From Aquisphaera giovannonii (lineage in GTDB: Bacteria; Planctomycetota; Planctomycetia; Isosphaerales; Isosphaeraceae): 64,000 bases of DNA. Shown here piece after piece: positions 1 to 64,000 of this stretch (the stretch's first letter is position 1; each line of letters begins with the position of its first letter). The notes beneath the pieces were generated by a model. The model searched no databases. It saw only the letters and a program-made list of their open reading frames with translations, and had not been told where the DNA came from. The stretch covers positions 8,432,001 to 8,496,000 of the forward strand of contig NZ_CP042997.1 in assembly GCF_008087625.1 (NCBI RefSeq), written 5' to 3'. The translations under genes and the position numbers were made by a program.

Positions 1-364
1 CCCGCACGACGCTCGCCTCGCCCTGTCCGCGGCCCGGAAGGCGGTCGGCCTGAACCCATCCAGCTGGGCGAACTGGAACACACTCGGCGCCGCCGCCTAT
101 CGTGCCGGGGAGTGGCAGGCGGCCTCGGAGGCGATCGACAGGTCGATGGAGCTCAATAAGGGGGGCACTCCCCTGGACTGGGCATTCATGGCGATGACGC
201 GATCCAGACAGGGACGCCCCGACGAGGCCGCCGACTGGCTCCGGCGTGCCCGCCAGGCCGCCTCGCCCGACGAGGAGGCGAGGCGCTTCCTGGCCGAGGC
301 GGAGTCCGTCCTGGGCCACGCCCCGATGGGGCGGCCGGGCACCGTCGAGGCGGGCAGGAAGTAG
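1..364 (+). CDS. C-terminal end of a TPR protein (partial)
   Basis: The gene enters from the left edge of the window and is read in the frame starting at base 2. About 120 residues are visible before the TAG stop. They form at least two tetratricopeptide-like helix pairs (ARKAVGLNPSSWANWNTLGAA, trimmed here to motif level, then the GEWQAASEAIDRSMELN and GRPDEAADWLRRARQ helices), with the usual alanine, leucine and glycine spacing. In Isosphaeraceae this kind of C-terminus is common on large Ser/Thr kinases with WD40 or TPR tails, but no kinase domain is visible, so that parentage is only a guess. The last 15 residues are an unstructured basic tail. Confidence 0.75.
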   Translation, partial: PHDARLALSAARKAVGLNPSSWANWNTLGAAAYRAGEWQAASEAIDRSMELNKGGTPLDWAFMAMTRSRQGRPDEAADWLRRARQAASPDEEARRFLAEAESVLGHAPMGRPGTVEAGRK

Positions 365-803
365 TGCGAGGCCCGCCCGCGGGCGTTGGACGCCTCTTGA
401 TACGAGCCGGTCCCTCGATTGCGGCTCCGACCCCTTCGCTCCTCCGCACGCCGGCCGTCCCTCGCGAGCCACGCAATCCCCCCGGCGTGAACTGAAGCGT
501 GCGAGCCGCCCTTACCTCGCCCTGACCGACAGGAGCCCGCTGTTCGTGTAGCCCCCGCCGAAGGAGGGCTGAGCCCGAGCGAAGGGGATCATGGATGCCC
601 CGGGGCTCCCGCCCCGGCCGAGTGCGGCAGGCCTGCCTGCCCGGAGCGCGTCGATCGGGCACGCGCCGTGCAAGGGTGGTGTGCGTTCCAGGGTTGGGGC
701 GCCCGCGACTCTTCCGGGTGGCCTTCGGTGAGGATCGTGCGCGCTCGGGGAGAGGCGCCATAACGCGGCCTGCGTCCTCGCGACGGCGTGCCGCGTCGGG
801 GGG
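365..803. other. Intergenic stretch, no gene recognised
   Basis: About 440 bases between the TPR protein stop and the MFS transporter. Short open frames exist on both strands but none has a ribosome binding site, family motif or convincing composition. No strong hairpin or repeat was seen. The promoter of the transporter is expected here but no clear -35/-10 pair could be picked. Confidence 0.5.
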
Positions 804-2318
804 ATGTCGATGGCCACGGTGACCTCGAGGGCGGCGATGGAATTCCGGACGGACGTGCCGGCGCGGATGGACCGGCTGCCGTGGAGCCGATGGCACTGGC
901 TGGTCGTCGCGGCCCTGGGGATCACCTGGATCATCGACGGGCTGGAGGTCACGCTCATCGGGACGGTGAGCACGGTGCTCCAGGAGCCCGAGAGCCTGCA
1001 CTTCAGCGGCCAGGAGATCGGGCTGCTCGGGACGGCCTACCTCGCCGGGGCGGTGCTCGGCGCGCTGGTGTTCGGGTACCTGACCGACCGGCTCGGGCGG
1101 AAGAAGCTGTTCACGGTCACGCTGGGGCTCTACCTCGTGGCGGCCTTCTGCACGGCGATCTCCTGGAACTTCGCCAGCTTCGCGTTCTTCCGCTTCCTGA
1201 CCGGGGCGGCCATCGGGGGCGAGTACTCGGCGATCAACTCCGCCATCGACGAGCTGATCCCGGCGCGGGTGCGGGGGTGGGCGGACCTGGCGATCAACGG
1301 CACGTTCTGGGTCGGGGCCGCGGCCGGGTCGCTCGCCAGCGTGATCCTCCTGAACAAGCGGTTCCTGCCGGCCGACGTCGGCTGGCGGGTCGGCTTCGGC
1401 CTCGGCGCGGCGCTCGGGGTGATCATCATCCTCCTCCGCAAGTACGTGCCCGAGAGCCCGCGATGGCTCCTGACGCACGGCCATCCGGAAGAGGCCGAGC
1501 GGATCGTCGCGGACCTGGAGAAGCGGATCGAGGGTGAGCGGAAGGAGCCCCTCCCGGCCCAGACCGGCGGCAGCATCACGATCCGCCACCGCGACCCGAT
1601 CGGGTTCGGGGAGCTGGCCTCGGTGATGCTCAAGATGTACCCCGGGCGCACCGTGCTCGGCCTGGCGCTGATCATCTCCCAGGCCTTCCTCTACAACGGG
1701 GTCTTCTTCACGTTCCCGCTCATCCTCAAGAAGTTCTACGAGGTGCCGGTGGACCATACGGGCCTCTACCTGCTGCCCTTCGCGCTCACGAATTTCCTCG
1801 GCCCGCTCACCCTCGGCCGCTTCTTCGACACGGTCGGCCGCAAGCCGATGATCGCCGGGACGTACACGATCTCGGCGGTGCTCCTGGCCGGCACGGGCTA
1901 CCTGTTCGCGGCGGGGTCGTTCGGGCCGGCGGCGCAGACGCTGCTGTGGGCGATCATCTTCTTCTTCGCCTCGTCGGCGGCGAGCTCGGCGTACCTGACG
2001 GTGAGCGAGATCTTCCCCGTGGAGCTCCGCGGCATGGTCATCGCCCTCTTCTTCGCCGCCGGCACGCTCCTGGGCGGGACCCTCGCCCCCTGGCTGTTCG
2101 GCAGGCTCGTGGACTCCGGCAGCCGCGACATGCTCTTCTACGGCGACCTGTTCGCCGCGGCCCTGCTCATGGCCACCGTCGGAGTCGTGCTGGTCTTCGG
2201 CGTCAAGGCGGAGGGCGCCTCGCTGGAAGACATCGCCACGCCGCTCTCCGCGGCGCTCGATTCGGAGGCCGCGGAGCACGGCAGCACGGCGCCGGGGGGC
2301 AAGTCGTTGGCCGGGTGA
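804..2318 (+). CDS. MFS transporter, sugar porter-like
   Basis: A 504-residue inner-membrane transporter of the major facilitator superfamily, with about 12 hydrophobic segments. Family motifs are visible: GYLTDRLGRKKLF after TM2, PESPRWLL after TM6 (typical of the sugar porter/metabolite symporter branch) and GRFFDTVGRKP between TM8 and TM9. The N-terminal TM1 carries WIIDGLEVTLIG, an acidic residue often seen in proton-coupled members. Length is normal for the family. Start: ATG 804 follows a run of G; an in-frame ATG at 810 is an alternative. The substrate cannot be read from sequence. The gene stands alone and converges on the haem protein gene, with 43 bases between stops. Confidence 0.9.
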   Translation: MSMATVTSRAAMEFRTDVPARMDRLPWSRWHWLVVAALGITWIIDGLEVTLIGTVSTVLQEPESLHFSGQEIGLLGTAYLAGAVLGALVFGYLTDRLGRKKLFTVTLGLYLVAAFCTAISWNFASFAFFRFLTGAAIGGEYSAINSAIDELIPARVRGWADLAINGTFWVGAAAGSLASVILLNKRFLPADVGWRVGFGLGAALGVIIILLRKYVPESPRWLLTHGHPEEAERIVADLEKRIEGERKEPLPAQTGGSITIRHRDPIGFGELASVMLKMYPGRTVLGLALIISQAFLYNGVFFTFPLILKKFYEVPVDHTGLYLLPFALTNFLGPLTLGRFFDTVGRKPMIAGTYTISAVLLAGTGYLFAAGSFGPAAQTLLWAIIFFFASSAASSAYLTVSEIFPVELRGMVIALFFAAGTLLGGTLAPWLFGRLVDSGSRDMLFYGDLFAAALLMATVGVVLVFGVKAEGASLEDIATPLSAALDSEAAEHGSTAPGGKSLAG

Positions 2319-2361
2319 CCCTCTCGAGCCATCCCGGCATCCGAAGTCCGAGAGTCGGGCG

Positions 2362-5300
2362 TCACTTCCCCAGCACCACCTGCGCCTTCGCGGCCGAGCC
2401 CGGCTCATCCTCCAGCGTGCACCGGACGGGCCCTCTCGCGCCCGAGACGTCCACCGCCAGCCAGACGGCATGCAGCCCCGCCGGCAGGTCGGCCACGACC
2501 GCCCCGCCCTTCGGGTCCACGCGGCGGGCATCGAGCCACGCGGCCGTCGCGGGCCCGGAGACGGCGATCCGCACGGGCCCCGGTTGGAGCACCTGGAGCT
2601 CCGTCCGCACGAGGCCGATCCGCCCCGCGCCCTTCGCCGGCCCGGCGGCCGGGATGTCGCCGACGGGCAGGCCGCCCCCCACCGTCGCGTACAGCGGGGC
2701 CCAGCCGTCGAGGCCGGGCTTGCTCACCACGGCCTCCGGCCCTTCGCGATCGAGCACGGAGGCCGCCTCCGATCCCGGGGCGGGCGTCCGCCAGCGCCGG
2801 AAGACGCGATCCTTGCCCACCGAGTACGGGCCGATCTTCCCGAGCTCGGAGAGGAACCGGACCAGGTCCGCGAGCTCGGCCCGGGTCAGCGAATCGGTCA
2901 GCCCCGCGGGCATCAGCGAGCCGCCGGGCTTCTGCTCCTCGACGCTCGAGAGCGGGATGGCGACCTCGCGGTCCTCGGCGTCGCGGAGGACCAGCTCCTC
3001 GTCGGTCTGGCGGACGCGGATGCCGGTGATCAGGCGTCCGTCGTCGGTGGCCACGACCGTCGCGTGGTAATTCTCCTTCACGGCCTTGCCCGGCTCGAGG
3101 AGCGAGTCCACGAGGTAATCCGGCTGGGCGCTCGCGCCGATGCTCTCCAGCCCCGGCCCGACCTGCCCCCCCGCCCCGGCGATGGCATGGCACTTGAGGC
3201 AGGTCGCCTCCTTGCTGCGGAAGATGCGCTCGCCCCGCGCGGGGTCGCCCGACCGCGCGACCTCGGACAGGAACGCGGCCATGCCGGCGGCGTCGAACCG
3301 GCGCGTGCCCGCCTCCAGCCTGCCCGCCCTGGCGATCGCGGCGGCCAGGTCCTCCGCGGGCCGCCCCGACGCCCGCACGGCGCGGAGGCTCACGCGTGCG
3401 ACGTCGGCGTCGAGCGACTTCCCCGCCAGCGCCCGGGCGAGAAGGCCGGGGCCGTCCTTGCGCTCGAGGACGCGGTTCAGGACGGCCTCCGCGACGGCCC
3501 CGCGATCGTCGGCGAGGCCCGCGAGCCAGTCCGCGACGCGGGGCACCGCCGAGCCGTCGCGCGCGACGAGCGAGCCCAGGGCCATCGCCTGGCCGGCCCG
3601 ATCGTCCGCCCTGGCGAGGATCGCATCGAGCGCCTTGCGGCCCCCGGGCGTCCCCATCGCGATGAGGCCCTCGACGGCCGCGGCGCGGACCTCGGCGGGC
3701 GTGGCGGCATCCCGGGCCAGCGTCTCGAGGCGCGGCTCCAGCGACCTGACCTTCCACACGCCCGCGGCCCGCACCGCCGCGGCGCGGAGCGGGGCCTCGG
3801 CCGCGTCGATCAGGGGGGCGAGCCGGCCCAGGTCGCCCGAGGGCACGACCTTCCGGTCCCGCGCCGCCCTCGTCAGGGCGTCGATGAGGGCCGCCCGGCG
3901 CGCGGCGCCCAGGTTGGGCTGGCTCCCGGCCAGCTCCAGGACGACGGCCAGCTCCGACGGGCCGCCCAGCGCGACGATCAGGGACTGCACGGCGTCGTCC
4001 CGGTCCGGCAGGACGCGGCCCTCGCGGAGGAGCTTCAGGAGCGGGCGGAGCACCCGCGGCGAGCCCGCGGACTGGAGCGCGAAGACGAGCCGACGGGCGT
4101 CGCCCTCGAAGGCCGCCTCGCCCGACTCCACCGCCGGCAGCCACTCGCCCCGGAGCTGCCGGGCGGTCAGCCAGAGGGCGTAATCCAGGAAGCCGTCCAT
4201 GGGCCTGTCGAGCGCCCGCATCGCGACCTCGGCCGACCGCCGCGACGGCCGCATGGCGAGCGCCCGGACCGCCTCCAGGCGGACGCGAGGCTCCTCGTCC
4301 TCGACGCGGCGGGCCAGCAGGTCGACCGCGTCGGGGATCCGGTCGTGCCGGAGGCTGAGCACCCGCACGGCCGCGGCCCGGGCCCGGGCGTCGGGGGACT
4401 CGATCACCGCCCGCAGCAGGGCCGGCTCGGTCGCGTCGATCGCCTGGTACGTCCAGAGGGCTTCCAGGCGGAGGTGCTCGAACTCCGGGTCCTTCGGGTC
4501 CAGCCGCTTGACCCACGAGGCGAGCGCGGGGGCGACCTCGGCCGCGCCCCGTTCCTTGAGCACGCGGCGGGCCTGGTGGCGGGTCCAGCCCTCCGGGGCC
4601 TTCAGGGCGTCCAGCAGCTCGGGCACGGGGGCGCCGACGAGCCTGGGCCGGGGGACGAGCGGCCTCCCCTTCGCGGTGACGCGCCAGATGCGGCCCCGCG
4701 TGTGGTCCCGGCGATCGTCGCGGAAGTCGACCTCGCCGTGCTGGATGATCGGGTTGTACCAGTCGGCGATGTAGATCGCGCCGTCGGGCCCCATCTTCAC
4801 GTCGATCGGCCGGAAGGCGACGTGCCGCGTCTTGATCAGCTCGGCCTGCTCCCGCGCCGTGAAGCCGGCGCCGGCGTCGCTCACGACGAACCGGCAGACG
4901 CGGTTGCCGCGGAAGTCGTTCGTGATCAGGCTCCCCCGGTAGTCGTCCGGGAGATGCCGCCCGCTCACGACCTCCAGGCCGCAATACTTGGGGCTGCCGG
5001 GGTTGAGCCCCTGGAGGATCCGCACCGCGTCCGGGGCCGTCACGTAGTAGGCGCCCGGCAGGGCGTAGTTGATCCCCTCGCCCCCCGCGCCATCGGTGAC
5101 GAACGACTGGCCCCAGCGGTCCATGTGGTGGCCCCAGGGGTTCACCAGGCCGCGGATGAAGACGTCCAGCTCCATCGTCTCGGGGCGGAACCGCCAGATC
5201 CCCCCGCCGCCGAGCCGGCGGACGCCGTGCGGGGTCTCGATGTGGCTGTGGATGTAGATCGACTGGTTGAAGTAGAGCATCCCGTCCATGCCCCAGCGCA

Positions 5301-5814
5301 GGGTGTGGACGATGTGGTGCGTGTCCTCGGTGCCGAACCCGGAGAGCATCACGCGGGTCCGGTCGGCCTTGCCGTCGCCGTCGGTGTCCTTCAGGTGGAG
5401 GAGCTCGGTGCTGTTGCCCACGTAGGCGCCGCCGTCGCCCGGCTCGACGCCCGTGGGGATGAGCAGGCCGTCGGCGAAGACCGTCGTCTTCTCCGCCCGG
5501 CCGTCGCCGTCGGCGTCCTCCAGGATCAGGATCTTGTCGTTGGCCTTCTGCCCCGGCTGGATCTGCGGGTAGACCTCGGAGCTGGCGATCCAGAGCCGCC
5601 CCGCGGGGTCGAAGTTCATCTGGATCGGCTTGGAGATGAGCGGGTCGGCGGCGTAGAGATTGACCTCGAAGCCGTCCGCCACGAGGAACGACTTCCGCTC
5701 GATTTCCGGGTCCGGATCCGGGATCGCGAACGGGGCACGCTGGGCGCTCGCGGAGGAAGGCGCGAGCAGGACGAGCATCGCGCCGAGCGGGAGGAAAAGC
5801 TTGCGGCACTTCAT
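2362..5814 (-). CDS. PVC-type c-haem protein with dehydrogenase-like propeller and HEAT repeats
   Basis: A secreted or periplasmic protein of 1150 residues. It begins with a signal peptide (KLFLPLGAMLVLLAPSSASA), followed by a planctomycete membrane-bound-dehydrogenase-type beta-propeller (about residues 30-400, with repeated EDADGDGRAEKT-like Asp-rich blades), then HEAT-like alpha repeats (about 410-830) and a PVC-type cytochrome c module with CLKCH near residue 870 and a Met/Pro-rich region (GGSLMPAGL) likely to supply the distal ligand. A beta-sandwich tail closes the protein. Start: ATG 5814 overlaps the stop of the SGNH gene upstream by 4 bases (ATGA), so the two are translationally coupled. 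The open frame continues upstream through the SGNH gene but that extension is an artefact. Probable role: oxidation of a sugar or alcohol with electron transfer by haem c; the substrate is unknown. Confidence 0.9.
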   Translation of the reverse strand: MKCRKLFLPLGAMLVLLAPSSASAQRAPFAIPDPDPEIERKSFLVADGFEVNLYAADPLISKPIQMNFDPAGRLWIASSEVYPQIQPGQKANDKILILEDADGDGRAEKTTVFADGLLIPTGVEPGDGGAYVGNSTELLHLKDTDGDGKADRTRVMLSGFGTEDTHHIVHTLRWGMDGMLYFNQSIYIHSHIETPHGVRRLGGGGIWRFRPETMELDVFIRGLVNPWGHHMDRWGQSFVTDGAGGEGINYALPGAYYVTAPDAVRILQGLNPGSPKYCGLEVVSGRHLPDDYRGSLITNDFRGNRVCRFVVSDAGAGFTAREQAELIKTRHVAFRPIDVKMGPDGAIYIADWYNPIIQHGEVDFRDDRRDHTRGRIWRVTAKGRPLVPRPRLVGAPVPELLDALKAPEGWTRHQARRVLKERGAAEVAPALASWVKRLDPKDPEFEHLRLEALWTYQAIDATEPALLRAVIESPDARARAAAVRVLSLRHDRIPDAVDLLARRVEDEEPRVRLEAVRALAMRPSRRSAEVAMRALDRPMDGFLDYALWLTARQLRGEWLPAVESGEAAFEGDARRLVFALQSAGSPRVLRPLLKLLREGRVLPDRDDAVQSLIVALGGPSELAVVLELAGSQPNLGAARRAALIDALTRAARDRKVVPSGDLGRLAPLIDAAEAPLRAAAVRAAGVWKVRSLEPRLETLARDAATPAEVRAAAVEGLIAMGTPGGRKALDAILARADDRAGQAMALGSLVARDGSAVPRVADWLAGLADDRGAVAEAVLNRVLERKDGPGLLARALAGKSLDADVARVSLRAVRASGRPAEDLAAAIARAGRLEAGTRRFDAAGMAAFLSEVARSGDPARGERIFRSKEATCLKCHAIAGAGGQVGPGLESIGASAQPDYLVDSLLEPGKAVKENYHATVVATDDGRLITGIRVRQTDEELVLRDAEDREVAIPLSSVEEQKPGGSLMPAGLTDSLTRAELADLVRFLSELGKIGPYSVGKDRVFRRWRTPAPGSEAASVLDREGPEAVVSKPGLDGWAPLYATVGGGLPVGDIPAAGPAKGAGRIGLVRTELQVLQPGPVRIAVSGPATAAWLDARRVDPKGGAVVADLPAGLHAVWLAVDVSGARGPVRCTLEDEPGSAAKAQVVLGK

Positions 5815-7073
5815 CGGGCGGCTCCCCCCTCGCGGACGATCTCGAAGACGTGGGTCAGCGGCTGCTTCAGCCCCGCGATCTCCTTCTCCTTCGCCGCGAC
5901 GAGCGGGTCGAATCGGGGGATCTCGACGGCGTTGTTCCCCTGCTCGTGCCGGCGGAAGCCGAACAGGTAGGTCTGGTTCTGGGGCCGCCATCGATAGAAG
6001 AAGAGCTGGTTCTTCTCGTGAATCGCGCGGCGAAGTGCGTGGACCCTGTCCCAATCCGCGGAGCGATCGAGGTGGAGCGGGACGCCGGCCATCAGCTCCT
6101 CGGCGCCCCCGCGGAACGCCTCTCGGCCGTCGATCCGGAGCGAGTACCGGCCCGGGGCCAGGTCCCTCACGCGTAGGGACGCGACCTCCGGGGAGGGCCT
6201 GGCGATGGAGGGGGCCGGGAGTGCCAGGTCCTGGATCTCGGCGCGAATCCCCGCACCCGTCATCTTCGAGCCCAGGACGCGGACGCCCGACGTGCGGCCC
6301 GGCTTGCCGTCCGCTTCCAGCTCCACTTCCCAGGGGTTCTTCCGCCCCTGACCCAGCTGGAACGCGACGGCCTCGGCCAGCCTGAGGTAGCCGGCCTCGG
6401 TCAGGTGGATCCCGTCGTCCGTGTCTTTCCAGGGGCCGCCGGTCGGTTCGAACCAGGCGGTCAGGTCGACGAAGCGCGCGTCGCGACCTCCCCCGGACTT
6501 GCGAATGACCTCGCCGTAGAGCTCCAGGATCCGGTTGTGCTCGGCCGGGTCCGGGAGCGGCGGGCCTAGTTTCTCGTGGCGGATCGGCGAGAGGAGGACG
6601 ACGCGGAGCGACTTCTCGGGGTCGATCGCGTCCAGGAACCGCGTCATCCCCGCGGCGAACTTCGGGAGGCCCGCCTCGCCGTCGAACGAGTCGGCCATGC
6701 CGTAGCCGACGATCAGGACGGTGGGCCTCGCGGCCTTCACCTGATCCACCAGCGCCTTGAAGCCGGCCTCCGGCGGGTCGAAGCCTGCGCGCGACAGGCC
6801 GGCGACCGTGTCGCCGCTCCAGCCGAGGTTCCGGAACGTCAGGTCCAGTTCGGGATTCAGGAGCGTCAGGCAGGTCTCCAGGTAGCCGTAACGCTGGTCC
6901 CGCTCGACGAGCGTGTCGCCGACGAGGACGATGCGGTCGCCGTCCCGCAGCGGCCAGGGCTTCGGCGAATCGAAGGCGTGGGCCTCGGCGGCCGCGAGGG
7001 CCAGCAGGATCGGGATCAGCAGCGCCGGCGTTCCCGGTCGCCGGGGCGCGGTCCGTGGTCTCGTCGGGGGCAA
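5811..7073 (-). CDS. SGNH/GDSL-like hydrolase, secreted
   Basis: A 420-residue protein with an N-terminal signal peptide (LLIPILLALAAAEAHA). SGNH blocks are recognisable: block I at residues 52-54 reads GDT rather than GDS, block II is NLGWSGDT, block III is GYGMADSFDG and block V is DGIHLTEAGY with the Asp-x-x-His pair. The C-terminal half (about 240-420) is an extra domain seen in planctomycete relatives. Typical family substrates are acetyl or other esters on polysaccharides. Thr in place of the nucleophilic Ser leaves catalysis uncertain. It is the first gene of a two-gene operon with the PVC haem protein (4-base overlap), a pairing common in Planctomycetes. It is transcribed divergently from the RCK protein gene. 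Confidence 0.85.
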   Translation of the reverse strand: MPPTRPRTAPRRPGTPALLIPILLALAAAEAHAFDSPKPWPLRDGDRIVLVGDTLVERDQRYGYLETCLTLLNPELDLTFRNLGWSGDTVAGLSRAGFDPPEAGFKALVDQVKAARPTVLIVGYGMADSFDGEAGLPKFAAGMTRFLDAIDPEKSLRVVLLSPIRHEKLGPPLPDPAEHNRILELYGEVIRKSGGGRDARFVDLTAWFEPTGGPWKDTDDGIHLTEAGYLRLAEAVAFQLGQGRKNPWEVELEADGKPGRTSGVRVLGSKMTGAGIRAEIQDLALPAPSIARPSPEVASLRVRDLAPGRYSLRIDGREAFRGGAEELMAGVPLHLDRSADWDRVHALRRAIHEKNQLFFYRWRPQNQTYLFGFRRHEQGNNAVEIPRFDPLVAAKEKEIAGLKQPLTHVFEIVREGGAAR

Positions 7074-7161
7074 GGGCGATCTCCGGGTTGCGGGGCCGGT
7101 CGGCGGGGGCCATGCCCGTGGTTGAGCGAGGGCGTTGGAGGCGGGTTCATGTGAAAGCTAT

Positions 7162-7167
7162 TATGAT
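7162..7167 (+). promoter_or_regulatory. Possible -10 element (TATGAT) of the RCK gene
   Basis: TATGAT lies in the only AT-rich patch of the divergent intergenic region. No good -35 was found at 16-18 bases. If real, transcription would start near 7174 and the upstream GTG/ATG starts of the RCK frame could not be used, supporting the start at 7213. Confidence 0.3.
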
Positions 7168-7212
7168 ACTCGTGCCAGGGAACGATGCAAACCGCCTCGG
7201 GCCGTTTCGATC

Positions 7213-8262
7213 ATGATGCTCCCCCACCTTCGGATCCCGGCCCGGCTCCGGGTTTACGCCCGATTCAACCGCTACCTCCTGTGGGAATTCCGGTGGGCCC
7301 TCGGCGTGTTCGCCTCGCTGGTCCTCGGCGGCGGGCTGCTGCTCCACCTCTGCTACCATCACGAGGAGTTGAACTTCCCGAGGGCCTGCCACGCCGTCTT
7401 CCTGATGATCTTCCTGGAGAGCTCGATCGACTTCCCCGACGAGTGGTACCTCCAGCCGCTCTTCTTCCTCATCCCGATCGTCGGCCTGGGCGCGATCGCG
7501 GACTCGGTGATCCGCCTGGCGTTCCTGATGTTCAGCCGCAAGCAGAATCAGCCGGAGTGGAACCGCATGCTCGCCTCGCTCTGCCGCCATCACGTCGTCG
7601 TCGTCGGGATCGGCGGGGTCGGCTACCAGGTGATCCGGGACCTGCTGGAGATGCGCGAGTCCGTGGTCGCCGTCGACAAGGCCTCGGACGACCCGCTGCT
7701 CAGCGACCTCTTCGATCGCGGCATCCCGGTCATCCTGGGCAACGCCCGCATGGAGACCATCCTGGAGCAGGCCAACGTGCGCCAGGCCAAGGCGATCATC
7801 CTGACGACCGCCGACGACCTGACCAACATGGACATCGCCCTGACCGCCCGCGAGATGAACGCGACGGCCCGGATCGTGCTCCGGCTGTTCGACGAGACGC
7901 TCGCCGCCAAGGTGGTCGGCGCGTTCGCCATGCCGGTGATCTCGACCTCCCGGGTCGTCTCGCCCGCGTTCATCGCGGAGGCGATGGGCCGGAAGGTCTA
8001 TCAGCCGTTCCAGCTCTCGGGCAAGTCCGTCCACCTGACCGACCTGACGATCTCCGAGGACGGGGGGCTCGTCGGCTGCACCGTCGGCGAGCTCCAGGAA
8101 GACACCGTCGTGAACGTCGTCATGCACCAGGGGATGTCCGGCGTCCACGTCAACCCGGGCGACGACATCGTCCTCCGCCCGGGGGACACGATCCTCGTCA
8201 TCGCACCGATGGAGCCCCTGCTCCGCCTGGAGGCGAGGAATCGGCCCGAGCGAAGCGCCTGA
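7213..8262 (+). CDS. RCK (TrkA-N/TrkA-C) membrane protein, ion-channel-like
   Basis: A 349-residue protein. The N-terminus has one hydrophobic segment (about residues 28-50), a re-entrant-like region and a second segment (about 78-105). A Rossmann RCK_N domain follows (VVVVGIGGVGYQVIRDL, GxGxxG motif) with acidic residues after strand 2 (VVAVDKA), then a TrkA-C domain ending in LRPGDTILVIAP. The architecture matches ligand-gated two-TM potassium channels, but the selectivity filter TVGYG is absent; the corresponding region reads MIFLESSIDFPDEWYLQ. It may be a non-selective channel or a regulator of another transporter. Start: ATG 7213 (MMLPHL) is preferred; the frame can be extended to 7135 but the extra 26 residues are polar and overlap the putative promoter. 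Confidence 0.8.
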   Translation: MMLPHLRIPARLRVYARFNRYLLWEFRWALGVFASLVLGGGLLLHLCYHHEELNFPRACHAVFLMIFLESSIDFPDEWYLQPLFFLIPIVGLGAIADSVIRLAFLMFSRKQNQPEWNRMLASLCRHHVVVVGIGGVGYQVIRDLLEMRESVVAVDKASDDPLLSDLFDRGIPVILGNARMETILEQANVRQAKAIILTTADDLTNMDIALTAREMNATARIVLRLFDETLAAKVVGAFAMPVISTSRVVSPAFIAEAMGRKVYQPFQLSGKSVHLTDLTISEDGGLVGCTVGELQEDTVVNVVMHQGMSGVHVNPGDDIVLRPGDTILVIAPMEPLLRLEARNRPERSA

Positions 8263-8297
8263 TGACTGGTCAGTGCTTGAAATTCGGGTCCAAATCC

Positions 8298-8356
8298 CGG
8301 GAGGGCGAGGCTCCTGCCGAGCCGTGCGGGGGCTCGGCAGGAGCCTCGCCCTCCCG
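8298..8356. repeat. Palindromic repeat, family A, copy 1
   Basis: A perfect inverted repeat with 26-bp arms (8298-8323 and 8331-8356) and a 7-base loop. Two further copies lie at 17149-17205 and 33804-33861. The flank aaaatcaag.cgtgacaga after the right arm is shared with copy 3. Translated, the family reads GEAPAEP...GSAGASPS, a string often found at the ends of planctomycete proteins. It could also act as a terminator for the RCK gene. Confidence 0.9.
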
Positions 8357-8443
8357 AAAATCAAGGCGTGACAGATCGCGATGGATGAGGATGGAGGAAC
8401 CGGCGGAACAGCGACTGGCGTGGTGTCGGCATTCGAAACAAAA

Positions 8444-8515
8444 AACCGGCCAGCGAACCAGCAAGGAACGGCTGCCTCTCCCTCAGCCGTACCGTGTTGG
8501 GTCAACTGGCCGGTT
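8444..8515. repeat. Structured unit 1 of the tandem array
   Basis: 72 bases, 10-bp perfect outer stem; inner stem has an A-A mismatch two bases from its base; loop CCTCTCCCT conserved. Confidence 0.8.
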
Positions 8516-8577
8516 AGACTCGGGCGGGTCTTCGGGAACCTGCCCTCGTGTGCGCTCGGCGGTTGCCGGTGTAGGAA

Positions 8578-8649
8578 AACCGGCCAGCGAATCAGCAGGG
8601 TACGACTGCCTCTCCCTCAGTCGTACCTTGCCGGGTCAACTGGCCGGTT
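8578..8649. repeat. Structured unit 2 of the tandem array
   Basis: 72 bases; outer stem identical to unit 1; perfect 9-bp inner stem GTACGACTG/CAGTCGTAC that extends to 14 pairs including one G-T. It is followed by a GGCGGGT/ACCCGCC hairpin at 8657-8678. Confidence 0.85.
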
Positions 8650-8710
8650 AGACTCAGGCGGGTCTTCGGGAACCCGCCGTCGTGTCCGTCAGTGATCGAT
8701 GCGTGTTTTG

Positions 8711-8781
8711 AACCGGCCAGCGAATCGGTGCAGTACGACCGCCTCTCCCTCGGTCGTACGGTAACGATTGCACTGGCCGGT
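8711..8781. repeat. Structured unit 3 of the tandem array
   Basis: 71 bases; inner stem GTACGACCG/CGGTCGTAC differs from unit 2 by a compensated T-A to C-G change; internal-loop sequences diverge from the other units. Confidence 0.8.
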
Positions 8782-8838
8782 AGCTGCTGGGGCCCTGCGA
8801 GACCGGCGAACTCCGCCGATCGAGGACCGTGTGGAAAA

Positions 8839-8910
8839 AACTGACCAGCGAATCAGCAAGGTAAGACCGCCTCTCCCTCAGCCTTACCTTACCGGGTCAA
8901 CTGGCCAGTT
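8839..8910. repeat. Structured unit 4 of the tandem array
   Basis: 72 bases; outer stem AACTGACCAG/CTGGCCAGTT carries a pair change and one mismatch; the inner stem has several A-C mismatches, which are G-U pairs on the minus strand. On that strand the unit is followed by a T run. Confidence 0.75.
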
Positions 8911-8960
8911 GGCTTCTGGCCGGCGTCGGGCCTTTCGGGCCCGGCACCTCTGCGTGTGAG

Positions 8961-9004
8961 AAAGGGCGAGCGGGGGGTCGTGCGAGGCATCCCGCTCGCC
9001 CTTT
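8961..9004. repeat. 14-bp-arm inverted repeat after the structured array
   Basis: AAAGGGCGAGCGGG (8961-8974) and its perfect complement (8991-9004) with a 16-base loop. On the plus strand the stem ends in CCCTTT, so it could terminate transcription through the array; a U tract is weak. Confidence 0.65.
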
Positions 9005-9385
9005 GGCGGTGAGCCAGTTCACCGAGGTGAACCGACCGTCGCCAGTGGGGTGGCTGCTTGTAAGTTGTCAAGGTGCGGCGAGGACTTCGATTCGCAATTG
9101 CTCGTCTCGTCGTCTTCTGCGTCACACGGGATAGGGAAAAAGCAAAGGCAGTGCCAGAACCATTTCGGCCCGCCGCGGAGGCCGGATTTCGGCCCAAGAT
9201 GCCCCCGCCCAGGGTCCGATCATTGAAGGAAGTTCGGCACTTACGTCGAACGGGAAAAATGTCGAAATCCGGCCGCCGCGGACGGAATATCGGAGTACCG
9301 ACCAGCCTTCGCCAGGTCCGCCCGTCCGTTTCCTAGGCAAGCCCGCACAAGAATCCGGCAGAGCCGTCCGGCGAGCCGGTGGCTC
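9005..9385. other. Gene-free stretch upstream of the 9386 gene
   Basis: About 380 bases. A small plus-strand open frame (9073-9336) has no ribosome binding site or recognisable motif and is not called. The composition is slightly less GC-rich than coding DNA, as expected for a promoter region. Confidence 0.5.
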
Positions 9386-10687
9386 ATGAATCGAGGCCGA
9401 TACGTCCCCATGAAAGCCCCCCAAATTGACGCGTCCGCGGAGGTCGAGTCGAGTCTATCGACGGCAATCGGGGCATGGACCGAGCGCGGCCGGCCCGGCC
9501 CGTTGGAGCGATGGCTGGGCCGCCATCTCGATGAGGATGGCACCCCCCATCGAATTCCCCACGACCCGTCGTCGCCCATCCTGGACTCTTTGCTCACGGC
9601 TCGCGGCGAGCGGCCGGGCTGGCCGGATCGGATCGACGAACGACTGGGCCAGATCGTCCGATGCCTCCTCCGGACCTCGAGGGTCGACCTCACGCCCGCG
9701 ACGCGAGCGGCCGGCTCCGCCGATGCGACACTCGCGAGGGCGACGCTCGTCCGCTTCGCCGAATCCTTCCCGCGATCGGCGGAGGCGCAGGTCATCGCCT
9801 GGTGGGTCCGCGGCGTCCCGGCCCCGCACGTGCCGCCGCCGCTGCCGGCCTGGTCGAGCGCCCGACGGGCGATGGCCGTGCTCCGGCCCGGCTGGCAGAA
9901 GGCGGATGACCTCCTCGTCGTGGATCACCGCCAGGCCGGATCGACGACCGACATCGGCCTCGTGGGCGCTGGAGTCCCCTGGCTCGGCCCCTCGTGGCAG
10001 GCACCCTCATCCGAGGAAAGGGCGACCGCGGCCCGGCCGACGTTCTGGCAATCCACCTCCGCGGCCGACCTCTTCGAATGGACGTTCACCGTCGGCGGCC
10101 TCCGGCACACGCGATCCGCGCTCCTGCTCCGCGGGCGCAGCCTCGCCCTCCTGGCGGACCAGGTCGAGGGCCAACCGCTCCGGGCCGCCGCCCCCGGGCC
10201 CGCCGAATGCACGATCGCCCTCCCCGAGGGGATCCAGCCGGCCCCCATCGCGGGCTCGCGCGGCCTCCTGCTCCGCCCGTCGGAGGGCCGGAAGTCGGCC
10301 CAGGTCCTCCCCGTTGCCCTGCCCTGCGCGGACTACCAGACCGACCTCGGCCGGTTTGCGATCGCGCCGGGGGGGCGTCTTTCGATGGCCGTCGCGCCCG
10401 CGGGTCGTCGTTGCTGGCTGCCGCTGCTCGTCTCGTGGGACGCGGCCCGGCATCGCAAGACGCTGAGCTGGCGCGTGCTGACCGTTTCGCAGGACTCGAA
10501 GATCTGCGGCCGGGACGTCGCCCTCGCCGTCCGCGTGAGCTGGGGGCGGGAGGAGACCTTCGTCATCTACCGGAGCCTGGCCGCTCCCGCGTCCCGGGTC
10601 TTCCTCGGCCACCAGACGGGCGCCCGCTTCCTCGTCGGCACGTTCTCGACCGACGGCGACGTCGAGCCGATCCTCGCGGTGGAGTGA
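9386..10687 (+). CDS. Conserved hypothetical protein, beta-rich
   Basis: A 433-residue protein with no signal peptide or membrane segment. The first 160 residues are helical. The rest alternates short strands, including FEWTFTVGGLRHTRSALLL and GRSLALLADQVEG, which resemble the C-terminal beta-sandwich of heparinase II/III-type proteins. The resemblance is at pattern level only and no catalytic residues were identified. Start: ATG 9386; an in-frame ATG at 9410 (MKAPQIDAS) is equally possible. It stands alone downstream of the structured array and ends 30 bases before the convergent small membrane protein gene. Function unknown. Confidence 0.7.
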   Translation: MNRGRYVPMKAPQIDASAEVESSLSTAIGAWTERGRPGPLERWLGRHLDEDGTPHRIPHDPSSPILDSLLTARGERPGWPDRIDERLGQIVRCLLRTSRVDLTPATRAAGSADATLARATLVRFAESFPRSAEAQVIAWWVRGVPAPHVPPPLPAWSSARRAMAVLRPGWQKADDLLVVDHRQAGSTTDIGLVGAGVPWLGPSWQAPSSEERATAARPTFWQSTSAADLFEWTFTVGGLRHTRSALLLRGRSLALLADQVEGQPLRAAAPGPAECTIALPEGIQPAPIAGSRGLLLRPSEGRKSAQVLPVALPCADYQTDLGRFAIAPGGRLSMAVAPAGRRCWLPLLVSWDAARHRKTLSWRVLTVSQDSKICGRDVALAVRVSWGREETFVIYRSLAAPASRVFLGHQTGARFLVGTFSTDGDVEPILAVE

Positions 10688-10717
10688 GGCGGCCCGACCT
10701 GATCCGCGCCCCGACGC

Positions 10718-10942
10718 TCAGGGTTGGCCCGCGGATCGAGGCCGCGACAGCAAGGCCGTCATGGAGAGCGCGATGTACGCCAGGGTGACCAGCACCATCA
10801 GGCTACCCGAGTGGGAATGGGCGGTGCGGAGGCCGACCGACGCCTGGCCGTTGCGGATCAGCAGGCCCATCACCAACTGGACCACGATCAGGATGGACGA
10901 AAGGATGCCGAGCAGGACCGTCAAGGCTCTCATGGATCGCAA
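10718..10942 (-). CDS. Small two-TM membrane protein
   Basis: 74 residues with two hydrophobic helices (about residues 7-28 and 47-66) joined by a loop with RTAHSHSG. A His-x-His in a short two-helix protein resembles half of a haem-binding four-helix membrane bundle, but that is inference. It is in the opposite orientation to its neighbours and has no clear partner. The frame on the same strand at 10803-11204 overlaps and is less protein-like. Confidence 0.6.
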   Translation of the reverse strand: MRSMRALTVLLGILSSILIVVQLVMGLLIRNGQASVGLRTAHSHSGSLMVLVTLAYIALSMTALLSRPRSAGQP

Positions 10943-11076
10943 GCCCTCTCACGACGCGGAAATACCGGCGGCGCCGCGCGGCCCCGGCGAGGGATCGCCT
11001 TGACGGCGACCGCCCGGCATCATGGAGAATAGTCGATCGTCGTGCCCTCGTCACCTGCCGCCCCCTGACGCAACCC

Positions 11077-11796
11077 ATGCCCGACCTACCGCCAGAGAAC
11101 CACGCCCGGATCCTCCGCAACCTGGACGACGTCCGCGCGCGGATCGCCGCCGCGACCGCCCGCTCGGGACGGCCGCCGGAAGCCGTCTCGCTCGTCGCGG
11201 TCACGAAGAAGGCGCCCGTCGAGATGGTCCGGCCGCTGCTGGAGGCCGGCGCCTCGATCCTGGGCGAGAACTACCCGCAGGAGCTCTGGAAGAAATCCGA
11301 GGCGCTCGCCGGCGAATCGCCCGCCCCGCGCTGGCATCTCATCGGCCACCTCCAGTCCAACAAGGCCAGGCGGACGCTCCCACTGGTGGAAATGGTCCAC
11401 GCGGTCGATTCGCTCCGGCTGCTCGAGGCGATCCGCGAGCTGGCCCCGGGCCTGTCGCGGATGCCGCGGGTCTGCCTCCAGGTGAACACCTCGAACGAGG
11501 AGGCCAAGCACGGCTGGTCCCCTTCGGGGATCCTGGAGGAGGCCGACGCGATCGCCGCCTGCCGCGCGGTGCCGATCGTCGGCCTGATGACCATGGCCGC
11601 CTGGGGGACCGACGCCAAGACGGCCCGCCCGTCCTTCGTCCGGCTCCGCGAGACGCGGGACCGGCTCCGGGAGCGGACCGGCCTGGACCTCCCCGAGCTC
11701 TCGATGGGGATGTCGGGCGACTTCGAGACGGCCATCGAGGAAGGCGCGACGCTCGTCCGGGTCGGCTCCGCGCTGTTCGAGGGGGTCGAGCGATGA
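11077..11796 (+). CDS. YggS/PLPBP family pyridoxal-phosphate homeostasis protein
   Basis: 239 residues, the normal length for the family. The PLP-binding Lys is K44 in LVAVTKK. Other family signatures are GENYPQELWKK, WHLIGHLQSNKAR, VCLQVNTSNEEAKHG, GLMTMA, LSMGMSGDFETAIEEGATLVRVG and a final GSALFEG. The protein binds PLP on a TIM-barrel fold and helps control vitamin B6 and amino-acid/keto-acid balance; no enzymatic reaction is established. It overlaps the DUF167 gene by 4 bases (ATGA), and the pair precedes aroA by 19 bases, so the three probably form an operon. The same yggS-yggU (DUF167) neighbourhood is common in bacteria. Confidence 0.93.
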   Translation: MPDLPPENHARILRNLDDVRARIAAATARSGRPPEAVSLVAVTKKAPVEMVRPLLEAGASILGENYPQELWKKSEALAGESPAPRWHLIGHLQSNKARRTLPLVEMVHAVDSLRLLEAIRELAPGLSRMPRVCLQVNTSNEEAKHGWSPSGILEEADAIAACRAVPIVGLMTMAAWGTDAKTARPSFVRLRETRDRLRERTGLDLPELSMGMSGDFETAIEEGATLVRVGSALFEGVER

Positions 11797-12122
11797 TCGA
11801 GCTCTCGGCCCACACCGGCGGCACGATCGTCCCGGTCCACGCCCAGCCCGGCGCGAGGCGCAACGGCATCCTCGGCGAGCGAGCCGGCTCGCTCCGCGTC
11901 GCGGTGACCGCCGCGCCGGAAAGAGGCAGGGCGAACGCCGCCATCGCGGAGTTCCTGGCCGAATCCCTGGGCTGCCGCCCGTCCCAGGTCGGCATCCTCT
12001 CCGGCGAGGCCTCGCGGCAGAAGCGGTTCCTCGTCGCCGGGATCGCTCCCGAGGATCTCCGACGCCGGCTGGCCCCCCTCATCCCGGGCAGCGACCCGGG
12101 CCCCACCCTCCCCCCGAGCTGA
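11793..12122 (+). CDS. DUF167 (YggU) family protein
   Basis: 109 residues. The conserved DUF167 pattern is present: VHAQPGARRNGI, LRVAVTAAPERGRANAAIAEFLAESLG and VGILSGEASRQKRFLV. These are small alpha/beta proteins of unknown function. The ATG at 11793 overlaps the yggS-like stop, suggesting coupled translation. The extended open frame upstream of 11793 is the shadow of the yggS-like gene. The last 15 residues are a Pro/Gly-rich tail. Confidence 0.9.
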   Translation: MIELSAHTGGTIVPVHAQPGARRNGILGERAGSLRVAVTAAPERGRANAAIAEFLAESLGCRPSQVGILSGEASRQKRFLVAGIAPEDLRRRLAPLIPGSDPGPTLPPS

Positions 12123-12141
12123 AAGAAAGCCGACCGCCACG

Positions 12142-13446
12142 ATGCTCGAGTATCCGCGAGAACTCCCGATCCAGCCCTGGAACGGCCCGCCGCCGCGGGC
12201 CTCGGTCCGCGTCCCCGGCTCCAAGAGCCTCACCAATCGCGCCCTGATCGTCGCCGCCATGGCCGAGGGGCCCAGCACCCTCACCGGCGCCCTCGACAGC
12301 GAGGACACGCGCGTCATGGTGGAGGCGCTGCGGACGCTGGGTGTCGGCGTCGAGCACGACGCGAAGTCCGCGACGATCCGCATCCAGGGCTGCAACGGCC
12401 GCCTGCCGGCGCGCGAGGCGACGCTCCATGTCGCCAACTCCGGCACGAGCCTGCGTTTCCTCACCGCGATGGTCGCCACGGGCGTCGGCACGTATCACCT
12501 CGACGGCACCCCCCGGATGCGCGAGCGGCCCGTCGCCGACCTGCTCGAGTCGCTCAACGGCCTGGGCGCGAGGGCGACGTCCGACCTCGGCACCGGCTGC
12601 CCCCCCGTCACGGTCGAGGCCCGCGGCCTCGAAGGGGGCTTCGCGTCGATCCGCGGCGACGTCTCCAGCCAGTACCTCAGCGGACTGCTCATGGCCCTGC
12701 CGTACGCCCGCACGCCGACCACGATCGAGATCCAGGGCCTGCTCGTCTCCAAGCCCTACGTGGCGATGACCCTGGCCGTCATGCGGGACTTCGGCGCCAA
12801 GCCGAGCGAGCGGAAGTTCCGCCGCTTCGACGTCTATCCGTCGCGCTATCAGGGCCGACAATACGCCGTCGAGCCGGACGCCTCCGCCGCCAGCTACTTC
12901 ATGGCCCTCGCGGCGATCACGGGCGGGACGATCGTCATCGAGGGTCTCGGCACCGAGAGCATCCAGGGGGACGTCGCCTTCGCCGACATCCTGGAGCACA
13001 TGGGCTGCACCGTCGCCCGCGAGCCGAACCGCATCACGGTCGCCGGCGGCCCGCTCCGCGGAGTCGACGTGGACATGAACGCGATCAGCGACACGGTCAT
13101 GACGATGGCCGTCGTCGCCCTCTTCGCCGAGGGTTTCACTCGCATCCGCAACGTCGGCCACATCCGCCACAAGGAGACCGACCGCATCGCCGCGGTCGCC
13201 TCCGAGCTCCGCAAGCTGGGCGCCACGGTGGACGAGCTCCCCGATGGCCTCGTCATCACGCCGCCCGAGGCCGGCGCGACGGGGCCGGCGGCGATCGCCA
13301 CCTACGACGACCACCGCATGGCCATGTCGTTCGCCCTCGCCGGGCTGAAGGTCCCGGGCGTGACGATCCTGGATCCCGGCTGCGTCGCCAAGACCTACCC
13401 GGGATTCTGGGAGGACCTGGACGCCCTGCGGTCATCATCCGCCTGA
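12142..13446 (+). CDS. aroA: 3-phosphoshikimate 1-carboxyvinyltransferase (EPSP synthase)
   Basis: 434 residues, usual length. It catalyses the sixth step of the shikimate pathway, joining shikimate-3-phosphate and PEP in the cytoplasm. Signatures are VPGSKSLTNRALIVAAMA near the N-terminus, ANSGTSLRFLTAM, GDVSSQYLSGLLMALP, HKETDRIAAVASELRKLGA and YDDHRMAMSFAL, covering the substrate-binding Lys, Arg and acidic residues. Start ATG 12142 lies 19 bases after the DUF167 stop with a GAAAG upstream. It is probably the last gene of the yggS-DUF167-aroA operon. Its final 52 bases overlap the convergent gene that ends at 13395. Confidence 0.95.
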   Translation: MLEYPRELPIQPWNGPPPRASVRVPGSKSLTNRALIVAAMAEGPSTLTGALDSEDTRVMVEALRTLGVGVEHDAKSATIRIQGCNGRLPAREATLHVANSGTSLRFLTAMVATGVGTYHLDGTPRMRERPVADLLESLNGLGARATSDLGTGCPPVTVEARGLEGGFASIRGDVSSQYLSGLLMALPYARTPTTIEIQGLLVSKPYVAMTLAVMRDFGAKPSERKFRRFDVYPSRYQGRQYAVEPDASAASYFMALAAITGGTIVIEGLGTESIQGDVAFADILEHMGCTVAREPNRITVAGGPLRGVDVDMNAISDTVMTMAVVALFAEGFTRIRNVGHIRHKETDRIAAVASELRKLGATVDELPDGLVITPPEAGATGPAAIATYDDHRMAMSFALAGLKVPGVTILDPGCVAKTYPGFWEDLDALRSSSA

Positions 13447-14177
13447 GGGGCGGGCCCGTTGCCGACGCGTTCCTTCGCCCAGCGGAAAGCGAGCTCGGTC
13501 ACGAGCTGGGCCGTGCGGTCCAGTGCCGCCGGGTCGACCGTCGCGGCCTCGTCCCCGAGGGACCCATCCCCGACGATCACGGCGGACTGGGACGGGAGCG
13601 TCCCGAACCTCTTCTCCCGATGGGGGATCCAGAGGCCGCGGGCCGCCGCGATCGCCAGGTCGCGGCAGCTCCCGCCGATCACGACCCCCTGCCCCAGCCC
13701 CGGCGCCAGCACGTCCAGGAAGAGGGTCGGCCTCGGCTCCCGCTCCGCGGCCTGGCGGACGCGGACAGTCCTCACGGCGGAGAAGGCGACGTCCACGCGG
13801 CTCGATCGCGAGGCCGGCCACGTCCTCGCTAGTTCCAGCAGGAACGCGAGCCCCGTGCGGACCCCGACCTCGATGGAGTCGGACGCGGCGAGCCCGCGCC
13901 CACGGAGACGGCCGAACGACCGATGGATCCACCCTTGCCACGGGGCTACCCTGGCCCTGCCGAACGGGCTCTTGATTACGACCCGCGTCGGCGCCGATGA
14001 AGGTCGGGAAGCGACCACGGCCTCGTCCGGCCGATCGACGCGCCAGCCGAGGTTCTGGAATGCTTCGGCAACGAGGTCGGCCGCCACGTCCTCGCGACGC
14101 CCGTCCTCTGCCTCGAGGGTCCCGAGCCATTCGGCCATCTCGATCACGCGCGCCGCATCGAACCGCATCCGCATCAT
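13395..14177 (-). CDS. Degenerate M28 peptidase-like protein
   Basis: 260 residues. The N-terminus (RREDVAADLVAEAFQNLGWRV) and C-terminus (DPAALDRTAQLVTELAFRWAK) resemble the edges of M28-type aminopeptidase domains, and the middle contains LFLDVLAPGLGQG and IPHREKRFGTLPSQS. The metal-binding His/Asp/Glu set of M28 enzymes is not recognisable, so the protein is either inactive or only distantly related. It overlaps the 3' end of aroA by 52 bases in convergent orientation. The alternative that this is a spurious frame is less likely, given the amphipathic patterning and the single stop at a sensible place. Confidence 0.55.
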   Translation of the reverse strand: MMRMRFDAARVIEMAEWLGTLEAEDGRREDVAADLVAEAFQNLGWRVDRPDEAVVASRPSSAPTRVVIKSPFGRARVAPWQGWIHRSFGRLRGRGLAASDSIEVGVRTGLAFLLELARTWPASRSSRVDVAFSAVRTVRVRQAAEREPRPTLFLDVLAPGLGQGVVIGGSCRDLAIAAARGLWIPHREKRFGTLPSQSAVIVGDGSLGDEAATVDPAALDRTAQLVTELAFRWAKERVGNGPAPQADDDRRASRSSQNPG

Positions 14178-14223
14178 CCTCTCGCTCCGGAGCGGATCAC
14201 GAGCGGGGGGCGAATCCTTCCTC

Positions 14224-14295
14224 GTGGGAGCCGGCTCCGCCCGGCGACCGGGTGGGCCTCGGTCGGCGCGGTCGCCGGGCGGGGCCGGCTCCCAC
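14224..14295. repeat. Palindrome with 27-bp arms, GTGGGAGCCGGCTCC type
   Basis: Arms 14224-14250 and 14269-14295 match with one mismatch (a T-G pair on the plus strand) around an 18-base loop. It lies between the M28-like gene and the GH42-like gene. Only one copy was seen in this window; it is probably another dispersed palindrome family. Confidence 0.8.
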
Positions 14296-14456
14296 GGGGC
14301 TCTTGATCCGCACTCGGCCCATCCGCCCCTTCAGTTCACTCGATCGGCCCGCGGGAGTCCACGGTCTCGCAATTCGTCACGGACCTGCTATCGTGACTTG
14401 AAGCCCGCCGACACTCTCCTCGAACGATCGACCCTCGAGATGAAGCCCCCTCCGCG

Positions 14457-17111
14457 ATGCGCGCGAAAACCGTCTCCGCGGCCGGATGCCTCGCATTCGC
14501 CCTGATGCTCCACCCTCAAGCCTCGCCCGCCGCCGACCCGCTCACGGTCCGCGTGGACGCGTCGAACGGCGCCCCTCGGATCGTCGTGAACGGGAAGGCC
14601 GTGCGGGCCCGGATGTTCTTCGGCATCCCCGGCTCGGCCGCGATCCCCGTCAAGGCCGGCCCGCGCGAGGTCTCGTTCGAGTTCCGGGCGAGGGACGCGG
14701 CCGACACCGCCACGATGCACTTTCGGTTCGGCCCGAAGCCCGGCACGATCGACCTCGATGAGGTCCGCATCGTCGACCTGGACGACGGCCGCGAGGTGAT
14801 GCCGCGCCGCGGTTTCGAGGACGGTCCCGGCTCGTTCGCCGCCGACTGGTCGGCCTGGCCGCCCGACGAGAAGAACACGGTGGGCAAGCTCGCCGTGGCG
14901 CCGGGTGCCGGCAAGGGGGGCTCGGCGGGCCTCCGGATCGAGCTGACGGCGCCGGCGAGGGCGGGCGAGCCCTGGCCCGACTTCCACATCCATCACCACG
15001 CGAACCTCCGGCTGACGCGGGGCCATCTCTACCGGGCCAGCTTCTGGGTCCATTCGCACCAGGATCGGGACCTGAACGTCGCCCTGTACCGGCCGGGGGC
15101 GACGTACGTGCATCTCGGCGGGCCGCAAGGCCCGTTCGCGAGCCAGGTCAAGCTCGCCGCGGGCGCGGGCGTGGACTTCGTGAGCTTCCCATTCGAGGTC
15201 CCCTGGCCCCCACCCGGCCAGCCGGCGGACTGGACGGCCGTGGACCTGGCCTGCCGCGAGGTGCTGGACGCCAACCCCCGGGCGCTCCTGCTGCCCCGGG
15301 TGGGGATGATGCCGCCGGAGTGGTGGCTGAAGGAGCATCCGGGCGACCGGATGCAGTGGGAGGACGGCCGTCGCGACATGGTCGTCGTCGCCTCGCCCTC
15401 CTATCGGCGCGACGCCGCCGAGCGGCTCCTCGCCCTGGTCGAGCACCTCGAGGCGGCCTTCGGCGATCGCATCGCCGGCTATCACCCGTGCGGCCAGAAC
15501 ACCGGGGAATGGTTCTACGAGGCGACCTGGAACCCGAAGCTCTCCGGCTATGCCCCGGCCGACGTCTCGGCCTGGCGACGGTGGCTGACCGGCCGTTACA
15601 GGGACGACCGCCGACTCCAGGCCGCCTGGCACGATCGCGGCGTGAGCCTGGGAGCCGCGGCCGTCCCCGCCCCGGCCCTGCGCCACGCCTCCCCGGCCGG
15701 CGTCCTCCGCGACCCGCTCCGGGAGCAGGCCCTGATCGACTGGGCCGAATTCCAGCAGGACGCGATGAGCGACTGCGTCCGCGACCTGGCGCATGCCGCG
15801 CGGGTAGGGTCGAAGGGCCGGAAGCTCATCCTCTTCTTCTACGGCTACGTCTTCGAGTTCGGCCCCGTCGCGAACGGCCCGGCGACCTCGGGCCACTACG
15901 CGCTCCGCCGGGTCCTGGACTCGCCGGACATCGACGTCCTCTGCTCGCCGATCTCCTACTTCGACCGCGGGCTCGGCCAGAGCGGCCCGGCGATGACGGC
16001 CGCGGAGAGCGTCGCGCTGGCCGGCAAGATGTGGCTCTGCGAGGACGACACGCACACGTACCTCGCCGCGCAGGACTTCCCCGGCTCGACGGACCATGTG
16101 CGCACGCTCGAGGAGACGAACCACGAGCTGCTCCGCAACGTCGGCCAGGAAGCGGTCCGCAACTTCGCGACCTGGTGGATGGACCTCGGCGCCACCGGCT
16201 GGTTCAACGACCCCGGCATGTGGCGTGAGATGGACCGGCTGAAGGCGATCGACGAGCCGCTGCTGGAGCACCCCGAGCCCTTCCGGCCGGAGATCGCCGC
16301 CGTGATCGACGAGCGGTCTATGCTCGCGACCGCGCCGGCCGCGGCGGCCGTCACCCGCCCCGGGATCTACGAGGTCCGCGCCGGGCTCGCCCGCGTCGGC
16401 GCCCCGTACGGCCAGTACCTGCTCGACGACGTGCTCGCCGGCCGCGTCCGCGCGAAGCTCTACGTCATCCTCAACGCATGGCGCCTCTCCGCGTCCGAGC
16501 GCGCGACGCTGTCGGGCCGCCTGCGTGGCTCGACCGTGGTCTGGTGCCACGCGCCCGGCTATCTCGACGGCGACCGCCCCTCGCCGGAGGCCATGCGGGC
16601 GCTCACCGGATTCCACCTGGTCCCGACCTCGGCCCATGCGAAGGCCGGGCCCACCGAAGCCGGCCGTCGACTCGGCATCCTGCGGGCGTTCGGCCCGGAC
16701 CAGCCCATCCAACCCCTCTTCGCGGCGGCGGGGCTGCCCGATGGCCAGGTCCTGGCGGCCTACCCCGACGGCTCGGCGTCGGTCGCGCGCATCGACACGG
16801 CCGACGGGCCGCGGTTCTTCGTCGGCACGCCGGGCCCGACCGCCGAGGTCCTCCGCACCGCCGCCCGCGCCGCCGGCGTCCACCTCTTCACCGACACCGA
16901 CTGCAACGTCTACGCCCGCGGCCCGTTCGTCGTCCTCCACGCCTCCCAGGACGGGCCGATCACCGTGCAGGCCCCCGGCGATCGCGGCAAGTCCTGGACA
17001 TGGACCGATGCCCTGACGGCCGGGCGACTGGGGACCGGCCCTGAACTCCGGCTCGTCATGAAAAGGGGCGACACGCGGATCCTCCGTTATGAGGCATCGC
17101 CGGGCCGATAA
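14457..17111 (+). CDS. Secreted GH42/clan GH-A-like protein
   Basis: 884 residues with a signal peptide (CLAFALMLHPQASPAA). Residues about 30-210 form a carbohydrate-binding-like jelly roll (strands ending in RLTRGHLYRASFWVHSHQDRDL). A TIM-barrel-like region from about 215 to 590 contains GYHPCGQNTGEWFYEATWNP, a plausible acid/base Glu, then PADVSAWRRWLTGRYRDDRRLQAAW, the pattern seen after the catalytic Glu of GH42 beta-galactosidases. MWLCEDDTHTY may hold the second acid. A flavodoxin-like trimerisation-type domain (about 600-760, with YGQYLLDDVLAG and VVWCHAPGY) follows, also as in GH42. Family and substrate are inferred; beta-galactosidase activity is not certain. Confidence 0.75.
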   Translation: MRAKTVSAAGCLAFALMLHPQASPAADPLTVRVDASNGAPRIVVNGKAVRARMFFGIPGSAAIPVKAGPREVSFEFRARDAADTATMHFRFGPKPGTIDLDEVRIVDLDDGREVMPRRGFEDGPGSFAADWSAWPPDEKNTVGKLAVAPGAGKGGSAGLRIELTAPARAGEPWPDFHIHHHANLRLTRGHLYRASFWVHSHQDRDLNVALYRPGATYVHLGGPQGPFASQVKLAAGAGVDFVSFPFEVPWPPPGQPADWTAVDLACREVLDANPRALLLPRVGMMPPEWWLKEHPGDRMQWEDGRRDMVVVASPSYRRDAAERLLALVEHLEAAFGDRIAGYHPCGQNTGEWFYEATWNPKLSGYAPADVSAWRRWLTGRYRDDRRLQAAWHDRGVSLGAAAVPAPALRHASPAGVLRDPLREQALIDWAEFQQDAMSDCVRDLAHAARVGSKGRKLILFFYGYVFEFGPVANGPATSGHYALRRVLDSPDIDVLCSPISYFDRGLGQSGPAMTAAESVALAGKMWLCEDDTHTYLAAQDFPGSTDHVRTLEETNHELLRNVGQEAVRNFATWWMDLGATGWFNDPGMWREMDRLKAIDEPLLEHPEPFRPEIAAVIDERSMLATAPAAAAVTRPGIYEVRAGLARVGAPYGQYLLDDVLAGRVRAKLYVILNAWRLSASERATLSGRLRGSTVVWCHAPGYLDGDRPSPEAMRALTGFHLVPTSAHAKAGPTEAGRRLGILRAFGPDQPIQPLFAAAGLPDGQVLAAYPDGSASVARIDTADGPRFFVGTPGPTAEVLRTAARAAGVHLFTDTDCNVYARGPFVVLHASQDGPITVQAPGDRGKSWTWTDALTAGRLGTGPELRLVMKRGDTRILRYEASPGR

Positions 17112-17143
17112 CGCATTGCCATGGCCTCGCCCCCGCGTCTCAA

Positions 17144-18928
17144 TTATGGGGAGGGCGAGGCTCCTGCCGAGCCATGCGGCGGCTCGGCAGGAGCCTCGCC
17201 CTCCCGAATTGATCGCGAGCCATCGCCGTGCACGGAGACGCCGATGCGTCGCCTCCGATACTTCAACCCCGTGACCAGGAAGCACGCGGCGGCCACGACG
17301 CCGAAGATCAGGGGCCCGAAGCGGGGGAAACAGACGATCGGGAAGATCGACAGGATCAGCGCGGCGGCCTGGTAGTAGTAGAAGCCGGAGAGGATGCCCG
17401 CCTTGACCATGAAGAGGATGCTGTTCGTCACGGCCACCATCGGGAAGAGCGACAGCACCGGCATCTCGAGCAGGGCCTCGACCAGGAAGACCAGGTTGAT
17501 CGCCACGATGCCGGAGCCCCAGACGTGGGCGAGCTGGCGCTCCACGAAGCTGATCGGGCCGCCGCGGCGGCGCATGGCCCAGAAGATCGCGGCCCAGGCG
17601 CCCAGGCCCGCGGTGAAGAGCAGCACGTAGGGCCACCGCGCCGTCACCCCGGACAGGTGCATGGCGTTGGTCAGGCCGAAGAAGACGATCAGCGCGATGC
17701 TGTGATAGATCCAGAGCTGCCCCCAGTTCTCCAGGATCGGGGCGTGATGGCTTTCCCCCATCAGGCGGGCGGCCAGGGCCCGCAGGCTCGTCGACCGGGC
17801 GGCGACCGGCTCGTCGCGGAGGAACGCCTCCAGGTCGTCCGCCAGGGCCGCGGCGCTCGGGTAGCGCATCTCGGGCTGCTTCTGGAGGCAGCGGAGGGCG
17901 ATCATCTCCAGGTCCGGGTTGACCCTCGGGTTCAGGACGCGAGGCGGCACGGGATCCTGCTCCAGGACCAGCAGCATCGTCTCCACCGGCCCGGCCCCCT
18001 GGAACGGCGGGCGCCCCGTCAACATCTGATAGAGGATCGCGCCCAGGCTGTAGACGTCGCACGACGGCCCGAGCGGCCCTCGCCGGGCGGAGCCCCGGGC
18101 CTGCTCCGGCGGCATGTACGAGGGCGTGCCCACGAGCGCCCCGGACGGCGTCAGCGACGGCTCGCCGCCGAGGTCCATGCGCCGGGCCAGCCCGAAGTCG
18201 CCCACGTACGGATGCCCCGCGCGGTCGATCAGGACGTTCGACGGCTTCAGGTCGCGGTGGAGCACCCCCCGCTCGTGCGCGTAGTGGACCGCCCGGCAGA
18301 TCGGGACGAGCAGCCGGGCCGCCTCCAGGCCGGTCATCGGGCCCTCGGCCAGGCGGCGGGAGAGCGTCGTCCCCTCCACGTACTGCATCGTGAAGAAGGG
18401 CTGGCCGTCGTGCTCGCCGACGCCGAAGACCGGGACGATGTGGGGATGCGCCAGGTGAGCCGCGGCCGACGACTCGGCCCGGAACCGCTCCAGGTCCAGG
18501 GTCGACGCGCCGGGGCCCCGGATCAGCCGCTTGATCGCGACCACCCGATCCCTCGCGGCCTCGCGTGCCAGGTGGACGACGCCCATGCCGCCGCGCCCCA
18601 GCTCCTCCAGGAGGACGTAGTCCCCGAACGCGACGGCCGACGCCGCGGGGGGCGGGCCGGCCGTCGGCGCACCGTCGGCGGCGACGAGCTCGGCGGGCGA
18701 TCCCTCGCCGCCGGCCGCGGAGAGCAGCTCGGCGATCCGGATCGTGTCCCAGAGCGAGCGCAGCTCGCCCCCGAGCCGGGGGTGGGTCGCGGCGACGGCC
18801 TCGACGTCCGGGTGCTCGCCGCGACGCAGGGCCGCGGTGAGCTCGTCCACGAGGCGGACGAGGGTCGCCTCGTCATCGTCGGGGACTGCCGAGGGGGCAG
18901 CCTGCGTTCCTGGCGTGGGCGGGGTCAC
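17144..18928 (-). CDS. Membrane Ser/Thr protein kinase (Hanks-type)
   Basis: 594 residues. The N-terminal 100 residues are a small helical domain usual in planctomycete kinases. The kinase domain follows: GRGGMG at 111-116, the ATP Lys in VVAIKR (K133), HRDLKPSN, DFGLARR, GTPSYMPPEQARG and DVYSLGAILYQMLTGRPPF, so all catalytic residues are present. After about 400 come five to six hydrophobic segments to the C-terminus. Start is GTG 18928 with GGAGG upstream at good spacing. The gene lies 21 bases after the ECF sigma factor gene, an arrangement seen in planctomycete sigma/kinase pairs. The last 20 residues are encoded by a dispersed palindrome, so the original C-terminus was probably near GLKYRRRRIG. 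Confidence 0.93.
   Translation of the reverse strand: MTPPTPGTQAAPSAVPDDDEATLVRLVDELTAALRRGEHPDVEAVAATHPRLGGELRSLWDTIRIAELLSAAGGEGSPAELVAADGAPTAGPPPAASAVAFGDYVLLEELGRGGMGVVHLAREAARDRVVAIKRLIRGPGASTLDLERFRAESSAAAHLAHPHIVPVFGVGEHDGQPFFTMQYVEGTTLSRRLAEGPMTGLEAARLLVPICRAVHYAHERGVLHRDLKPSNVLIDRAGHPYVGDFGLARRMDLGGEPSLTPSGALVGTPSYMPPEQARGSARRGPLGPSCDVYSLGAILYQMLTGRPPFQGAGPVETMLLVLEQDPVPPRVLNPRVNPDLEMIALRCLQKQPEMRYPSAAALADDLEAFLRDEPVAARSTSLRALAARLMGESHHAPILENWGQLWIYHSIALIVFFGLTNAMHLSGVTARWPYVLLFTAGLGAWAAIFWAMRRRGGPISFVERQLAHVWGSGIVAINLVFLVEALLEMPVLSLFPMVAVTNSILFMVKAGILSGFYYYQAAALILSIFPIVCFPRFGPLIFGVVAAACFLVTGLKYRRRRIGVSVHGDGSRSIREGEAPAEPPHGSAGASPSP
17149..17205. repeat. Palindromic repeat, family A, copy 2 (inside kinase 3' end)
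   Basis: Perfect 25-bp arms (17149-17173 and 17181-17205) with a 7-base loop. The copy overlaps the last 19 or so codons of the kinase gene on the minus strand, which therefore ends in REGEAPAEPPHGSAGASPSP. Confidence 0.9.
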
Positions 18929-18949
18929 CGAGGAGCCTCCGTCTTGCGG

Positions 18950-19591
18950 TCAGGCCTGCGAGGGTGTCTCGCCGAGGATCGCCCGGAGTCGGCGAAGGGC
19001 CCGGAGGTGTCGCATCCCGGCGGCCGCCTCGCTCAGTCCGAGGGCCGCGGCCGCCTCGGAATTCGAGAGCTGTTCGAAGTGGCGGAGCAGCACGACCTCG
19101 CGATCAACGTCGTCGAGACGATCGAGCGCGTCCAGGAATCGGCCGCGGAGCTCGTGGAGCATGGCCTCGGCCGCCGGGGTCGGCGAGGGGTCGCGGAGCG
19201 CGGCGGCGAGGTCGAAGGAGGGGCGGCTCGAGCCGGAGTCCCCGGCGTCGCGGCCGGCGATCGGCCGCTCCCGGTCCAGGCTCCGCCTGCCGGCCCGGCG
19301 GTGCCGGCGGTGCGCGTCGATGACGAGGTCGCGGGCCATGTGCCGAAGCCACAGGTGGAAGGGCATCGCGGGATTGCCCAGGTACTCCTCCAGCCTCTGG
19401 CTGGCCTTCAGGAGCACGTCCTGGACGACGTCGCTGGCGTCCACCCGGCGGCCCAGCGCGTGGTCGAGCCGCAGGCCGATCATCCTCCGGAGCGCGGGGC
19501 GGTGCCGCTCCCAGAGCTCGTCGGCCGCGCCGGGTTCCGCGCGCTCGACCTGCCGCAGCAACCGTTGCGTCTCGCCCGCGTCCGGCCACAT
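18950..19591 (-). CDS. ECF-type RNA polymerase sigma factor
   Basis: 213 residues with sigma-70 region 2 (about 25-100: ELWERHRPALRRMIGLRL, RVDASDVVQDVLLKA, FHLWLRHMARDLVIDAHRRHRR) and region 4 (about 145-205: LDRLDDVDREVVLLRHFEQLSNSEAAAALGLSEAAAG). It directs core polymerase to a subset of promoters. It is encoded directly upstream of the kinase on the same strand, which suggests that phosphorylation or the kinase's sensing controls it, as proposed for STK-linked ECF groups in Planctomycetes. No anti-sigma factor gene is adjacent. The start at 19591 (MWPDAGETQ) is typical of the group. Confidence 0.93.
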   Translation of the reverse strand: MWPDAGETQRLLRQVERAEPGAADELWERHRPALRRMIGLRLDHALGRRVDASDVVQDVLLKASQRLEEYLGNPAMPFHLWLRHMARDLVIDAHRRHRRAGRRSLDRERPIAGRDAGDSGSSRPSFDLAAALRDPSPTPAAEAMLHELRGRFLDALDRLDDVDREVVLLRHFEQLSNSEAAAALGLSEAAAGMRHLRALRRLRAILGETPSQA

Positions 19592-19723
19592 GCCCGCCGA
19601 TGCCCCCGATAGGCCGCAAGGAATTCCGCGCGAGCCCGGTTAATCCCCCGCCGCGAACGCGGTTCCATCCGTGGGGAGCCCGAGTGCTCCGCAGCTCACC
19701 GCCGTCCCGGAGAGGAGATCGCC

Positions 19724-20134
19724 ATGTACACGGTCTATGCCCATCTCGCCTACCTGTCCCTGAGCGTCGCCGCGACCGCCTGGGTGGCCAGGACCCTGAG
19801 CCGCAACGGCCGGGTGTTCCTGGCCGACACCTTCGGCCACAACGAGGCGCTCGCCGACGCCGTGAACAACCTGCTCGTCGTCGGATTCTACCTCATCAAC
19901 GTGGGCTACGTCGCCCTGGCGCTGAAGTACGGCCCGCGGCCGAACGACATGGCCGAGAGTATCGAGGCCATGAGCACCAAGGTCGGCCTCGTGCTCCTGG
20001 TCCTGGGCGCGATGCATTTCTTCAACCTTTACGTCTTCGCCCGGATGCGCCGGAAGGCCCTGCTGCGAAATCAGAAGCCCCCGGTCATGCCGGAGCAATT
20101 TGTTACACCCGTCGGGGCCCTCGCGGCCGAATGA
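19724..20134 (+). CDS. Small integral membrane protein
   Basis: 136 residues with three hydrophobic helices (about 5-22, 44-66 and 85-108) and a short basic tail. A GAGAGGAG ribosome binding site lies 7 bases before ATG 19724. Recognisable positions include NEALADAVNNLLVVGFYLINVGYVAL. Related unannotated membrane proteins occur in other phyla; the function is unknown. It is followed at 26 bases by a DCC-family gene on the same strand and the two are probably co-transcribed. Confidence 0.85.
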   Translation: MYTVYAHLAYLSLSVAATAWVARTLSRNGRVFLADTFGHNEALADAVNNLLVVGFYLINVGYVALALKYGPRPNDMAESIEAMSTKVGLVLLVLGAMHFFNLYVFARMRRKALLRNQKPPVMPEQFVTPVGALAAE

Positions 20135-20160
20135 CCGCCCCCTCGAACGGAGGTGCTGCC

Positions 20161-20619
20161 ATGCAGAAACTCTACGTCCTCTATGACTCGGGCTGCGGCC
20201 TGTGCAGCTGGGCCCGGCGCTGGCTGGCCTCGCAGCCGGCGATCATCCCGCTGACGTTCATCCCGGCGGGCTCCGCGACGGCCGCCCGCCTGTTCCCCGG
20301 GCTGACCCGGCCCGGGGAGCCCCCGGACGAGCTGGTGGTCGTGAGCGACGACGGCGCCGTCTACCGCGAAGGGTCCGCCTGGATCATGTGCCTCTTCGCC
20401 CTGGAGGAGTACCGCGAGTGGGCCGGTCGGCTGGCCCACCCCCTGCTCCTCCCCCTGGCCAGGCAGGGCTTCGCCCTCCTCTCCCGCCAGCGGGCCCGGG
20501 TCTCCCGCTGGCTCAGCCTCGCCAGCGAGGCGGAGATCGCCGGGACCCTCCACCAGGTGAACGCCCCGGCCTGCGTCCGGCTGCCGGCCGAGTCGAGCGG
20601 GACCTGGGGCTCGGAGTAG
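20161..20619 (+). CDS. DCC-family (DUF393) thiol-disulfide oxidoreductase-like protein
   Basis: 152 residues. The N-terminal strand-turn YVLYDSGCGLCSWARRWL gives the Asp-x-x-Cys-x-x-Cys signature that names the DCC family, here DSGCGLC (residues 9-15). Further family features are the PPDELVVVSDDGAVYREGSAW segment and a predicted helix pair. The family is related to thioredoxin-fold proteins but the reaction is not established. Start ATG 20161 is chosen because GGAGG lies 7 bases upstream; an ATG at 20131 overlaps the previous stop but lacks a site. Confidence 0.85.
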   Translation: MQKLYVLYDSGCGLCSWARRWLASQPAIIPLTFIPAGSATAARLFPGLTRPGEPPDELVVVSDDGAVYREGSAWIMCLFALEEYREWAGRLAHPLLLPLARQGFALLSRQRARVSRWLSLASEAEIAGTLHQVNAPACVRLPAESSGTWGSE

Positions 20620-20638
20620 TCCCCCGCCCCGGCCGGGT

Positions 20639-21700
20639 TCAGACCACCGGCTGCATCTCGCCGGTCCGCGAGCTGTCGTAGCCCGGCAGCTCGCCGAGGG
20701 CGCGGCGGTAGGAAGGGGAGCGTACGACGGAGACCAGCGCCTCGATCCGGGGGTCCCCCTTCAGGCGTTCGGGGTAGCAGAGGTCGTAGTCCTCGGTCCG
20801 GACGCTCAGGAAGTCGAGGCCGGCCTCCTCGCTCACCAGGCGGAGGCAGACCCCCAGGTCGGCCCAGCCGTTGCGGATCGCCTCCGCCACGCCGCGGTGG
20901 TCGGAGGCCAGCGGCAGGGGCCGCCGGCGGTTGCCGAGGAGCTCATCCAGGCAGGCGCGGGCCCCGGAGCCGTCCTCCCGGCCGACCCATCGCAGCTTCG
21001 AGCCGACCGCCTTGCGGACGGTGGCGAGGCCCAGGCTCGGCGAGACGGCGATGCCCTCCTCCCACTGGGTCACGCGGAGCAGACGGTATCCGGGGCCGAG
21101 CCGGTCCCGCACGGCCCGGGCGTTCCCCTCCGGGTCGTCGGCCTTCGCCAGGTGGACCCCCGCGACGTGGACCAGGCCCTCCCCCAGCCTCGCCAGCGCG
21201 GTCGCGCTGGACCGCGGCACCGCGACGAGGCGGATGCCGAAGACGGACATCAGCTCGGCGGCGAGCAGGCCGACGGCGGGGTCGCAGCAGGCCAGGACGA
21301 GGGTCCGGTCCGGGTCGAACCGGCCCTCGTGCTCGAAGCCGCCCGCCCGGCAGACGCCGTCGTGGGGGATCACGCCGAGGTCCGTGGCCTCGACCGGGTA
21401 AGCGAGCGAGCGACCCTCGACCCGGGCGCACCAGAACCGCGCCGGCTGCCTCGGCGGCGGCCACGCCCAGGCGATCCCCGACGACGCCCGCCGGGGGAGC
21501 CGGAACAGGTCCTCGACGCGGCAGCCGAAGGCATCCGCCAGCGCCAGGGCGGCCGCCGCCGAGGGGACGATCCGATCCGTCTCGATCGCGCTGATGCCCG
21601 CACGCGACAGCCCCGACCGCCGCGCGACGTCGTCCTGCGACCATCCCCGCCCCAGCCGCATCGCCCGGAGCGAATTCTCGATGTGCGGTCCGGGCGGCAT
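20639..21700 (-). CDS. XRE-type regulator with PBP-like ligand domain
   Basis: 353 residues. The N-terminal HTH (LRAMRLGRGWSQDDVARRSGLSRAGISAIETDRIVPS, residues about 11-47) is of the XRE/Cro type. From about 95 onwards there is a type 2 periplasmic-binding-protein-like domain, with LACCDPAVGLLAAEL, RWVGREDGSGARACLDELL, HRGVAEAIRNGWADLGVCLR and a final EALVSVVRSPSYRRALGELPGYD. This architecture is known for regulators related to molybdate or molybdopterin genes, but no molybdenum gene is nearby and the ligand is unknown. It converges with the DCC gene, with 19 bases between stops. Confidence 0.88.
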   Translation of the reverse strand: MPPGPHIENSLRAMRLGRGWSQDDVARRSGLSRAGISAIETDRIVPSAAAALALADAFGCRVEDLFRLPRRASSGIAWAWPPPRQPARFWCARVEGRSLAYPVEATDLGVIPHDGVCRAGGFEHEGRFDPDRTLVLACCDPAVGLLAAELMSVFGIRLVAVPRSSATALARLGEGLVHVAGVHLAKADDPEGNARAVRDRLGPGYRLLRVTQWEEGIAVSPSLGLATVRKAVGSKLRWVGREDGSGARACLDELLGNRRRPLPLASDHRGVAEAIRNGWADLGVCLRLVSEEAGLDFLSVRTEDYDLCYPERLKGDPRIEALVSVVRSPSYRRALGELPGYDSSRTGEMQPVV

Positions 21701-21975
21701 CGTCGTGGGCCCAGGGCAACGAAGGGGTCAATTCGCGGGCTCGTACCGGCCACCGTATCAGCCCGCCGCCGCCGCGGCAAGCGATCCGCCGAGGCCCCGT
21801 GGCGAGAGGGCCCGCCCGATCGGCTGGCGTCCGTGCCCACCGCCCACCGACATGATCGTGTCAGGGCATGACAGGATTGAATCGAAGGCCGTCGGCGGGT
21901 TAGGATCGCTCGCCGAGGGCCGATCCCCGGATCCGGCCGGAGAGATCGGCCCCGAGCCGGGCGGAGGAGGATTCC

Positions 21976-23010
<1,035 letters not shown>

Positions 23011-23029
23011 GCCGCGAGGCCTCCGGCGC

Positions 23030-23473
23030 ATGACCCCGGCCCCTCGCTCCCCTCGCCGCGCCGCCCCGCCGCGGGCCCTCGCCCTGGCCGCGGCCGTGGC
23101 CTTCGCCGCCGGCTGCGGCGGGGGCGACCGCGCGCCCACGGTCCCCGTCGAAGGGAAGGTCGTGCACCGGGACGGCAGGCCGCTGACCTCGGGCTTCGTC
23201 TTCCTCGTCCCGGCCTCGGGCGGGGGCCCGGAGGCCTCCGGGCAGATCCTCCCGGACGGCAAGTTCCGGCCCGAGTCCCTCGGCCTCGACGGCGCCGCGC
23301 CGGGCGATTACCGGGTCAGGCTGGCGCCGGAGCCCCCGGCCCCGACGAAGGGCACGCGCGGGTGGAAGGCGGCCGCCCCGCCGCTCGACCCGAAGTACCT
23401 GGACGAGACGACCTCCGGCCTGGCGGCGACCGTGCCTCCCGAGGGGGGCTCGATCACGATCGAAATCGATTGA
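23030..23473 (+). CDS. Small secreted lipoprotein (carboxypeptidase-regulatory-like fold)
   Basis: 147 residues. The signal peptide ends in a lipobox-like VAFAAGC, so the mature protein would start at the Cys. The rest is a single Ig-like beta-sandwich with VPVEGKVVHRDGRPLTSGFVFLVP and LPDGKFRPESL, as in planctomycete proteins that follow DUF1559 genes. Start ATG 23030 fits the signal peptide; an ATG at 23000 overlapping the DUF1559 stop would add ten residues. Probably in an operon with the DUF1559 gene. Confidence 0.8.
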   Translation: MTPAPRSPRRAAPPRALALAAAVAFAAGCGGGDRAPTVPVEGKVVHRDGRPLTSGFVFLVPASGGGPEASGQILPDGKFRPESLGLDGAAPGDYRVRLAPEPPAPTKGTRGWKAAAPPLDPKYLDETTSGLAATVPPEGGSITIEID

Positions 23474-23564
23474 CCGGGGCCGCCTCCTGGAATCCACCCG
23501 CCCATCGGGTTACCATTCCCGCACGCACCGCTCGCGGGCCGTTGGAATCCGAGGGCCGCCGACC

Positions 23565-25130
23565 ATGGCCGACATCGTCCTGATCAACCCGCGGTTCGAG
23601 GTGTCCTACTGGGGACTCGAGCACGCCCTGCCGATCCTGGGCAGGCGGGCCAACATGCCCGTGGCGAGCCTCCCCCTGCTCGCGGCGCTCACGCCCGGAG
23701 GGCACTCGGTCGCCCTGCTCGACGAGAACGTGGAGGCGATCGACCTCGACCGCTGCGCCCGCGCCGACATCGTCGGCCTCACGGGCATGGTCGTCCAGCG
23801 CGAGCGGATGCAGCAACTGCTGGCCGAGCTGAAGAAGCGGGGCGCGTTCGTCGTCGTGGGAGGGCCGTGGGCCACGGTGAAGGAGGAGGACTTCGAGGGG
23901 AAGGCCGACGTGATCTTCGTCGGGGAGGCCGAGGAGACCTGGCCGCGATTCCTCCGCGAGTGGGCCGACGGCCGGCACGGGGACCGCTACGAGCAGGCGG
24001 ATCGGACCGACATGACCACCGTGCCGACCCCGCGGTTCGACCTCCTGGCGATGCGGCACTACCTCTTCGGCAACATCCAGATCTCCCGCGGCTGCCCGTT
24101 CCAGTGCGAGTTCTGCGACATCATCGTCACCTTCGGCCGCAAGCCCCGCCTGAAGACCTCCGCCCAGGTCCTGGCGGAGCTGGATGCGCTGAGGGCCCAG
24201 GGCGTGCGCGGGTGCTTCATCGTGGACGACAACCTGATCGGCAACAAGCGGGCGATCCGCCCCGTGCTGCGGGACATCGTCGCCTGGCAGGAGCGGCACG
24301 GCTACCCGCTGACGCTGTTCACCGAGGCCTCGCTGGACCTCGCCGAGGAGCCGGAGCTGATGGCCCTGATGGTGGAGGCGAACATCGTCAACGTCTTCGT
24401 CGGGATCGAGAGCCCGAACGAGGAGTCCCTCCGCGAGACGAAGAAGTACCAGAACGTGCGGCCGGCCGGCACGCTCGCCGAGCGGATCCGGCGGATCCAG
24501 GACGCCGGGATGGAGGTCATGGGCGGGATGATCCTCGGCTTCGACCACGACGACGAGACGGTCTTCGACCTCCAGGTGGAGCTCGTCCGGGAGGCCCGGA
24601 TCATCAACGTGATGCTGGGCATGCTCTCGGCGATCCCGAAGACCCCGCTCCACGATCGGATGGCGGCCGAGGGGCGCCTGGACCTCGAGAACGAGGCCGC
24701 CTTCGGGACGAACATCGTGCCCCTCCGGCTCGGCCGCGAGCAGCTCCGCGAGGGCTTCATCCGGGTCCTCGCCGAGCTCAACGAGCCAACGGCCTATTTC
24801 GACCGACTGGAGTCCCTCTACCTCGACGGCCGGATGGACTTCAGCCGCGGGGCGAATCGCCACTGGCGCCGGCACCCCATCCAGAGGATGCGGGCCAAGG
24901 GCCCCCTGCTCCTCATGGCCCTCGTCATGCTGGCCCGCCTCTGCCTGACCGTCCGCGACCGCCCCCTCCGCCGCGAATACCTCCGACGCATCGGCCGCCT
25001 GGTGCGGGCGCGGCCCGACTCCAGCATCCTCTGGATCGCCGTCGTGAAGGCCGCGCTCCAGCACCACGCGCACCGGATGGCCAGGAGCATGGTGGAAGGC
25101 CGCACGGCGGTGATCAACACCTACTCGTGA
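23565..25130 (+). CDS. B12-binding radical SAM protein
   Basis: 521 residues. Residues 1-150 are a cobalamin-binding-like Rossmann domain (VVVGGPWATVKEEDFEG, DVIFVGEAEETW). The radical SAM core starts with C177, C181 and C184 in RGCPFQCEFCD and continues with CFIVDDNLIGNKR and VFVGIESPNEESLRETKKYQN. The C-terminal 180 residues match the DUF4070-type tail found with such enzymes (MLGMLSAIPKTPLHDRM). Relatives include the hopanoid C-2 methylase HpnP and other methyltransferases; no hopanoid gene is nearby, so the substrate is open. Start ATG 23565. Confidence 0.88.
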   Translation: MADIVLINPRFEVSYWGLEHALPILGRRANMPVASLPLLAALTPGGHSVALLDENVEAIDLDRCARADIVGLTGMVVQRERMQQLLAELKKRGAFVVVGGPWATVKEEDFEGKADVIFVGEAEETWPRFLREWADGRHGDRYEQADRTDMTTVPTPRFDLLAMRHYLFGNIQISRGCPFQCEFCDIIVTFGRKPRLKTSAQVLAELDALRAQGVRGCFIVDDNLIGNKRAIRPVLRDIVAWQERHGYPLTLFTEASLDLAEEPELMALMVEANIVNVFVGIESPNEESLRETKKYQNVRPAGTLAERIRRIQDAGMEVMGGMILGFDHDDETVFDLQVELVREARIINVMLGMLSAIPKTPLHDRMAAEGRLDLENEAAFGTNIVPLRLGREQLREGFIRVLAELNEPTAYFDRLESLYLDGRMDFSRGANRHWRRHPIQRMRAKGPLLLMALVMLARLCLTVRDRPLRREYLRRIGRLVRARPDSSILWIAVVKAALQHHAHRMARSMVEGRTAVINTYS

Positions 25131-25338
25131 CTCGCATCCATCCCCGTGATCCCGTCCCCCCGCCGCCTCCCGCGGACCGCGCTTGTCCCGTCGCGGCCCG
25201 TCCGTCAAGATGCGTGACGGCGTCCCGGTCGCACGAGCTCGCCTCCTCGGTCCCACGACGGGCGCCGCCGGGGCATCGCTGCTGTCGCGGGGCCGCTCCG
25301 ACCGGGCCCGGAAGTCCCGTTGGGGGAGGCGTTGGATC

Positions 25339-27564
25339 ATGACGCGACTGCGATGGTTGGTGCTGCTGGGCTCGTTGCTCACGCGGGGCGGCGTGGCCGC
25401 CGCGGACCTCCCCGTCGGCGATGCGCCGGCCCCGATCCGGTTCGAGCACTTCCCGACGCGGCTGCACGGGGTCGTCTGGCGCAACTGGGGGTTGGTCCCG
25501 GCGAGGACGCTCGCCGAGGTGATCGGATGCCGCGAGGAGCAGGTCGTCGAGCTCGCGACCTCGATGGGGCTGCCGGCGGGCCCGGGCCTGCCGCCGGTGC
25601 CCGTGCGCCGCTATTACATCACGCTCCTGCGGCGGAACTGGCATCTGCTCCCCTATGAGCAATTGACGGGGCTCATCGGGATGTCGCCCGACGAGCTGGC
25701 ATTCGCCCTCCGAGAGGACGACTTCCTGTTCGAGAAGCTCGGCGGCCGCAAGCCGAGGTGCGAGCCCGTGCGTTACGCCGAGCCGGACGACGCCTCGAAG
25801 TCCCGGGCCGGCGAGATCGCCCGGCTCGTCCGCGACCGCTTCGGCGCGGCGCCGGGACGGGGCGGCGAGCCCCGGTTCGCCTTCCTCCGGAAGCTCGGGG
25901 AGCCGGGCCCGCGGCCGCGGGAGGGCCCCGCCCGCCGGGATCCGACCGGAGGCCCCCGGATCGTCTATTCCTACTGCGCCGTCTATGGCGATGCGCTGGC
26001 CGACGGCGCGGCGGAGTCCTACCCGGACGGACTCCTCGCCGCCCTGGCGGAGAACGGCGTCAACGGGGTCTGGATCCACACCGTGCTCCGGCAGCTCGCG
26101 CCGGGCGGGCCGGACTTCCCGGAGTTCGGCGACGGATGCCAGCGGCGACTCGAGAACCTTCGCGGGCTGGCCGCCCGGGCGAGGCGGTTCGGCCTGGACG
26201 TCTACCTGTACATGAACGAGCCGCGGGCCATGCCCGAGTCCTTCTTCGCGAGGCGGCCTGAGATGGCCGGCCCGGCCGAGCGGGGGTTCCGCGCGCTCTG
26301 CACGAGCGACCCCCGCGTCCTCTCCTGGATGACCGCCGCGCTGTCCCATGTCTTCCGCGAGGTCCCCGGCCTCGGCGGCGTGTTCACGATCACGGCGTCG
26401 GAGAACCTGACGAGCTGCGCCTCGCACCTCCGGCAGGAGCAGTGCCCGCGCTGCAAGAACCGTCCGGCCGCGGAGATCCTCGGCGAGGTGAACGCGGCGA
26501 TCGAGCGCGGGGTCCACGCGGGGAGCCCGGACGCGAGGGTCATCGCCTGGGACTGGGGCTGGCCCGACTCCGACGCGATCGACCGGCTTCCGACGAACGT
26601 CTGGCACATGTCGGTCAGCGAGTGGTCGCAGCCGTTCGAGCGCGGCGGGGTCAAGGGTCGGGTCGGCGAGTACTCCCTGTCCGTCCCCGGCCCGGGCCCG
26701 CGGGCCCTCTCGCACTGGGCCCGCGCCCGGTCCCGCGGCCTGAAGACGATGGCCAAACTCCAGCTCAACAACACCTGGGAGCTTTCCTCCGTGCCGTCCC
26801 TGCCGGTGCTCGACCTCGTGGCCGAGGACCTCGCCGGCCTCGCGAAGGCGAAGGTGGACGGCGCGATGATGAGCTGGACGCTCGGCGGATATCCATCGAT
26901 CAACCTGCGTGCCGCCCGGGAATTCGCCCGCGACCCGCAGGCCGGCCCCGATGCGGTGCTCGACGCGCTGGCCGCCGAGCGTTACGGGCGGGCCCACGTG
27001 GCGAACGCCCGCGGGGCGTGGCGGGCCTTCAGCCGGGCCTTCCGGGAATTCCCCTACGACGGCTCGGTCCTGTACAACGGCCCGCAGCAGTACGGCCCGG
27101 CGAACCTCCTCTTCGATCGCCCGACGGGCTACAAATCCACGATGGTCGGCTTCCCTTACGATGACCTCGACGGCTGGCGCGGGGCGTACCCGCGCGAAGT
27201 CCTCGCCGGCCAGTTCCGGAAGGTCGCCGAGGGTTGGAAGGACGGCCTCGAGCGCCTGCGGGCGATCCCCGGCGCGGAAGCCGCCGAGGACCTCTGCATC
27301 GCCCGGGCCGCCGGCCTTCACTTCGCGTCGTCCTCGAATCAGGCCCGCTTCGTGATCGCCCGCGACGCCGGCCGACGCGACGAGATGGCGGCGATCGCCC
27401 GCGACGAGGCCCGGCTGGCGAGGGAGCTCTATGACCTCACCCTGGCCGACTCGCGGATCGGCTTCGAGGCTTCGAACCAGTACTATTACACCCCGCTCGA
27501 CCTCGTCGAGAAGGTCATCGCCTGCGAGGCCCTCGGCCGCTCGCTCGGCGAGGCTCGACCGTGA
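25339..27564 (+). CDS. Secreted glycosidase-like protein (GH20-like barrel)
   Basis: 741 residues. A strong GGGGGAGG site precedes ATG 25339, followed by a signal peptide (LRWLVLLGSLLTRGGVAAA). After a helical N-terminal region of about 170 residues comes a TIM-barrel-like part (IVYSYCAVYGDALADGA, GVNGVWIHTVL, FGLDVYLYMNEPR, GVFTITASENLTSCA, VIAWDWGWPDSDAI) resembling hexosaminidase-type barrels, with candidate acids in YMNEP and TASEN. CPRCKNRPA may bind a metal. The C-terminal 200 residues are helical. The stop overlaps the GTG of the next frame by 4 bases. Substrate unknown. Confidence 0.7.
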   Translation: MTRLRWLVLLGSLLTRGGVAAADLPVGDAPAPIRFEHFPTRLHGVVWRNWGLVPARTLAEVIGCREEQVVELATSMGLPAGPGLPPVPVRRYYITLLRRNWHLLPYEQLTGLIGMSPDELAFALREDDFLFEKLGGRKPRCEPVRYAEPDDASKSRAGEIARLVRDRFGAAPGRGGEPRFAFLRKLGEPGPRPREGPARRDPTGGPRIVYSYCAVYGDALADGAAESYPDGLLAALAENGVNGVWIHTVLRQLAPGGPDFPEFGDGCQRRLENLRGLAARARRFGLDVYLYMNEPRAMPESFFARRPEMAGPAERGFRALCTSDPRVLSWMTAALSHVFREVPGLGGVFTITASENLTSCASHLRQEQCPRCKNRPAAEILGEVNAAIERGVHAGSPDARVIAWDWGWPDSDAIDRLPTNVWHMSVSEWSQPFERGGVKGRVGEYSLSVPGPGPRALSHWARARSRGLKTMAKLQLNNTWELSSVPSLPVLDLVAEDLAGLAKAKVDGAMMSWTLGGYPSINLRAAREFARDPQAGPDAVLDALAAERYGRAHVANARGAWRAFSRAFREFPYDGSVLYNGPQQYGPANLLFDRPTGYKSTMVGFPYDDLDGWRGAYPREVLAGQFRKVAEGWKDGLERLRAIPGAEAAEDLCIARAAGLHFASSSNQARFVIARDAGRRDEMAAIARDEARLARELYDLTLADSRIGFEASNQYYYTPLDLVEKVIACEALGRSLGEARP

Positions 27565-27593
27565 CGCCACCCCCCGAACCGGACCGGAAGAAC

Positions 27594-28835
27594 ATGCCCA
27601 CGCCTATCCTGATCGCCGTCCTCGTGCCGCTCATGACAGGGCTCGCCGCCGTGGCGGACGACATGCGCCCAGTCCCCCTGAAGGCGAAGGTCACTCACGT
27701 CCAGCCGATGACCGGGATCGTCCTCTGGTCGACGAACGAGGCCGCGGCCTCCTCGCCGATCCAGCTCGAGTTCCGCTACTTCGGATACGACGAGGTCGTC
27801 CGCGAGGAGGGCATGTACGACTGGTCGGCCGTGGAGCGGTTCCTCGACGACGTCGCCGGCCGGGGGCATCAGGCGGTGCTCCGCTGGCACGACACGTACG
27901 TGGGTAAGCCGTCGTCCGTGCCCCCTTACATCCGGGCCCTGGAGGGCTATCGCGGCCAGACGGCGAAGAGCGAGGGCAAGCCGACGGGGTTCCCCGACTG
28001 GTCCCACCCGGAGCTCCGCCGGTTCACGCTCGAGTTCTTCGACCGCTTCGCCGCGAGGTACGACCGCGACCCCCGATTGGCCTTCCTGGAAGTCGGGTTC
28101 GGCCTGTGGTCGGAGTATCACCTGTACGACGGGCCGATGGAGATGGGCCGGACGTTCCCGTCGCTCGAATATCAGCGCGATTTCGCGAACCACCTGAGCA
28201 AGCGACTCGCCCAGACGCCCTGGATGGTCTCGGTGGACGCGGCCGGCGAGTGGTCTCCGTTCGCGAAGGACAAGGCGCTGCTCGCCCTCCCCTTCGGCGT
28301 CTTCGACGACTCCTTCAACTGCGTCCAGCACGCGCGAGAGAACGAGCCGAACTGGGACGCGCTCGGCCGGGACCGCTGGAAGATCGCCCCGGCCGGCGGC
28401 GAGTTCAGCTTCTACGAGCGCAAGGACCAGCGCGACGCCCTGGCGCCGGCCGGGCCGCACGGCGAGTCGTTCGAGCACGAGGCCGCGCGGTTCCACCTGA
28501 CCTTTATACTCGGCGACGCCCAGCCGCGGTTCCAGAAACCCGACCGCATCCGCGAGGCGAGCATGGCCTGCGGCTACCGCTTCCGCGTCGCCCGCTTCGA
28601 GGCCTCGCCGACCCGGTCCGAGGTGACCGTCGAGAACAAGGGCGTCGCCCCGATCTACCACGACGCCTTCCCGGCCGTCAACGGCGTGCGGTCGAACGAC
28701 TCCCTGAAGGGCCTGCTACCCGGCCAGTCCCGCACCTTCGCCATCGCCTCCGGCGGCGAATCGCCGAAGCTGACCATCGAGTCCGACCGCCTGGTACGCG
28801 GCCAGCGGATCGAATTCGACGCGGACCTGCCCTGA
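27594..28835 (+). CDS. DUF4832-type secreted protein, glycosidase-like
   Basis: 413 residues. A signal peptide (ILIAVLVPLMTGLAAVA) follows ATG 27594; a GTG at 27561 overlaps the upstream stop (GTGA) and would add 11 residues before the signal peptide, so it is less likely. The body reads as a TIM barrel: RYFGYDEVVREEGMYDWSAVERFLDDVAGRGHQAVLRW, RDPRLAFLEVGFGLWSEYH and a late VSVDAAGEWSPF, then a beta-sandwich (about 340-413). The pattern fits the DUF4832 group of planctomycete and Bacteroidetes glycoside-hydrolase-like proteins. It is co-directional and close to the GH20-like gene, so both probably act on the same glycan. Confidence 0.75.
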   Translation: MPTPILIAVLVPLMTGLAAVADDMRPVPLKAKVTHVQPMTGIVLWSTNEAAASSPIQLEFRYFGYDEVVREEGMYDWSAVERFLDDVAGRGHQAVLRWHDTYVGKPSSVPPYIRALEGYRGQTAKSEGKPTGFPDWSHPELRRFTLEFFDRFAARYDRDPRLAFLEVGFGLWSEYHLYDGPMEMGRTFPSLEYQRDFANHLSKRLAQTPWMVSVDAAGEWSPFAKDKALLALPFGVFDDSFNCVQHARENEPNWDALGRDRWKIAPAGGEFSFYERKDQRDALAPAGPHGESFEHEAARFHLTFILGDAQPRFQKPDRIREASMACGYRFRVARFEASPTRSEVTVENKGVAPIYHDAFPAVNGVRSNDSLKGLLPGQSRTFAIASGGESPKLTIESDRLVRGQRIEFDADLP

Positions 28836-28986
28836 TCGGACCGCGGCCACGATTCGCGGGCGTCGCGAGCGGAGCGTCCCCGGTTTCAAACCGGTTCCGT
28901 AGCCGCTAAGATACCCTTGCGAGGCCCGGCATCGGCCCCGCGACGCACCCGGACGAGGCGAAACCCCGATCGAGGACGGCCCCTTC

Positions 28987-30849
28987 ATGCCCGACTGGTC
29001 CCGCCGCATCCCGTTCAAGGTCGACGTCGCGGGCGTGATCCAGATCATGGGGACCTCGCTCTACAGCCGGGCCGAGGCTGCGTTCCGGGAGTTGCTCCAG
29101 AACGCGCACGACGCCGTCGTCCGCCGCCGTCGGGGGGACCTCTCCTACAAGGGTCGCATCGACGTGGTCGCCGACCCCGAGTCGCAGACGATCACCATCC
29201 GCGACGACGGAATCGGCCTGAGCCCGGAGGAGGCGGAGAAGTACCTCGGCACGCTCGGCATCGGGATAACCGGGATGCTCCGCCGCCGCGCGGGCAATCC
29301 GGATCCGACGCCCGCGAAGGACAACGACGAGGACCTCATCGGCCAGTTCGGCATCGGCCTCTTCAGCGCGTTCATGCTGGCGGACCGGGTCGTCGTCGAG
29401 AGCCGCCGCGACGGCTCCGAGGCCGTGCGATGGAGCGCCGGCGACGGCCCGGACATCGAGCTTTGCTCGTCGGAGAAGGCCGAGCCCGGCACGACGGTCA
29501 CGCTCCACCTCAAGCCCCAGTACGCGGCGCTCGTGGCCGATGCCTCGCGGATCGAGGCGGCCGTGAAGGAGTACGCCGACTTCCTCCCGGTGCCGATCCA
29601 CCTCAACGGCGCCGGTCCGCGGACCAACCTCATCGACGCCGCCTGGTTCGCGGCCACGCCGGACGTCGAGGCGATCGAGCAGGAGATCCTCACCTACTTC
29701 GACGAGTCGCCCCTCCACGTCATCCCGATCCGCGTGGAGACGCCGACGCCCATCGCCGGGGCCCTCTACGTCACGCCCCGGCGCACTCCCGGGTTCGCCG
29801 GGGAGCCGGTGCTGACGACGACGATCCGCCGCATGGTGATCTCGCGGCGGACCGCCGGCCTGCTGCCGGAATGGGCCATCTTCATCCGCGGCGTCCTGGA
29901 GCTGTCGGGCTGCTCGCCCACCGCCAGCCGCGAGGACCTCGCCCGCGACGCGAGCTTCCAGCAGGCCCGCGAGGCGCTCGAGGAGATCCTCCTGGCCCAT
30001 TTCGAGTCGCTCGCCGGGTCGGACCCGCAGCGCCTCCAGGCGCTCCTGGCCTGGCACCGCTACTCCTGGGCGGGCGCGGCGCTCGGCCATGCCAGGCTCC
30101 GCAACCTGCTCCGGCGCTCGTACCAGTTCACGACGTCCGTCGGGTCGATGACGTTCGAGGAGGTCCTCGGCCGCAGCCGGCCCGACGGCCTCCTCGACGC
30201 CGAGTACGACCGGCTCATCTGGTACAACACCGACCGCCGCCAGGAACGCTGGGTGAACGAGCTCTTCGACGGCCAGGAGTCCCCGTGCGTCCACGCGCTG
30301 CGGGGCTTCGAGGAGTCGCTGCTGGTCATGATGGCGGCCGACGCCACCGCGGCCGGCACCGCGACCGACCTCCGGATCGCCAGCCCGGGCAGCCGGGGGT
30401 TCGGCGAGCAGGTCCTCGGCCTGGCCGACCTGGAGCCCGCCCCGGAGCGATGGCAGGCCTTCCTCGAGTCGAGCGGGGCGAAGATCCTGGTGGCCACGTT
30501 CCGCTCCGGGCAGCCCGTGATGGCGTTCCTCAACGAGAAGCACGACCTGGCCCGCGCCTTCGACGACCTGGGCAAGCAGGGGACCGTGCCGCCGGGCTTC
30601 CAGCGGCTCATCGAGGCGCAGCTCGGCGGCGAGGAGACGCCCCGCAACGAAGTGATCCTCAATCGCGGCCACGACCTCGTGTCCCGCGCCCTAGACCAGA
30701 AGACCACGATGCCCCTGGCCAGCGTCCTCCGCCTCCTCGTCCACAACGCCCTGACGACCGCCGGCGCCGCGCTGCCGAGGGCCGCGCAGCGGGAGCAGGC
30801 CGACGACCTGGGCTGGATCGCCGATTGCCTCAAGGGGAAGCCCGGCTGA
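28987..30849 (+). CDS. Hsp90-family (HtpG-like) ATPase
   Basis: 620 residues. The N-terminal GHKL domain is complete: N-box with E35 and N39 in AFRELLQNAHDAV, G1 box DDGIGLS (73-79), lid region 88-115 and G2 box GQFGIGLFSAFM (119-130). The middle domain (about 220-400) has the Hsp90-like RGVLELSGCSPTASREDL with the catalytic-loop Arg. The C-terminal third diverges from HtpG and has no clear dimerisation motif. HtpG proteins are cytosolic chaperones; this branch is one of the divergent bacterial Hsp90-like groups. A large TPR protein gene follows 58 bases downstream, suggesting a functional pair. Start ATG 28987. Confidence 0.88.
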   Translation: MPDWSRRIPFKVDVAGVIQIMGTSLYSRAEAAFRELLQNAHDAVVRRRRGDLSYKGRIDVVADPESQTITIRDDGIGLSPEEAEKYLGTLGIGITGMLRRRAGNPDPTPAKDNDEDLIGQFGIGLFSAFMLADRVVVESRRDGSEAVRWSAGDGPDIELCSSEKAEPGTTVTLHLKPQYAALVADASRIEAAVKEYADFLPVPIHLNGAGPRTNLIDAAWFAATPDVEAIEQEILTYFDESPLHVIPIRVETPTPIAGALYVTPRRTPGFAGEPVLTTTIRRMVISRRTAGLLPEWAIFIRGVLELSGCSPTASREDLARDASFQQAREALEEILLAHFESLAGSDPQRLQALLAWHRYSWAGAALGHARLRNLLRRSYQFTTSVGSMTFEEVLGRSRPDGLLDAEYDRLIWYNTDRRQERWVNELFDGQESPCVHALRGFEESLLVMMAADATAAGTATDLRIASPGSRGFGEQVLGLADLEPAPERWQAFLESSGAKILVATFRSGQPVMAFLNEKHDLARAFDDLGKQGTVPPGFQRLIEAQLGGEETPRNEVILNRGHDLVSRALDQKTTMPLASVLRLLVHNALTTAGAALPRAAQREQADDLGWIADCLKGKPG

Positions 30850-30907
30850 GTCGAGCCGCCGGGCCTCCCCCTCCCGACCCCTTTCCCGTCATCCTCGAGG
30901 CACGACC

Positions 30908-33511
30908 ATGGCCGACGACGCACCGAGCGAGGACCTCGACGAGCGATTCTTGGAACTGCGGCGAAGAGCCCATGAGCTCTCCCTGCGCGGACTCTACCGC
31001 TCGAACGCCGCCGTGGCCGGCGAGCTCCGCCGCCTGGCGAGGGCGGAGCAGCGGATCGTCGACTATCTCTACGGCAGCTTCGAGCTGATGAACTACGCGA
31101 GCAGCCGGCTCGACCCCGCGACCCAGTCCGCGACCGCCCTGGAGCTGATCGCGGCGCTCGAGGACGAGGACCACGCCCGGACCATCCAGCCGGACCTCCC
31201 GGAGGCCGAGTACTCCGCGACCCGGGCCTGGATGACCGCGTGCGCCTACGACAACCTCGCCTACGCCACGGGCTACCAGAAGGGCCTCAACTCCGAGGGG
31301 CTCCACGCCTGCATCAACGAGGGGATCGAGGTCTGCCGCCGGACCGGGAAGATCGAGTGCATCACCTGCTTCCGCGAGTATGCCACCGACGTCTACCGCT
31401 CGGCCGACGACCTCGACATGGCCCTCCACTTCGCCAGGCTGGGCGAGTCCCACCAGGTCGTCGGCCGGCACGACCGCCGCTGGGTCGGGGCGAGGGACCA
31501 GTCGCGGCTGCACCTGCTCCAGGGCCGGCTCCAGGCGGCCCTCGACGACATCCTCCGCTCCTGGAAGCTCGCCGGCACCTATCACAGCCCCCGGATCGCC
31601 CGCTGGAAGACCCGGCTGCACCTGGAGATGATCCTCCTCCTGATGGGCCGCGACGACGACCCGGACGCGCTGCTCGGCCCGGCCCTGACATCCGACGACG
31701 AGCCCGAGGACGCGGAGCCCGTCGAGCTCCCGCCCCCCGGCGAGTTCCCGGAGCTCGAGCAGCTCTCCGCCCAGGTGGACGCGTTGCGGCACCTCGTGAA
31801 TAACCGACCCGACGAGGCCGCCGCCATCCTGGAGAAATACGACCGGCTCCTCGACCAGCGGGGCTACCTCTCCGAATGGTTCGAGACCAGGCTCCAGCTC
31901 ATCGCCGCCCGGAGGTTCGGAGGGCGGACCGGCGAGGCCCTCGCCCGCCTGGCCCGGCCGCTCGAGGAGCGGGCCCGCACGGCCCGCGACTGGCTCACGC
32001 TCCGGCGGCTTGCCCGGCTCCTCGATGAATCGCTCCCGCCAACGCCCCTGGCCCTGCTCGCCGACCCGGCCGAGGCCGACGGGGCCGCGCGGCCCGCGGC
32101 GAGCGAGACCGCCGCGACGGCCGGAGACAGCCCCTCCCCTGAGCCGCCGGAACAGCCCGCGTGGACGCCGCTGCAGCAACGCATCACCGACTTCTACCGG
32201 CGCGCGAGCCAGCTTGCCGCGGAGGGGACCGAGGCGCAATGGCAGGAACTCCTCGCGGAGCTCATGGCCATCGATCCGTCGACCGTCCAACTCCCCGACG
32301 AGGCCGCCGGGCTCCTCATCACCGCTCACCATTTCAAGAAGCAGAATGCGGACCTCCCGGCTGTCTGGTCCTGGGCGAGACGGCTCGGGGATCGCTTCCC
32401 GGAGGATCCCGCCGTGCAGAGCTACCTCGCGGGCTTGGGCGGCGAGCTGCGCGACGTCCCCGACGCCCCGCTCGCACAGCTTCCCTCGCCGGAGGACGTC
32501 GAGCGTCTCCACCGCCGGGCGATGGACCTGGCCCCGGACCAGCCCGGAGTCTTCTCGCTCGCCGGCCGCTACTACCTCGAGGCCGGCAACCAGAGCGAGG
32601 CGGAGCGGTGCCTCGCCCGCGGCTTCCGGCTGGACCGGACGAGCAGCTTCTTCGCCCTCCAGCTCGCCAGGATCTACCAGCAGTCCGACCGGCCCCGCGA
32701 CGCGATGGCCGCCCTGGACCTCTGCCTCCGCGAAGGGTCCGAGGATCCGGCCGTCTCCTGGCAGGCCGCCACGCTGGCCACGGCGCTCGGCCAGTGGGAG
32801 CCGGTGCTCGCCTACATCGACCATTACGAGGCCCATTCCCCGGGGGAGCCCTGGGCCTCCTACTTCAAGGCCTTCGCGCTGGTGAAGCTCAATCGCCCCG
32901 ACGAGGCCCTCGACGCCGCGGTCGAGGAGGGCCGACGCAGCCCCGAACGGCCCTTCGCCTGGCAGCCCCTGGCCGCCGCCGCCACGGCCGCGAAGGGAGA
33001 CCTCGACGGCTTCCGCGCGAAGATGGCCGAGATCCTCGCCCAGCCCCTCTCCGGCGTCGATTACCTCACCCCGCGCGGGCTGGTCCAGAACCTGGAGATG
33101 CTGCGGACTGCGGTGGCCGTCCTGCCGGCGGACGACCCCATCCGATCCCGGCTCGACGCGCTCCTGCTCTCCAGCGGCCTGGCCACCAACGAGTATTTCG
33201 ACGAGATCCGCCAGCTCGGCGAGCCCGTCCCCGACGTGAACTTCTACGAATGCGTCGTGGACCAGCCGCTCGACGAGTCGTGGGCCTCCTCCCCCGGCTG
33301 CCTGGCCGGCGAGGACGACTGGACCGCCTACACCATCATCTGGGGCATCCTGGCCCGCGACGAGGACGAGGCCCGCCGGATCGCGCTCGCCTGGCAGGGC
33401 CGATGCTATCCCCTGCCAGCCCGGTCCTGCGAGGCCGAGCTGACCAGCTCCGGCTACCGCGACAAGGTCGGCGTCGTCTGGCAAGGCATGCGGGAGGGCC
33501 GGACGGAGTGA
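30908..33511 (+). CDS. Large TPR protein, partner of the Hsp90-like gene
   Basis: 867 residues, no signal peptide. The N-terminal 280 residues are helical with TPR-like pairs (LHACINEGIEVCRRTGK, DDLDMALHFARLGESHQ, LQGRLQAALDDILRSWKLAG). After a low-complexity Ala/Pro/Glu linker (about 375-420), a second TPR block spans about 520-740 (PGVFSLAGRYYLEAGNQSEAERCLARG, FALQLARIYQQSDRPRDAMAALDL). The C-terminus is unique. TPR domains bind Hsp90 in eukaryotes; adjacency to an Hsp90-like gene makes a co-chaperone or client-delivery role an attractive inference, though an MEEVD-like peptide is not present at the end of the partner. Confidence 0.82.
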   Translation: MADDAPSEDLDERFLELRRRAHELSLRGLYRSNAAVAGELRRLARAEQRIVDYLYGSFELMNYASSRLDPATQSATALELIAALEDEDHARTIQPDLPEAEYSATRAWMTACAYDNLAYATGYQKGLNSEGLHACINEGIEVCRRTGKIECITCFREYATDVYRSADDLDMALHFARLGESHQVVGRHDRRWVGARDQSRLHLLQGRLQAALDDILRSWKLAGTYHSPRIARWKTRLHLEMILLLMGRDDDPDALLGPALTSDDEPEDAEPVELPPPGEFPELEQLSAQVDALRHLVNNRPDEAAAILEKYDRLLDQRGYLSEWFETRLQLIAARRFGGRTGEALARLARPLEERARTARDWLTLRRLARLLDESLPPTPLALLADPAEADGAARPAASETAATAGDSPSPEPPEQPAWTPLQQRITDFYRRASQLAAEGTEAQWQELLAELMAIDPSTVQLPDEAAGLLITAHHFKKQNADLPAVWSWARRLGDRFPEDPAVQSYLAGLGGELRDVPDAPLAQLPSPEDVERLHRRAMDLAPDQPGVFSLAGRYYLEAGNQSEAERCLARGFRLDRTSSFFALQLARIYQQSDRPRDAMAALDLCLREGSEDPAVSWQAATLATALGQWEPVLAYIDHYEAHSPGEPWASYFKAFALVKLNRPDEALDAAVEEGRRSPERPFAWQPLAAAATAAKGDLDGFRAKMAEILAQPLSGVDYLTPRGLVQNLEMLRTAVAVLPADDPIRSRLDALLLSSGLATNEYFDEIRQLGEPVPDVNFYECVVDQPLDESWASSPGCLAGEDDWTAYTIIWGILARDEDEARRIALAWQGRCYPLPARSCEAELTSSGYRDKVGVVWQGMREGRTE

Positions 33512-33765
33512 GAGTATGTCTCGGAAGTCCCCCCGGCCCCCCCCTTGGAAAGGGAAGGCCAATCCGGCTCTCCTTCTTGCGAAGCTTATCGTCACCCACA
33601 AGTTGAGCCGAGCGGCCCTTCTGGTCCCCTCCCCCCACCGCGGGTAGGGTTAGGGAGAGGGGGCGACCGCCTCCGACATGGGAAGAAGACTCGGGATGGT
33701 TCATCGGGGCCTGCTCCTGTTCACCGGCTCGCGAGGCATTCGAGGGCCTCTCCGGCCGCCCTCCC

Positions 33766-33887
33766 TAGTGCTTCGTCACGCCTCGGAGATCGAGTTCCAT
33801 TGCCGGGAGGGCGAGGCTCCCGCCGAGCCGTGTGGGGCTCGGCGGGAGCCTCGCCCTCCCGAAAATCAAGCCGTGACAGAGCACTAG
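33766..33887. mobile_element. MITE-like element, family A, copy 3 with outer ends
   Basis: The core palindrome has 26-bp perfect arms (33804-33829 and 33836-33861). Relative to copy 1 both arms changed together (T to C and A to G), preserving pairing. Here the outer ends are also intact: CTAGTGCT..GTCACG on the left and CGTGAC..AGCACTAG on the right, giving a 122-base non-coding element with terminal inverted repeats. Confidence 0.75.
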
Positions 33888-33955
33888 CGCTTTTCCCACG
33901 CTGGGGGGAGGGAGCCGGAATGCTCGCTTGCCTCGACTTGCGAGTAAAGCAAGGG

Positions 33956-34035
33956 TTACGAAGGGGGAGTAGGAGGGGGGTGTATGGCGCGAGCCGAGGC
34001 GATCGAAATCACCCCCCTGAATCCCCCCTTCGTAA
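33956..34035. repeat. Palindromic repeat, family C, copy 1
   Basis: TTACGAAGGGGG... (33956-33982) pairs imperfectly with ...CCCCCTTCGTAA (34010-34035). The interior contains GCGAGCCGAGGCGATCGAAA, shared with copies at 46720-46797 and 48211-48288. Confidence 0.8.
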
Positions 34036-34123
34036 GGGGGGAAGCGAATTCGGCTCTCTGCCTTATCGAGTGGGAGCCGGAGAGGTCCCAGAATCAACGA
34101 CGCCGGCCGCGAGGGCCCATGCC

Positions 34124-35545
34124 TTGAACCTGACCACCACGCTCCGCGGCGAGCGGTTCACGTTCCCGGGCCTACGCGAAGTCTTCGCCCGCGCGAACGA
34201 GGTGAAGTCCGGCGACCAGCTCGCCGGCCTCGCCGCGGCCACCGAGCGGGAGCGCGTGGCGGCGAAGGTCGTCCTCGCCGGCCTGACGCTCCGCGAAATC
34301 CTGGACCACCCCCTGATCGACCCGGACGAGGACGAGGTCTCCCGCCTCATCCTCGACGCCCACGACGCCGAGGCCTTCCGGCCGATCGCCGGCCTCACCG
34401 TGGGCGAGCTCCGCGACCGATTCCTGGGCGACGACTGCGACGGCGAGGCCATCTCCGCGATGCGGCCGGCCCTCACGCCGGAGATCGCCGCCGCGCTCGC
34501 GAAGCTGATGAGCAACAAGGACCTGATCGTCGCCGCGAGCAAGCTCCGCGTGGTCACGCGGTGCCGGAACACGCTCGGAGAGAGGGGCGTGCTCGGCATC
34601 CGCGTCCAGCCGAATCACCCGACGGACGACCTCGCGGGGATCCTGGTCTCCGCCGCCGACGGCCTGATGCTCGGCTGCGGCGACGCCGTGATCGGCGTGA
34701 ACCCGGCGGCCGACTCCGTCGAGACCGTCGCCGCCATCCTCCACGCCCTGGACCGCCTGATCCGCGAGCTGGACATCCCGACGCAGGCCTGCTGCCTGGC
34801 GCACGTCACGACCCAGCTCGAGGCGATGGACCGCGGCGCCCCGGTGGACCTGCTCTTCCAGTCGGTCGCCGGGACCGAGGCCGCCAACCGCAGCTTCGGC
34901 ATCGACCTGGCGATGCTCCGCGAGGGCCGCCAGCGGGTGCTCGAGCATCACCGTTCGCGCGACGTCGCCTGGGCCGGCGAGCAGGCGATGTACTTCGAGA
35001 CGGGCCAGGGCTCGGCGCTCTCGGCCGGCGCGCATCACGGCGTCGATCAGCTCACTCTGGAAGCCCGCGCCTACGGCGTGGCCCGGGCCTTCGACCCGTT
35101 CCTGGTCAACAGCGTCGTCGGCTTCATCGGCCCGGAGTACCTCTTCGACGAGCGGCAGATCATCCGCGCCGGGCTGGAGGACCACTTCATGGGCAAGCTC
35201 CTCGGCTTGCCGATGGGCGTGGACGTCTGCTACACCAATCATGCCGACGCTGACCAGAACTCCGCCGACAACCTCCTGGTCCTCCTGACCGCGGCGGGCT
35301 GCAACTACTTCATGGGCGTCCCCTGCTCCGACGACGTGATGCTGAACTACCAATCGACGAGCCACCACGACGCCCTGGCCATGCGCCGGCTGTTCGGCCT
35401 CCGCCCCGCGCCCGAGTTCGCGGGCTGGCTGGAGAGGCTCGGCCTGCTGCGGGGCCTCGCCCTGGTCGACTCTGCCCCGGCGCGGAAGGCGATCCTGGGC
35501 GGGATACGATCCGCCGTCGAGTCCCCCGGGGGCCCCCGCGGATGA
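34124..35545 (+). CDS. eutB: Ethanolamine ammonia-lyase large subunit
   Basis: 473 residues, close to the usual length. With EutC it uses adenosylcobalamin to convert ethanolamine to acetaldehyde and ammonia. Long family blocks are intact: GDAVIGVNPAADSVETV, TQACCLAHVTTQLEAMDRG, LYFETGQGSALSAGAHHG (here MYFETGQGSALSAG), FIGPEYLFDERQIIRAGLED, DVCYTNHADADQNSADN and the closing RPAPEFAGWLERLG. The start is TTG 34124 (NLTTTLRGERF), judged from alignment with known EutB N-termini and a GAGGG upstream; no ATG fits. The stop overlaps the permease ATG by 4 bases. Confidence 0.95.
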   Translation: MNLTTTLRGERFTFPGLREVFARANEVKSGDQLAGLAAATERERVAAKVVLAGLTLREILDHPLIDPDEDEVSRLILDAHDAEAFRPIAGLTVGELRDRFLGDDCDGEAISAMRPALTPEIAAALAKLMSNKDLIVAASKLRVVTRCRNTLGERGVLGIRVQPNHPTDDLAGILVSAADGLMLGCGDAVIGVNPAADSVETVAAILHALDRLIRELDIPTQACCLAHVTTQLEAMDRGAPVDLLFQSVAGTEAANRSFGIDLAMLREGRQRVLEHHRSRDVAWAGEQAMYFETGQGSALSAGAHHGVDQLTLEARAYGVARAFDPFLVNSVVGFIGPEYLFDERQIIRAGLEDHFMGKLLGLPMGVDVCYTNHADADQNSADNLLVLLTAAGCNYFMGVPCSDDVMLNYQSTSHHDALAMRRLFGLRPAPEFAGWLERLGLLRGLALVDSAPARKAILGGIRSAVESPGGPRG

Positions 35546-37092
35546 ATGAGGAAAGTCCAATCGAGGCCGAGCCCATCGTCGAGGACGACTCGGCGCGCAC
35601 GGCGCCGGAGGACGCGAGCCGGCTGCACGCGATGGGCTACGCCCAGGAGCTGGCTCGGCGGCTCGGCGGCTTCTCGAACTTCGCGATCTCGCTGTCGATC
35701 ATCTGCATCCTGGCTGGGGGCGTGACCTCGTTCCACCTGGGGCTCTGCGGCGCGGGGGGCGCCTCGATCGGCCTGGGCTGGCCCCTGGTCTCGGCCTTCG
35801 CGTTGATCGTGGCCGCGACGATGGGCCAGCTCGCCTCGACCTTCCCGACCGCGGGGGGGCTCTACCACTGGGCCTCGATCCTGGGCGGGCGGGGCTGGGG
35901 CTGGGCGACGGCCTGGCTGAACCTGGCGGGGCTCGTCACCGTGCTGGCGGCGATCAACGTCGGGACCTACCGCTTCGCCTTCGGGGCCCTCGGCCCGCCG
36001 CCGGGGACGCTCTCGCCCTGGGGCGAGTATCTCCTCCAGGCCGCGGCGCTCGTCCTGATCACGGGGACGCAGGCGGCCGTGAATCACCTGGGCATCGGCG
36101 TGACGGCGAGGCTGACCGATTTCAGCGGGTACTGGATCCTGGCGGTCTCCGCGATGCTCACCGCCTGCCTGTTCGCCTTCGCCCCGACGCTCGAGCCCTC
36201 GCGGCTGGTCGAGCTTTCCAACTACGGCGGACCGGCCGGCGGCAACACGTGGCCGGCCACCGATCAGCTCTGGCTGCTATTCGCGCTCGGCCTGCTCCTG
36301 CCGGCGTACACGATCACGGGCTTCGACGCCTCCGCGCACGCCTCGGAGGAGACCCTGCACGCGGCGACGGCCGTGCCGCGGGGGATCGTCCGCTCGGTGC
36401 TCGTCTCGGGGGTCGCCGGCTGGGTCTTCCTCGCGGCCGTCCTGCTGGCGGCCCCGAGCGTCGCCGAGGCGGCCGGCCAGGGCGAGGGTGCCTTCCTCTG
36501 GATCCTGGACCGGACGCTCCCGGCCGGACTGTCCCGGTCGCTCGTGGCGGGCATCGTCCTGGCGCAGTATCTCTGCGGCCTGGCGACCGTGACGTCCGCC
36601 TCGCGTATGGCCTACGCCTTCGCCCGCGATGGCGGGCTGCCCTTCTCCGCCATGCTCCGGCGCGTCAGCCCAACGCAGCGGTCGCCGTCGGCCGCCATCT
36701 GGTTCGTGGCCGCGGCCTCGGTGCTCTTCACGCTCTACACGCCGGTCTACTCGACGATCACCGCCGTCTGCACGATCTTCCTGTACCTCTCGTACGTCGT
36801 CCCCACCTACCTCGGCGCCCGCGCCCACGGGCGGACCTGGACCGAGATGGGGCCGTGGAACCTCGGCCGCTGGTATCGCCCGCTCGCCGTGGTGAGCCTC
36901 GTCGGCTGCGTCCTCCTCATCGCCATCGGCATGCACCCGCCCAACGAGCGGGCGATCTGGGTCGTCGGCGTCTCCGCGGCCCTCCTGGTCCTGGCCTGGT
37001 ACGCCGGCGAGCGGTCGCGGTTCCCGGGGCCGCCCAACCTGGAGCAACTCGCCGGCGGAGTTGGCGCGGGAGGCCCTCATGAACGAGCTTGA
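35542..37092 (+). CDS. APC-superfamily permease, probable ethanolamine/amino-acid transporter
   Basis: 516 residues with about 12 membrane segments after a 45-residue polar N-terminus. Family signatures include GGFSNFAISLSIICILAGGV in TM1, TFPTAGGLYHWASILGG in TM3 and GFDASAHASEETLHAATAVPRGI after TM6. Its place between eutB and eutC, with overlaps of 4 and 14 bases, strongly suggests it imports ethanolamine, as Eat does in other bacteria. An amino acid or choline permease is possible if the context is ignored. Confidence 0.88.
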   Translation: MNEESPIEAEPIVEDDSARTAPEDASRLHAMGYAQELARRLGGFSNFAISLSIICILAGGVTSFHLGLCGAGGASIGLGWPLVSAFALIVAATMGQLASTFPTAGGLYHWASILGGRGWGWATAWLNLAGLVTVLAAINVGTYRFAFGALGPPPGTLSPWGEYLLQAAALVLITGTQAAVNHLGIGVTARLTDFSGYWILAVSAMLTACLFAFAPTLEPSRLVELSNYGGPAGGNTWPATDQLWLLFALGLLLPAYTITGFDASAHASEETLHAATAVPRGIVRSVLVSGVAGWVFLAAVLLAAPSVAEAAGQGEGAFLWILDRTLPAGLSRSLVAGIVLAQYLCGLATVTSASRMAYAFARDGGLPFSAMLRRVSPTQRSPSAAIWFVAAASVLFTLYTPVYSTITAVCTIFLYLSYVVPTYLGARAHGRTWTEMGPWNLGRWYRPLAVVSLVGCVLLIAIGMHPPNERAIWVVGVSAALLVLAWYAGERSRFPGPPNLEQLAGGVGAGGPHERA

Positions 37093-37939
37093 GCCGATCC
37101 GTCCGCACCAAGCGGGGCCGCTCGACGCCCCGGACCTGGAACGCCTGAGGGCCCTCACGCCGGCCCGAATCCTGACCGGTCGCGCCGGCGGCTCGTACCG
37201 GACCGCCACCCACCTCGAGCTCCGCGCCGACCACGCCGCCGCCCGGGACGCCGTGCTCGCCGGCGTCGATCTCGCCCATGACTTGGGGGAGACTTTCGCG
37301 GATCGCTGGGGCCTCTTCGAGGTCCGCACCCGGGCGCAAACCCGACAGGAGTTCCTCCTCCGCCCGGACCTGGGCCGGGCGCTCGACGACGCCTCCCGCG
37401 AGGCGATCCGCCGCGAGTGCCCCGCGGCGGTGGACCTCCAGGTCGTCCTCGGCGACGGCCTCTCCGCGATGGCCGTCCGCGCCCAGGTCCCGCGCCTGCT
37501 CCCGCTCCTGCACGAGGAGGCCCTCGCCCGCGGCTGGCGATGGGGCCGGCCGTTCCTGGTCCATCGCTGCCGCGTCGGCGTGCTCAACGACATTGGGGAG
37601 ATCCTCGACCCGGCGGTCGTCGTCCTCCTCATCGGCGAGCGTCCCGGCCTGGCGACCGCGGAGAGCCTCTCGGCCTACATGGCATTCCGCCCGCGCCCGG
37701 ATCACGACGACTCGCGGCGGAACCTCATCTCCAACATCCACGCCCGCGGCGTCCCGATCCCCGAGGCCGCCCGCCGCATCGCAGCCCTCGCCCAGCAGAT
37801 GATGACGCTGTCCACCAGCGGCGTCGCCGTGAAGGAGAGCGGCATCCTCTCCATGCCCGCGTCCAACCGGAAAGGCCTCGATACCCCACCCGTGCTCCCA
37901 GGGAGCCGCCCGTTGCGGAAGGCCGATCTTGAGGCTTGA
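37079..37939 (+). CDS. eutC: Ethanolamine ammonia-lyase small subunit
   Basis: 286 residues. Family blocks are LTPARILTGRAGGSYRTATHLELRADHAAARDAV, VDLQVVLGDGLSAMAV, GRPFLVHRCRVGVLNDIGEIL, VVVLLIGERPGLATAESLSAYMAFRP and NLISNIHARGVPIPEAARRIA. It completes the B12-binding site with EutB. ATG 37079 has GGGAGG 5 bases upstream and overlaps the permease gene by 14 bases. No eutA reactivase or microcompartment shell gene is present in the window, so this is the compact type of ethanolamine operon. Confidence 0.95.
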   Translation: MNELEPIRPHQAGPLDAPDLERLRALTPARILTGRAGGSYRTATHLELRADHAAARDAVLAGVDLAHDLGETFADRWGLFEVRTRAQTRQEFLLRPDLGRALDDASREAIRRECPAAVDLQVVLGDGLSAMAVRAQVPRLLPLLHEEALARGWRWGRPFLVHRCRVGVLNDIGEILDPAVVVLLIGERPGLATAESLSAYMAFRPRPDHDDSRRNLISNIHARGVPIPEAARRIAALAQQMMTLSTSGVAVKESGILSMPASNRKGLDTPPVLPGSRPLRKADLEA

Positions 37940-37992
37940 TATCGCATTCCGTAAACTGACAGCATTGCTATCAAGGGCCTGGAGCCGTATCG

Positions 37993-38247
37993 ATGCCCGC
38001 CGTCACCATCCGTAATCTGTCCGAGGAAGCCCACCGCGCCCTCAAGGTGCGGGCGGCCCATCATGGCCGCAGCACCGAGGCCGAGATGCGCGCGATCCTG
38101 GAGGCGGCGGTCCGCCCGGCGGACCGCGTCCGCATCGGCTCGGCGTTGTCCTCGCTGGGTCGGCGGGCGGGGTTGAACGGAGCCGACGTCGAGGCACTCG
38201 AACGGGCCCGGGACGGGAAGCCCGCCGATCCCATGAACATCGAATGA
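37993..38247 (+). CDS. FitA/VapB-type antitoxin (Arc-like ribbon-helix-helix)
   Basis: 84 residues. The N-terminus PAVTIRNLSEEAHRALKVRAAHHGRSTEAEMRAILEAAVR is the ribbon-helix-helix DNA-binding region of FitA-like antitoxins; the C-terminal tail should wrap the toxin. GGAG precedes ATG 37993. The stop overlaps the toxin ATG by 4 bases. Such pairs repress their own promoter. Confidence 0.92.
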   Translation: MPAVTIRNLSEEAHRALKVRAAHHGRSTEAEMRAILEAAVRPADRVRIGSALSSLGRRAGLNGADVEALERARDGKPADPMNIE

Positions 38248-38687
38248 TCGTCCTCGACACGAATGTCGTCTCGGAGGCGATGAAGCCGAAGCCGGCCGCC
38301 GTCGTCGTCGACTGGCTGGATGAGCAGGCGGCCGAGACGCTCTACCTCTCCAGCGTCACCATCGCCGAGTTGCTGTTCGGCATCGGCTCGCTGCCCGAGG
38401 GCCGTCGCAAGCAGAAGCTCATGACGGCCGTGGACGGGCTCCTCCACCTGTTCGACGGCCGCATCCTCCAATTCGATACCGACGCCGCTCGCCGCTACGC
38501 CGACCTGGCCGTCGCGGCCCGTGCCGCGGGTAAAGGCTTCCCGACGCCGGACGGCTACATCGCCGCCATCGCCGTCGCCCGCGGCTTCCTGGTCGCGACC
38601 CGGGACGCCATCGCCTTCGAGGCCGCGGGCGTCGCCGTGATCAACCCGTGGGAGACGAAGAAGGGCAGACCATCGAGAGGGACATGA
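38244..38687 (+). CDS. FitB/VapC-type PIN-domain toxin
   Basis: 147 residues. PIN-domain acids are present: D5 in VLDTNVVSE, E42 in TIAELLFGI, D103 in TPDGYIAAIA and D121 in ATRDAIAF. VapC-like toxins are Mg-dependent RNases, usually acting on tRNA or rRNA. Translationally coupled to the antitoxin (ATGA overlap). The last ten residues are basic and probably not part of the fold. The pair opens the accessory region that continues to 49585. Confidence 0.93.
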   Translation: MIVLDTNVVSEAMKPKPAAVVVDWLDEQAAETLYLSSVTIAELLFGIGSLPEGRRKQKLMTAVDGLLHLFDGRILQFDTDAARRYADLAVAARAAGKGFPTPDGYIAAIAVARGFLVATRDAIAFEAAGVAVINPWETKKGRPSRGT

Positions 38688-38855
38688 TCCAGCGAGGGCC
38701 TCGCTCAGGCAATCCAGGTTGTTCAGCCGGGCGTCAAAAGAGAACTGAAGCCGGCAGCCCCCCCGAGGAGTCGACCCGGCCGACGGCGATCCGGTTAGGC
38801 CTCGAATCCTGCTTCCGCCCCCGGGGGCGACCTCCTAAGGACCTCTAAAAGCGCT

Positions 38856-38999
38856 ATGTCCCCTTTTTCCTGCCCTCCCCGTTTTCCTGTCCCCGTTTTC
38901 CTGTCCGCGCCATGTCCCCGTTTTCCTGTCTGTCCCCGTTTTCCTGTCCGCTATGTCCCCGTTTTCCTGTCGAGCGCTATGTCCCCGTTTTCCTGTCGC
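38856..38999. repeat. Array of short direct repeats, GTCCCCGTTTTCCTGTC type
   Basis: About seven copies of a CTATGTCCCCGTTTTCCTGTC-like unit (some truncated to CCCCGTTTTCCTGT) follow one another with spacings of 0-6 bases. No transposase is adjacent. The unit shares the core ATGTCCCCGT with the GACATTCTG array at 45220-45320 (read on the minus strand). Confidence 0.85.
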
Positions 39000-39123
39000 G
39001 TTCCCTACCGCTCGGCGGATGATGGCAAGACCAATGGCAATCGTGACCGCGACCTGTATGCTGATGATGTCCGCACTTCAAGGCTTCAAAGCCTGACTTA
39101 GGCGCGATCGCAGGAGATAGACT

Positions 39124-40638
39124 ATGCAGTCGGGCCCAATGCGGGTCGAAATCACCGAGGCCCTCCTCGACGCCTTTCCTGACAGTGGCGATATGTGTCT
39201 GGTAGTCGAGCGTGCCGACATCGGTACTCGGTTCACTAATTACCTCGTAGGCGGCGTCACCTACGAGCAGGCCCTCCACTCGCTCATTAGCAACTACGCA
39301 GACCCCCAAGATCAGCTTTTGCCGCTCCTGAGGGAAGCCCAGCATAAGAACCCCAAGAACGACAAGCTGCGGGGAGTAATGAATAAGCTGGCAGAGCTGG
39401 AGCTGGACTTCGCCTCACTGCGACCCGACAGGAGTTTTGGCGAGGCCGAGCGAATCGTGCTCAAGGGGGTGGCATTCGAGGACGTCGCCGTCTGGGTCGA
39501 GAAGCTCAAGGCGAAGCGTCGCGCTGTCTGTCGCATCGAGCCTCAGCCGCAGGCCGAGACAACGGCCGGGTTCGGCTCAGGCTTTTTGGTCGCCTCGGAC
39601 GTCGTGATCACGAACTTCCACGTCGCCAAGCCCTTCTGGAACGACGAGGCGAGGGCCCGTCGCGTGGTGCTTCGGTTCGGCTACGAGACCGATTCCAAGG
39701 GGATCAATGTCTCGGAAGGCGTGGAATACCGGCTAGCGACTGTCTGGCGCGGGCCGGGGACGCCGAGCGAGGGGCTGGCCGAGCGACCATGGCAAGTGCT
39801 TAGCAGCCCCGAGGACAACCTGGACTACGCCCTGCTGAGACTCGATAAGCCAGCCGGCACCGACCGCATCGACGGGGTCGAGCGGGGCTTCCTAACACTG
39901 ACCTCTTGGCAGCTCAACGAAGATGATCCGCTTCTGATCCTCCAGCACCCGAGTGCCGCGCCACTAAAGCTCTCGATCGGAGCGGTTCAGAGCCTGGACC
40001 TTCCCAGTCATGTGTTCTACATAGTGAACACAGAAGGAGGATCGTCCGGCTCCCCCTGCCTGAACCAGAGGTTGGAGACGGTTGCGCTACACCGCCAAGG
40101 TGAGTCATCGAGGAATCGCGGAGTCACGTTCAAAGCGATCCACGAGGACTGGTCCAGCCGAGTTGATGCGCTTAAGGTCCAGGGGGTATTCTGGCTGGCG
40201 AACCAAGGCGCCATGATCCCCGAAATCACGTCCGCTTCGCTCGCGAAGAAATGGACCGGGGCACCGTCGGGCGACTCCGGAACGTCCCCGGATCATCGTG
40301 CCACTGGGGTGTCTGAGCACAGCCTAGCAACCGCGGTCCCCCCAAGAGGACTGGATGAAGAGCTGCGTCTCTTGCTGAGGCCGTTGATGGGTGACCGCGA
40401 CAACCGGCGAGCTAGGCTGACCAGAGCCTTCAGCAACTACCCTGGCCTGCTCGACCGTATCAACCTCGATGGCGAGACTGGGGTTTTCCTGTCCAACCTT
40501 ATCAACACACTCCGCGAATACGGCGAGGTCGAGCGTGGCGAACCCGCCTTGCACCGGCTCTTGGTTCCGATCAAGGAGGAGGTCGGGGTCCGCGATAGGG
40601 AGCGGATTGAGGAGATCCTCCGCAGCCACCCTCGGTAG
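39124..40638 (+). CDS. EAD1-trypsin-like protease of a conflict system
   Basis: 504 residues. Residues 1-90 look like effector-associated domain EAD1 (EITEALLDAFPDSGDMCLVVE, ending LLREAQHKNPKNDKLRGV). A trypsin-like domain follows with the triad H166 (TNFHVAKPF), D234 (DNLDYALLRLD) and S308 (GGSSGSPCLN). The last 95 residues (from about 411) form a second small helical domain with LREYGEVERGEPALHRLL, resembling other effector-associated adaptors. An AGGAG site lies 8 bases before ATG 39124. GC content and codon use are less extreme than in neighbours such as the eut genes, suggesting acquisition. The STAND gene follows 23 bases after the stop; the protease is the likely effector that the STAND protein recruits or unleashes. 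Confidence 0.85.
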   Translation: MQSGPMRVEITEALLDAFPDSGDMCLVVERADIGTRFTNYLVGGVTYEQALHSLISNYADPQDQLLPLLREAQHKNPKNDKLRGVMNKLAELELDFASLRPDRSFGEAERIVLKGVAFEDVAVWVEKLKAKRRAVCRIEPQPQAETTAGFGSGFLVASDVVITNFHVAKPFWNDEARARRVVLRFGYETDSKGINVSEGVEYRLATVWRGPGTPSEGLAERPWQVLSSPEDNLDYALLRLDKPAGTDRIDGVERGFLTLTSWQLNEDDPLLILQHPSAAPLKLSIGAVQSLDLPSHVFYIVNTEGGSSGSPCLNQRLETVALHRQGESSRNRGVTFKAIHEDWSSRVDALKVQGVFWLANQGAMIPEITSASLAKKWTGAPSGDSGTSPDHRATGVSEHSLATAVPPRGLDEELRLLLRPLMGDRDNRRARLTRAFSNYPGLLDRINLDGETGVFLSNLINTLREYGEVERGEPALHRLLVPIKEEVGVRDRERIEEILRSHPR

Positions 40639-40661
40639 CCCCCGGGTCGGATGATTCGGGG

Positions 40662-43600
40662 GTGTATCACCGGCCTCGCGTGTTCCAGGCGCCGCGGCTG
40701 CCTGCGCATTACGTGAAGCGCGTGCGGAAGTTCAGCGAGGTGATGGCCGGTCTTCTCGCGCGGGGGTCGGATCATCCGGGCGTGCTAGCGATCACGGCGA
40801 TCGCGGGGATGGGAGGCATCGGCAAGTCGACGCTCGCCGCGGCACTCACTCACGACCGCAGGGTCCAGACCCGCTTTCCAGACGGTGTGCTCTGGGCCAC
40901 CCTCGGGCAGGAGCCGGCGACCTCGGCCCGCTTGGGCGAGTGGCTCCAAGCGATGGGGGGTGAGGCGCACAAGTCGATCGATGTAGAGGAACTCTCCGCT
41001 CGCCTGCGGGCGATATTCGCCGACAAGGCCGCTCTGCTAGTAGTTGACGACGCCTGGGAACCGGAGCATGTCACGCCGTTTCTTGTCGGCGGTGATGCCT
41101 GCCGCGTCCTGATCACGACGCGCCGTGCCGCCGTGGCGGAAGAGGTGGGATCGCGGGTCTTCCCGCTCGACGTGCTCAGCATCGACGAGTCGCTCGAACT
41201 TCTCTCCAGCTATCTGAAACGCGATCTGCGACCCGAGGAACAGAAGGACGCCCGGCGCATGGCGGAAGCGGTCGGACGACTTCCCCTAGCGCTCACGCTG
41301 GTCGCGGCGAGGCTCGGACGGGGCGTATCGTGGAGCGATTTGTCTGACGCCCTTGAGGCAGAGGTCGGGCGGCTCGGGCAACTTGAAAATCCTCGTCAAC
41401 GTTGGAAACCTCAGCCACGGCTGATAGCGACATTTAACACGAGCCTCCGCGCCCTTAGTGTCGATGTCCCGGTTGCTTACGACGCATTCCTCTGGCTAGG
41501 TGTGCTGCCCGAAGACACTACGATCACTGCCGCGGCAGCCGCGACGATTTTCGGCCTGCCGGAAGGCGATGCCGACGACATTCTCGAGGTGCTCTGGGCC
41601 GAATCGCTGTTGATGCCCGGGGATGCCATTGTCCAGAACGGACGGACGTGGCGGGCCTATCGCATTCACGACCTCCTGCACGACCATGCCGGCACGCTAC
41701 TGATAGCCCCGGTCGCGGTGGCAAGCGAGCGGGACCTCCCGGGTCTGGGCCTGACGATGGTAGAGGCTCACTCGCGCCTGCTGGGTCGCTACAGGGCTCG
41801 GACGCGGCAAGGCCAGTGGCACACGCTCCTCAACGACGGCTACATCCACTCCCGACTCACATGGCACTTCGAGAAGTCAGGGACCTCGGAAGCGATTCAC
41901 GACCTGCTCCGCGAGGAGACTTTGGAAGGACGCAACGGCTGGTTCGAGGCCCGAGAACGACTTGGGCAGGTGGCGGGTTACCTGGACGATCTGATGCGTG
42001 CCCGACGACTGGTGGACGACGTTGGCTTCGGGCAGCGACCGCTTCTCGGGCTCCAGTGCCGCTACGCGCTGATGGCGGCATCCCTCAACAGCCTGGCCAG
42101 CAGCATCCCGGGCGAGTTGCTTGCCGCGCTTGTTCAAAACAAACTCTGGGTGCCTGCCCAGGCGCTCTCCCTGGCGAGACAGATCCCATACCCCCGCTCG
42201 CGGGTCAAGGCACTGGCCGCGCTGGCGCCGCACCTCCCGCCGTCGCTGATGATCCAAGCTCTAGAGGCGGCACGGGCAATCGGGGATGAGAGGTTGCGGA
42301 CCGACGCGCTGATTGCTTGCGCGCTGCACCTCCCGGTGGCGGAGCGCGACCGGGCCCTCGCTCAGGCCCTGGAGGCGGCCCGGACGATCAAACACGATTG
42401 GGACAAGTCTCACGCACTGGTTGCCCTGGCGCCACACCTCTCGCCACTGCTGACCCCCCAGGCCCTGGAGGCAGCCCGGACGATCAGGGACGAAGAATAT
42501 CGAACCTTGGCTATGCTCGCCCTGGCGCCTCATCTTTCGGGTCTCGAGCGCGACCGCGTCCTCGCCCAGGCGCTGGAGGCGGCGAGGGAGACGTGGAATC
42601 CGTGGCGGCAGTCCGGGTTGCTGATCGGCCTCGCGCCGAGCTTGCCAACGCCGCTGATCTCCCAGGCCCTGGAGACGGCGCGGGCGATCGGGGACCAAAG
42701 GGCGAGGACGAGTGTACTGGTCGCCCTGGCTCCTCGCCTCCCGGCACAGGAACGAGATCGCGTCCTCGCCCAGGCCCTGGAGGCGGTGCGGACGATCGGA
42801 GACCAGGAGGCGAGGTCCCGCTATCTGGCCGTCGTGGCGCCGCATCTTTCGGGTCTCGAGCGCGACCGCGTCCTCGCCCAGGCGCTGGAGGCGGCGAGGG
42901 CGATCCGGAGTCCGTGGCGGCAGTCCGAGGTGCTGATCGGTCTTACGCCGCAATTGCCAACGCCGCTAATCTCCCAGGCTCTGGAGACGGCACGGGCGAT
43001 CGGGGACGAGGTGGCGCGGTCGGGCGCACTGGTCGCCCTGGCTCCGCGCCTCCCGGCACAGGAACGAGATCGCGTCCTCGCCCAGGCCCTGGAGGAGGCG
43101 AGGGCGATCGGGGACCGGAGCGCTGGGACCCGCGCGATGGCCGCCCTGAAGCCGTATCTCCCGGCGCCTGAGCGCGACTACCTCCTCGCCCAGGCACTGG
43201 AGGCGGCACTGGCGATCGAGTACGAGGCGGCGCGGTCTGACGCGCTCGTCATCCTAGCGCCGCACTTCTTGACGCCCGAACACGACCGAGTGCTCGCCAA
43301 GGCTCTTGAGGCCGCGCGGGCGATCGAGTACGAAGGAGACCGGTCCCGCGCGCTGGCCGCTCTAGCGCCGCACCTCCCACCGCCGCTGGTCCCCCAGGCC
43401 CTGGAGGCGTCCCTTGCGATCAGAGACGAAAGGGAGCGGTCGCTGGCGATTGCCTCATTGGTGCCGCACCTCCCGCCGGCACTGATCCCCCGGGCACTGG
43501 AGGCAGCACTGGCGATCGAGTACGAAGGAGCCCGGTCCCGAGCGCTGGCCTCATTGGTGCCGCACCTCCCGCCGCCGCTAATCCCTCAGGCCCTGGAGGC

Positions 43601-44345
43601 GGCGCGGGCAATGGAACGGGACTGGGATCGGTTCAACACGCTTGCCGCGTTGGCGCCACACCTGCCACCAGAGCTGTTCTCCGAGGCCCTTGCGACGGCG
43701 CGGACGATCGGGGACGAAGTGGCGCGGTCGGGCGCACTAGTCGCCTTGGCGCCACACCTCCCGGCACAGGAACGAGATCCCGCACTCGCGCAGGCCCTGG
43801 AGGCGGCGCGGGCTATGATACGGGACCGGGATCGGTTCACCGCGCTGGCCGCGCTCGCGCCGCACTTGCCACCATCGCTGGTCTCAGATGCACTGGAGGC
43901 AACGCGGACGATCGATAGCGACAACGCGAGATCCGTCGCGCTGGCCGCCCTGGCGCAACGCCTGCCACCGCCGCTAATCCCCTGGGCCTTGGAGACGGCG
44001 CGGGCGATCGAGAACGAAGGAGACCGGTCCCGAGCGCTAGCCGCCTTGGTGCCGCATCTTCCACCGCCGCTGATCCCCCAGGCCCTGGAGACAGCCCTGG
44101 CGATCGTGGAGGAGGGATCGCGGTCCCGCACCCTGGCCGCCCTGGAACCGCGGCTTCTGGCGCTACCCATTTGGGACCTTCATCCCCTCTGGAACACGAC
44201 GCTTGAAGCCTCGTCGATGCGTACACGCCGCGATCTGCTAGGCGATCTAAGTATTCTGCACGCGGTTCTTGCGAAGGTCGGCGGGGCAGAGGCAGTCGCT
44301 GAGACCTACTGGGCAATTCGAAACGTGGGGCGCTGGTGGCCTTGA
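40662..44345 (+). CDS. NB-ARC STAND ATPase with about 20 helical repeats
   Basis: 1227 residues. The NB-ARC module has P-loop GMGGIGKS (49-56), Walker B LLVVDD (125-130), the ITTRR sensor (151-155), the GRLPLAL motif (205-211) and a YRIHDLLHDHA MHD-like motif near 340. From about 505 to 1165 there are roughly 20 repeats of a 32-37-residue helical hairpin, consensus QALEAARAIGDE..RSRALAALAPHLPPPLI; some alternate with an inserted PAQERDRVLA. STAND proteins are molecular switches that oligomerise on ligand binding; the repeats are the likely sensor. The start is GTG 40662 (YHRPRVFQAPRLPAHYV); no ATG is better. It has no N-terminal effector domain, so the effector must be supplied by the adjacent EAD-protease gene. 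Confidence 0.9.
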   Translation: MYHRPRVFQAPRLPAHYVKRVRKFSEVMAGLLARGSDHPGVLAITAIAGMGGIGKSTLAAALTHDRRVQTRFPDGVLWATLGQEPATSARLGEWLQAMGGEAHKSIDVEELSARLRAIFADKAALLVVDDAWEPEHVTPFLVGGDACRVLITTRRAAVAEEVGSRVFPLDVLSIDESLELLSSYLKRDLRPEEQKDARRMAEAVGRLPLALTLVAARLGRGVSWSDLSDALEAEVGRLGQLENPRQRWKPQPRLIATFNTSLRALSVDVPVAYDAFLWLGVLPEDTTITAAAAATIFGLPEGDADDILEVLWAESLLMPGDAIVQNGRTWRAYRIHDLLHDHAGTLLIAPVAVASERDLPGLGLTMVEAHSRLLGRYRARTRQGQWHTLLNDGYIHSRLTWHFEKSGTSEAIHDLLREETLEGRNGWFEARERLGQVAGYLDDLMRARRLVDDVGFGQRPLLGLQCRYALMAASLNSLASSIPGELLAALVQNKLWVPAQALSLARQIPYPRSRVKALAALAPHLPPSLMIQALEAARAIGDERLRTDALIACALHLPVAERDRALAQALEAARTIKHDWDKSHALVALAPHLSPLLTPQALEAARTIRDEEYRTLAMLALAPHLSGLERDRVLAQALEAARETWNPWRQSGLLIGLAPSLPTPLISQALETARAIGDQRARTSVLVALAPRLPAQERDRVLAQALEAVRTIGDQEARSRYLAVVAPHLSGLERDRVLAQALEAARAIRSPWRQSEVLIGLTPQLPTPLISQALETARAIGDEVARSGALVALAPRLPAQERDRVLAQALEEARAIGDRSAGTRAMAALKPYLPAPERDYLLAQALEAALAIEYEAARSDALVILAPHFLTPEHDRVLAKALEAARAIEYEGDRSRALAALAPHLPPPLVPQALEASLAIRDERERSLAIASLVPHLPPALIPRALEAALAIEYEGARSRALASLVPHLPPPLIPQALEAARAMERDWDRFNTLAALAPHLPPELFSEALATARTIGDEVARSGALVALAPHLPAQERDPALAQALEAARAMIRDRDRFTALAALAPHLPPSLVSDALEATRTIDSDNARSVALAALAQRLPPPLIPWALETARAIENEGDRSRALAALVPHLPPPLIPQALETALAIVEEGSRSRTLAALEPRLLALPIWDLHPLWNTTLEASSMRTRRDLLGDLSILHAVLAKVGGAEAVAETYWAIRNVGRWWP

Positions 44346-44481
44346 TTCAAGACGTGATATCATCATATGGTTAATAACCGTCAGTTCCACGGTGTCCTTC
44401 CGGCACGCAAGGCGTCGGGGTTACGAGGCGGGGGAAGACCAAACGGGGGAAAGCCAAACGCAGGAGGGAGCCAAAGGGCCG

Positions 44482-45221
44482 GGTCGCCCCGGGTGATTGC
44501 TCACCCGGGGCTCCCGCAGATCCGGACGTGCGGATTTCCCGCATCCGGCTCGTCATCCCAGGAGTCCGCGGCCTGCGCGGCCCGTCGTCGTTGCGTGGAC
44601 ATGGCCCCGGTCTCGGTGTACCGGTCATGTTTCCCTCCGACGGGTCCCGAGATGGCGCCTCCTTCCCTCCACGGGGTCCCTCGGGCTGGTTCCCCCGCCT
44701 CGTCGGTACTATGAGGCGCTCCGACTCCCCGCCGCCCGTCTCGGCCCGCTTCGTTGCCTTCGCGAGCCCGATACCATCGCTCCGCCCGTGATTCGCTCCC
44801 CTCGGCCGTGGGCGACCCACCGGGGGCCTGGGAGTTTGGTCATCCGGCCTCCCGATCCGGAGGTTCGATGGAGACGTCGGGGCCTCCCAAGTTCCCGGGG
44901 AACCCTGATGGCCGTTGCCCGTGCTCTCCGACCCCGGCGGGACCGGGCGCGCCCTGTGGGGCCAGGTGCGGCGACGCCCGGCGCGGCCCCCGCCCATGAC
45001 CACGACGAGGGCTCCCCGCGCCTTCCATTTTCGGGGCTCAATCACACGACCTTCGGCCTGGCTGTCTACGCTTCGCAGGATGGGTCGCCCCATCGCCACG
45101 CAAGACTCGCTTCTGGCTGCTGGCCCGGCTCTGCCAGGCGGGATTGGTTACCCGCAGGGCTCCGACGAAAGGTTTCCGAGTTCGAGCTCATCCTCCTTTC
45201 CACAGGCTTCACTTGGCGCAA
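44482..45221 (-). mobile_element. Group II intron remnant lacking its reverse transcriptase gene
   Basis: The minus strand carries a complete domain V (44518-44551) followed by a domain VI-like hairpin (44487-44510). The 5' end is probably at TTGCGCC, complement of 45215-45221, close to the GTGCG consensus; both ends are approximate. Between them the sequence contains intron core-like stretches (for example CGGAGCCCTGCGGGTAACC and GGGAACTTGGGAGGCCCC) but only about 740 bases in total. No reverse transcriptase/maturase frame exists; a start-like ATGTCCACGCAACGACG is followed within 60 bases by domain V, as if the coding part was deleted. Confidence 0.7.
44518..44551 (-). ncRNA. Group II intron domain V
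   Basis: 34 bases on the minus strand, beginning GAGCCGGATGCGG and ending ACGTCCGGATCT. It has the catalytic AGC triad at positions 2-4, a GAAA tetraloop, a two-base AC bulge and two helices of the expected lengths, all as in the domain V consensus. Confidence 0.85.
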
Positions 45222-45325
45222 GGACATTCTGATTCCTTTCGGGAGCCGACGGGGGAGCCGACGGGGAGGGGGAGCCGACGGGGACATTCTGGAGCCGACG
45301 GGGACATTCTGATTCCTTTCGGCTG
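45220..45325. repeat. GGACATTCTGATTCC / GGAGCCGACGGG repeat cluster
   Basis: Two copies of GGACATTCTGATTCCTTTCGG bracket four copies of GAGCCGACGGGG; two of those continue into GACATTCTGG. The left copy abuts the 5' end of the intron remnant. A related ACGGGGACATTCTGGA lies near 46370. Confidence 0.8.
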
Positions 45326-45466
45326 GATGGATAATCTGGGTCATTGGTCTCCTCGGTCCTCTTTGATGAGTGGCTGGGAATGGCCCGACTGTGTACTCCG
45401 ATTGCCGGGCTGACCGATCGCTGGGACAATCGAGGTTCCCGGGTGAACCCGGCATGAGGGACCGCC

Positions 45467-46141
45467 ATGGCCACGTCGTCCGCCCGCCCGGGCGAGGCTC
45501 AGGGTCATCAGACCGTCGCCGACCTGCTCGATCGACTGGGAGGCATCCCCGCGCGTCGCGTCCGGCTCAGGCCGACACCGGGGACGGCCACCGAGCGCGA
45601 CGTGGTCGCGATCCACGATCACGAGAACCGGCTGTGCGAGCTGGTCGATGGGGTGCTGGCGGAGAAGGTCACGGGCTTCGACGAATCGATCGAGGCCCTC
45701 CTCCTGGCCTCGGCGCTGATGAACTATCTGCGTGTCCACGACCTCGGCAAGGTCGTCGGCGCCGACGGGATGATGAGGTTGATCCCGGGCCTGGTCCGGA
45801 TCCCGGACGTCGCCTTCCTCTCCTGGGGACGCTTCCCCAAGGGCAGGCGTCGTCGGGGGGAGATCCCGGCCGTCGTCCCCGACCTGGTCGTCGAGATCCT
45901 GAGCCGGGGGAACACGCGGAAGGAGATGGCCCGGAAGCTCGGGGAGTATTTCCGGGCCGGGGTGCGGCTCGTCTGGTACGTCGAGCCCAGGACGAAGACG
46001 GTGCGCGTCGACTCGTCGCCCGATGAGGTCGTCGCCCTCGGAGAGGGGGATTCGCTCGACGGCGGCGACGTCCTGCCGGGCTTCGCCCTGCCGATCTGCC
46101 CCTGGCTCGACGAGGCCGCACGCTCGGGGCCCAGGCCGTAA
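45467..46141 (+). CDS. Uma2-family (DUF820) restriction-endonuclease-like protein
   Basis: 224 residues, usual length about 190-220. The PD-(D/E)xK-type core is present: RLCELVDGVLAEKV (first acid), LIPGLVRIPDVAFLSW, VVPDLVVEILSRGNTRKEMARKLGEYFRAGVRLVWYVEPR, with the acids and Lys of the active site in PDLVVEILS..MARK. The family is abundant in cyanobacteria and Planctomycetes; its role is unsettled. ATG 45467 is the only sensible start. It stands alone in the accessory region. Confidence 0.9.
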   Translation: MATSSARPGEAQGHQTVADLLDRLGGIPARRVRLRPTPGTATERDVVAIHDHENRLCELVDGVLAEKVTGFDESIEALLLASALMNYLRVHDLGKVVGADGMMRLIPGLVRIPDVAFLSWGRFPKGRRRRGEIPAVVPDLVVEILSRGNTRKEMARKLGEYFRAGVRLVWYVEPRTKTVRVDSSPDEVVALGEGDSLDGGDVLPGFALPICPWLDEAARSGPRP

Positions 46142-46568
46142 TCCCTCGCGGCCCGGGCCGTCCCCATGCCTGCCCCGGGCGAACCAGGGCCGGTTGCCAG
46201 CCGGGCCGGCCGGGGCCGGATGAGATCCCTGGTCCGTTCCCCTCTCGAACCGGGCACGATTCGGGATCAAACCGTGCTCGGCTCCTTCTCCCTCCGGGCG
46301 GATCACCTCGCCGGAGCGGGAGATGTGTGGCCCGACGGGGTGGCCCAACGGAGACATCCGGGGGGCACGACGGGGACATTCTGGAATGCCGCGGGTAGAC
46401 GACGGGCCTCACGCGGGACGCGCCGCGAGAGCCTATCCTATAAGCCAGTACTTGTGGGATCTATCTCGAACAGGGGCCGGCGCGTCCGGCTCTCCCCCTT
46501 ACGAGGCCATGCTTTACCCACAAGTCGCAAGTTCTTTCCGTCCAGGCCCTTGCGAGGTCGCATTGGAG

Positions 46569-46677
46569 TAGGGTGGGTCAGCCGACGGAGTCGGCGCAAC
46601 CCACCGTAATGCGGTGGGTTGCGCCTCGCAAGCTAATGCGGTGGGTTGCGCCTCGAAAGCTCGGCTGACCCACCCTA
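46569..46677. mobile_element. MITE-like element, family D
   Basis: 109 bases with perfect 17-bp terminal inverted repeats (TAGGGTGGGTCAGCCGA at 46569-46585, complement at 46661-46677). The interior has a GGCGCAACCCACCG/CGGTGGGTTGCGCC hairpin and a duplicated AATGCGGTGGGTTGCGCC segment. No coding capacity. Confidence 0.8.
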
Positions 46678-46719
46678 CCCGGGAGCCCGCACGTTCGACT
46701 TGTGGGTGAAGCATAGCCC

Positions 46720-46797
46720 TTACGAAGGGGGAGGCCGAGGGGTGGATGCCGCTGGCCGCGGCGATCGAAATCCCCCCCCTGTATCCCCCCTTCGTAC
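46720..46797. repeat. Palindromic repeat, family C, copy 2
   Basis: TTACGAAGGGGGAG on the left and CCCCCCTTCGTA on the right, with GCGGCGATCGAAATC in the interior as in copy 1. Confidence 0.8.
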
Positions 46798-47041
46798 GGG
46801 GGGAATCGGATCCGGCCCTCCCACACCGCCGAGGCCGACTCGGCTCGTGTTCGGGCCCAGCGGTGCCCGACTAATGGGACAGGCACGGCCTGAGTGCGGC
46901 GGCACGGCGAATCACCGGTTCGACTTTTCCACGCCGCCGTGAAACCGGCGGCGCGCGTCAGGGGATCGTGTTGGGTAAATGCTGCGAGATTGCGCGCTCG
47001 CGGCGGACCGACCCTCATCCTCGACGCGGAGGCGCCCGACG

Positions 47042-49585
47042 ATGGCGACGGAGGCCCAGATCCAGGCGAACAGGCGGAATGCCAGGCTCTCGACCGGCCC
47101 GAGGACGAAGCGCGGGAAGGCCCGGTCGCGGCGGAACGGGTACGGGCCGGGGGGGCGGAGGAGGGAGGCGGGGCCGAGGGTCCGCGAGGCGAACGGGCGG
47201 GGGCTCGAGGACCGGGTGGCGGGGTTCCTCGAGTCGGCGGTCCTGATCGACAGCGAGGAGGAGAGGGCGCTGCTGAGGAAGGCCGGCGAGCTTTCGTGGA
47301 AGATCGACGAGGCCGAGCGGGCCGAATGCGCCTACCTCGAGCGGGCCGTCCGCGCGGCGGAGGAGCGGCACGAGGCGGCCGAGGCGGGGGCGGGCGAGCG
47401 GGCGGAGGAGCTGGTCCGGCGGCTGCTGCAGTGGGGGGAGGCCGGCGACGACGACCTCGGGGGCGGGGCCCGGGAGATCCTCGGGGAGCTGGAGGGCTCG
47501 GGCGCGGGGCGGGCGTGGCTGATCCGGCTCTGGCGATGGGTCCGCGACTGGGTCGGGCGGACGAGCCGGTTCCAGCCGATGGGCCGATACCGGCTCGTGC
47601 GGATGCTCGGGTACGACCCGATCGACGTGGACACCTTCCCGCAGGTCAACGAGGTCTTCCGGGCGCTCAACGCCCTGGACGAGAACGGCCGGGCCGACTG
47701 CGACGCGTTCTTCGCCCGGGCCCGGGAGCTGGCCGGGGCGTGCCACCCGATGATCCGCGCCTCGATGGCCTGGCGTGAGCTGGCCGGGCCGTTCGAGTCG
47801 GCGGAGGAGGCCCGCGCCTACCTGGTTGGGCTGGCGGACGAGTGGGTCGGCCGGCTGGAGATGCTCCAGGGCGAGACCGACGCCGATCGGGCCGACCGCG
47901 AGGCCCTCGCCGCGAGCGCCGCGGCGGGGCGGCTGCGGCGGGAGGCATCGGCGATGAGCCGGGAGTTCTTCAAGGTCCTGGAGGACCTCCGCCGGGTCCG
48001 GAAGGCCCGGCCGGCGGCCAAGGAGGGAGAGCCCGCGACGCCGCGGGGGATCGAGCCCTCCGACGAAGCCGACGCCTCCTGCCGTGGACCGGGCGAGCCC
48101 CGGCCGGCGGATGCCCTCGTATTAGCCCCGCCCGAAAGAACATCAGGCTCCCCGCGATCCGAGGCACCGTTCATCCCCCGTTGCGGGGCGGGCCGATCCG
48201 GCTCTCCTCCTTGCGAAGGGGGAGTCGGAGGGGGTGCATCGCGCGAGCCGAGGCGATCGAACAACCCGCCTGTATCGCCCCTTCGAAAGGGGGGAATGAA
48301 CTCCGGCCTCCTCGCTTCACTGAGCGCAGCGGGAGGCCCAACCCCGGGCGGCCCGAGCGACCGCCTCGATAGGGGGATCGCAGCCGACTCCGAGCGGCAA
48401 CCGGGCGAGCCGAACCCGGCGGGCGGCGAGCGGCCCACGGTCGCGGCGCCTCCTGCTGCGGAGCGCGCGGTCGATCCCGGTCGGATGGGCGCCGGCCTGC
48501 CCGATCCGGGGCCGCTGGCGCCTGCGGGCGGCGGTGTGCCGGCCGTCGGGTCGTCGGGAGCCGCCGCACGATCCGTCCGCGAGGCCCCGGCGAAGCGGCA
48601 CCGTCCCGGGTCCACGGGCTGTGACCGGCCCCTTCAGCGAGGGCGCGAGACCGGTCGCGATCCTCGCCCCCCCGGGTGGCCGTGGCGGAAGCGCAGCGAC
48701 GCCGCGGGATCGCCACGGCCCGGGGACGGCCGCCGCCGCAGGCGAAGACCCGCCCACCCGAGGCGTCGACGCGCTTCCGCCACGGCCACCCCGTTGCCGG
48801 CTCGCGGCGGGAGACGAGGCTCCCGGCCGCCGGGGCCTGCTTGCACGGCCATGCCAGTTGTCAAGCCGCCGAAGGCCAGGATGGCCCGTCGTGGGACGAC
48901 CCCGGCGAAGCGGGATCGTTCCAAATGCTTGAGTCCCAACTTGACACTTCGCCGGGACATCCATGAACTCGTGACCACCCGCGTGAGCGGGAGGTTCGGA
49001 CGGGCGAAGCCTCCAGCCTCCGGCGTCAGCCGGATCTGGGCGGCCGGCCTCGGCCCGCGGGAGGAGCCTCGTCTCCGCCTCGATGCCCCGGCGTCCCGGG
49101 TCGCACCGACGTGCGAGGCTGGAGGCTTCGCCCGTCCGGACCACGATCCGACGATCGTGGTCACCCGCACATGCGGGGCGGTGCCAAGTGTCAACCTCCC
49201 CGTGATGGCCCCCCGGTCATTCGGGACGATGCCGGCGAAGCCGTTCGAAAACCGAGGTCAACGCCTATCGAGAGAGCGACTTGCGTCGAGCGTTTCGAAG
49301 CAGGCGGCGCGACGACTGGAGCCAGGCGGAGCGCGGGGCGAGGGCGTCGGGCGGGGTCGGCTGCCGCGGGGGCAGCCCGGGGCCCGCTCGTCGGATCGCC
49401 GGCAACGGTCTCGCGAGCGAACGGCCGATTGGCTTCCCGGGCGGGGGCTGGGGCGGGGAAGGCGAGGTCATTCCCCCTTCGTGACCGCGGGGGGAAGACC
49501 CGACGGCCGTCGTCATGGGGTGAGTCCGACGGGCCGACGCACGACGGGATTCGGGCGATTTGACGGGGAGACGGCCCGGCGATAG
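47042..49585 (+). CDS. ANRRNA-motif hypothetical protein with repeat-derived extension
   Basis: The frame encodes 847 residues but only the first 365 or so look like protein. The N-terminus IQANRRNARLSTGPRTKRGK is the signature of a family common in Planctomycetes and Acidobacteria, usually ending in a helical region; here residues 50-330 are helical (ERALLRKAGELSWKIDEAERAECAYLERAVRAAEERHEA). GGAGG lies 9 bases before ATG 47042. From about residue 385 the frame runs through family C copy 3 and then through long palindromes, with Arg/Pro/Gly-rich sequence. The original gene probably ended near 48150. Function unknown. Confidence 0.6.
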   Translation: MATEAQIQANRRNARLSTGPRTKRGKARSRRNGYGPGGRRREAGPRVREANGRGLEDRVAGFLESAVLIDSEEERALLRKAGELSWKIDEAERAECAYLERAVRAAEERHEAAEAGAGERAEELVRRLLQWGEAGDDDLGGGAREILGELEGSGAGRAWLIRLWRWVRDWVGRTSRFQPMGRYRLVRMLGYDPIDVDTFPQVNEVFRALNALDENGRADCDAFFARARELAGACHPMIRASMAWRELAGPFESAEEARAYLVGLADEWVGRLEMLQGETDADRADREALAASAAAGRLRREASAMSREFFKVLEDLRRVRKARPAAKEGEPATPRGIEPSDEADASCRGPGEPRPADALVLAPPERTSGSPRSEAPFIPRCGAGRSGSPPCEGGVGGGASREPRRSNNPPVSPLRKGGMNSGLLASLSAAGGPTPGGPSDRLDRGIAADSERQPGEPNPAGGERPTVAAPPAAERAVDPGRMGAGLPDPGPLAPAGGGVPAVGSSGAAARSVREAPAKRHRPGSTGCDRPLQRGRETGRDPRPPGWPWRKRSDAAGSPRPGDGRRRRRRPAHPRRRRASATATPLPARGGRRGSRPPGPACTAMPVVKPPKARMARRGTTPAKRDRSKCLSPNLTLRRDIHELVTTRVSGRFGRAKPPASGVSRIWAAGLGPREEPRLRLDAPASRVAPTCEAGGFARPDHDPTIVVTRTCGAVPSVNLPVMAPRSFGTMPAKPFENRGQRLSRERLASSVSKQAARRLEPGGARGEGVGRGRLPRGQPGARSSDRRQRSRERTADWLPGRGLGRGRRGHSPFVTAGGRPDGRRHGVSPTGRRTTGFGRFDGETARR
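48211..48288. repeat. Palindromic repeat, family C, copy 3
   Basis: TTGCGAAGGGGGAG on the left and CGCCCCTTCGAAAG on the right, interior GCGCGAGCCGAGGCGATCGA identical to copy 1. It is inside the ANRRNA-motif reading frame. Confidence 0.8.
48674..48791. repeat. Inverted repeat with 21-bp perfect arms
   Basis: Arms 48674-48694 and 48771-48791 (GGGTGGCCGTGGCGG... and complement) enclose 76 bases rich in smaller palindromes. Not seen elsewhere in the window. Confidence 0.75.
48997..49138. repeat. Inverted repeat with 24-bp perfect arms
   Basis: Arms 48997-49020 and 49115-49138 (CGGACGGGCGAAGCCTCC... and complement). The flanks continue an imperfect palindrome, with acttgacac and GTGACCACCCGC on the left and GTGGTCACCCGCAC and aagtgtcaa on the right, for about 300 bases overall. 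Confidence 0.75.
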
Positions 49586-49636
49586 AGTAATAGCCCCGCA
49601 ATCGTGCACGGAATGGTCTTACCCTAGCAAGGCCGT

Positions 49637-49657
49637 CCCGGGGTGCTTCGCCCCGGG
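49637..49657 (+). promoter_or_regulatory. Hairpin in the rpsB leader
   Basis: CCCGGGG (49637-49643) and CCCCGGG (49651-49657) with a TGCTTCG loop, flanked by GGCC/GGCC, 43 bases before the rpsB start. It may be part of an S2 autoregulatory leader or simply a terminator of the preceding region. Confidence 0.4.
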
Positions 49658-49699
49658 GGATCGGCCGGATAGCTTCTTGGAAGACGCGGAGGTTGATTC

Positions 49700-50692
49700 G
49701 TGTCGCTCGTCGTCAAGGACCTGATCGATGCCGGCGTGCATTTCGGCCACAGGGCCAGCCGCTGGAACCCGAAGATGAAGCCGTACATCTACGGCAAGCG
49801 CAACCTGATCCACATCATCGACCTGAAGGAGACCGTCCGCGGCCTGCTGCGGGCGACCAAGTTCTTCAGCCGCATCGCCGCCTCCAACGGCCTGATCCTC
49901 TTCGTCGGCACCAAGAGGCAGGCGGCCGAGACGATCATCGAGGAATGCGGCCGCACGGGCATGCCCTACGTGACGGAGCGCTGGCTGGGCGGCACGCTCA
50001 CCAACTTCCGGACCATCCGCAGCCGGCTCGACCGCCTGGAGGAGCTGGAGACGATCCTCGACGGCGAGCAGGCGCTGAGCTACTCCAAGAAGATGATCTC
50101 CACGCTCGGCCGCGAGCGCAAGAAGATCGAGCGGAACCTGAGCGGCATCCGGAACATGACCCGGCTGCCCGAGGCCCTGATGGTGATCGACCCGCGCCGC
50201 GAGCACATCGCCGTGGCGGAGGCCCGCAAGCTCGGGCTGAAGGTCGTGGCCCTGCTGGATACCGACTGCGACCCGGACCTGATCGACCTGCCGATCCCCG
50301 GCAACGACGACAGCATGCGGTCGATCGACCTGGTGATCAAGCGGCTGACCGAGGCGATCCTCGAGGGCAAGGCGGCGGCGCCGCCGGAACCCCCGCCGTC
50401 GGCCGAGCCGGCCCGCGGGGACCGGGATCGCGGCGGCGACCGCGGCCGTCGCGGCCCGGGTCAAGGCGGCCTCCGCGTCGGCCCGCCCCGCATGCCGGGC
50501 ATCGTCCCGCCGAAGCCCGCGGCCGCGCCGGCGCCCGCCGCCGAGGCCGGCGCCACCGAGCCCGCCCCCGCCGCCGAGCCGACGCCGGACGCCGAGCCCA
50601 CGCCGGCGGCCGAGCCCGCACCGGCGGCCGAGCCGGCCCCGGCCTCCGAGCCGGCTCCGGACGCCCCCGCCGACGACTCAGCCGGCGCCTGA
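49700..50692 (+). CDS. rpsB: 30S ribosomal protein S2
   Basis: 330 residues; the conserved S2 fold occupies about 1-228 ([79 protein letters not shown]). About 100 extra C-terminal residues are Ala/Pro/Glu-rich with a short [14 protein letters not shown] stretch. The protein is needed for 30S assembly and binding of S1. Start GTG 49700 with GGAGG at good spacing. It is the first gene of the conserved rpsB-tsf-pyrH-frr cluster. Confidence 0.95.
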
Positions 50693-50705
50693 CCCCGGCC
50701 CCGGT

Positions 50706-50744
50706 GGCCCGGCGAGGCGAGGGATCATCCCGCCTCGCCGGGCC
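50706..50744 (+). terminator. Strong hairpin between rpsB and tsf
   Basis: GGCCCGGCGAGGC and its complement (50706-50744) with an inner GGGA/TCCC extension form about 17 pairs. No T run follows, so it is more likely an attenuator, partial terminator or mRNA processing site than a full intrinsic terminator. Confidence 0.5.
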
Positions 50745-50930
50745 CGGCCCCGGATCCCCCCGCGTCGGACCGCCGCGAAGGACGCCAGCCCCCCCCCGGC
50801 CCGGCCGCACGGCCAAGGGCATGGCGGGCCCCGGGACGACCGGTGACCGACCGGAGGGCGGCGGGGGCCGCATAGACCGATCAAAATATCGACAGATCAA
50901 GCGCACGTTCGAATTCGAGGAGATTGGCCG

Positions 50931-51527
50931 ATGGCCGAGATCACGGCTCAGGCGGTGAACGAGTTTCGCAAGAAGACCGGCCTGGGGTTGATGGAGTGCA
51001 AGAAGCTGCTGCAGGAGGCCGACGGCGACCTGAAGAAGGCGGAGACGCTGGCCAAGGAGAGGGGCCTGAAGCAGGCCGAGCTCCGCGCCGGGCGCGCCGC
51101 GAAGGCCGGCCGGGTCGAGGTCTACATCCACCACGACGCCAAGTCGGGGGTGCTGGTCGAGCTCAACTGCGAGACCGACTTCGTGGCCCGCAACGAGGAG
51201 TTCAAGCAGCTCGCGAAGGACCTGGCGCTGCACATCATGGCGGCCAACCCGCTGTACATCAAGCGCGAGGACGTACCCGAGCAGGCCGTGGACGAGCAGA
51301 AGCGGATCTTCATGGAGCAGGTCGCCGACAAGCCGGCGAACATCCAGGAGAAGATCGCGCTCGGCAAGATCGACTCCTGGTTCGCCGAGAGCGTCCTCAT
51401 GGACCAGAAGTTCGTCAAGGACGAGGCGAAGTCGGTCCGCGACGTGATCATGGCGGTGAACGCCCGGACGGGCGAGAACATCTCGGTGGCCCGCTTCGCC
51501 CGGTTCATCGTCGGCGAAGGCCGCTGA
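50931..51527 (+). CDS. tsf: Translation elongation factor Ts
   Basis: 198 residues, the short form that lacks part of the second core subdomain present in the 283-residue E. coli protein. The N-terminal UBA-like domain (QAVNEFRKKTGLGLMECKKLLQEADGDLKKAETLAKERG) and the TDFVARNEEF nucleotide-exchange motif are intact; the C-terminus VNARTGENISVARFARF is also conserved. It exchanges GDP on EF-Tu. ATG 50931 follows GGAGATTGGCCG. Second gene in the rpsB cluster. Confidence 0.95.
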   Translation: MAEITAQAVNEFRKKTGLGLMECKKLLQEADGDLKKAETLAKERGLKQAELRAGRAAKAGRVEVYIHHDAKSGVLVELNCETDFVARNEEFKQLAKDLALHIMAANPLYIKREDVPEQAVDEQKRIFMEQVADKPANIQEKIALGKIDSWFAESVLMDQKFVKDEAKSVRDVIMAVNARTGENISVARFARFIVGEGR

Positions 51528-51653
51528 GCCGCGGCACTTCCCGCCGCGGACGGCACGCGGTAATCTGGCGGCCGGCCCCGCCCACGGGTGGGCCGGCCGC
51601 CCGCGGCTCGGCGAGGTCCCACGGCCCGGCGCACGGAATTCGAGGAGAGGCGG

Positions 51654-52427
51654 ATGGAAGGCACGACGACAGGCACGCCGGCGTTCCGGCGGATCCTCCT
51701 GAAGCTCTCGGGCGAGAGCTTCTGCCGGCCCGGCGGATCGGGCATCAGCGTGGACGAGGTCAGCCGGATCGCCCGCCAGGCCTCCCGCGTGGCCTCGCTG
51801 GGCGTGGAGCTGGCGATCGTCGTGGGGGGCGGGAACATCCTCCGGGGCGGCCAGCTCAGCCGCGACAACGACGTGATCAAGGAGGCGACGGCCCACTACA
51901 TGGGCATGACCGCGACCGTGATCAACGGCCTGGCCCTCCAGGACGCCATGGAGGGGCTCGGCTGCGAGACCCGGCTGATGACGACGATCCGCATGGAGGA
52001 GGTCGCAGAGCCCTTCATCCGGCGGCGGGCCCTCTCCCACCTCTCCAAGGGCCGGGTCATCATCCTGGCGACCGGGACCGGCAGCCCCTTCGTCACCACC
52101 GACACGGCGGCGGCCCTCCGCGGCAAGGAGCTGGGGGTGGACGTCATCCTGAAGGCCACCCGGGTGGACGGCATCTTCTCCGCCGACCCGGAGAAGAACC
52201 CGCACGCGGTGCTCTACCCGCACCTCACCTGCGAGCAGGTGCTCGCGGACCAGCTCAAGGTGATGGACCTCACCGCCATCGGCATGTGCATGGAGAATCA
52301 CCTGCCGATCCTCGTGTTCAACTTCAAGAAGGAAGGCAACATCGAGCGTGCCGTCCTGGGCGAGCCGATCGGCACCTGGGTGAGCGCCGGGCCTCGCCCC
52401 CGCTCCTCCTCGCCCCCGGCGACCTGA
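51654..52427 (+). CDS. pyrH: Uridylate kinase (UMP kinase)
   Basis: 257 residues. It phosphorylates UMP to UDP. Family motifs: [89 protein letters not shown] and [20 protein letters not shown] lies 6 bases before ATG 51654; the frame extends upstream to 51588 but lacks a better site. The C-terminus has 15 extra Pro/Ser/Arg-rich residues. Third gene in the cluster. Confidence 0.95.
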
Positions 52428-52555
52428 CCGACGGCACCTGCCCCGGGCGAGGGGCCGGCCCGCGTGGTCCCCTGTCCCAGCCACCCACGTTCCTGATACC
52501 ATCGATCCCCGCGGCCCCGCCGGCCTGGTCCGAGAACCCCGGGTGAGGATTCACC

Positions 52556-53116
52556 ATGAGCATCGAAGAGATCGCGCTGGAAGCCGAAGATCGGATGGAG
52601 AAGAGCGTCACCCTGCTGACCGATCAGCTCCGCGGCGTTCGGACCGGCAGGGCGAACACCGGCCTGGTGGATTCCGTCCGCGTCGACTACTACGGCTCCT
52701 CCACGCCCCTGAAGCAGCTCGCCAACCTCAGCACGCCGGAGCCGCAGCAGATCCTGATCCGCCCGTTCGACCAGTCGGTCGTGGGCGACATCGTCAAGGC
52801 GATCCAGGCGAGCGACCTCGGCCTGACGCCGAACTCCGACGGCAAGGTGATCCGCCTCAACGTCCCCAGCCTGTCCGTCGAGCAGCGGAAGAAGCTCTCC
52901 AACCGCGTGAAGGACCTGGCCGAGGAGGCCCGCGTGGCGATCCGCAACATCCGCCGCGACGCCAACAAGCAGGCCGAGGTCGAGCAGTCCGAGAAGATCC
53001 TCACCGAGGACGACCTCGCGACCTGCAAGGATGAGATCCAGGCGCTGACCAAGAAGTTCGAGACCAAGGTCAACGAGATCGCCGAGAAGAAGGCCGCGGA
53101 GATCCTCGAGGTCTGA
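52556..53116 (+). CDS. frr: Ribosome recycling factor
   Basis: 186 residues, normal length. Conserved blocks: DRMEKSVTLLTDQLRGVRTGRAN, VDYYGSSTPLKQLANLSTPEPQQILIRPFD, NSDGKVIRLNVPSLSVEQRKKLSNRVKDLAEEARVAIRNIRRDAN and the final KKAAEILEV. With EF-G it splits post-termination ribosomes. It ends the rpsB-tsf-pyrH-frr cluster; a tRNA gene lies 103 bases downstream. Confidence 0.96.
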   Translation: MSIEEIALEAEDRMEKSVTLLTDQLRGVRTGRANTGLVDSVRVDYYGSSTPLKQLANLSTPEPQQILIRPFDQSVVGDIVKAIQASDLGLTPNSDGKVIRLNVPSLSVEQRKKLSNRVKDLAEEARVAIRNIRRDANKQAEVEQSEKILTEDDLATCKDEIQALTKKFETKVNEIAEKKAAEILEV

Positions 53117-53218
53117 TCGCCCCCACGGCCGCCCGGGAAAGCCCGAGCCGCCGGACGATTTCGAGGTCGTCGCCACCTTGACTGCGGAGGACCCAGCCCC
53201 TACTATTGGTCTCTCGCC

Positions 53219-53292
53219 GGGCGATTAGCTCAGTTGGTTAGAGCGCCTGCTCGACACGCAGGAGGTCAGAAGTTCGAGTCTTCTATCGCCCA
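53219..53292 (+). tRNA. tRNA-Val (anticodon GAC)
   Basis: 74 bases with a complete cloverleaf: acceptor GGGCGAT/ATCGCCC, D-arm GCTC/GAGC, anticodon stem CCTGC/GCAGG with loop TCGACAC, variable AGGTC and T-arm AGAAG/CTTCT with TTCGAGT. Discriminator A; CCA is not encoded. The base before the anticodon (position 33) is C rather than the near-universal T. Confidence 0.92.
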
Positions 53293-54221
53293 CTGAACCT
53301 CGAATTGGGATTGCAGGCTGGAACATTTCGCCGGTTCGCTGATGCCCGGTCTGGGGCATCCTTTGAGTTGATCTAGCGAACACACGCACGCCCATTCTTT
53401 GCGCCCGATCTGCACAACCGACTGAGGGCTAATCCGCTCGGGCTTCAGCCATTCTTCCGCGATCGCCGAACGAATTCCAGGAGCGTCGCGCGCCCCCGAT
53501 GGGAGGAATGCCACCGCAGCTATGGTCAAGCCGGGCAGCTTGGCGCCGACGCCTCGCGCTTCCTCACGACGTGGCGGCGGGATAGTCGTCCTCGAACCGT
53601 GCGAGCGGGCGGGGGCATGCATCCGCGCCGCTTCGAAGTCGAAGTTGACGTCGGTCGACGGCGCCTGGATCCGCGCCCTCCACGCCGCCTCCAAGAGCAT
53701 CGCCTCCGGCTGAACCAGGTCGGTCTCCGACCTCGACGATGGAGGCAACACCTTGAACAAAAGTCGGCCTCGCGAACGAGCTCCGCCCCGTTTCAACGGA
53801 GCCGATGTCGTCCTGACTGAAGGCCTTGCGACGACGGCATGCGGCGTCTTGATGGGTGGCGGCCGGCAAGCGGATCATTGACTGGGGACGATCAGAAGAC
53901 CACGGGACCTCGCCGCGGCGGAGGCCGTCCGCCGGACAGCAGCCCGCTGACGCACGCGTCGACGTACTCCAGCCGAGGCGGCTAATCGTAGACCCGGCGC
54001 CCTGCTTCGACCGAGCGAGCCGCTAGTCGCGGACGCCAGAGACGTGGTAAAACAAGCTTGTGGGCATGTAGAGCTGTCTGGCTAGCTCCTTGCACCACAA
54101 CCGCAGGTCGAACCCACATGCACACGCTGTTCAAGGTTCTGACCTGCGCACCGGACACTGTCTGCATTCCGACTCCGGACTGGACGAGGCCTCACATCCC
54201 AGGTGAGGATTCCCCTTCATC
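53293..54221. other. Gap after tRNA-Val, no gene recognised
   Basis: About 930 bases. Minus-strand frame 53266-53796 overlaps the tRNA and has no family resemblance. Codon use and stop density suggest non-coding or decayed DNA. No integrase or attachment repeat of the tRNA 3' end was found. Confidence 0.5.
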
Positions 54222-55703
54222 ATGACGACATCCGGAATCAGTCTTTTCCGCAAGGCATGCGGTCTGGATGAGCCGCTCGTACTGGAATGCCGCGCGACGG
54301 CCGCTGCCAACGGCAGTCGCCGGTTCCACGAATTCCCGCTGCCCTATGTGATGGTGGGGCGAGACACGCAATCCGACTTATGCTTGCCCGGTTCCGGCGT
54401 GAGCCGTACTCATGCTTACATACAGGCCGTCGACGGCCGGCTTCTCTGCACCGACCTCGGGAGCCGCACGGGCCTGACCTGGGTCGACGACCGCGGGGGA
54501 GGAGACGCGGGGTGGCTCGACGCGGATCGCGTCTTGCGGATCGATGACCACGAGATCCGCCGCGTCGACAGGATGATGACCGTCCCGGCCAATCACCCCG
54601 AGTCGAGATCCCTCCCCTCACCGGCCCAGCAACCCGGCCATCCCGCCGCGGTCCCCGTGACAGCCCTTGAATTGCCCTTCAGGGTCGAAGGGATCGAGAA
54701 TTTGTGGGCCATCGAGGCGCCGTTGGCGATGATCGGCCGCAGCGATCGCTGCCAGATGGTGCTCTCGGATGAAAGCATATCACGATTTCACGCTGCCCTG
54801 CTTCGCACGAGTCTGGGCCTCTGGATCGTGGATCTCCACTCCAGGACGGGCGTCTGGGTGAATGGAATGCAGATACGTTGGGCCTGGCTCGATCAAGGGG
54901 ACGCGATCCGGGTCGGTCGGCTGACGTTCACGATGCGCTATCCGCGATCGTCGCCGGCCATCGGCCGTCGGGAAGTCCCGCTGGAAACCGGGGCCGCGCC
55001 GGTCGACGCGGCCGGACCTTCGAGGGCAATCGTCGTTCGGCCACGGCCCGCCCGGGAACTCTCCGTGACCGCGAGGCCGCCCGCCAGACTCGCCCCGTTG
55101 CCCCCGGCCGGGCGGGCCGAGGTGATCTTTCCCACGTCCGCATTGGAATCGCCTGGCGGAACGCTCGACCCCGGCCCCGCAGACGCCTTCCCGGCCTTCC
55201 TGTGGCAGCAGCAGATGCGGATGATGGAGTCGTTCCACGACGACATGATGGCATTCGTTAACAATTTCATGTTGCTTCACGGGGACCAATCCTCCAGGCT
55301 CCGGGGGGAGCTCGAGCGCGTGGAGGAGCTGACGCGAGAGCTGAACTCGCTCAAGGAGAAGTTGACCCCGCTCCCGGCCCCGACCGACGACAGGACCGCG
55401 GCCAGGGCCCCGGCATCCGGCGCCCGGACCGCGCAGGAGCCGGGTGTCGCCGCCGACCGCCCTTCTCGGAAGCAACGATTATCCGAGCCGACGAACGACG
55501 CCGGCCCTCCACGGCCGGCTCCCTCAGACCGGGCGGAGTCGCCGCGGACCGATCACGCCGCCAAACCGCCCGCTCCTTCGCCGTCCCCGGTCGACGGCCA
55601 TGGCCTGCTGGCCGAGAGGATCATCTCCCTCCAACGTAGGCGCCAAGGCTACTGGCAGAAACTCATCAGCCAGATCGCCGGCAATGGCTCCCCGCCCGTC
55701 TAG
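54222..55703 (+). CDS. Protein with two FHA domains
   Basis: 493 residues. FHA 1 (about 40-115) has VMVGRDTQSDLCLPGSGVSRTHAYI and LGSRTGLTWV; FHA 2 (about 160-240) has AMIGRSDRCQMVLSDESISRFHAALL and LHSRTGVWVNG. Both keep the Arg, Ser and His phosphothreonine-recognition positions. The rest is disordered, with a probable coiled coil near 325-385 (MMAFVNNFMLLHGDQSSRLRGELERVEELTRELNSLKEKL). It would bind phosphoproteins made by Hanks-type kinases. The TAG stop coincides with the CTAG target duplicated by the IS element immediately downstream. Confidence 0.88.
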   Translation: MTTSGISLFRKACGLDEPLVLECRATAAANGSRRFHEFPLPYVMVGRDTQSDLCLPGSGVSRTHAYIQAVDGRLLCTDLGSRTGLTWVDDRGGGDAGWLDADRVLRIDDHEIRRVDRMMTVPANHPESRSLPSPAQQPGHPAAVPVTALELPFRVEGIENLWAIEAPLAMIGRSDRCQMVLSDESISRFHAALLRTSLGLWIVDLHSRTGVWVNGMQIRWAWLDQGDAIRVGRLTFTMRYPRSSPAIGRREVPLETGAAPVDAAGPSRAIVVRPRPARELSVTARPPARLAPLPPAGRAEVIFPTSALESPGGTLDPGPADAFPAFLWQQQMRMMESFHDDMMAFVNNFMLLHGDQSSRLRGELERVEELTRELNSLKEKLTPLPAPTDDRTAARAPASGARTAQEPGVAADRPSRKQRLSEPTNDAGPPRPAPSDRAESPRTDHAAKPPAPSPSPVDGHGLLAERIISLQRRRQGYWQKLISQIAGNGSPPV

Positions 55704-56673
55704 GCTCTGTTGAACAACCAGATTGACTGATGCGTAGGAGGGGTAGACGCACCTCCCGAGATGGGGAGGCTCTGGAAGGAGGCTTCCCATGCGTCGCCAC
55801 GAACTCTCCAAGGCTCAGTACGCGCGGCTCGAGTCGCTGCTGCCCGACCCGCGTCATCACGGCAAGGAGGGCCGTACCTGGCTGCCGCACCGGGCCATGG
55901 TCGACGGCATCCTCTGGATCCTCAAGACCGGCGCCCCCTGGCGCGACCTGCCGGAGCGCTACGGCAAGTGGAACTCCGTCTACGCGCGCTTCAACCGCTG
56001 GCGCCGCGACGGCACTTGGTCCCGCATCCTCTCCAAGACACTGGACAGGCGCGATGCCCAGGGGGAGATCGACCATGACCTCTGGTGCATCGACGGCACC
56101 GTCGTCCGAGCCGCCCGCTGCGCCGGCGGCGCCCGCAGGCGGAACCGCCGGCGGCCCCGCCTGGGCGGGAGTTCCGCGACGCGACTCGATGAGCCGGAGG
56201 ACCATGCGTTGGGCTACTCGCGGGGCGGGTTCGGCACGAAGGTCCACCTGCTGTGCGACGGCCGGGGTACCGTGCTGGGCATCTACGCCACGCCGGGGCA
56301 GCGGCACGAGAGCCGGGCGTTCGAGCCGACCATGCGGCGGGTCTACCTGCCGGGGCGCCGGGGGCGGCCCCGCTGGCCGCGGCGGCTGGCCGGCGACAAG
56401 GGGTACAGCTACCCGGGGATCTGGCGCTGGCTGTCTCGCCGGCGGATCGGCCGCGTCATCCCCCCCCCGGAAGGACCAGCCCCGCGTCGACGACTTCGAC
56501 AAGGAGACCTACCAGGAGCGGAACATCATCGAGCGCGTCGTCGGCTGGAACACGGAGTGCCGCCGCCTGCTGACCCGCTTCGAGAAGCTCGCCGTCAACT
56601 ACATCGCCTTCTGGATCATCGCGACCGTCGTTCGCCAGCTCTGAGCCCTCCAAGTTCGGTTATCCAACAGAGC
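55704..56673 (+). mobile_element. IS5-family insertion sequence (IS427-like)
   Basis: 970 bases. Inverted ends are GCTCTGTTG...AACC on the left and GGTTATCCAACAGAGC on the right. The flanks are CTAG at 55700-55703 and CTAG at 56674-56677, a 4-base target duplication. It encodes one DDE transposase with a frameshift. Both the FHA gene and the dehydrogenase gene end inside the duplicated CTAG. Confidence 0.9.
55789..56644 (+). pseudogene. IS5-family transposase with a frameshift at a nine-C run
   Basis: The first frame (from ATG 55789) carries the N-terminal domain (YARLESLLPDPRHHGKEGR, WILKTGAPWRDLPERYGKW) and the catalytic Asp residues in WCIDGTVV and LAGDKGYSYPG. It then meets nine C at 56460-56468. 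The rest (RKDQPRVDDFDKETYQERN, IIERVVGWNTECRRLLTRF, with the catalytic Glu, ending ATVVRQL) is in the next frame. Eight C would restore one continuous protein of about 285 residues. It may be a decayed copy, or an example of programmed +1 or transcriptional slippage, which is known in IS427-type elements. Confidence 0.85.
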
Positions 56674-58023
56674 CTAGGCGCGCACCACCCTCGCCCGGCC
56701 CCCGACGACATCCTTCGTCGCGTTGCGAGTATCGACGATGAGCCGGGCATCTCGAGCGATCGATGGCCAATCGTAGGCCGAATGATCTGTCACGATCAAG
56801 ATGCAGTCCCTGGAGCGTAAGTAGTCGGCAGTCAGCTCGCGACTTGACATCCTCAGGTCGGGGTAGTGGCGCATCGGAGGAAGGGTTGGGATGTGCGGGT
56901 CGTTGTAATCAACTTCCGCCCCCTTGCTCATCAACATCTCCATCAGTTCGAAGCCCGGCGACTCGCGGGGGTCGTCCACGTCCTTCTTGTAGGCCATGCC
57001 TAGGAGGGTGACTTTGCTCCCCCTGACCGCCTTCCCGTCGTCGTTCAGCGCGTCGGCCACCCGGCTGACCACGTAGGAAGGCATGGAGGTGTTGATCTCC
57101 CCGGCCAGCTCGATGAACCGGGTCGCCATGCCATACTTGCGGGCCACCCAGGCGAGGTAGAAGGGATCAATCGGGATGCAGTGCCCCCCCAGGCCTGGAC
57201 CCGGGTAGAACGCGCTGAAGCCGAACGGCTTGCTCTTCGCCGCCTCGATGACTTCCCAGACGTTGATCCCCATCCGGTCGTAGAGGACCTTCAGCTCGTT
57301 GACCAGGGCGATGTTGACGGCGCGGTAGGTGTTCTCCAGGATCTTGCAGGCCTCCGCGACCTCCGGGCTGGAGACAGGCACCACGCGGACGACGACCCTG
57401 GCATAGAGCGCGGCGGCCAGTTCCAGGCTCGCCGGGTCGAGGCCGCCGACGACCTTGGGGATGGTCGGGGCGGAGAACTTGGGGTTGCCCGGGTCCTCGC
57501 GCTCGGGGCTGAAGGCCAGGAAGAAGTCGTCACCCGCCTTCAGACCACGGGCCTGAAGCAGTGGGAGGACGACCTCCCTAGTCGTGCCGGGGTAGGTGGT
57601 GCTCTCCAGCACGATGAGCTGACCGGGCCTGAGCCGCTCCCCGATCAACCTCACGGAGTTGACCACGAATGCCAGGTCCGGCTCGCGAGCGTCGGTCAGA
57701 GGGGTCGGAACGCAGATGATGATCGCGTCCGGCTCGTCCAGACGGGAGAGCGAATTTGTCGCTTCAAAGCGATGCTCTCTCATCTCCCGAATGACCTCGT
57801 CCGGGATGTGGCCGATGTAGCTTTCCCCGCGCTCCAGCTTCTCGATCTTGCCCGGATCGGTATCGAAACCCAGCACCGCAATCCCTCTCTCGGCGAACGC
57901 GCGAGCGAGCGGCAGACCGACGTAACCCAGCCCGACGATCCCAACGCGCACCGTCGTCGACTCGATTTTCGCCATGAGATCACGATGTCTCGGCCCACTT
58001 TTGATCGTGCTGGTCACGTTCAT
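56674..58023 (-). CDS. UDP-sugar 6-dehydrogenase (UDP-GlcNAc/glucose type)
   Basis: 449 residues. NAD-binding GIVGLGYVGLPLA (29-41), the ESTTYPGTTREVV loop, KILENTYRAVNIALVNEL, and the catalytic Cys C282 in GPGLGGHCIPIDPFYL; the C-terminal domain has GMAYKKDVDDPRESPGFELMEML. The sequence style (HCIPIDP, DPGNP) fits the UDP-N-acetyl-D-glucosamine dehydrogenase group (WbpA/WecC-like), which makes uronic acids for surface polysaccharides. GAGGGGAG precedes ATG 58023. The stop lies in the right CTAG copy of the IS element. Confidence 0.92.
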   Translation of the reverse strand: MNVTSTIKSGPRHRDLMAKIESTTVRVGIVGLGYVGLPLARAFAERGIAVLGFDTDPGKIEKLERGESYIGHIPDEVIREMREHRFEATNSLSRLDEPDAIIICVPTPLTDAREPDLAFVVNSVRLIGERLRPGQLIVLESTTYPGTTREVVLPLLQARGLKAGDDFFLAFSPEREDPGNPKFSAPTIPKVVGGLDPASLELAAALYARVVVRVVPVSSPEVAEACKILENTYRAVNIALVNELKVLYDRMGINVWEVIEAAKSKPFGFSAFYPGPGLGGHCIPIDPFYLAWVARKYGMATRFIELAGEINTSMPSYVVSRVADALNDDGKAVRGSKVTLLGMAYKKDVDDPRESPGFELMEMLMSKGAEVDYNDPHIPTLPPMRHYPDLRMSSRELTADYLRSRDCILIVTDHSAYDWPSIARDARLIVDTRNATKDVVGGRARVVRA

Positions 58024-59376
58024 CTTCGCTCCCCTCGGTCCTAAAGCAGTGGAAAATCTCGAACGATTTCGATGGCTCGCGGTACGGAATGCCGCCCGTC
58101 GGATGGCCCGACACGCGAGTGTGAGAGAGATGTGAATCCTGAGTCTAGTTGGGGCGTCATCGCTGACGCCAGACCTCCCGGACGGCTGTCATCGTTGAAG
58201 TCCAACGGGCAACCAACCGACATTGGATGGACATTCGGACTTTATGGTATAACTACATTCTTGACGCTGCACCGATCTTAAGCATACCATTTCGAGCTAC
58301 GCGTCTGGAGGCGTCGAAGAGTCATGGGCAGGGCAGAGCTGACCGTTCCCACATCGCATCGCGTCACGCCTCGTGGGGGCCGTTGAGTTGATCGTCCCCG
58401 CCGGTTCCGATCCAAGCGCACGAGGGTGAAGGGCCAGTCGAGCGGTCGTCCCTCCTCGAGGAGTCCGAGCCCCGTACGCCCGATGCGGGGCGAACGCTCC
58501 CTCAAGATACGCCATGGATTCAGGGCACCAAGCGGCCGTGCGAGGGTCCGGTCGCTGAGCCCCGGGGACCGGATGTGACACGACGTCGAGGCGGGGCGAT
58601 ACCCCCCGAAAATTCACATATTCGGGACGATCGATCGTCGGTGTCGTATGCTTCATGACGAGCCCCTGTCCCCGGAGTGTCCCGGCCGCCCCCGGCACAC
58701 CTCCGCCACCACCCGCTCACACCGCATCATGCAACATACCACGACGAAGGCCGCATACGTTATGTAAATGCATATTAGCACTCATTCAATTTTTATAATT
58801 ATCTCCAGGAATTTGTTCTGGTTTGATCTCTTTCCCCCAGGCGGGCGTCACGCGTCCTGAACCGAGACGTTCAGCGGTGTCGGCCCGCCCTCCGGGCACC
58901 CTTACCAGCAATTGCATTCATCTATGATCATTACTTTTTATTAGTCATCCTTATTATGCTCGGATGCCGGATGGCCGCCGATTCTGCGGTTGCCTTCCGG
59001 TCGACCAGCCTAGGAGGCAGAGTAGCGATCTTACCTCCCAACATGGCCGCGGCTCGCCGCCGCGGCGGCAACGAAGGCGTCCCCGTCCGGTAGCCATCAA
59101 TCCGACTATACTCCGCTTCTTGGAGCCGTGATGCAGAATCGTTCCGGCCGGATCGTTGCACGCCCACGGAGAGCCCCAGCAATGCAACCGCACGCATCGA
59201 CTCTCCTCCGCGATCTCGTCCATGATCTCTGCAGGGGGTATGCCGTCATCCGTTGACACTTGCAATCTTTTCCCGATTGTCGCCACTCGCCCGGGCCCGC
59301 CTCGGCTCAGCCGTGACGCGAGCCTCGCGAAGACACGGCCCATTATGACTCCATTCACACCATGAGGAGAAGGACG
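58024..59376. other. Long gap upstream of the giant surface protein, with an AT-rich patch
   Basis: About 1.35 kb without a supported gene. Bases 58735-58960 are distinctly AT-rich for this genome and may hold promoters. A TTGACA at 59253-59258 is followed at 17 bases by a poor -10 (ATTGTC). Minus-strand frames in the region lack motifs. Confidence 0.55.
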
Positions 59377-62300
59377 ATGGATTCTCTCAACGCAAACCTG
59401 GCCCGCCCGAGCAAGAGGCATTCTCTCACGCCGGGGCGCCGCTCTTCTTCGACGCGGAGGAGGCGGACGCTTCGCCTGGAGCTCCTCGAAGCTCGCCTGG
59501 TCCTAAGCAGCTTCTGGGTCTCGCCGTCCGGCAGCGACAGCAACCCGGGGACCCAGGCTCAGCCCTGGAAAACCCTCCAGGGCAACGTCGCCAGCCTCCA
59601 GGCCGGCGACACCATGAACGTCATGGCCGGCACGTACGCCGGCTTCATCGTCGGCTGGGACGGCCCCGGGCAGGGCACCTACGGGGCGATTTCCGGGACG
59701 GCCGGCAAGCCGATCACCATCCAGGCCGACCCTAACGCCTCGCCGGGCTCGGTCATCATTAATGGTCGTAATGCGAAGACACCCAGCGGAATCGATGTGG
59801 AGGGCGGTAGCAACTATGTAACGGTTAATGGCTTCACAATAAACAACGGCGTCGGCAACATCAGCGGCTACGGCATCAAGGTGGCAGACAGCAATTACGT
59901 GAATATCACGAATAACACGATATCTCATTCGGGCAAGACGGGCATCTTCACGGCCTTCGCCTCATTCGGAATCATCCAAGGCAACACCAGCTACGCGAAC
60001 GCCGAGCACGGCTTCTACGTCTCGAACTCGCCGCAAAGTGTTCAGATACTAAACAACATCTCTCACGACAACAGCAACGGGGGAATCCAGGTCAACGCGG
60101 ACGTCAGCATGGGGGGCTCGGGCCTCGCCCAGAATCTGACAATCGCGGGGAATGTGATCTATGGAAACGGCGCGTCGGGCGGAGGAGCCCTTAATTTCGA
60201 CGGCCTGCAGAACTCGGTAGTCAGGAACAACCTCCTCTATAATAACCGTGCCAGCGGTATAGCCCTGTTTCAAGGCGATGCAGCGGCTGGCTCAACCGGC
60301 AACCTCGTCGTCAACAACACCGTCATCCAACCCTCCGGAGCACGCGAGGCATTGAACGACAATTCGTCCAGTTCCGGAAATAGCTTTTACAACAACATAT
60401 TCCTCGGCAATATGGACGTCGAAGCCGACAGCTTGCCTTCGGCGTTCAGCAACAACTGCCTGCTCGTCGGGTATGTCAACAACGGAGCCTATTCCTTCCC
60501 TTCCTCGCTCCTCTCGACCGCGTCCGCGCTGTTCGTCAGTTCCGCCGGCCTGGACTTCAGGCTCTCATCGACGAGCCCCGCGATCGACGCCGGCACGTCC
60601 ATCGGTGCACCCGCGACGGACATCGTCGGGTCGCCTCGGCCAAGCGGTTCAGGCTACGACATCGGAGCTTACGAATACCAGAGTTCGACTCCGCCGGTCG
60701 ACACGACGCCGCCGACGGTGACCGCCAGGGCCCCCGCCTCCGGCGCCACCGGCGTGGCCACGTCGACGGCCGTCACCGCCACCTTCAGCGAGGCCATGCA
60801 GGCCCCCTCCATCAGCACCTCCACCTTCGCGCTGAAGTCCTCCTCCGGCGCCGCCGTCGCCGCGAGCGTCTCCTACAACGCCACCACCAGGGTCGCGACC
60901 CTGACCCCCGCCTCGGCGCTGGCCTACTCCACCACCTACACCGCCACCCTCAGCGGACCTAAGGACTCCGCAGGCAACGCCCTCGCCGCGACCTCCTGGT
61001 CCTTCACCACCGCCGCCGCACCGGACACGACGCCGCCGACGGTGACCGCCAGGGCCCCCGCCTCCGGCGCCACCGGCGTGGCCACGTCGACGGCCGTCAC
61101 CGCCACCTTCAGCGAGGCCATGCAGGCCCCCTCCATCAGCACCTCCACCTTCGCGCTGAAGTCCTCCTCCGGCGCCGCCGTCGCCGCGAGCGTCTCCTAC
61201 AACGCCACCACCAGGGTCGCGACCCTGACCCCCGCCTCGGCGCTGGCCTACTCCACCACCTACACCGCCACCCTCAGCGGACCTAAGGACTCCGCAGGCA
61301 ACGCCCTCGCCGCGACCTCCTGGTCCTTCACCACCGCCGCCGCACCGGACACGACGCCGCCGACGGTGACCGCCAGGGCCCCCGCCTCCGGCGCCACCGG
61401 CGTGGCCACGTCGACGGCCGTCACCGCCACCTTCAGCGAGGCCATGCAGGCCCCCTCCATCAGCACCTCCACCTTCGCGCTGAAGTCCTCCTCCGGCGCC
61501 GCCGTCGCCGCGAGCGTCTCCTACAACGCCACCACCAGGGTCGCGACCCTGACCCCCGCCTCGGCGCTGGCCTACTCCACCACCTACACCGCCACCCTCA
61601 GCGGACCTAAGGACTCCGCAGGCAACGCCCTCGCCGCGACCTCCTGGTCCTTCACCACCGCCGCCTCGCCAATCGGGCCCGGCCCCTTCAGCATCTGGAG
61701 CGCCGCGGAGGCCCCGGTGACGGCCACCGACCCGGACTCGTCCGCGACCGAGTTAGGGCTCAAGTTCCGCGCCGATGTCGCCGGCTACATCACCGGCATC
61801 CGGTTCTACAAGGGCTCGACCAACACCGGGTCGCACGTGGGCAGCCTGTGGAACGCCGCCGGCACGCTGCTGGGCCGGGCCACCTTCAGCAGCGAGACGG
61901 CCACCGGCTGGCAGCAGGTCGTTTTCGCCAACCCCGTGGCAATCAGCGCGAACACTACCTACGTGGCCTCCTACCACACCAACGTGGGCCATTACGCCGA
62001 CGACGACTACTACTTCTCCGGGTCGGGGGTCACCAACGGCCCGCTGCACGCGCTGGCCGCGGGGGTGGACGGCCCGAATGGCGTCTACTCCTATGGCTCC
62101 TCCAGCACGTTCCCCACCAAGGATTACCACTCCGCCAACTATTGGGTCGACGTCCTTTTCAACACGACGGCCACGGACACGACGCCGCCGACGGTTTCGG
62201 CCAGGACCCCGGGCTCCGGCGCCGTCGGCGTGGCCACGCCGACGGCCGTCACCGCCACCTTCAGCGAGGCCATGCAGGCCCCCTCCATCAGCACCTCCAC

Positions 62301-64000
62301 CTTCGCGCTGAAGTCCTCCTCCGGCGCCGCCGTCGCCGCGAGCGTCTCCTACAACGCCACCACCAGGGTCGCGACCCTGACCCCCGCCTCGGCGCTGGCC
62401 TACTCCACCACCTACACCGCCACCCTCAGCGGACCTAAGGACTCCGCAGGCAACGCCCTCGCCGCGACCTCCTGGTCCTTCACCACCGCCGCCGCTGCCC
62501 CGGCCGACACCACTCCGCCGACGGTTTCGGCCAGGACCCCGGGCTCCGGCGCCACCGGCGTGGCCACGTCGACGGCCGTCACCGCCACCTTCAGCGAGGC
62601 CATGCAGGCCCCCTCCATCAGCACCTCCACCTTCGCGCTGAAGTCCTCCTCCGGCGCCGCCGTCGCCGCGAGCGTCTCCTACAACGCCACCACCAGGGTC
62701 GCGACCCTGACCCCCGCCTCGGCGCTGGCCTACTCCACCACCTACACCGCCACCCTCAGCGGACCTAAGGACTCCGCAGGCAACGCCCTCGCCGCGACCT
62801 CCTGGTCCTTCACCACCGCCGCCGCTGCCCCGGCCGACACCACTCCGCCGACGGTTTCGGCCAGGACCCCGGGCTCCGGCGCCGTCGGCGTGGCCACGTC
62901 GACGGCCGTCACCGCTACCTTCAGCGAGTCTGTCCAGGCCGGCACCATCGTCTTCACGCTCAAAGACAACGCAGGTAATGCCCTAGCTTCGACGGTCGCA
63001 TACGATTCGTCAACCTACACCGCGACGCTCACCTCATCCGCCACCCTAACCGCCTCCAGCGTCTACACCGTAACAGTCAGCGGCGCTAGGGACTTAGCCG
63101 GCAACCAGATGACAGGATCCACGACGTGGTCATTCACCACGGCGAGCACCTCAACCGCACCTTCCGGCTCGCTAAACATCCCGACCAATCACCAGAGGAT
63201 CTGGTGGACTCCGGAGAGGATCCAGCGGGCCAAGGCATGGTGGGCGAAGAACTCATTCGTCCCGGCATCCGATGATGCCTGGGGGAACGCGTTCGCCTAT
63301 GTCATGACAGGGAACGCTCAGTATGGAAACGCGGCCGTCTCCCTCCTGATGAACTTCACGATCTCGCAGAGCGAACTCGACGGTGTCGCCAGCGATAACT
63401 ACCGCTGGAACGACTGGGTGCCGGTTGTCTTCGATTGGTGCTACAGCGCAATGACGCCATCCCAGGCATCCACGTTCATCGCCCGGTATAACAACTACAC
63501 GAGCATCATGATCGGTAAGAGTTGGGGCGGGCCGGGCATGGAGGGGAACAACTACTACTGGGGAATCTTACGGAACGAGCTGAACTGGGGGCTGGCCACT
63601 TACTATGAAAATCCCCAGGCTCAGACCTTTCTCAATGACGCTGTCGTGACACGCTGGCAAAAGGGACTACTCCCGTATTTCGCGGGGCCTGATCAAGGTG
63701 GCGTGGCCGAGGAAGGGTCGCAGTACGGGCGCTACATGCTACAATACTCTGTCGTGCCATTCACGACGGCAGGCCTAATGGGGCTGGACCTGCTGAGCCA
63801 GACGAACTGGTACAAGGAGGCCCTCTTCAATCAGATTTACAACACGTCACTGAGCCCCATCGATGGTGGCTACATCGGCTTCCCCTCCAATGACGACGAA
63901 GCCAGCTATGGCGAGCCACCTTCTGGCGATTCCAACAACGGCGATTTCATGACAATGCTCGCCAACGAGTGGCCTACCTCGAAGCTCGGCCAGTATGCCC
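59377..64000 (+). CDS. Giant modular surface protein: beta-helix, Ig-like repeats, heparinase-like toroid (partial)
   Basis: Open from ATG 59377 (GGAGAAGG upstream) to the window end, over 1540 residues. The N-terminus RRRRTLRLELLEARLVLSS is the planctomycete export leader. A right-handed parallel beta-helix (about 45-435) starts FWVSPSGSDSNPGTQAQPWKTL with Asn-rich turns. Then three near-identical 108-residue Ig-like (Big_5/SwmB-type) domains, a DUF4082-like beta-sandwich (about 765-930), and three more Ig-like domains, the last divergent. From about 1265 comes an alpha/alpha-toroid region (NHQRIWWTPERIQRAKAWW, WNDWVPVVFDWCYSAMTP, GNNYYWGILRNELNWGLATYY) resembling heparinase/alginate lyases. 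Probably a cell-surface or secreted polysaccharide lyase. Confidence 0.88.
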   Translation, partial: MDSLNANLARPSKRHSLTPGRRSSSTRRRRTLRLELLEARLVLSSFWVSPSGSDSNPGTQAQPWKTLQGNVASLQAGDTMNVMAGTYAGFIVGWDGPGQGTYGAISGTAGKPITIQADPNASPGSVIINGRNAKTPSGIDVEGGSNYVTVNGFTINNGVGNISGYGIKVADSNYVNITNNTISHSGKTGIFTAFASFGIIQGNTSYANAEHGFYVSNSPQSVQILNNISHDNSNGGIQVNADVSMGGSGLAQNLTIAGNVIYGNGASGGGALNFDGLQNSVVRNNLLYNNRASGIALFQGDAAAGSTGNLVVNNTVIQPSGAREALNDNSSSSGNSFYNNIFLGNMDVEADSLPSAFSNNCLLVGYVNNGAYSFPSSLLSTASALFVSSAGLDFRLSSTSPAIDAGTSIGAPATDIVGSPRPSGSGYDIGAYEYQSSTPPVDTTPPTVTARAPASGATGVATSTAVTATFSEAMQAPSISTSTFALKSSSGAAVAASVSYNATTRVATLTPASALAYSTTYTATLSGPKDSAGNALAATSWSFTTAAAPDTTPPTVTARAPASGATGVATSTAVTATFSEAMQAPSISTSTFALKSSSGAAVAASVSYNATTRVATLTPASALAYSTTYTATLSGPKDSAGNALAATSWSFTTAAAPDTTPPTVTARAPASGATGVATSTAVTATFSEAMQAPSISTSTFALKSSSGAAVAASVSYNATTRVATLTPASALAYSTTYTATLSGPKDSAGNALAATSWSFTTAASPIGPGPFSIWSAAEAPVTATDPDSSATELGLKFRADVAGYITGIRFYKGSTNTGSHVGSLWNAAGTLLGRATFSSETATGWQQVVFANPVAISANTTYVASYHTNVGHYADDDYYFSGSGVTNGPLHALAAGVDGPNGVYSYGSSSTFPTKDYHSANYWVDVLFNTTATDTTPPTVSARTPGSGAVGVATPTAVTATFSEAMQAPSISTSTFALKSSSGAAVAASVSYNATTRVATLTPASALAYSTTYTATLSGPKDSAGNALAATSWSFTTAAAAPADTTPPTVSARTPGSGATGVATSTAVTATFSEAMQAPSISTSTFALKSSSGAAVAASVSYNATTRVATLTPASALAYSTTYTATLSGPKDSAGNALAATSWSFTTAAAAPADTTPPTVSARTPGSGAVGVATSTAVTATFSESVQAGTIVFTLKDNAGNALASTVAYDSSTYTATLTSSATLTASSVYTVTVSGARDLAGNQMTGSTTWSFTTASTSTAPSGSLNIPTNHQRIWWTPERIQRAKAWWAKNSFVPASDDAWGNAFAYVMTGNAQYGNAAVSLLMNFTISQSELDGVASDNYRWNDWVPVVFDWCYSAMTPSQASTFIARYNNYTSIMIGKSWGGPGMEGNNYYWGILRNELNWGLATYYENPQAQTFLNDAVVTRWQKGLLPYFAGPDQGGVAEEGSQYGRYMLQYSVVPFTTAGLMGLDLLSQTNWYKEALFNQIYNTSLSPIDGGYIGFPSNDDEASYGEPPSGDSNNGDFMTMLANEWPTSKLGQYA
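60700..61671 (+). repeat. Three tandem 324-bp repeats in the surface protein gene
   Basis: Units start at 60700, 61024 and 61348 and appear identical base for base over 324 positions. Each encodes one Ig-like domain (DTTPPTVTARAPASGATGVA... to SWSFTTAAAP). The identity implies recent duplication or ongoing gene conversion. Confidence 0.95.
62176..63150 (+). repeat. Three further 330-bp repeats in the surface protein gene
   Basis: Units start at 62176, 62506 and 62836. The first two are nearly identical to the upstream set except for the first 40 bases (ACGGTTTCGGCCAGGACC). The third keeps the first 100 bases and then diverges (FSESVQAGTIVFTLKD), so it may be the ancestral copy. Confidence 0.9.

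Follow-up and report, generated by a model that had tools for sequence, protein, structure and literature searches.

Here, we report an RNA family, so far undescribed but of a familiar general type (a sigma-54 small RNA, possibly a sponge), the 3' part of which is a tandem hairpin array in the planctomycete Aquisphaera giovannonii. The array lies in a window of 64,000 nucleotides (contig NZ_CP042997.1, positions 8,432,001 to 8,496,000), the whole stretch of DNA that was analyzed. Comparison with homologous loci has shown a predicted RNA on the minus strand with a promoter, a conserved 5' module, a hairpin B, and 1 to 7 covarying hairpins A with the frozen loop GGGAGAGG. Its build is unusual, with duplicated terminator-like hairpins that have one invariant G-rich loop in common. 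Our tentative reading, to which we give slightly less than an even chance, is that the array forms the 3' part of a trans-acting minus-strand sigma-54 RNA whose loops titrate a CsrA-type protein.

Hairpin array and its strand

Features of the locus (window coordinates) are as follows.

8443-9130, minus: predicted transcript, from the positions of the promoter and the hairpins with U-runs; start near 9130, 12 nt past the -12 GC
8444-8515, minus: hairpin A unit 1 (last transcribed), loop AGGGAGAGG, then TTTTTTGTTT; a terminator-like site is reported here on the minus strand
8578-8649, minus: hairpin A unit 2, loop AGGGAGAGG, then TTTT
8712-8781, minus: hairpin A unit 3, loop AGGGAGAGG, without a U-run (TTCAAAAC)
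8839-8910, minus: hairpin A unit 4 (transcribed first), loop AGGGAGAGG, then TTTTTT
8961-9004, minus: hairpin B with a stem of 14 bp; its loop core reads TCGCACGA on minus (CCTCGCACGACCC in most); two-sided change in 8 of 14 stem pairs
9005-9055, minus: 5' region, AGCCACCCCACT (complement of 9044-9055), then a GGCGAC/..CGCC helix around a variable hairpin; kept in most homologous loci
9141-9156, minus: sigma-54 promoter TGGCAC-TGCCT-TTGCT (-24/-12), consensus match
9170-9365, minus: partly conserved blocks upstream of the promoter (CGTAA; TGC..TCTTGnGC..TGCC at about 9336-9364), from conserved columns

Read on the plus strand, the loop is CCTCTCCCT, present once per unit (at 8475, 8609, 8742, and 8870), and the unit-to-unit spacing is 134, 133, and 128 bases. 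Fold energies of units 1 to 3 were far beyond those of shuffled sequences on both strands, and unit 4 beat its shuffles on the minus strand only (z, -4.6 on minus versus -1.5 on plus). Within the window's four sequences alone, two-sided change was modest (6 of 28 pairs). An alignment of 35 homologous units from many genera held two-sided compensatory changes at 16 of 19 stem pairs (124 changes, versus 40 in shuffles), and the signal collapsed in slid registers. Every A loop was GGGAGAGG or a close variant (the core itself in 74 of 76 units on the minus strand), with GGAGAGG invariant in 76 of 76 and a variable first loop base (A, T, G, or C). At the level of sequence comparison, the array is thus confirmed as a structure under selection in single-stranded form, its stems covarying and its loop frozen.

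Strand assignment to minus is settled on sequence criteria by four independent signs, namely, wobble asymmetry, U-runs, the conserved sigma-54 promoter, and a like asymmetry in a second family. The A stems, read on plus, would contain 9 G-T and 47 A-C mismatches, which on the minus strand become 47 G-U and 9 A-C; in hairpin B, 5 G-T versus 13 A-C were counted on plus, and the A-C read as G-U on minus. Register-free folding was more stable on minus for 66 of 73 distinct units, with 311 G-U pairs versus 58. A U-run followed the hairpin in 46 of 75 units on minus and in 0 of 75 on plus; the orthologue of unit 3 in a related genome (G002) is likewise without one. Fourteen distinct hairpins of the second family (f3), read on their promoter strand, held 28 G-U versus 1 A-C.

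An earlier note on this DNA, made from the window alone, had described four tandem units with covarying stems and an invariant loop, a claim made decisive by the 35 homologous units. The covariance-model search that it had suggested, built from the four units, recovered homologues with covariation in relatives, often in tandem. It had also considered that the units might belong to a transposable element, which they do not, there being one locus per genome in most species. Its interpretation thus stands as to a selected, nonmobile structure; it had left the strand open, and of its two options the plus-strand reading is not supported. As to extent, the four-unit array was correctly drawn and yet incomplete, since a longer conserved transcription unit, of which the array forms the 3' part, extends to about 9156.

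Two other features were seen in the window. A near-perfect inverted repeat at 8292-8362 (GGAGGGCGAGGCTCCTGCCGAGCC) resembles a dispersed repeat of planctomycetes and gave only chance-level microRNA-model matches, and a group II intron at 44478-45147 (minus) had two Rfam matches above the gathering score.

Promoter, 5' region, and distribution

Read on minus, the promoter is followed by the 5' region, hairpin B, and the hairpin A array. The pattern TGGCAYN5TTGCW matched the 64-kb window once (9141-9156; 0.04 matches expected), placing a -24/-12 promoter of the form GG-N10-GC at the 5' end of the RNA. Promoter scores of at least 10/12 were found at the corresponding place in 43 of 47 homologous loci, and one of the four loci below this score (L070) does show a site in the alignment. 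rpoN was found in 57 of the 59 genomes, including all 43 of good quality. Predicted RNA lengths run from about 296 nt, at the first terminator-like hairpin, to about 691 nt for the whole array, and the conserved blocks at 9170-9365 are possible activator sites. In the 5' region, the helix of 9005-9008 with 9040-9043 was paired in 100% of cells.

With a broader model, hairpin A was detected in 43 of the 45 genomes of Isosphaeraceae, both nonmatching genomes being incomplete assemblies. Module B (model R3) matched 39 of 45, the named matches being the Isosphaeraceae genera Singulisphaera, Paludisphaera, Aquisphaera, and Tautonia. Hairpin copies per genome ranged from 1 to 7 (one in most genera, four in Aquisphaera, and up to seven in one genus), and beyond the four units, the covariance model built from them gave no further convincing match anywhere in the 10.5-Mb genome. 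In arrays of six and of seven hairpins (L081 and L084), two stem types alternate on a constant loop. Some loci carry module B alone; it is duplicated in tandem in L130, L131, and L094, the first two without a nearby hairpin A. Loop B was also considered as a pairing partner of some genomic target, and this was discarded, the complement of the loop not being enriched.

Past the conserved block, most genomes have a plus-strand gene of unknown function, followed by yggS and aroA; in the window, this is a conserved protein without a Pfam match (9386-10687, plus) that adjoins the RNA. The gene that flanks the array on its other side shows no conservation.

Matches to the hairpin model also came from genus g6 and from family f3 (perhaps Gemmataceae), where module B was not detected; weak R3 matches in f3 were left aside, as the loop B core was missing. 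All eight g6 and f3 loci that were read were preceded by a sigma-54 site in the same orientation, having been recruited by the hairpin model alone, which contains no promoter. The f3 version is minimal, with a sigma-54 promoter, about 30 nt, and a single hairpin with the same loop. A search of 397 genomes of the class for the promoter plus GGGAGAGG yielded about 20 f3 loci with a clear hairpin (typically 19 to 24 bp with a nine-base loop), and reversed-pattern controls gave about a quarter as many matches as that pattern. GGCGAGAGCC, a GNRA-looped hairpin of three pairs, stands at the start of many f3 RNAs. Because the promoter, the terminator position, and the identical loop are shared, homology of the f3 RNAs is favored over convergence.

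Candidate partners of the frozen loop

In the proposed mechanism, a condition that activates sigma-54 (a stress or nutrient signal, acting via some activator) would start leftward transcription from 9141-9156, and the RNA would accumulate. The U-run hairpins would end transcription, so that read-through would set the number of loops per molecule; unit 3, without a U-run, may be read through. The loop would be the working part and the contact point, since it is frozen on drifting stems. Loops could then occupy a GGA-recognizing CsrA-type protein and release the mRNAs that it represses, with tandem copies giving more binding sites per transcript. CsrA-type proteins are the leading, still unproven, candidate partner, with base-pairing to CU-rich mRNAs as the chief alternative.

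The loop sequence AGGGA agrees with the CsrA motif ANGGA. GGA motifs sit in the hairpin A loops, and over the RNAs, each taken to its first terminator, there was no GGA enrichment (219 observed versus 225 expected). csrA was found in 45 of 45 genomes (7 to 13 genes in most and 4 to 6 in some incomplete ones), so its presence provides no correlation. One csrA paralogue (MLVLSRKLGEKIVIG..KIDRNQ; loci L234, L239, L245, L251, L253, L261, L263, and L270) is preceded, at a fixed distance from its start (-83 to -101), by a sigma-54-like site in 8 of the 9 orthologues examined, with a score that 1.3% of random 25-nt windows equal. Several of these orthologues have a GGGAGAG leader beside the start codon, which may simply be a Shine-Dalgarno sequence. 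A strict sigma-54 score was reached by 4 of 40 csrA leaders, which limits the link between csrA and sigma-54 to some paralogues; in a survey of Planctomycetia, csrA (COG1551) was enriched among sigma-54 targets (PMC12316311). Against CsrA, the conserved octamer exceeds what the protein needs, which is little beyond GGA, and most species have a single loop, few for a sponge. Titration of CsrA by the loops, already put forward in the earlier note, has gained circumstantial support and is possible, although we would place it somewhat below an even chance. A wider proposal appears rather unlikely to us at present, namely, that this deeply conserved sigma-54 RNA family of Hfq-less planctomycetes would be the missing antagonist of their expanded CsrA paralogues, with sigma-54 driving both csrA and the RNA, terminator loops imitating the csrA leader, and tandem duplication tuning the number of sites.

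The same minus-strand sigma-54 RNA might instead use GGGAGAGG as a base-pairing seed for CU-rich, CCUCUCCC-like mRNA stretches, an alternative that we consider unlikely but a serious one. An invariant eight-base loop on freely drifting stems is typical of seeds, and in RepG a terminator loop is already known to serve as one (PMC8295292). Hfq was found in 0 of 59 planctomycete genomes (search controls were positive), and Hfq-type pairing is therefore ruled unavailable, though RepG-like RNAs can manage without Hfq. Moreover, CCTCTCCCT barely outnumbers its reversed control across the genome (260 versus 222), and many of its copies lie in a dispersed repeat unrelated to the RNA. The octamer was accordingly rejected as a genome-wide target signal, as AGGGAGAGG/CCTCTCCCT pairs about 107 bp apart mark this GC-rich repeat, which was seen at L004, L005, L007, and L008 as GTTAGGGAGAGGGGG with an inverted copy at that distance and is the source of many CCTCTCCCT sites. 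That the hairpins are merely strong terminators between convergent genes, with the loop as a by-product, would suit the minus-strand hairpins with U-runs and the convergent upstream gene in the window; it is improbable, as a terminator needs neither a loop of eight bases frozen over two families, nor tandem copies, nor its own conserved sigma-54 promoter, and unit 3 keeps stem and loop despite its missing U-run. Still less credit is due to an action in cis, in which loops A and B would kiss (GGG:CCC and GAGG:CCUC) and govern termination or read-through. Complementarity in these two blocks does exist between the invariant loops, but the idea was rejected on the duplex energy, no better than that of shuffled B loops (86% were as good), on a lineage with loop B changed and loop A unchanged (G010 and G027), and on the A-only relatives in genus g6 and family f3.

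Two further readings are highly improbable. A plus-strand element would present C-rich loops over Shine-Dalgarno sequences, an option of the earlier note that found no support, or would be the 5' leader of the gene at 9386, which in about 35 genomes does keep this order and its plus-strand orientation. Wobble asymmetry, U-runs, and promoter all indicate minus, and second RNA copies occur without the neighboring 9386-type gene; the leader version was dropped after the wobble count, with the conserved block being a minus-strand sigma-54 promoter. An element acting as DNA (a mobile repeat, a REP/BIME-like repeat, or an integron-like recombination site) would fit tandem palindromes spaced by about 130 bp and can be given scarcely any credence either, given a single locus in this genome without dispersed copies, a conserved gene neighborhood, strand-asymmetric wobbles, and a sigma-54 promoter. 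The module B core had zero matches in viral contigs, which also led to rejection of a phage or viral origin.

Relation to known regulatory RNAs

Rfam 15 gave zero matches at the gathering threshold for the window locus and ten related loci, a permissive Rfam search of the locus region gave chance-level matches only, and literature searches returned no description of the RNA family. To our knowledge, almost no small RNAs have been described from planctomycetes, which carry many csrA genes and had no Hfq in any of the genomes searched. The family provides a concrete RNA, defined by promoter and structure, that nearly all Isosphaeraceae have and that reappears in a second family, and its frozen eight-base loop predicts a single specific partner. 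A substitute for Hfq-type or CsrB-type regulation thereby becomes testable in cultured Singulisphaera, Paludisphaera, Aquisphaera, and Tautonia.

In gammaproteobacteria, CrcZ/CrcY, Qrr, and GlmY/GlmZ are likewise noncoding RNAs driven by a sigma-54 promoter, and CrcZ is a multi-site sponge. They work with Hfq, which is absent from the planctomycetes searched, and no relation of sequence or structure to the planctomycete RNA was found. In Helicobacter pylori RepG, the loop of the terminator hairpin is the conserved functional element (PMC8295292); that loop is C/U-rich and targets G-repeats, whereas the planctomycete loop is G/A-rich, and the two are not homologous. CsrB, CsrC, RsmX, RsmY, and RsmZ are alike in their repeated GGA-bearing hairpin loops, CsrA-rich hosts, and varying copy number. 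The planctomycete RNA differs from them in its sigma-54 promoter, in GGA not being enriched elsewhere in the RNA, and in the putative status of CsrA binding, and where the CsrB type has many short GGA loops, it has long hairpins, one to seven in number, that carry an invariant octamer.
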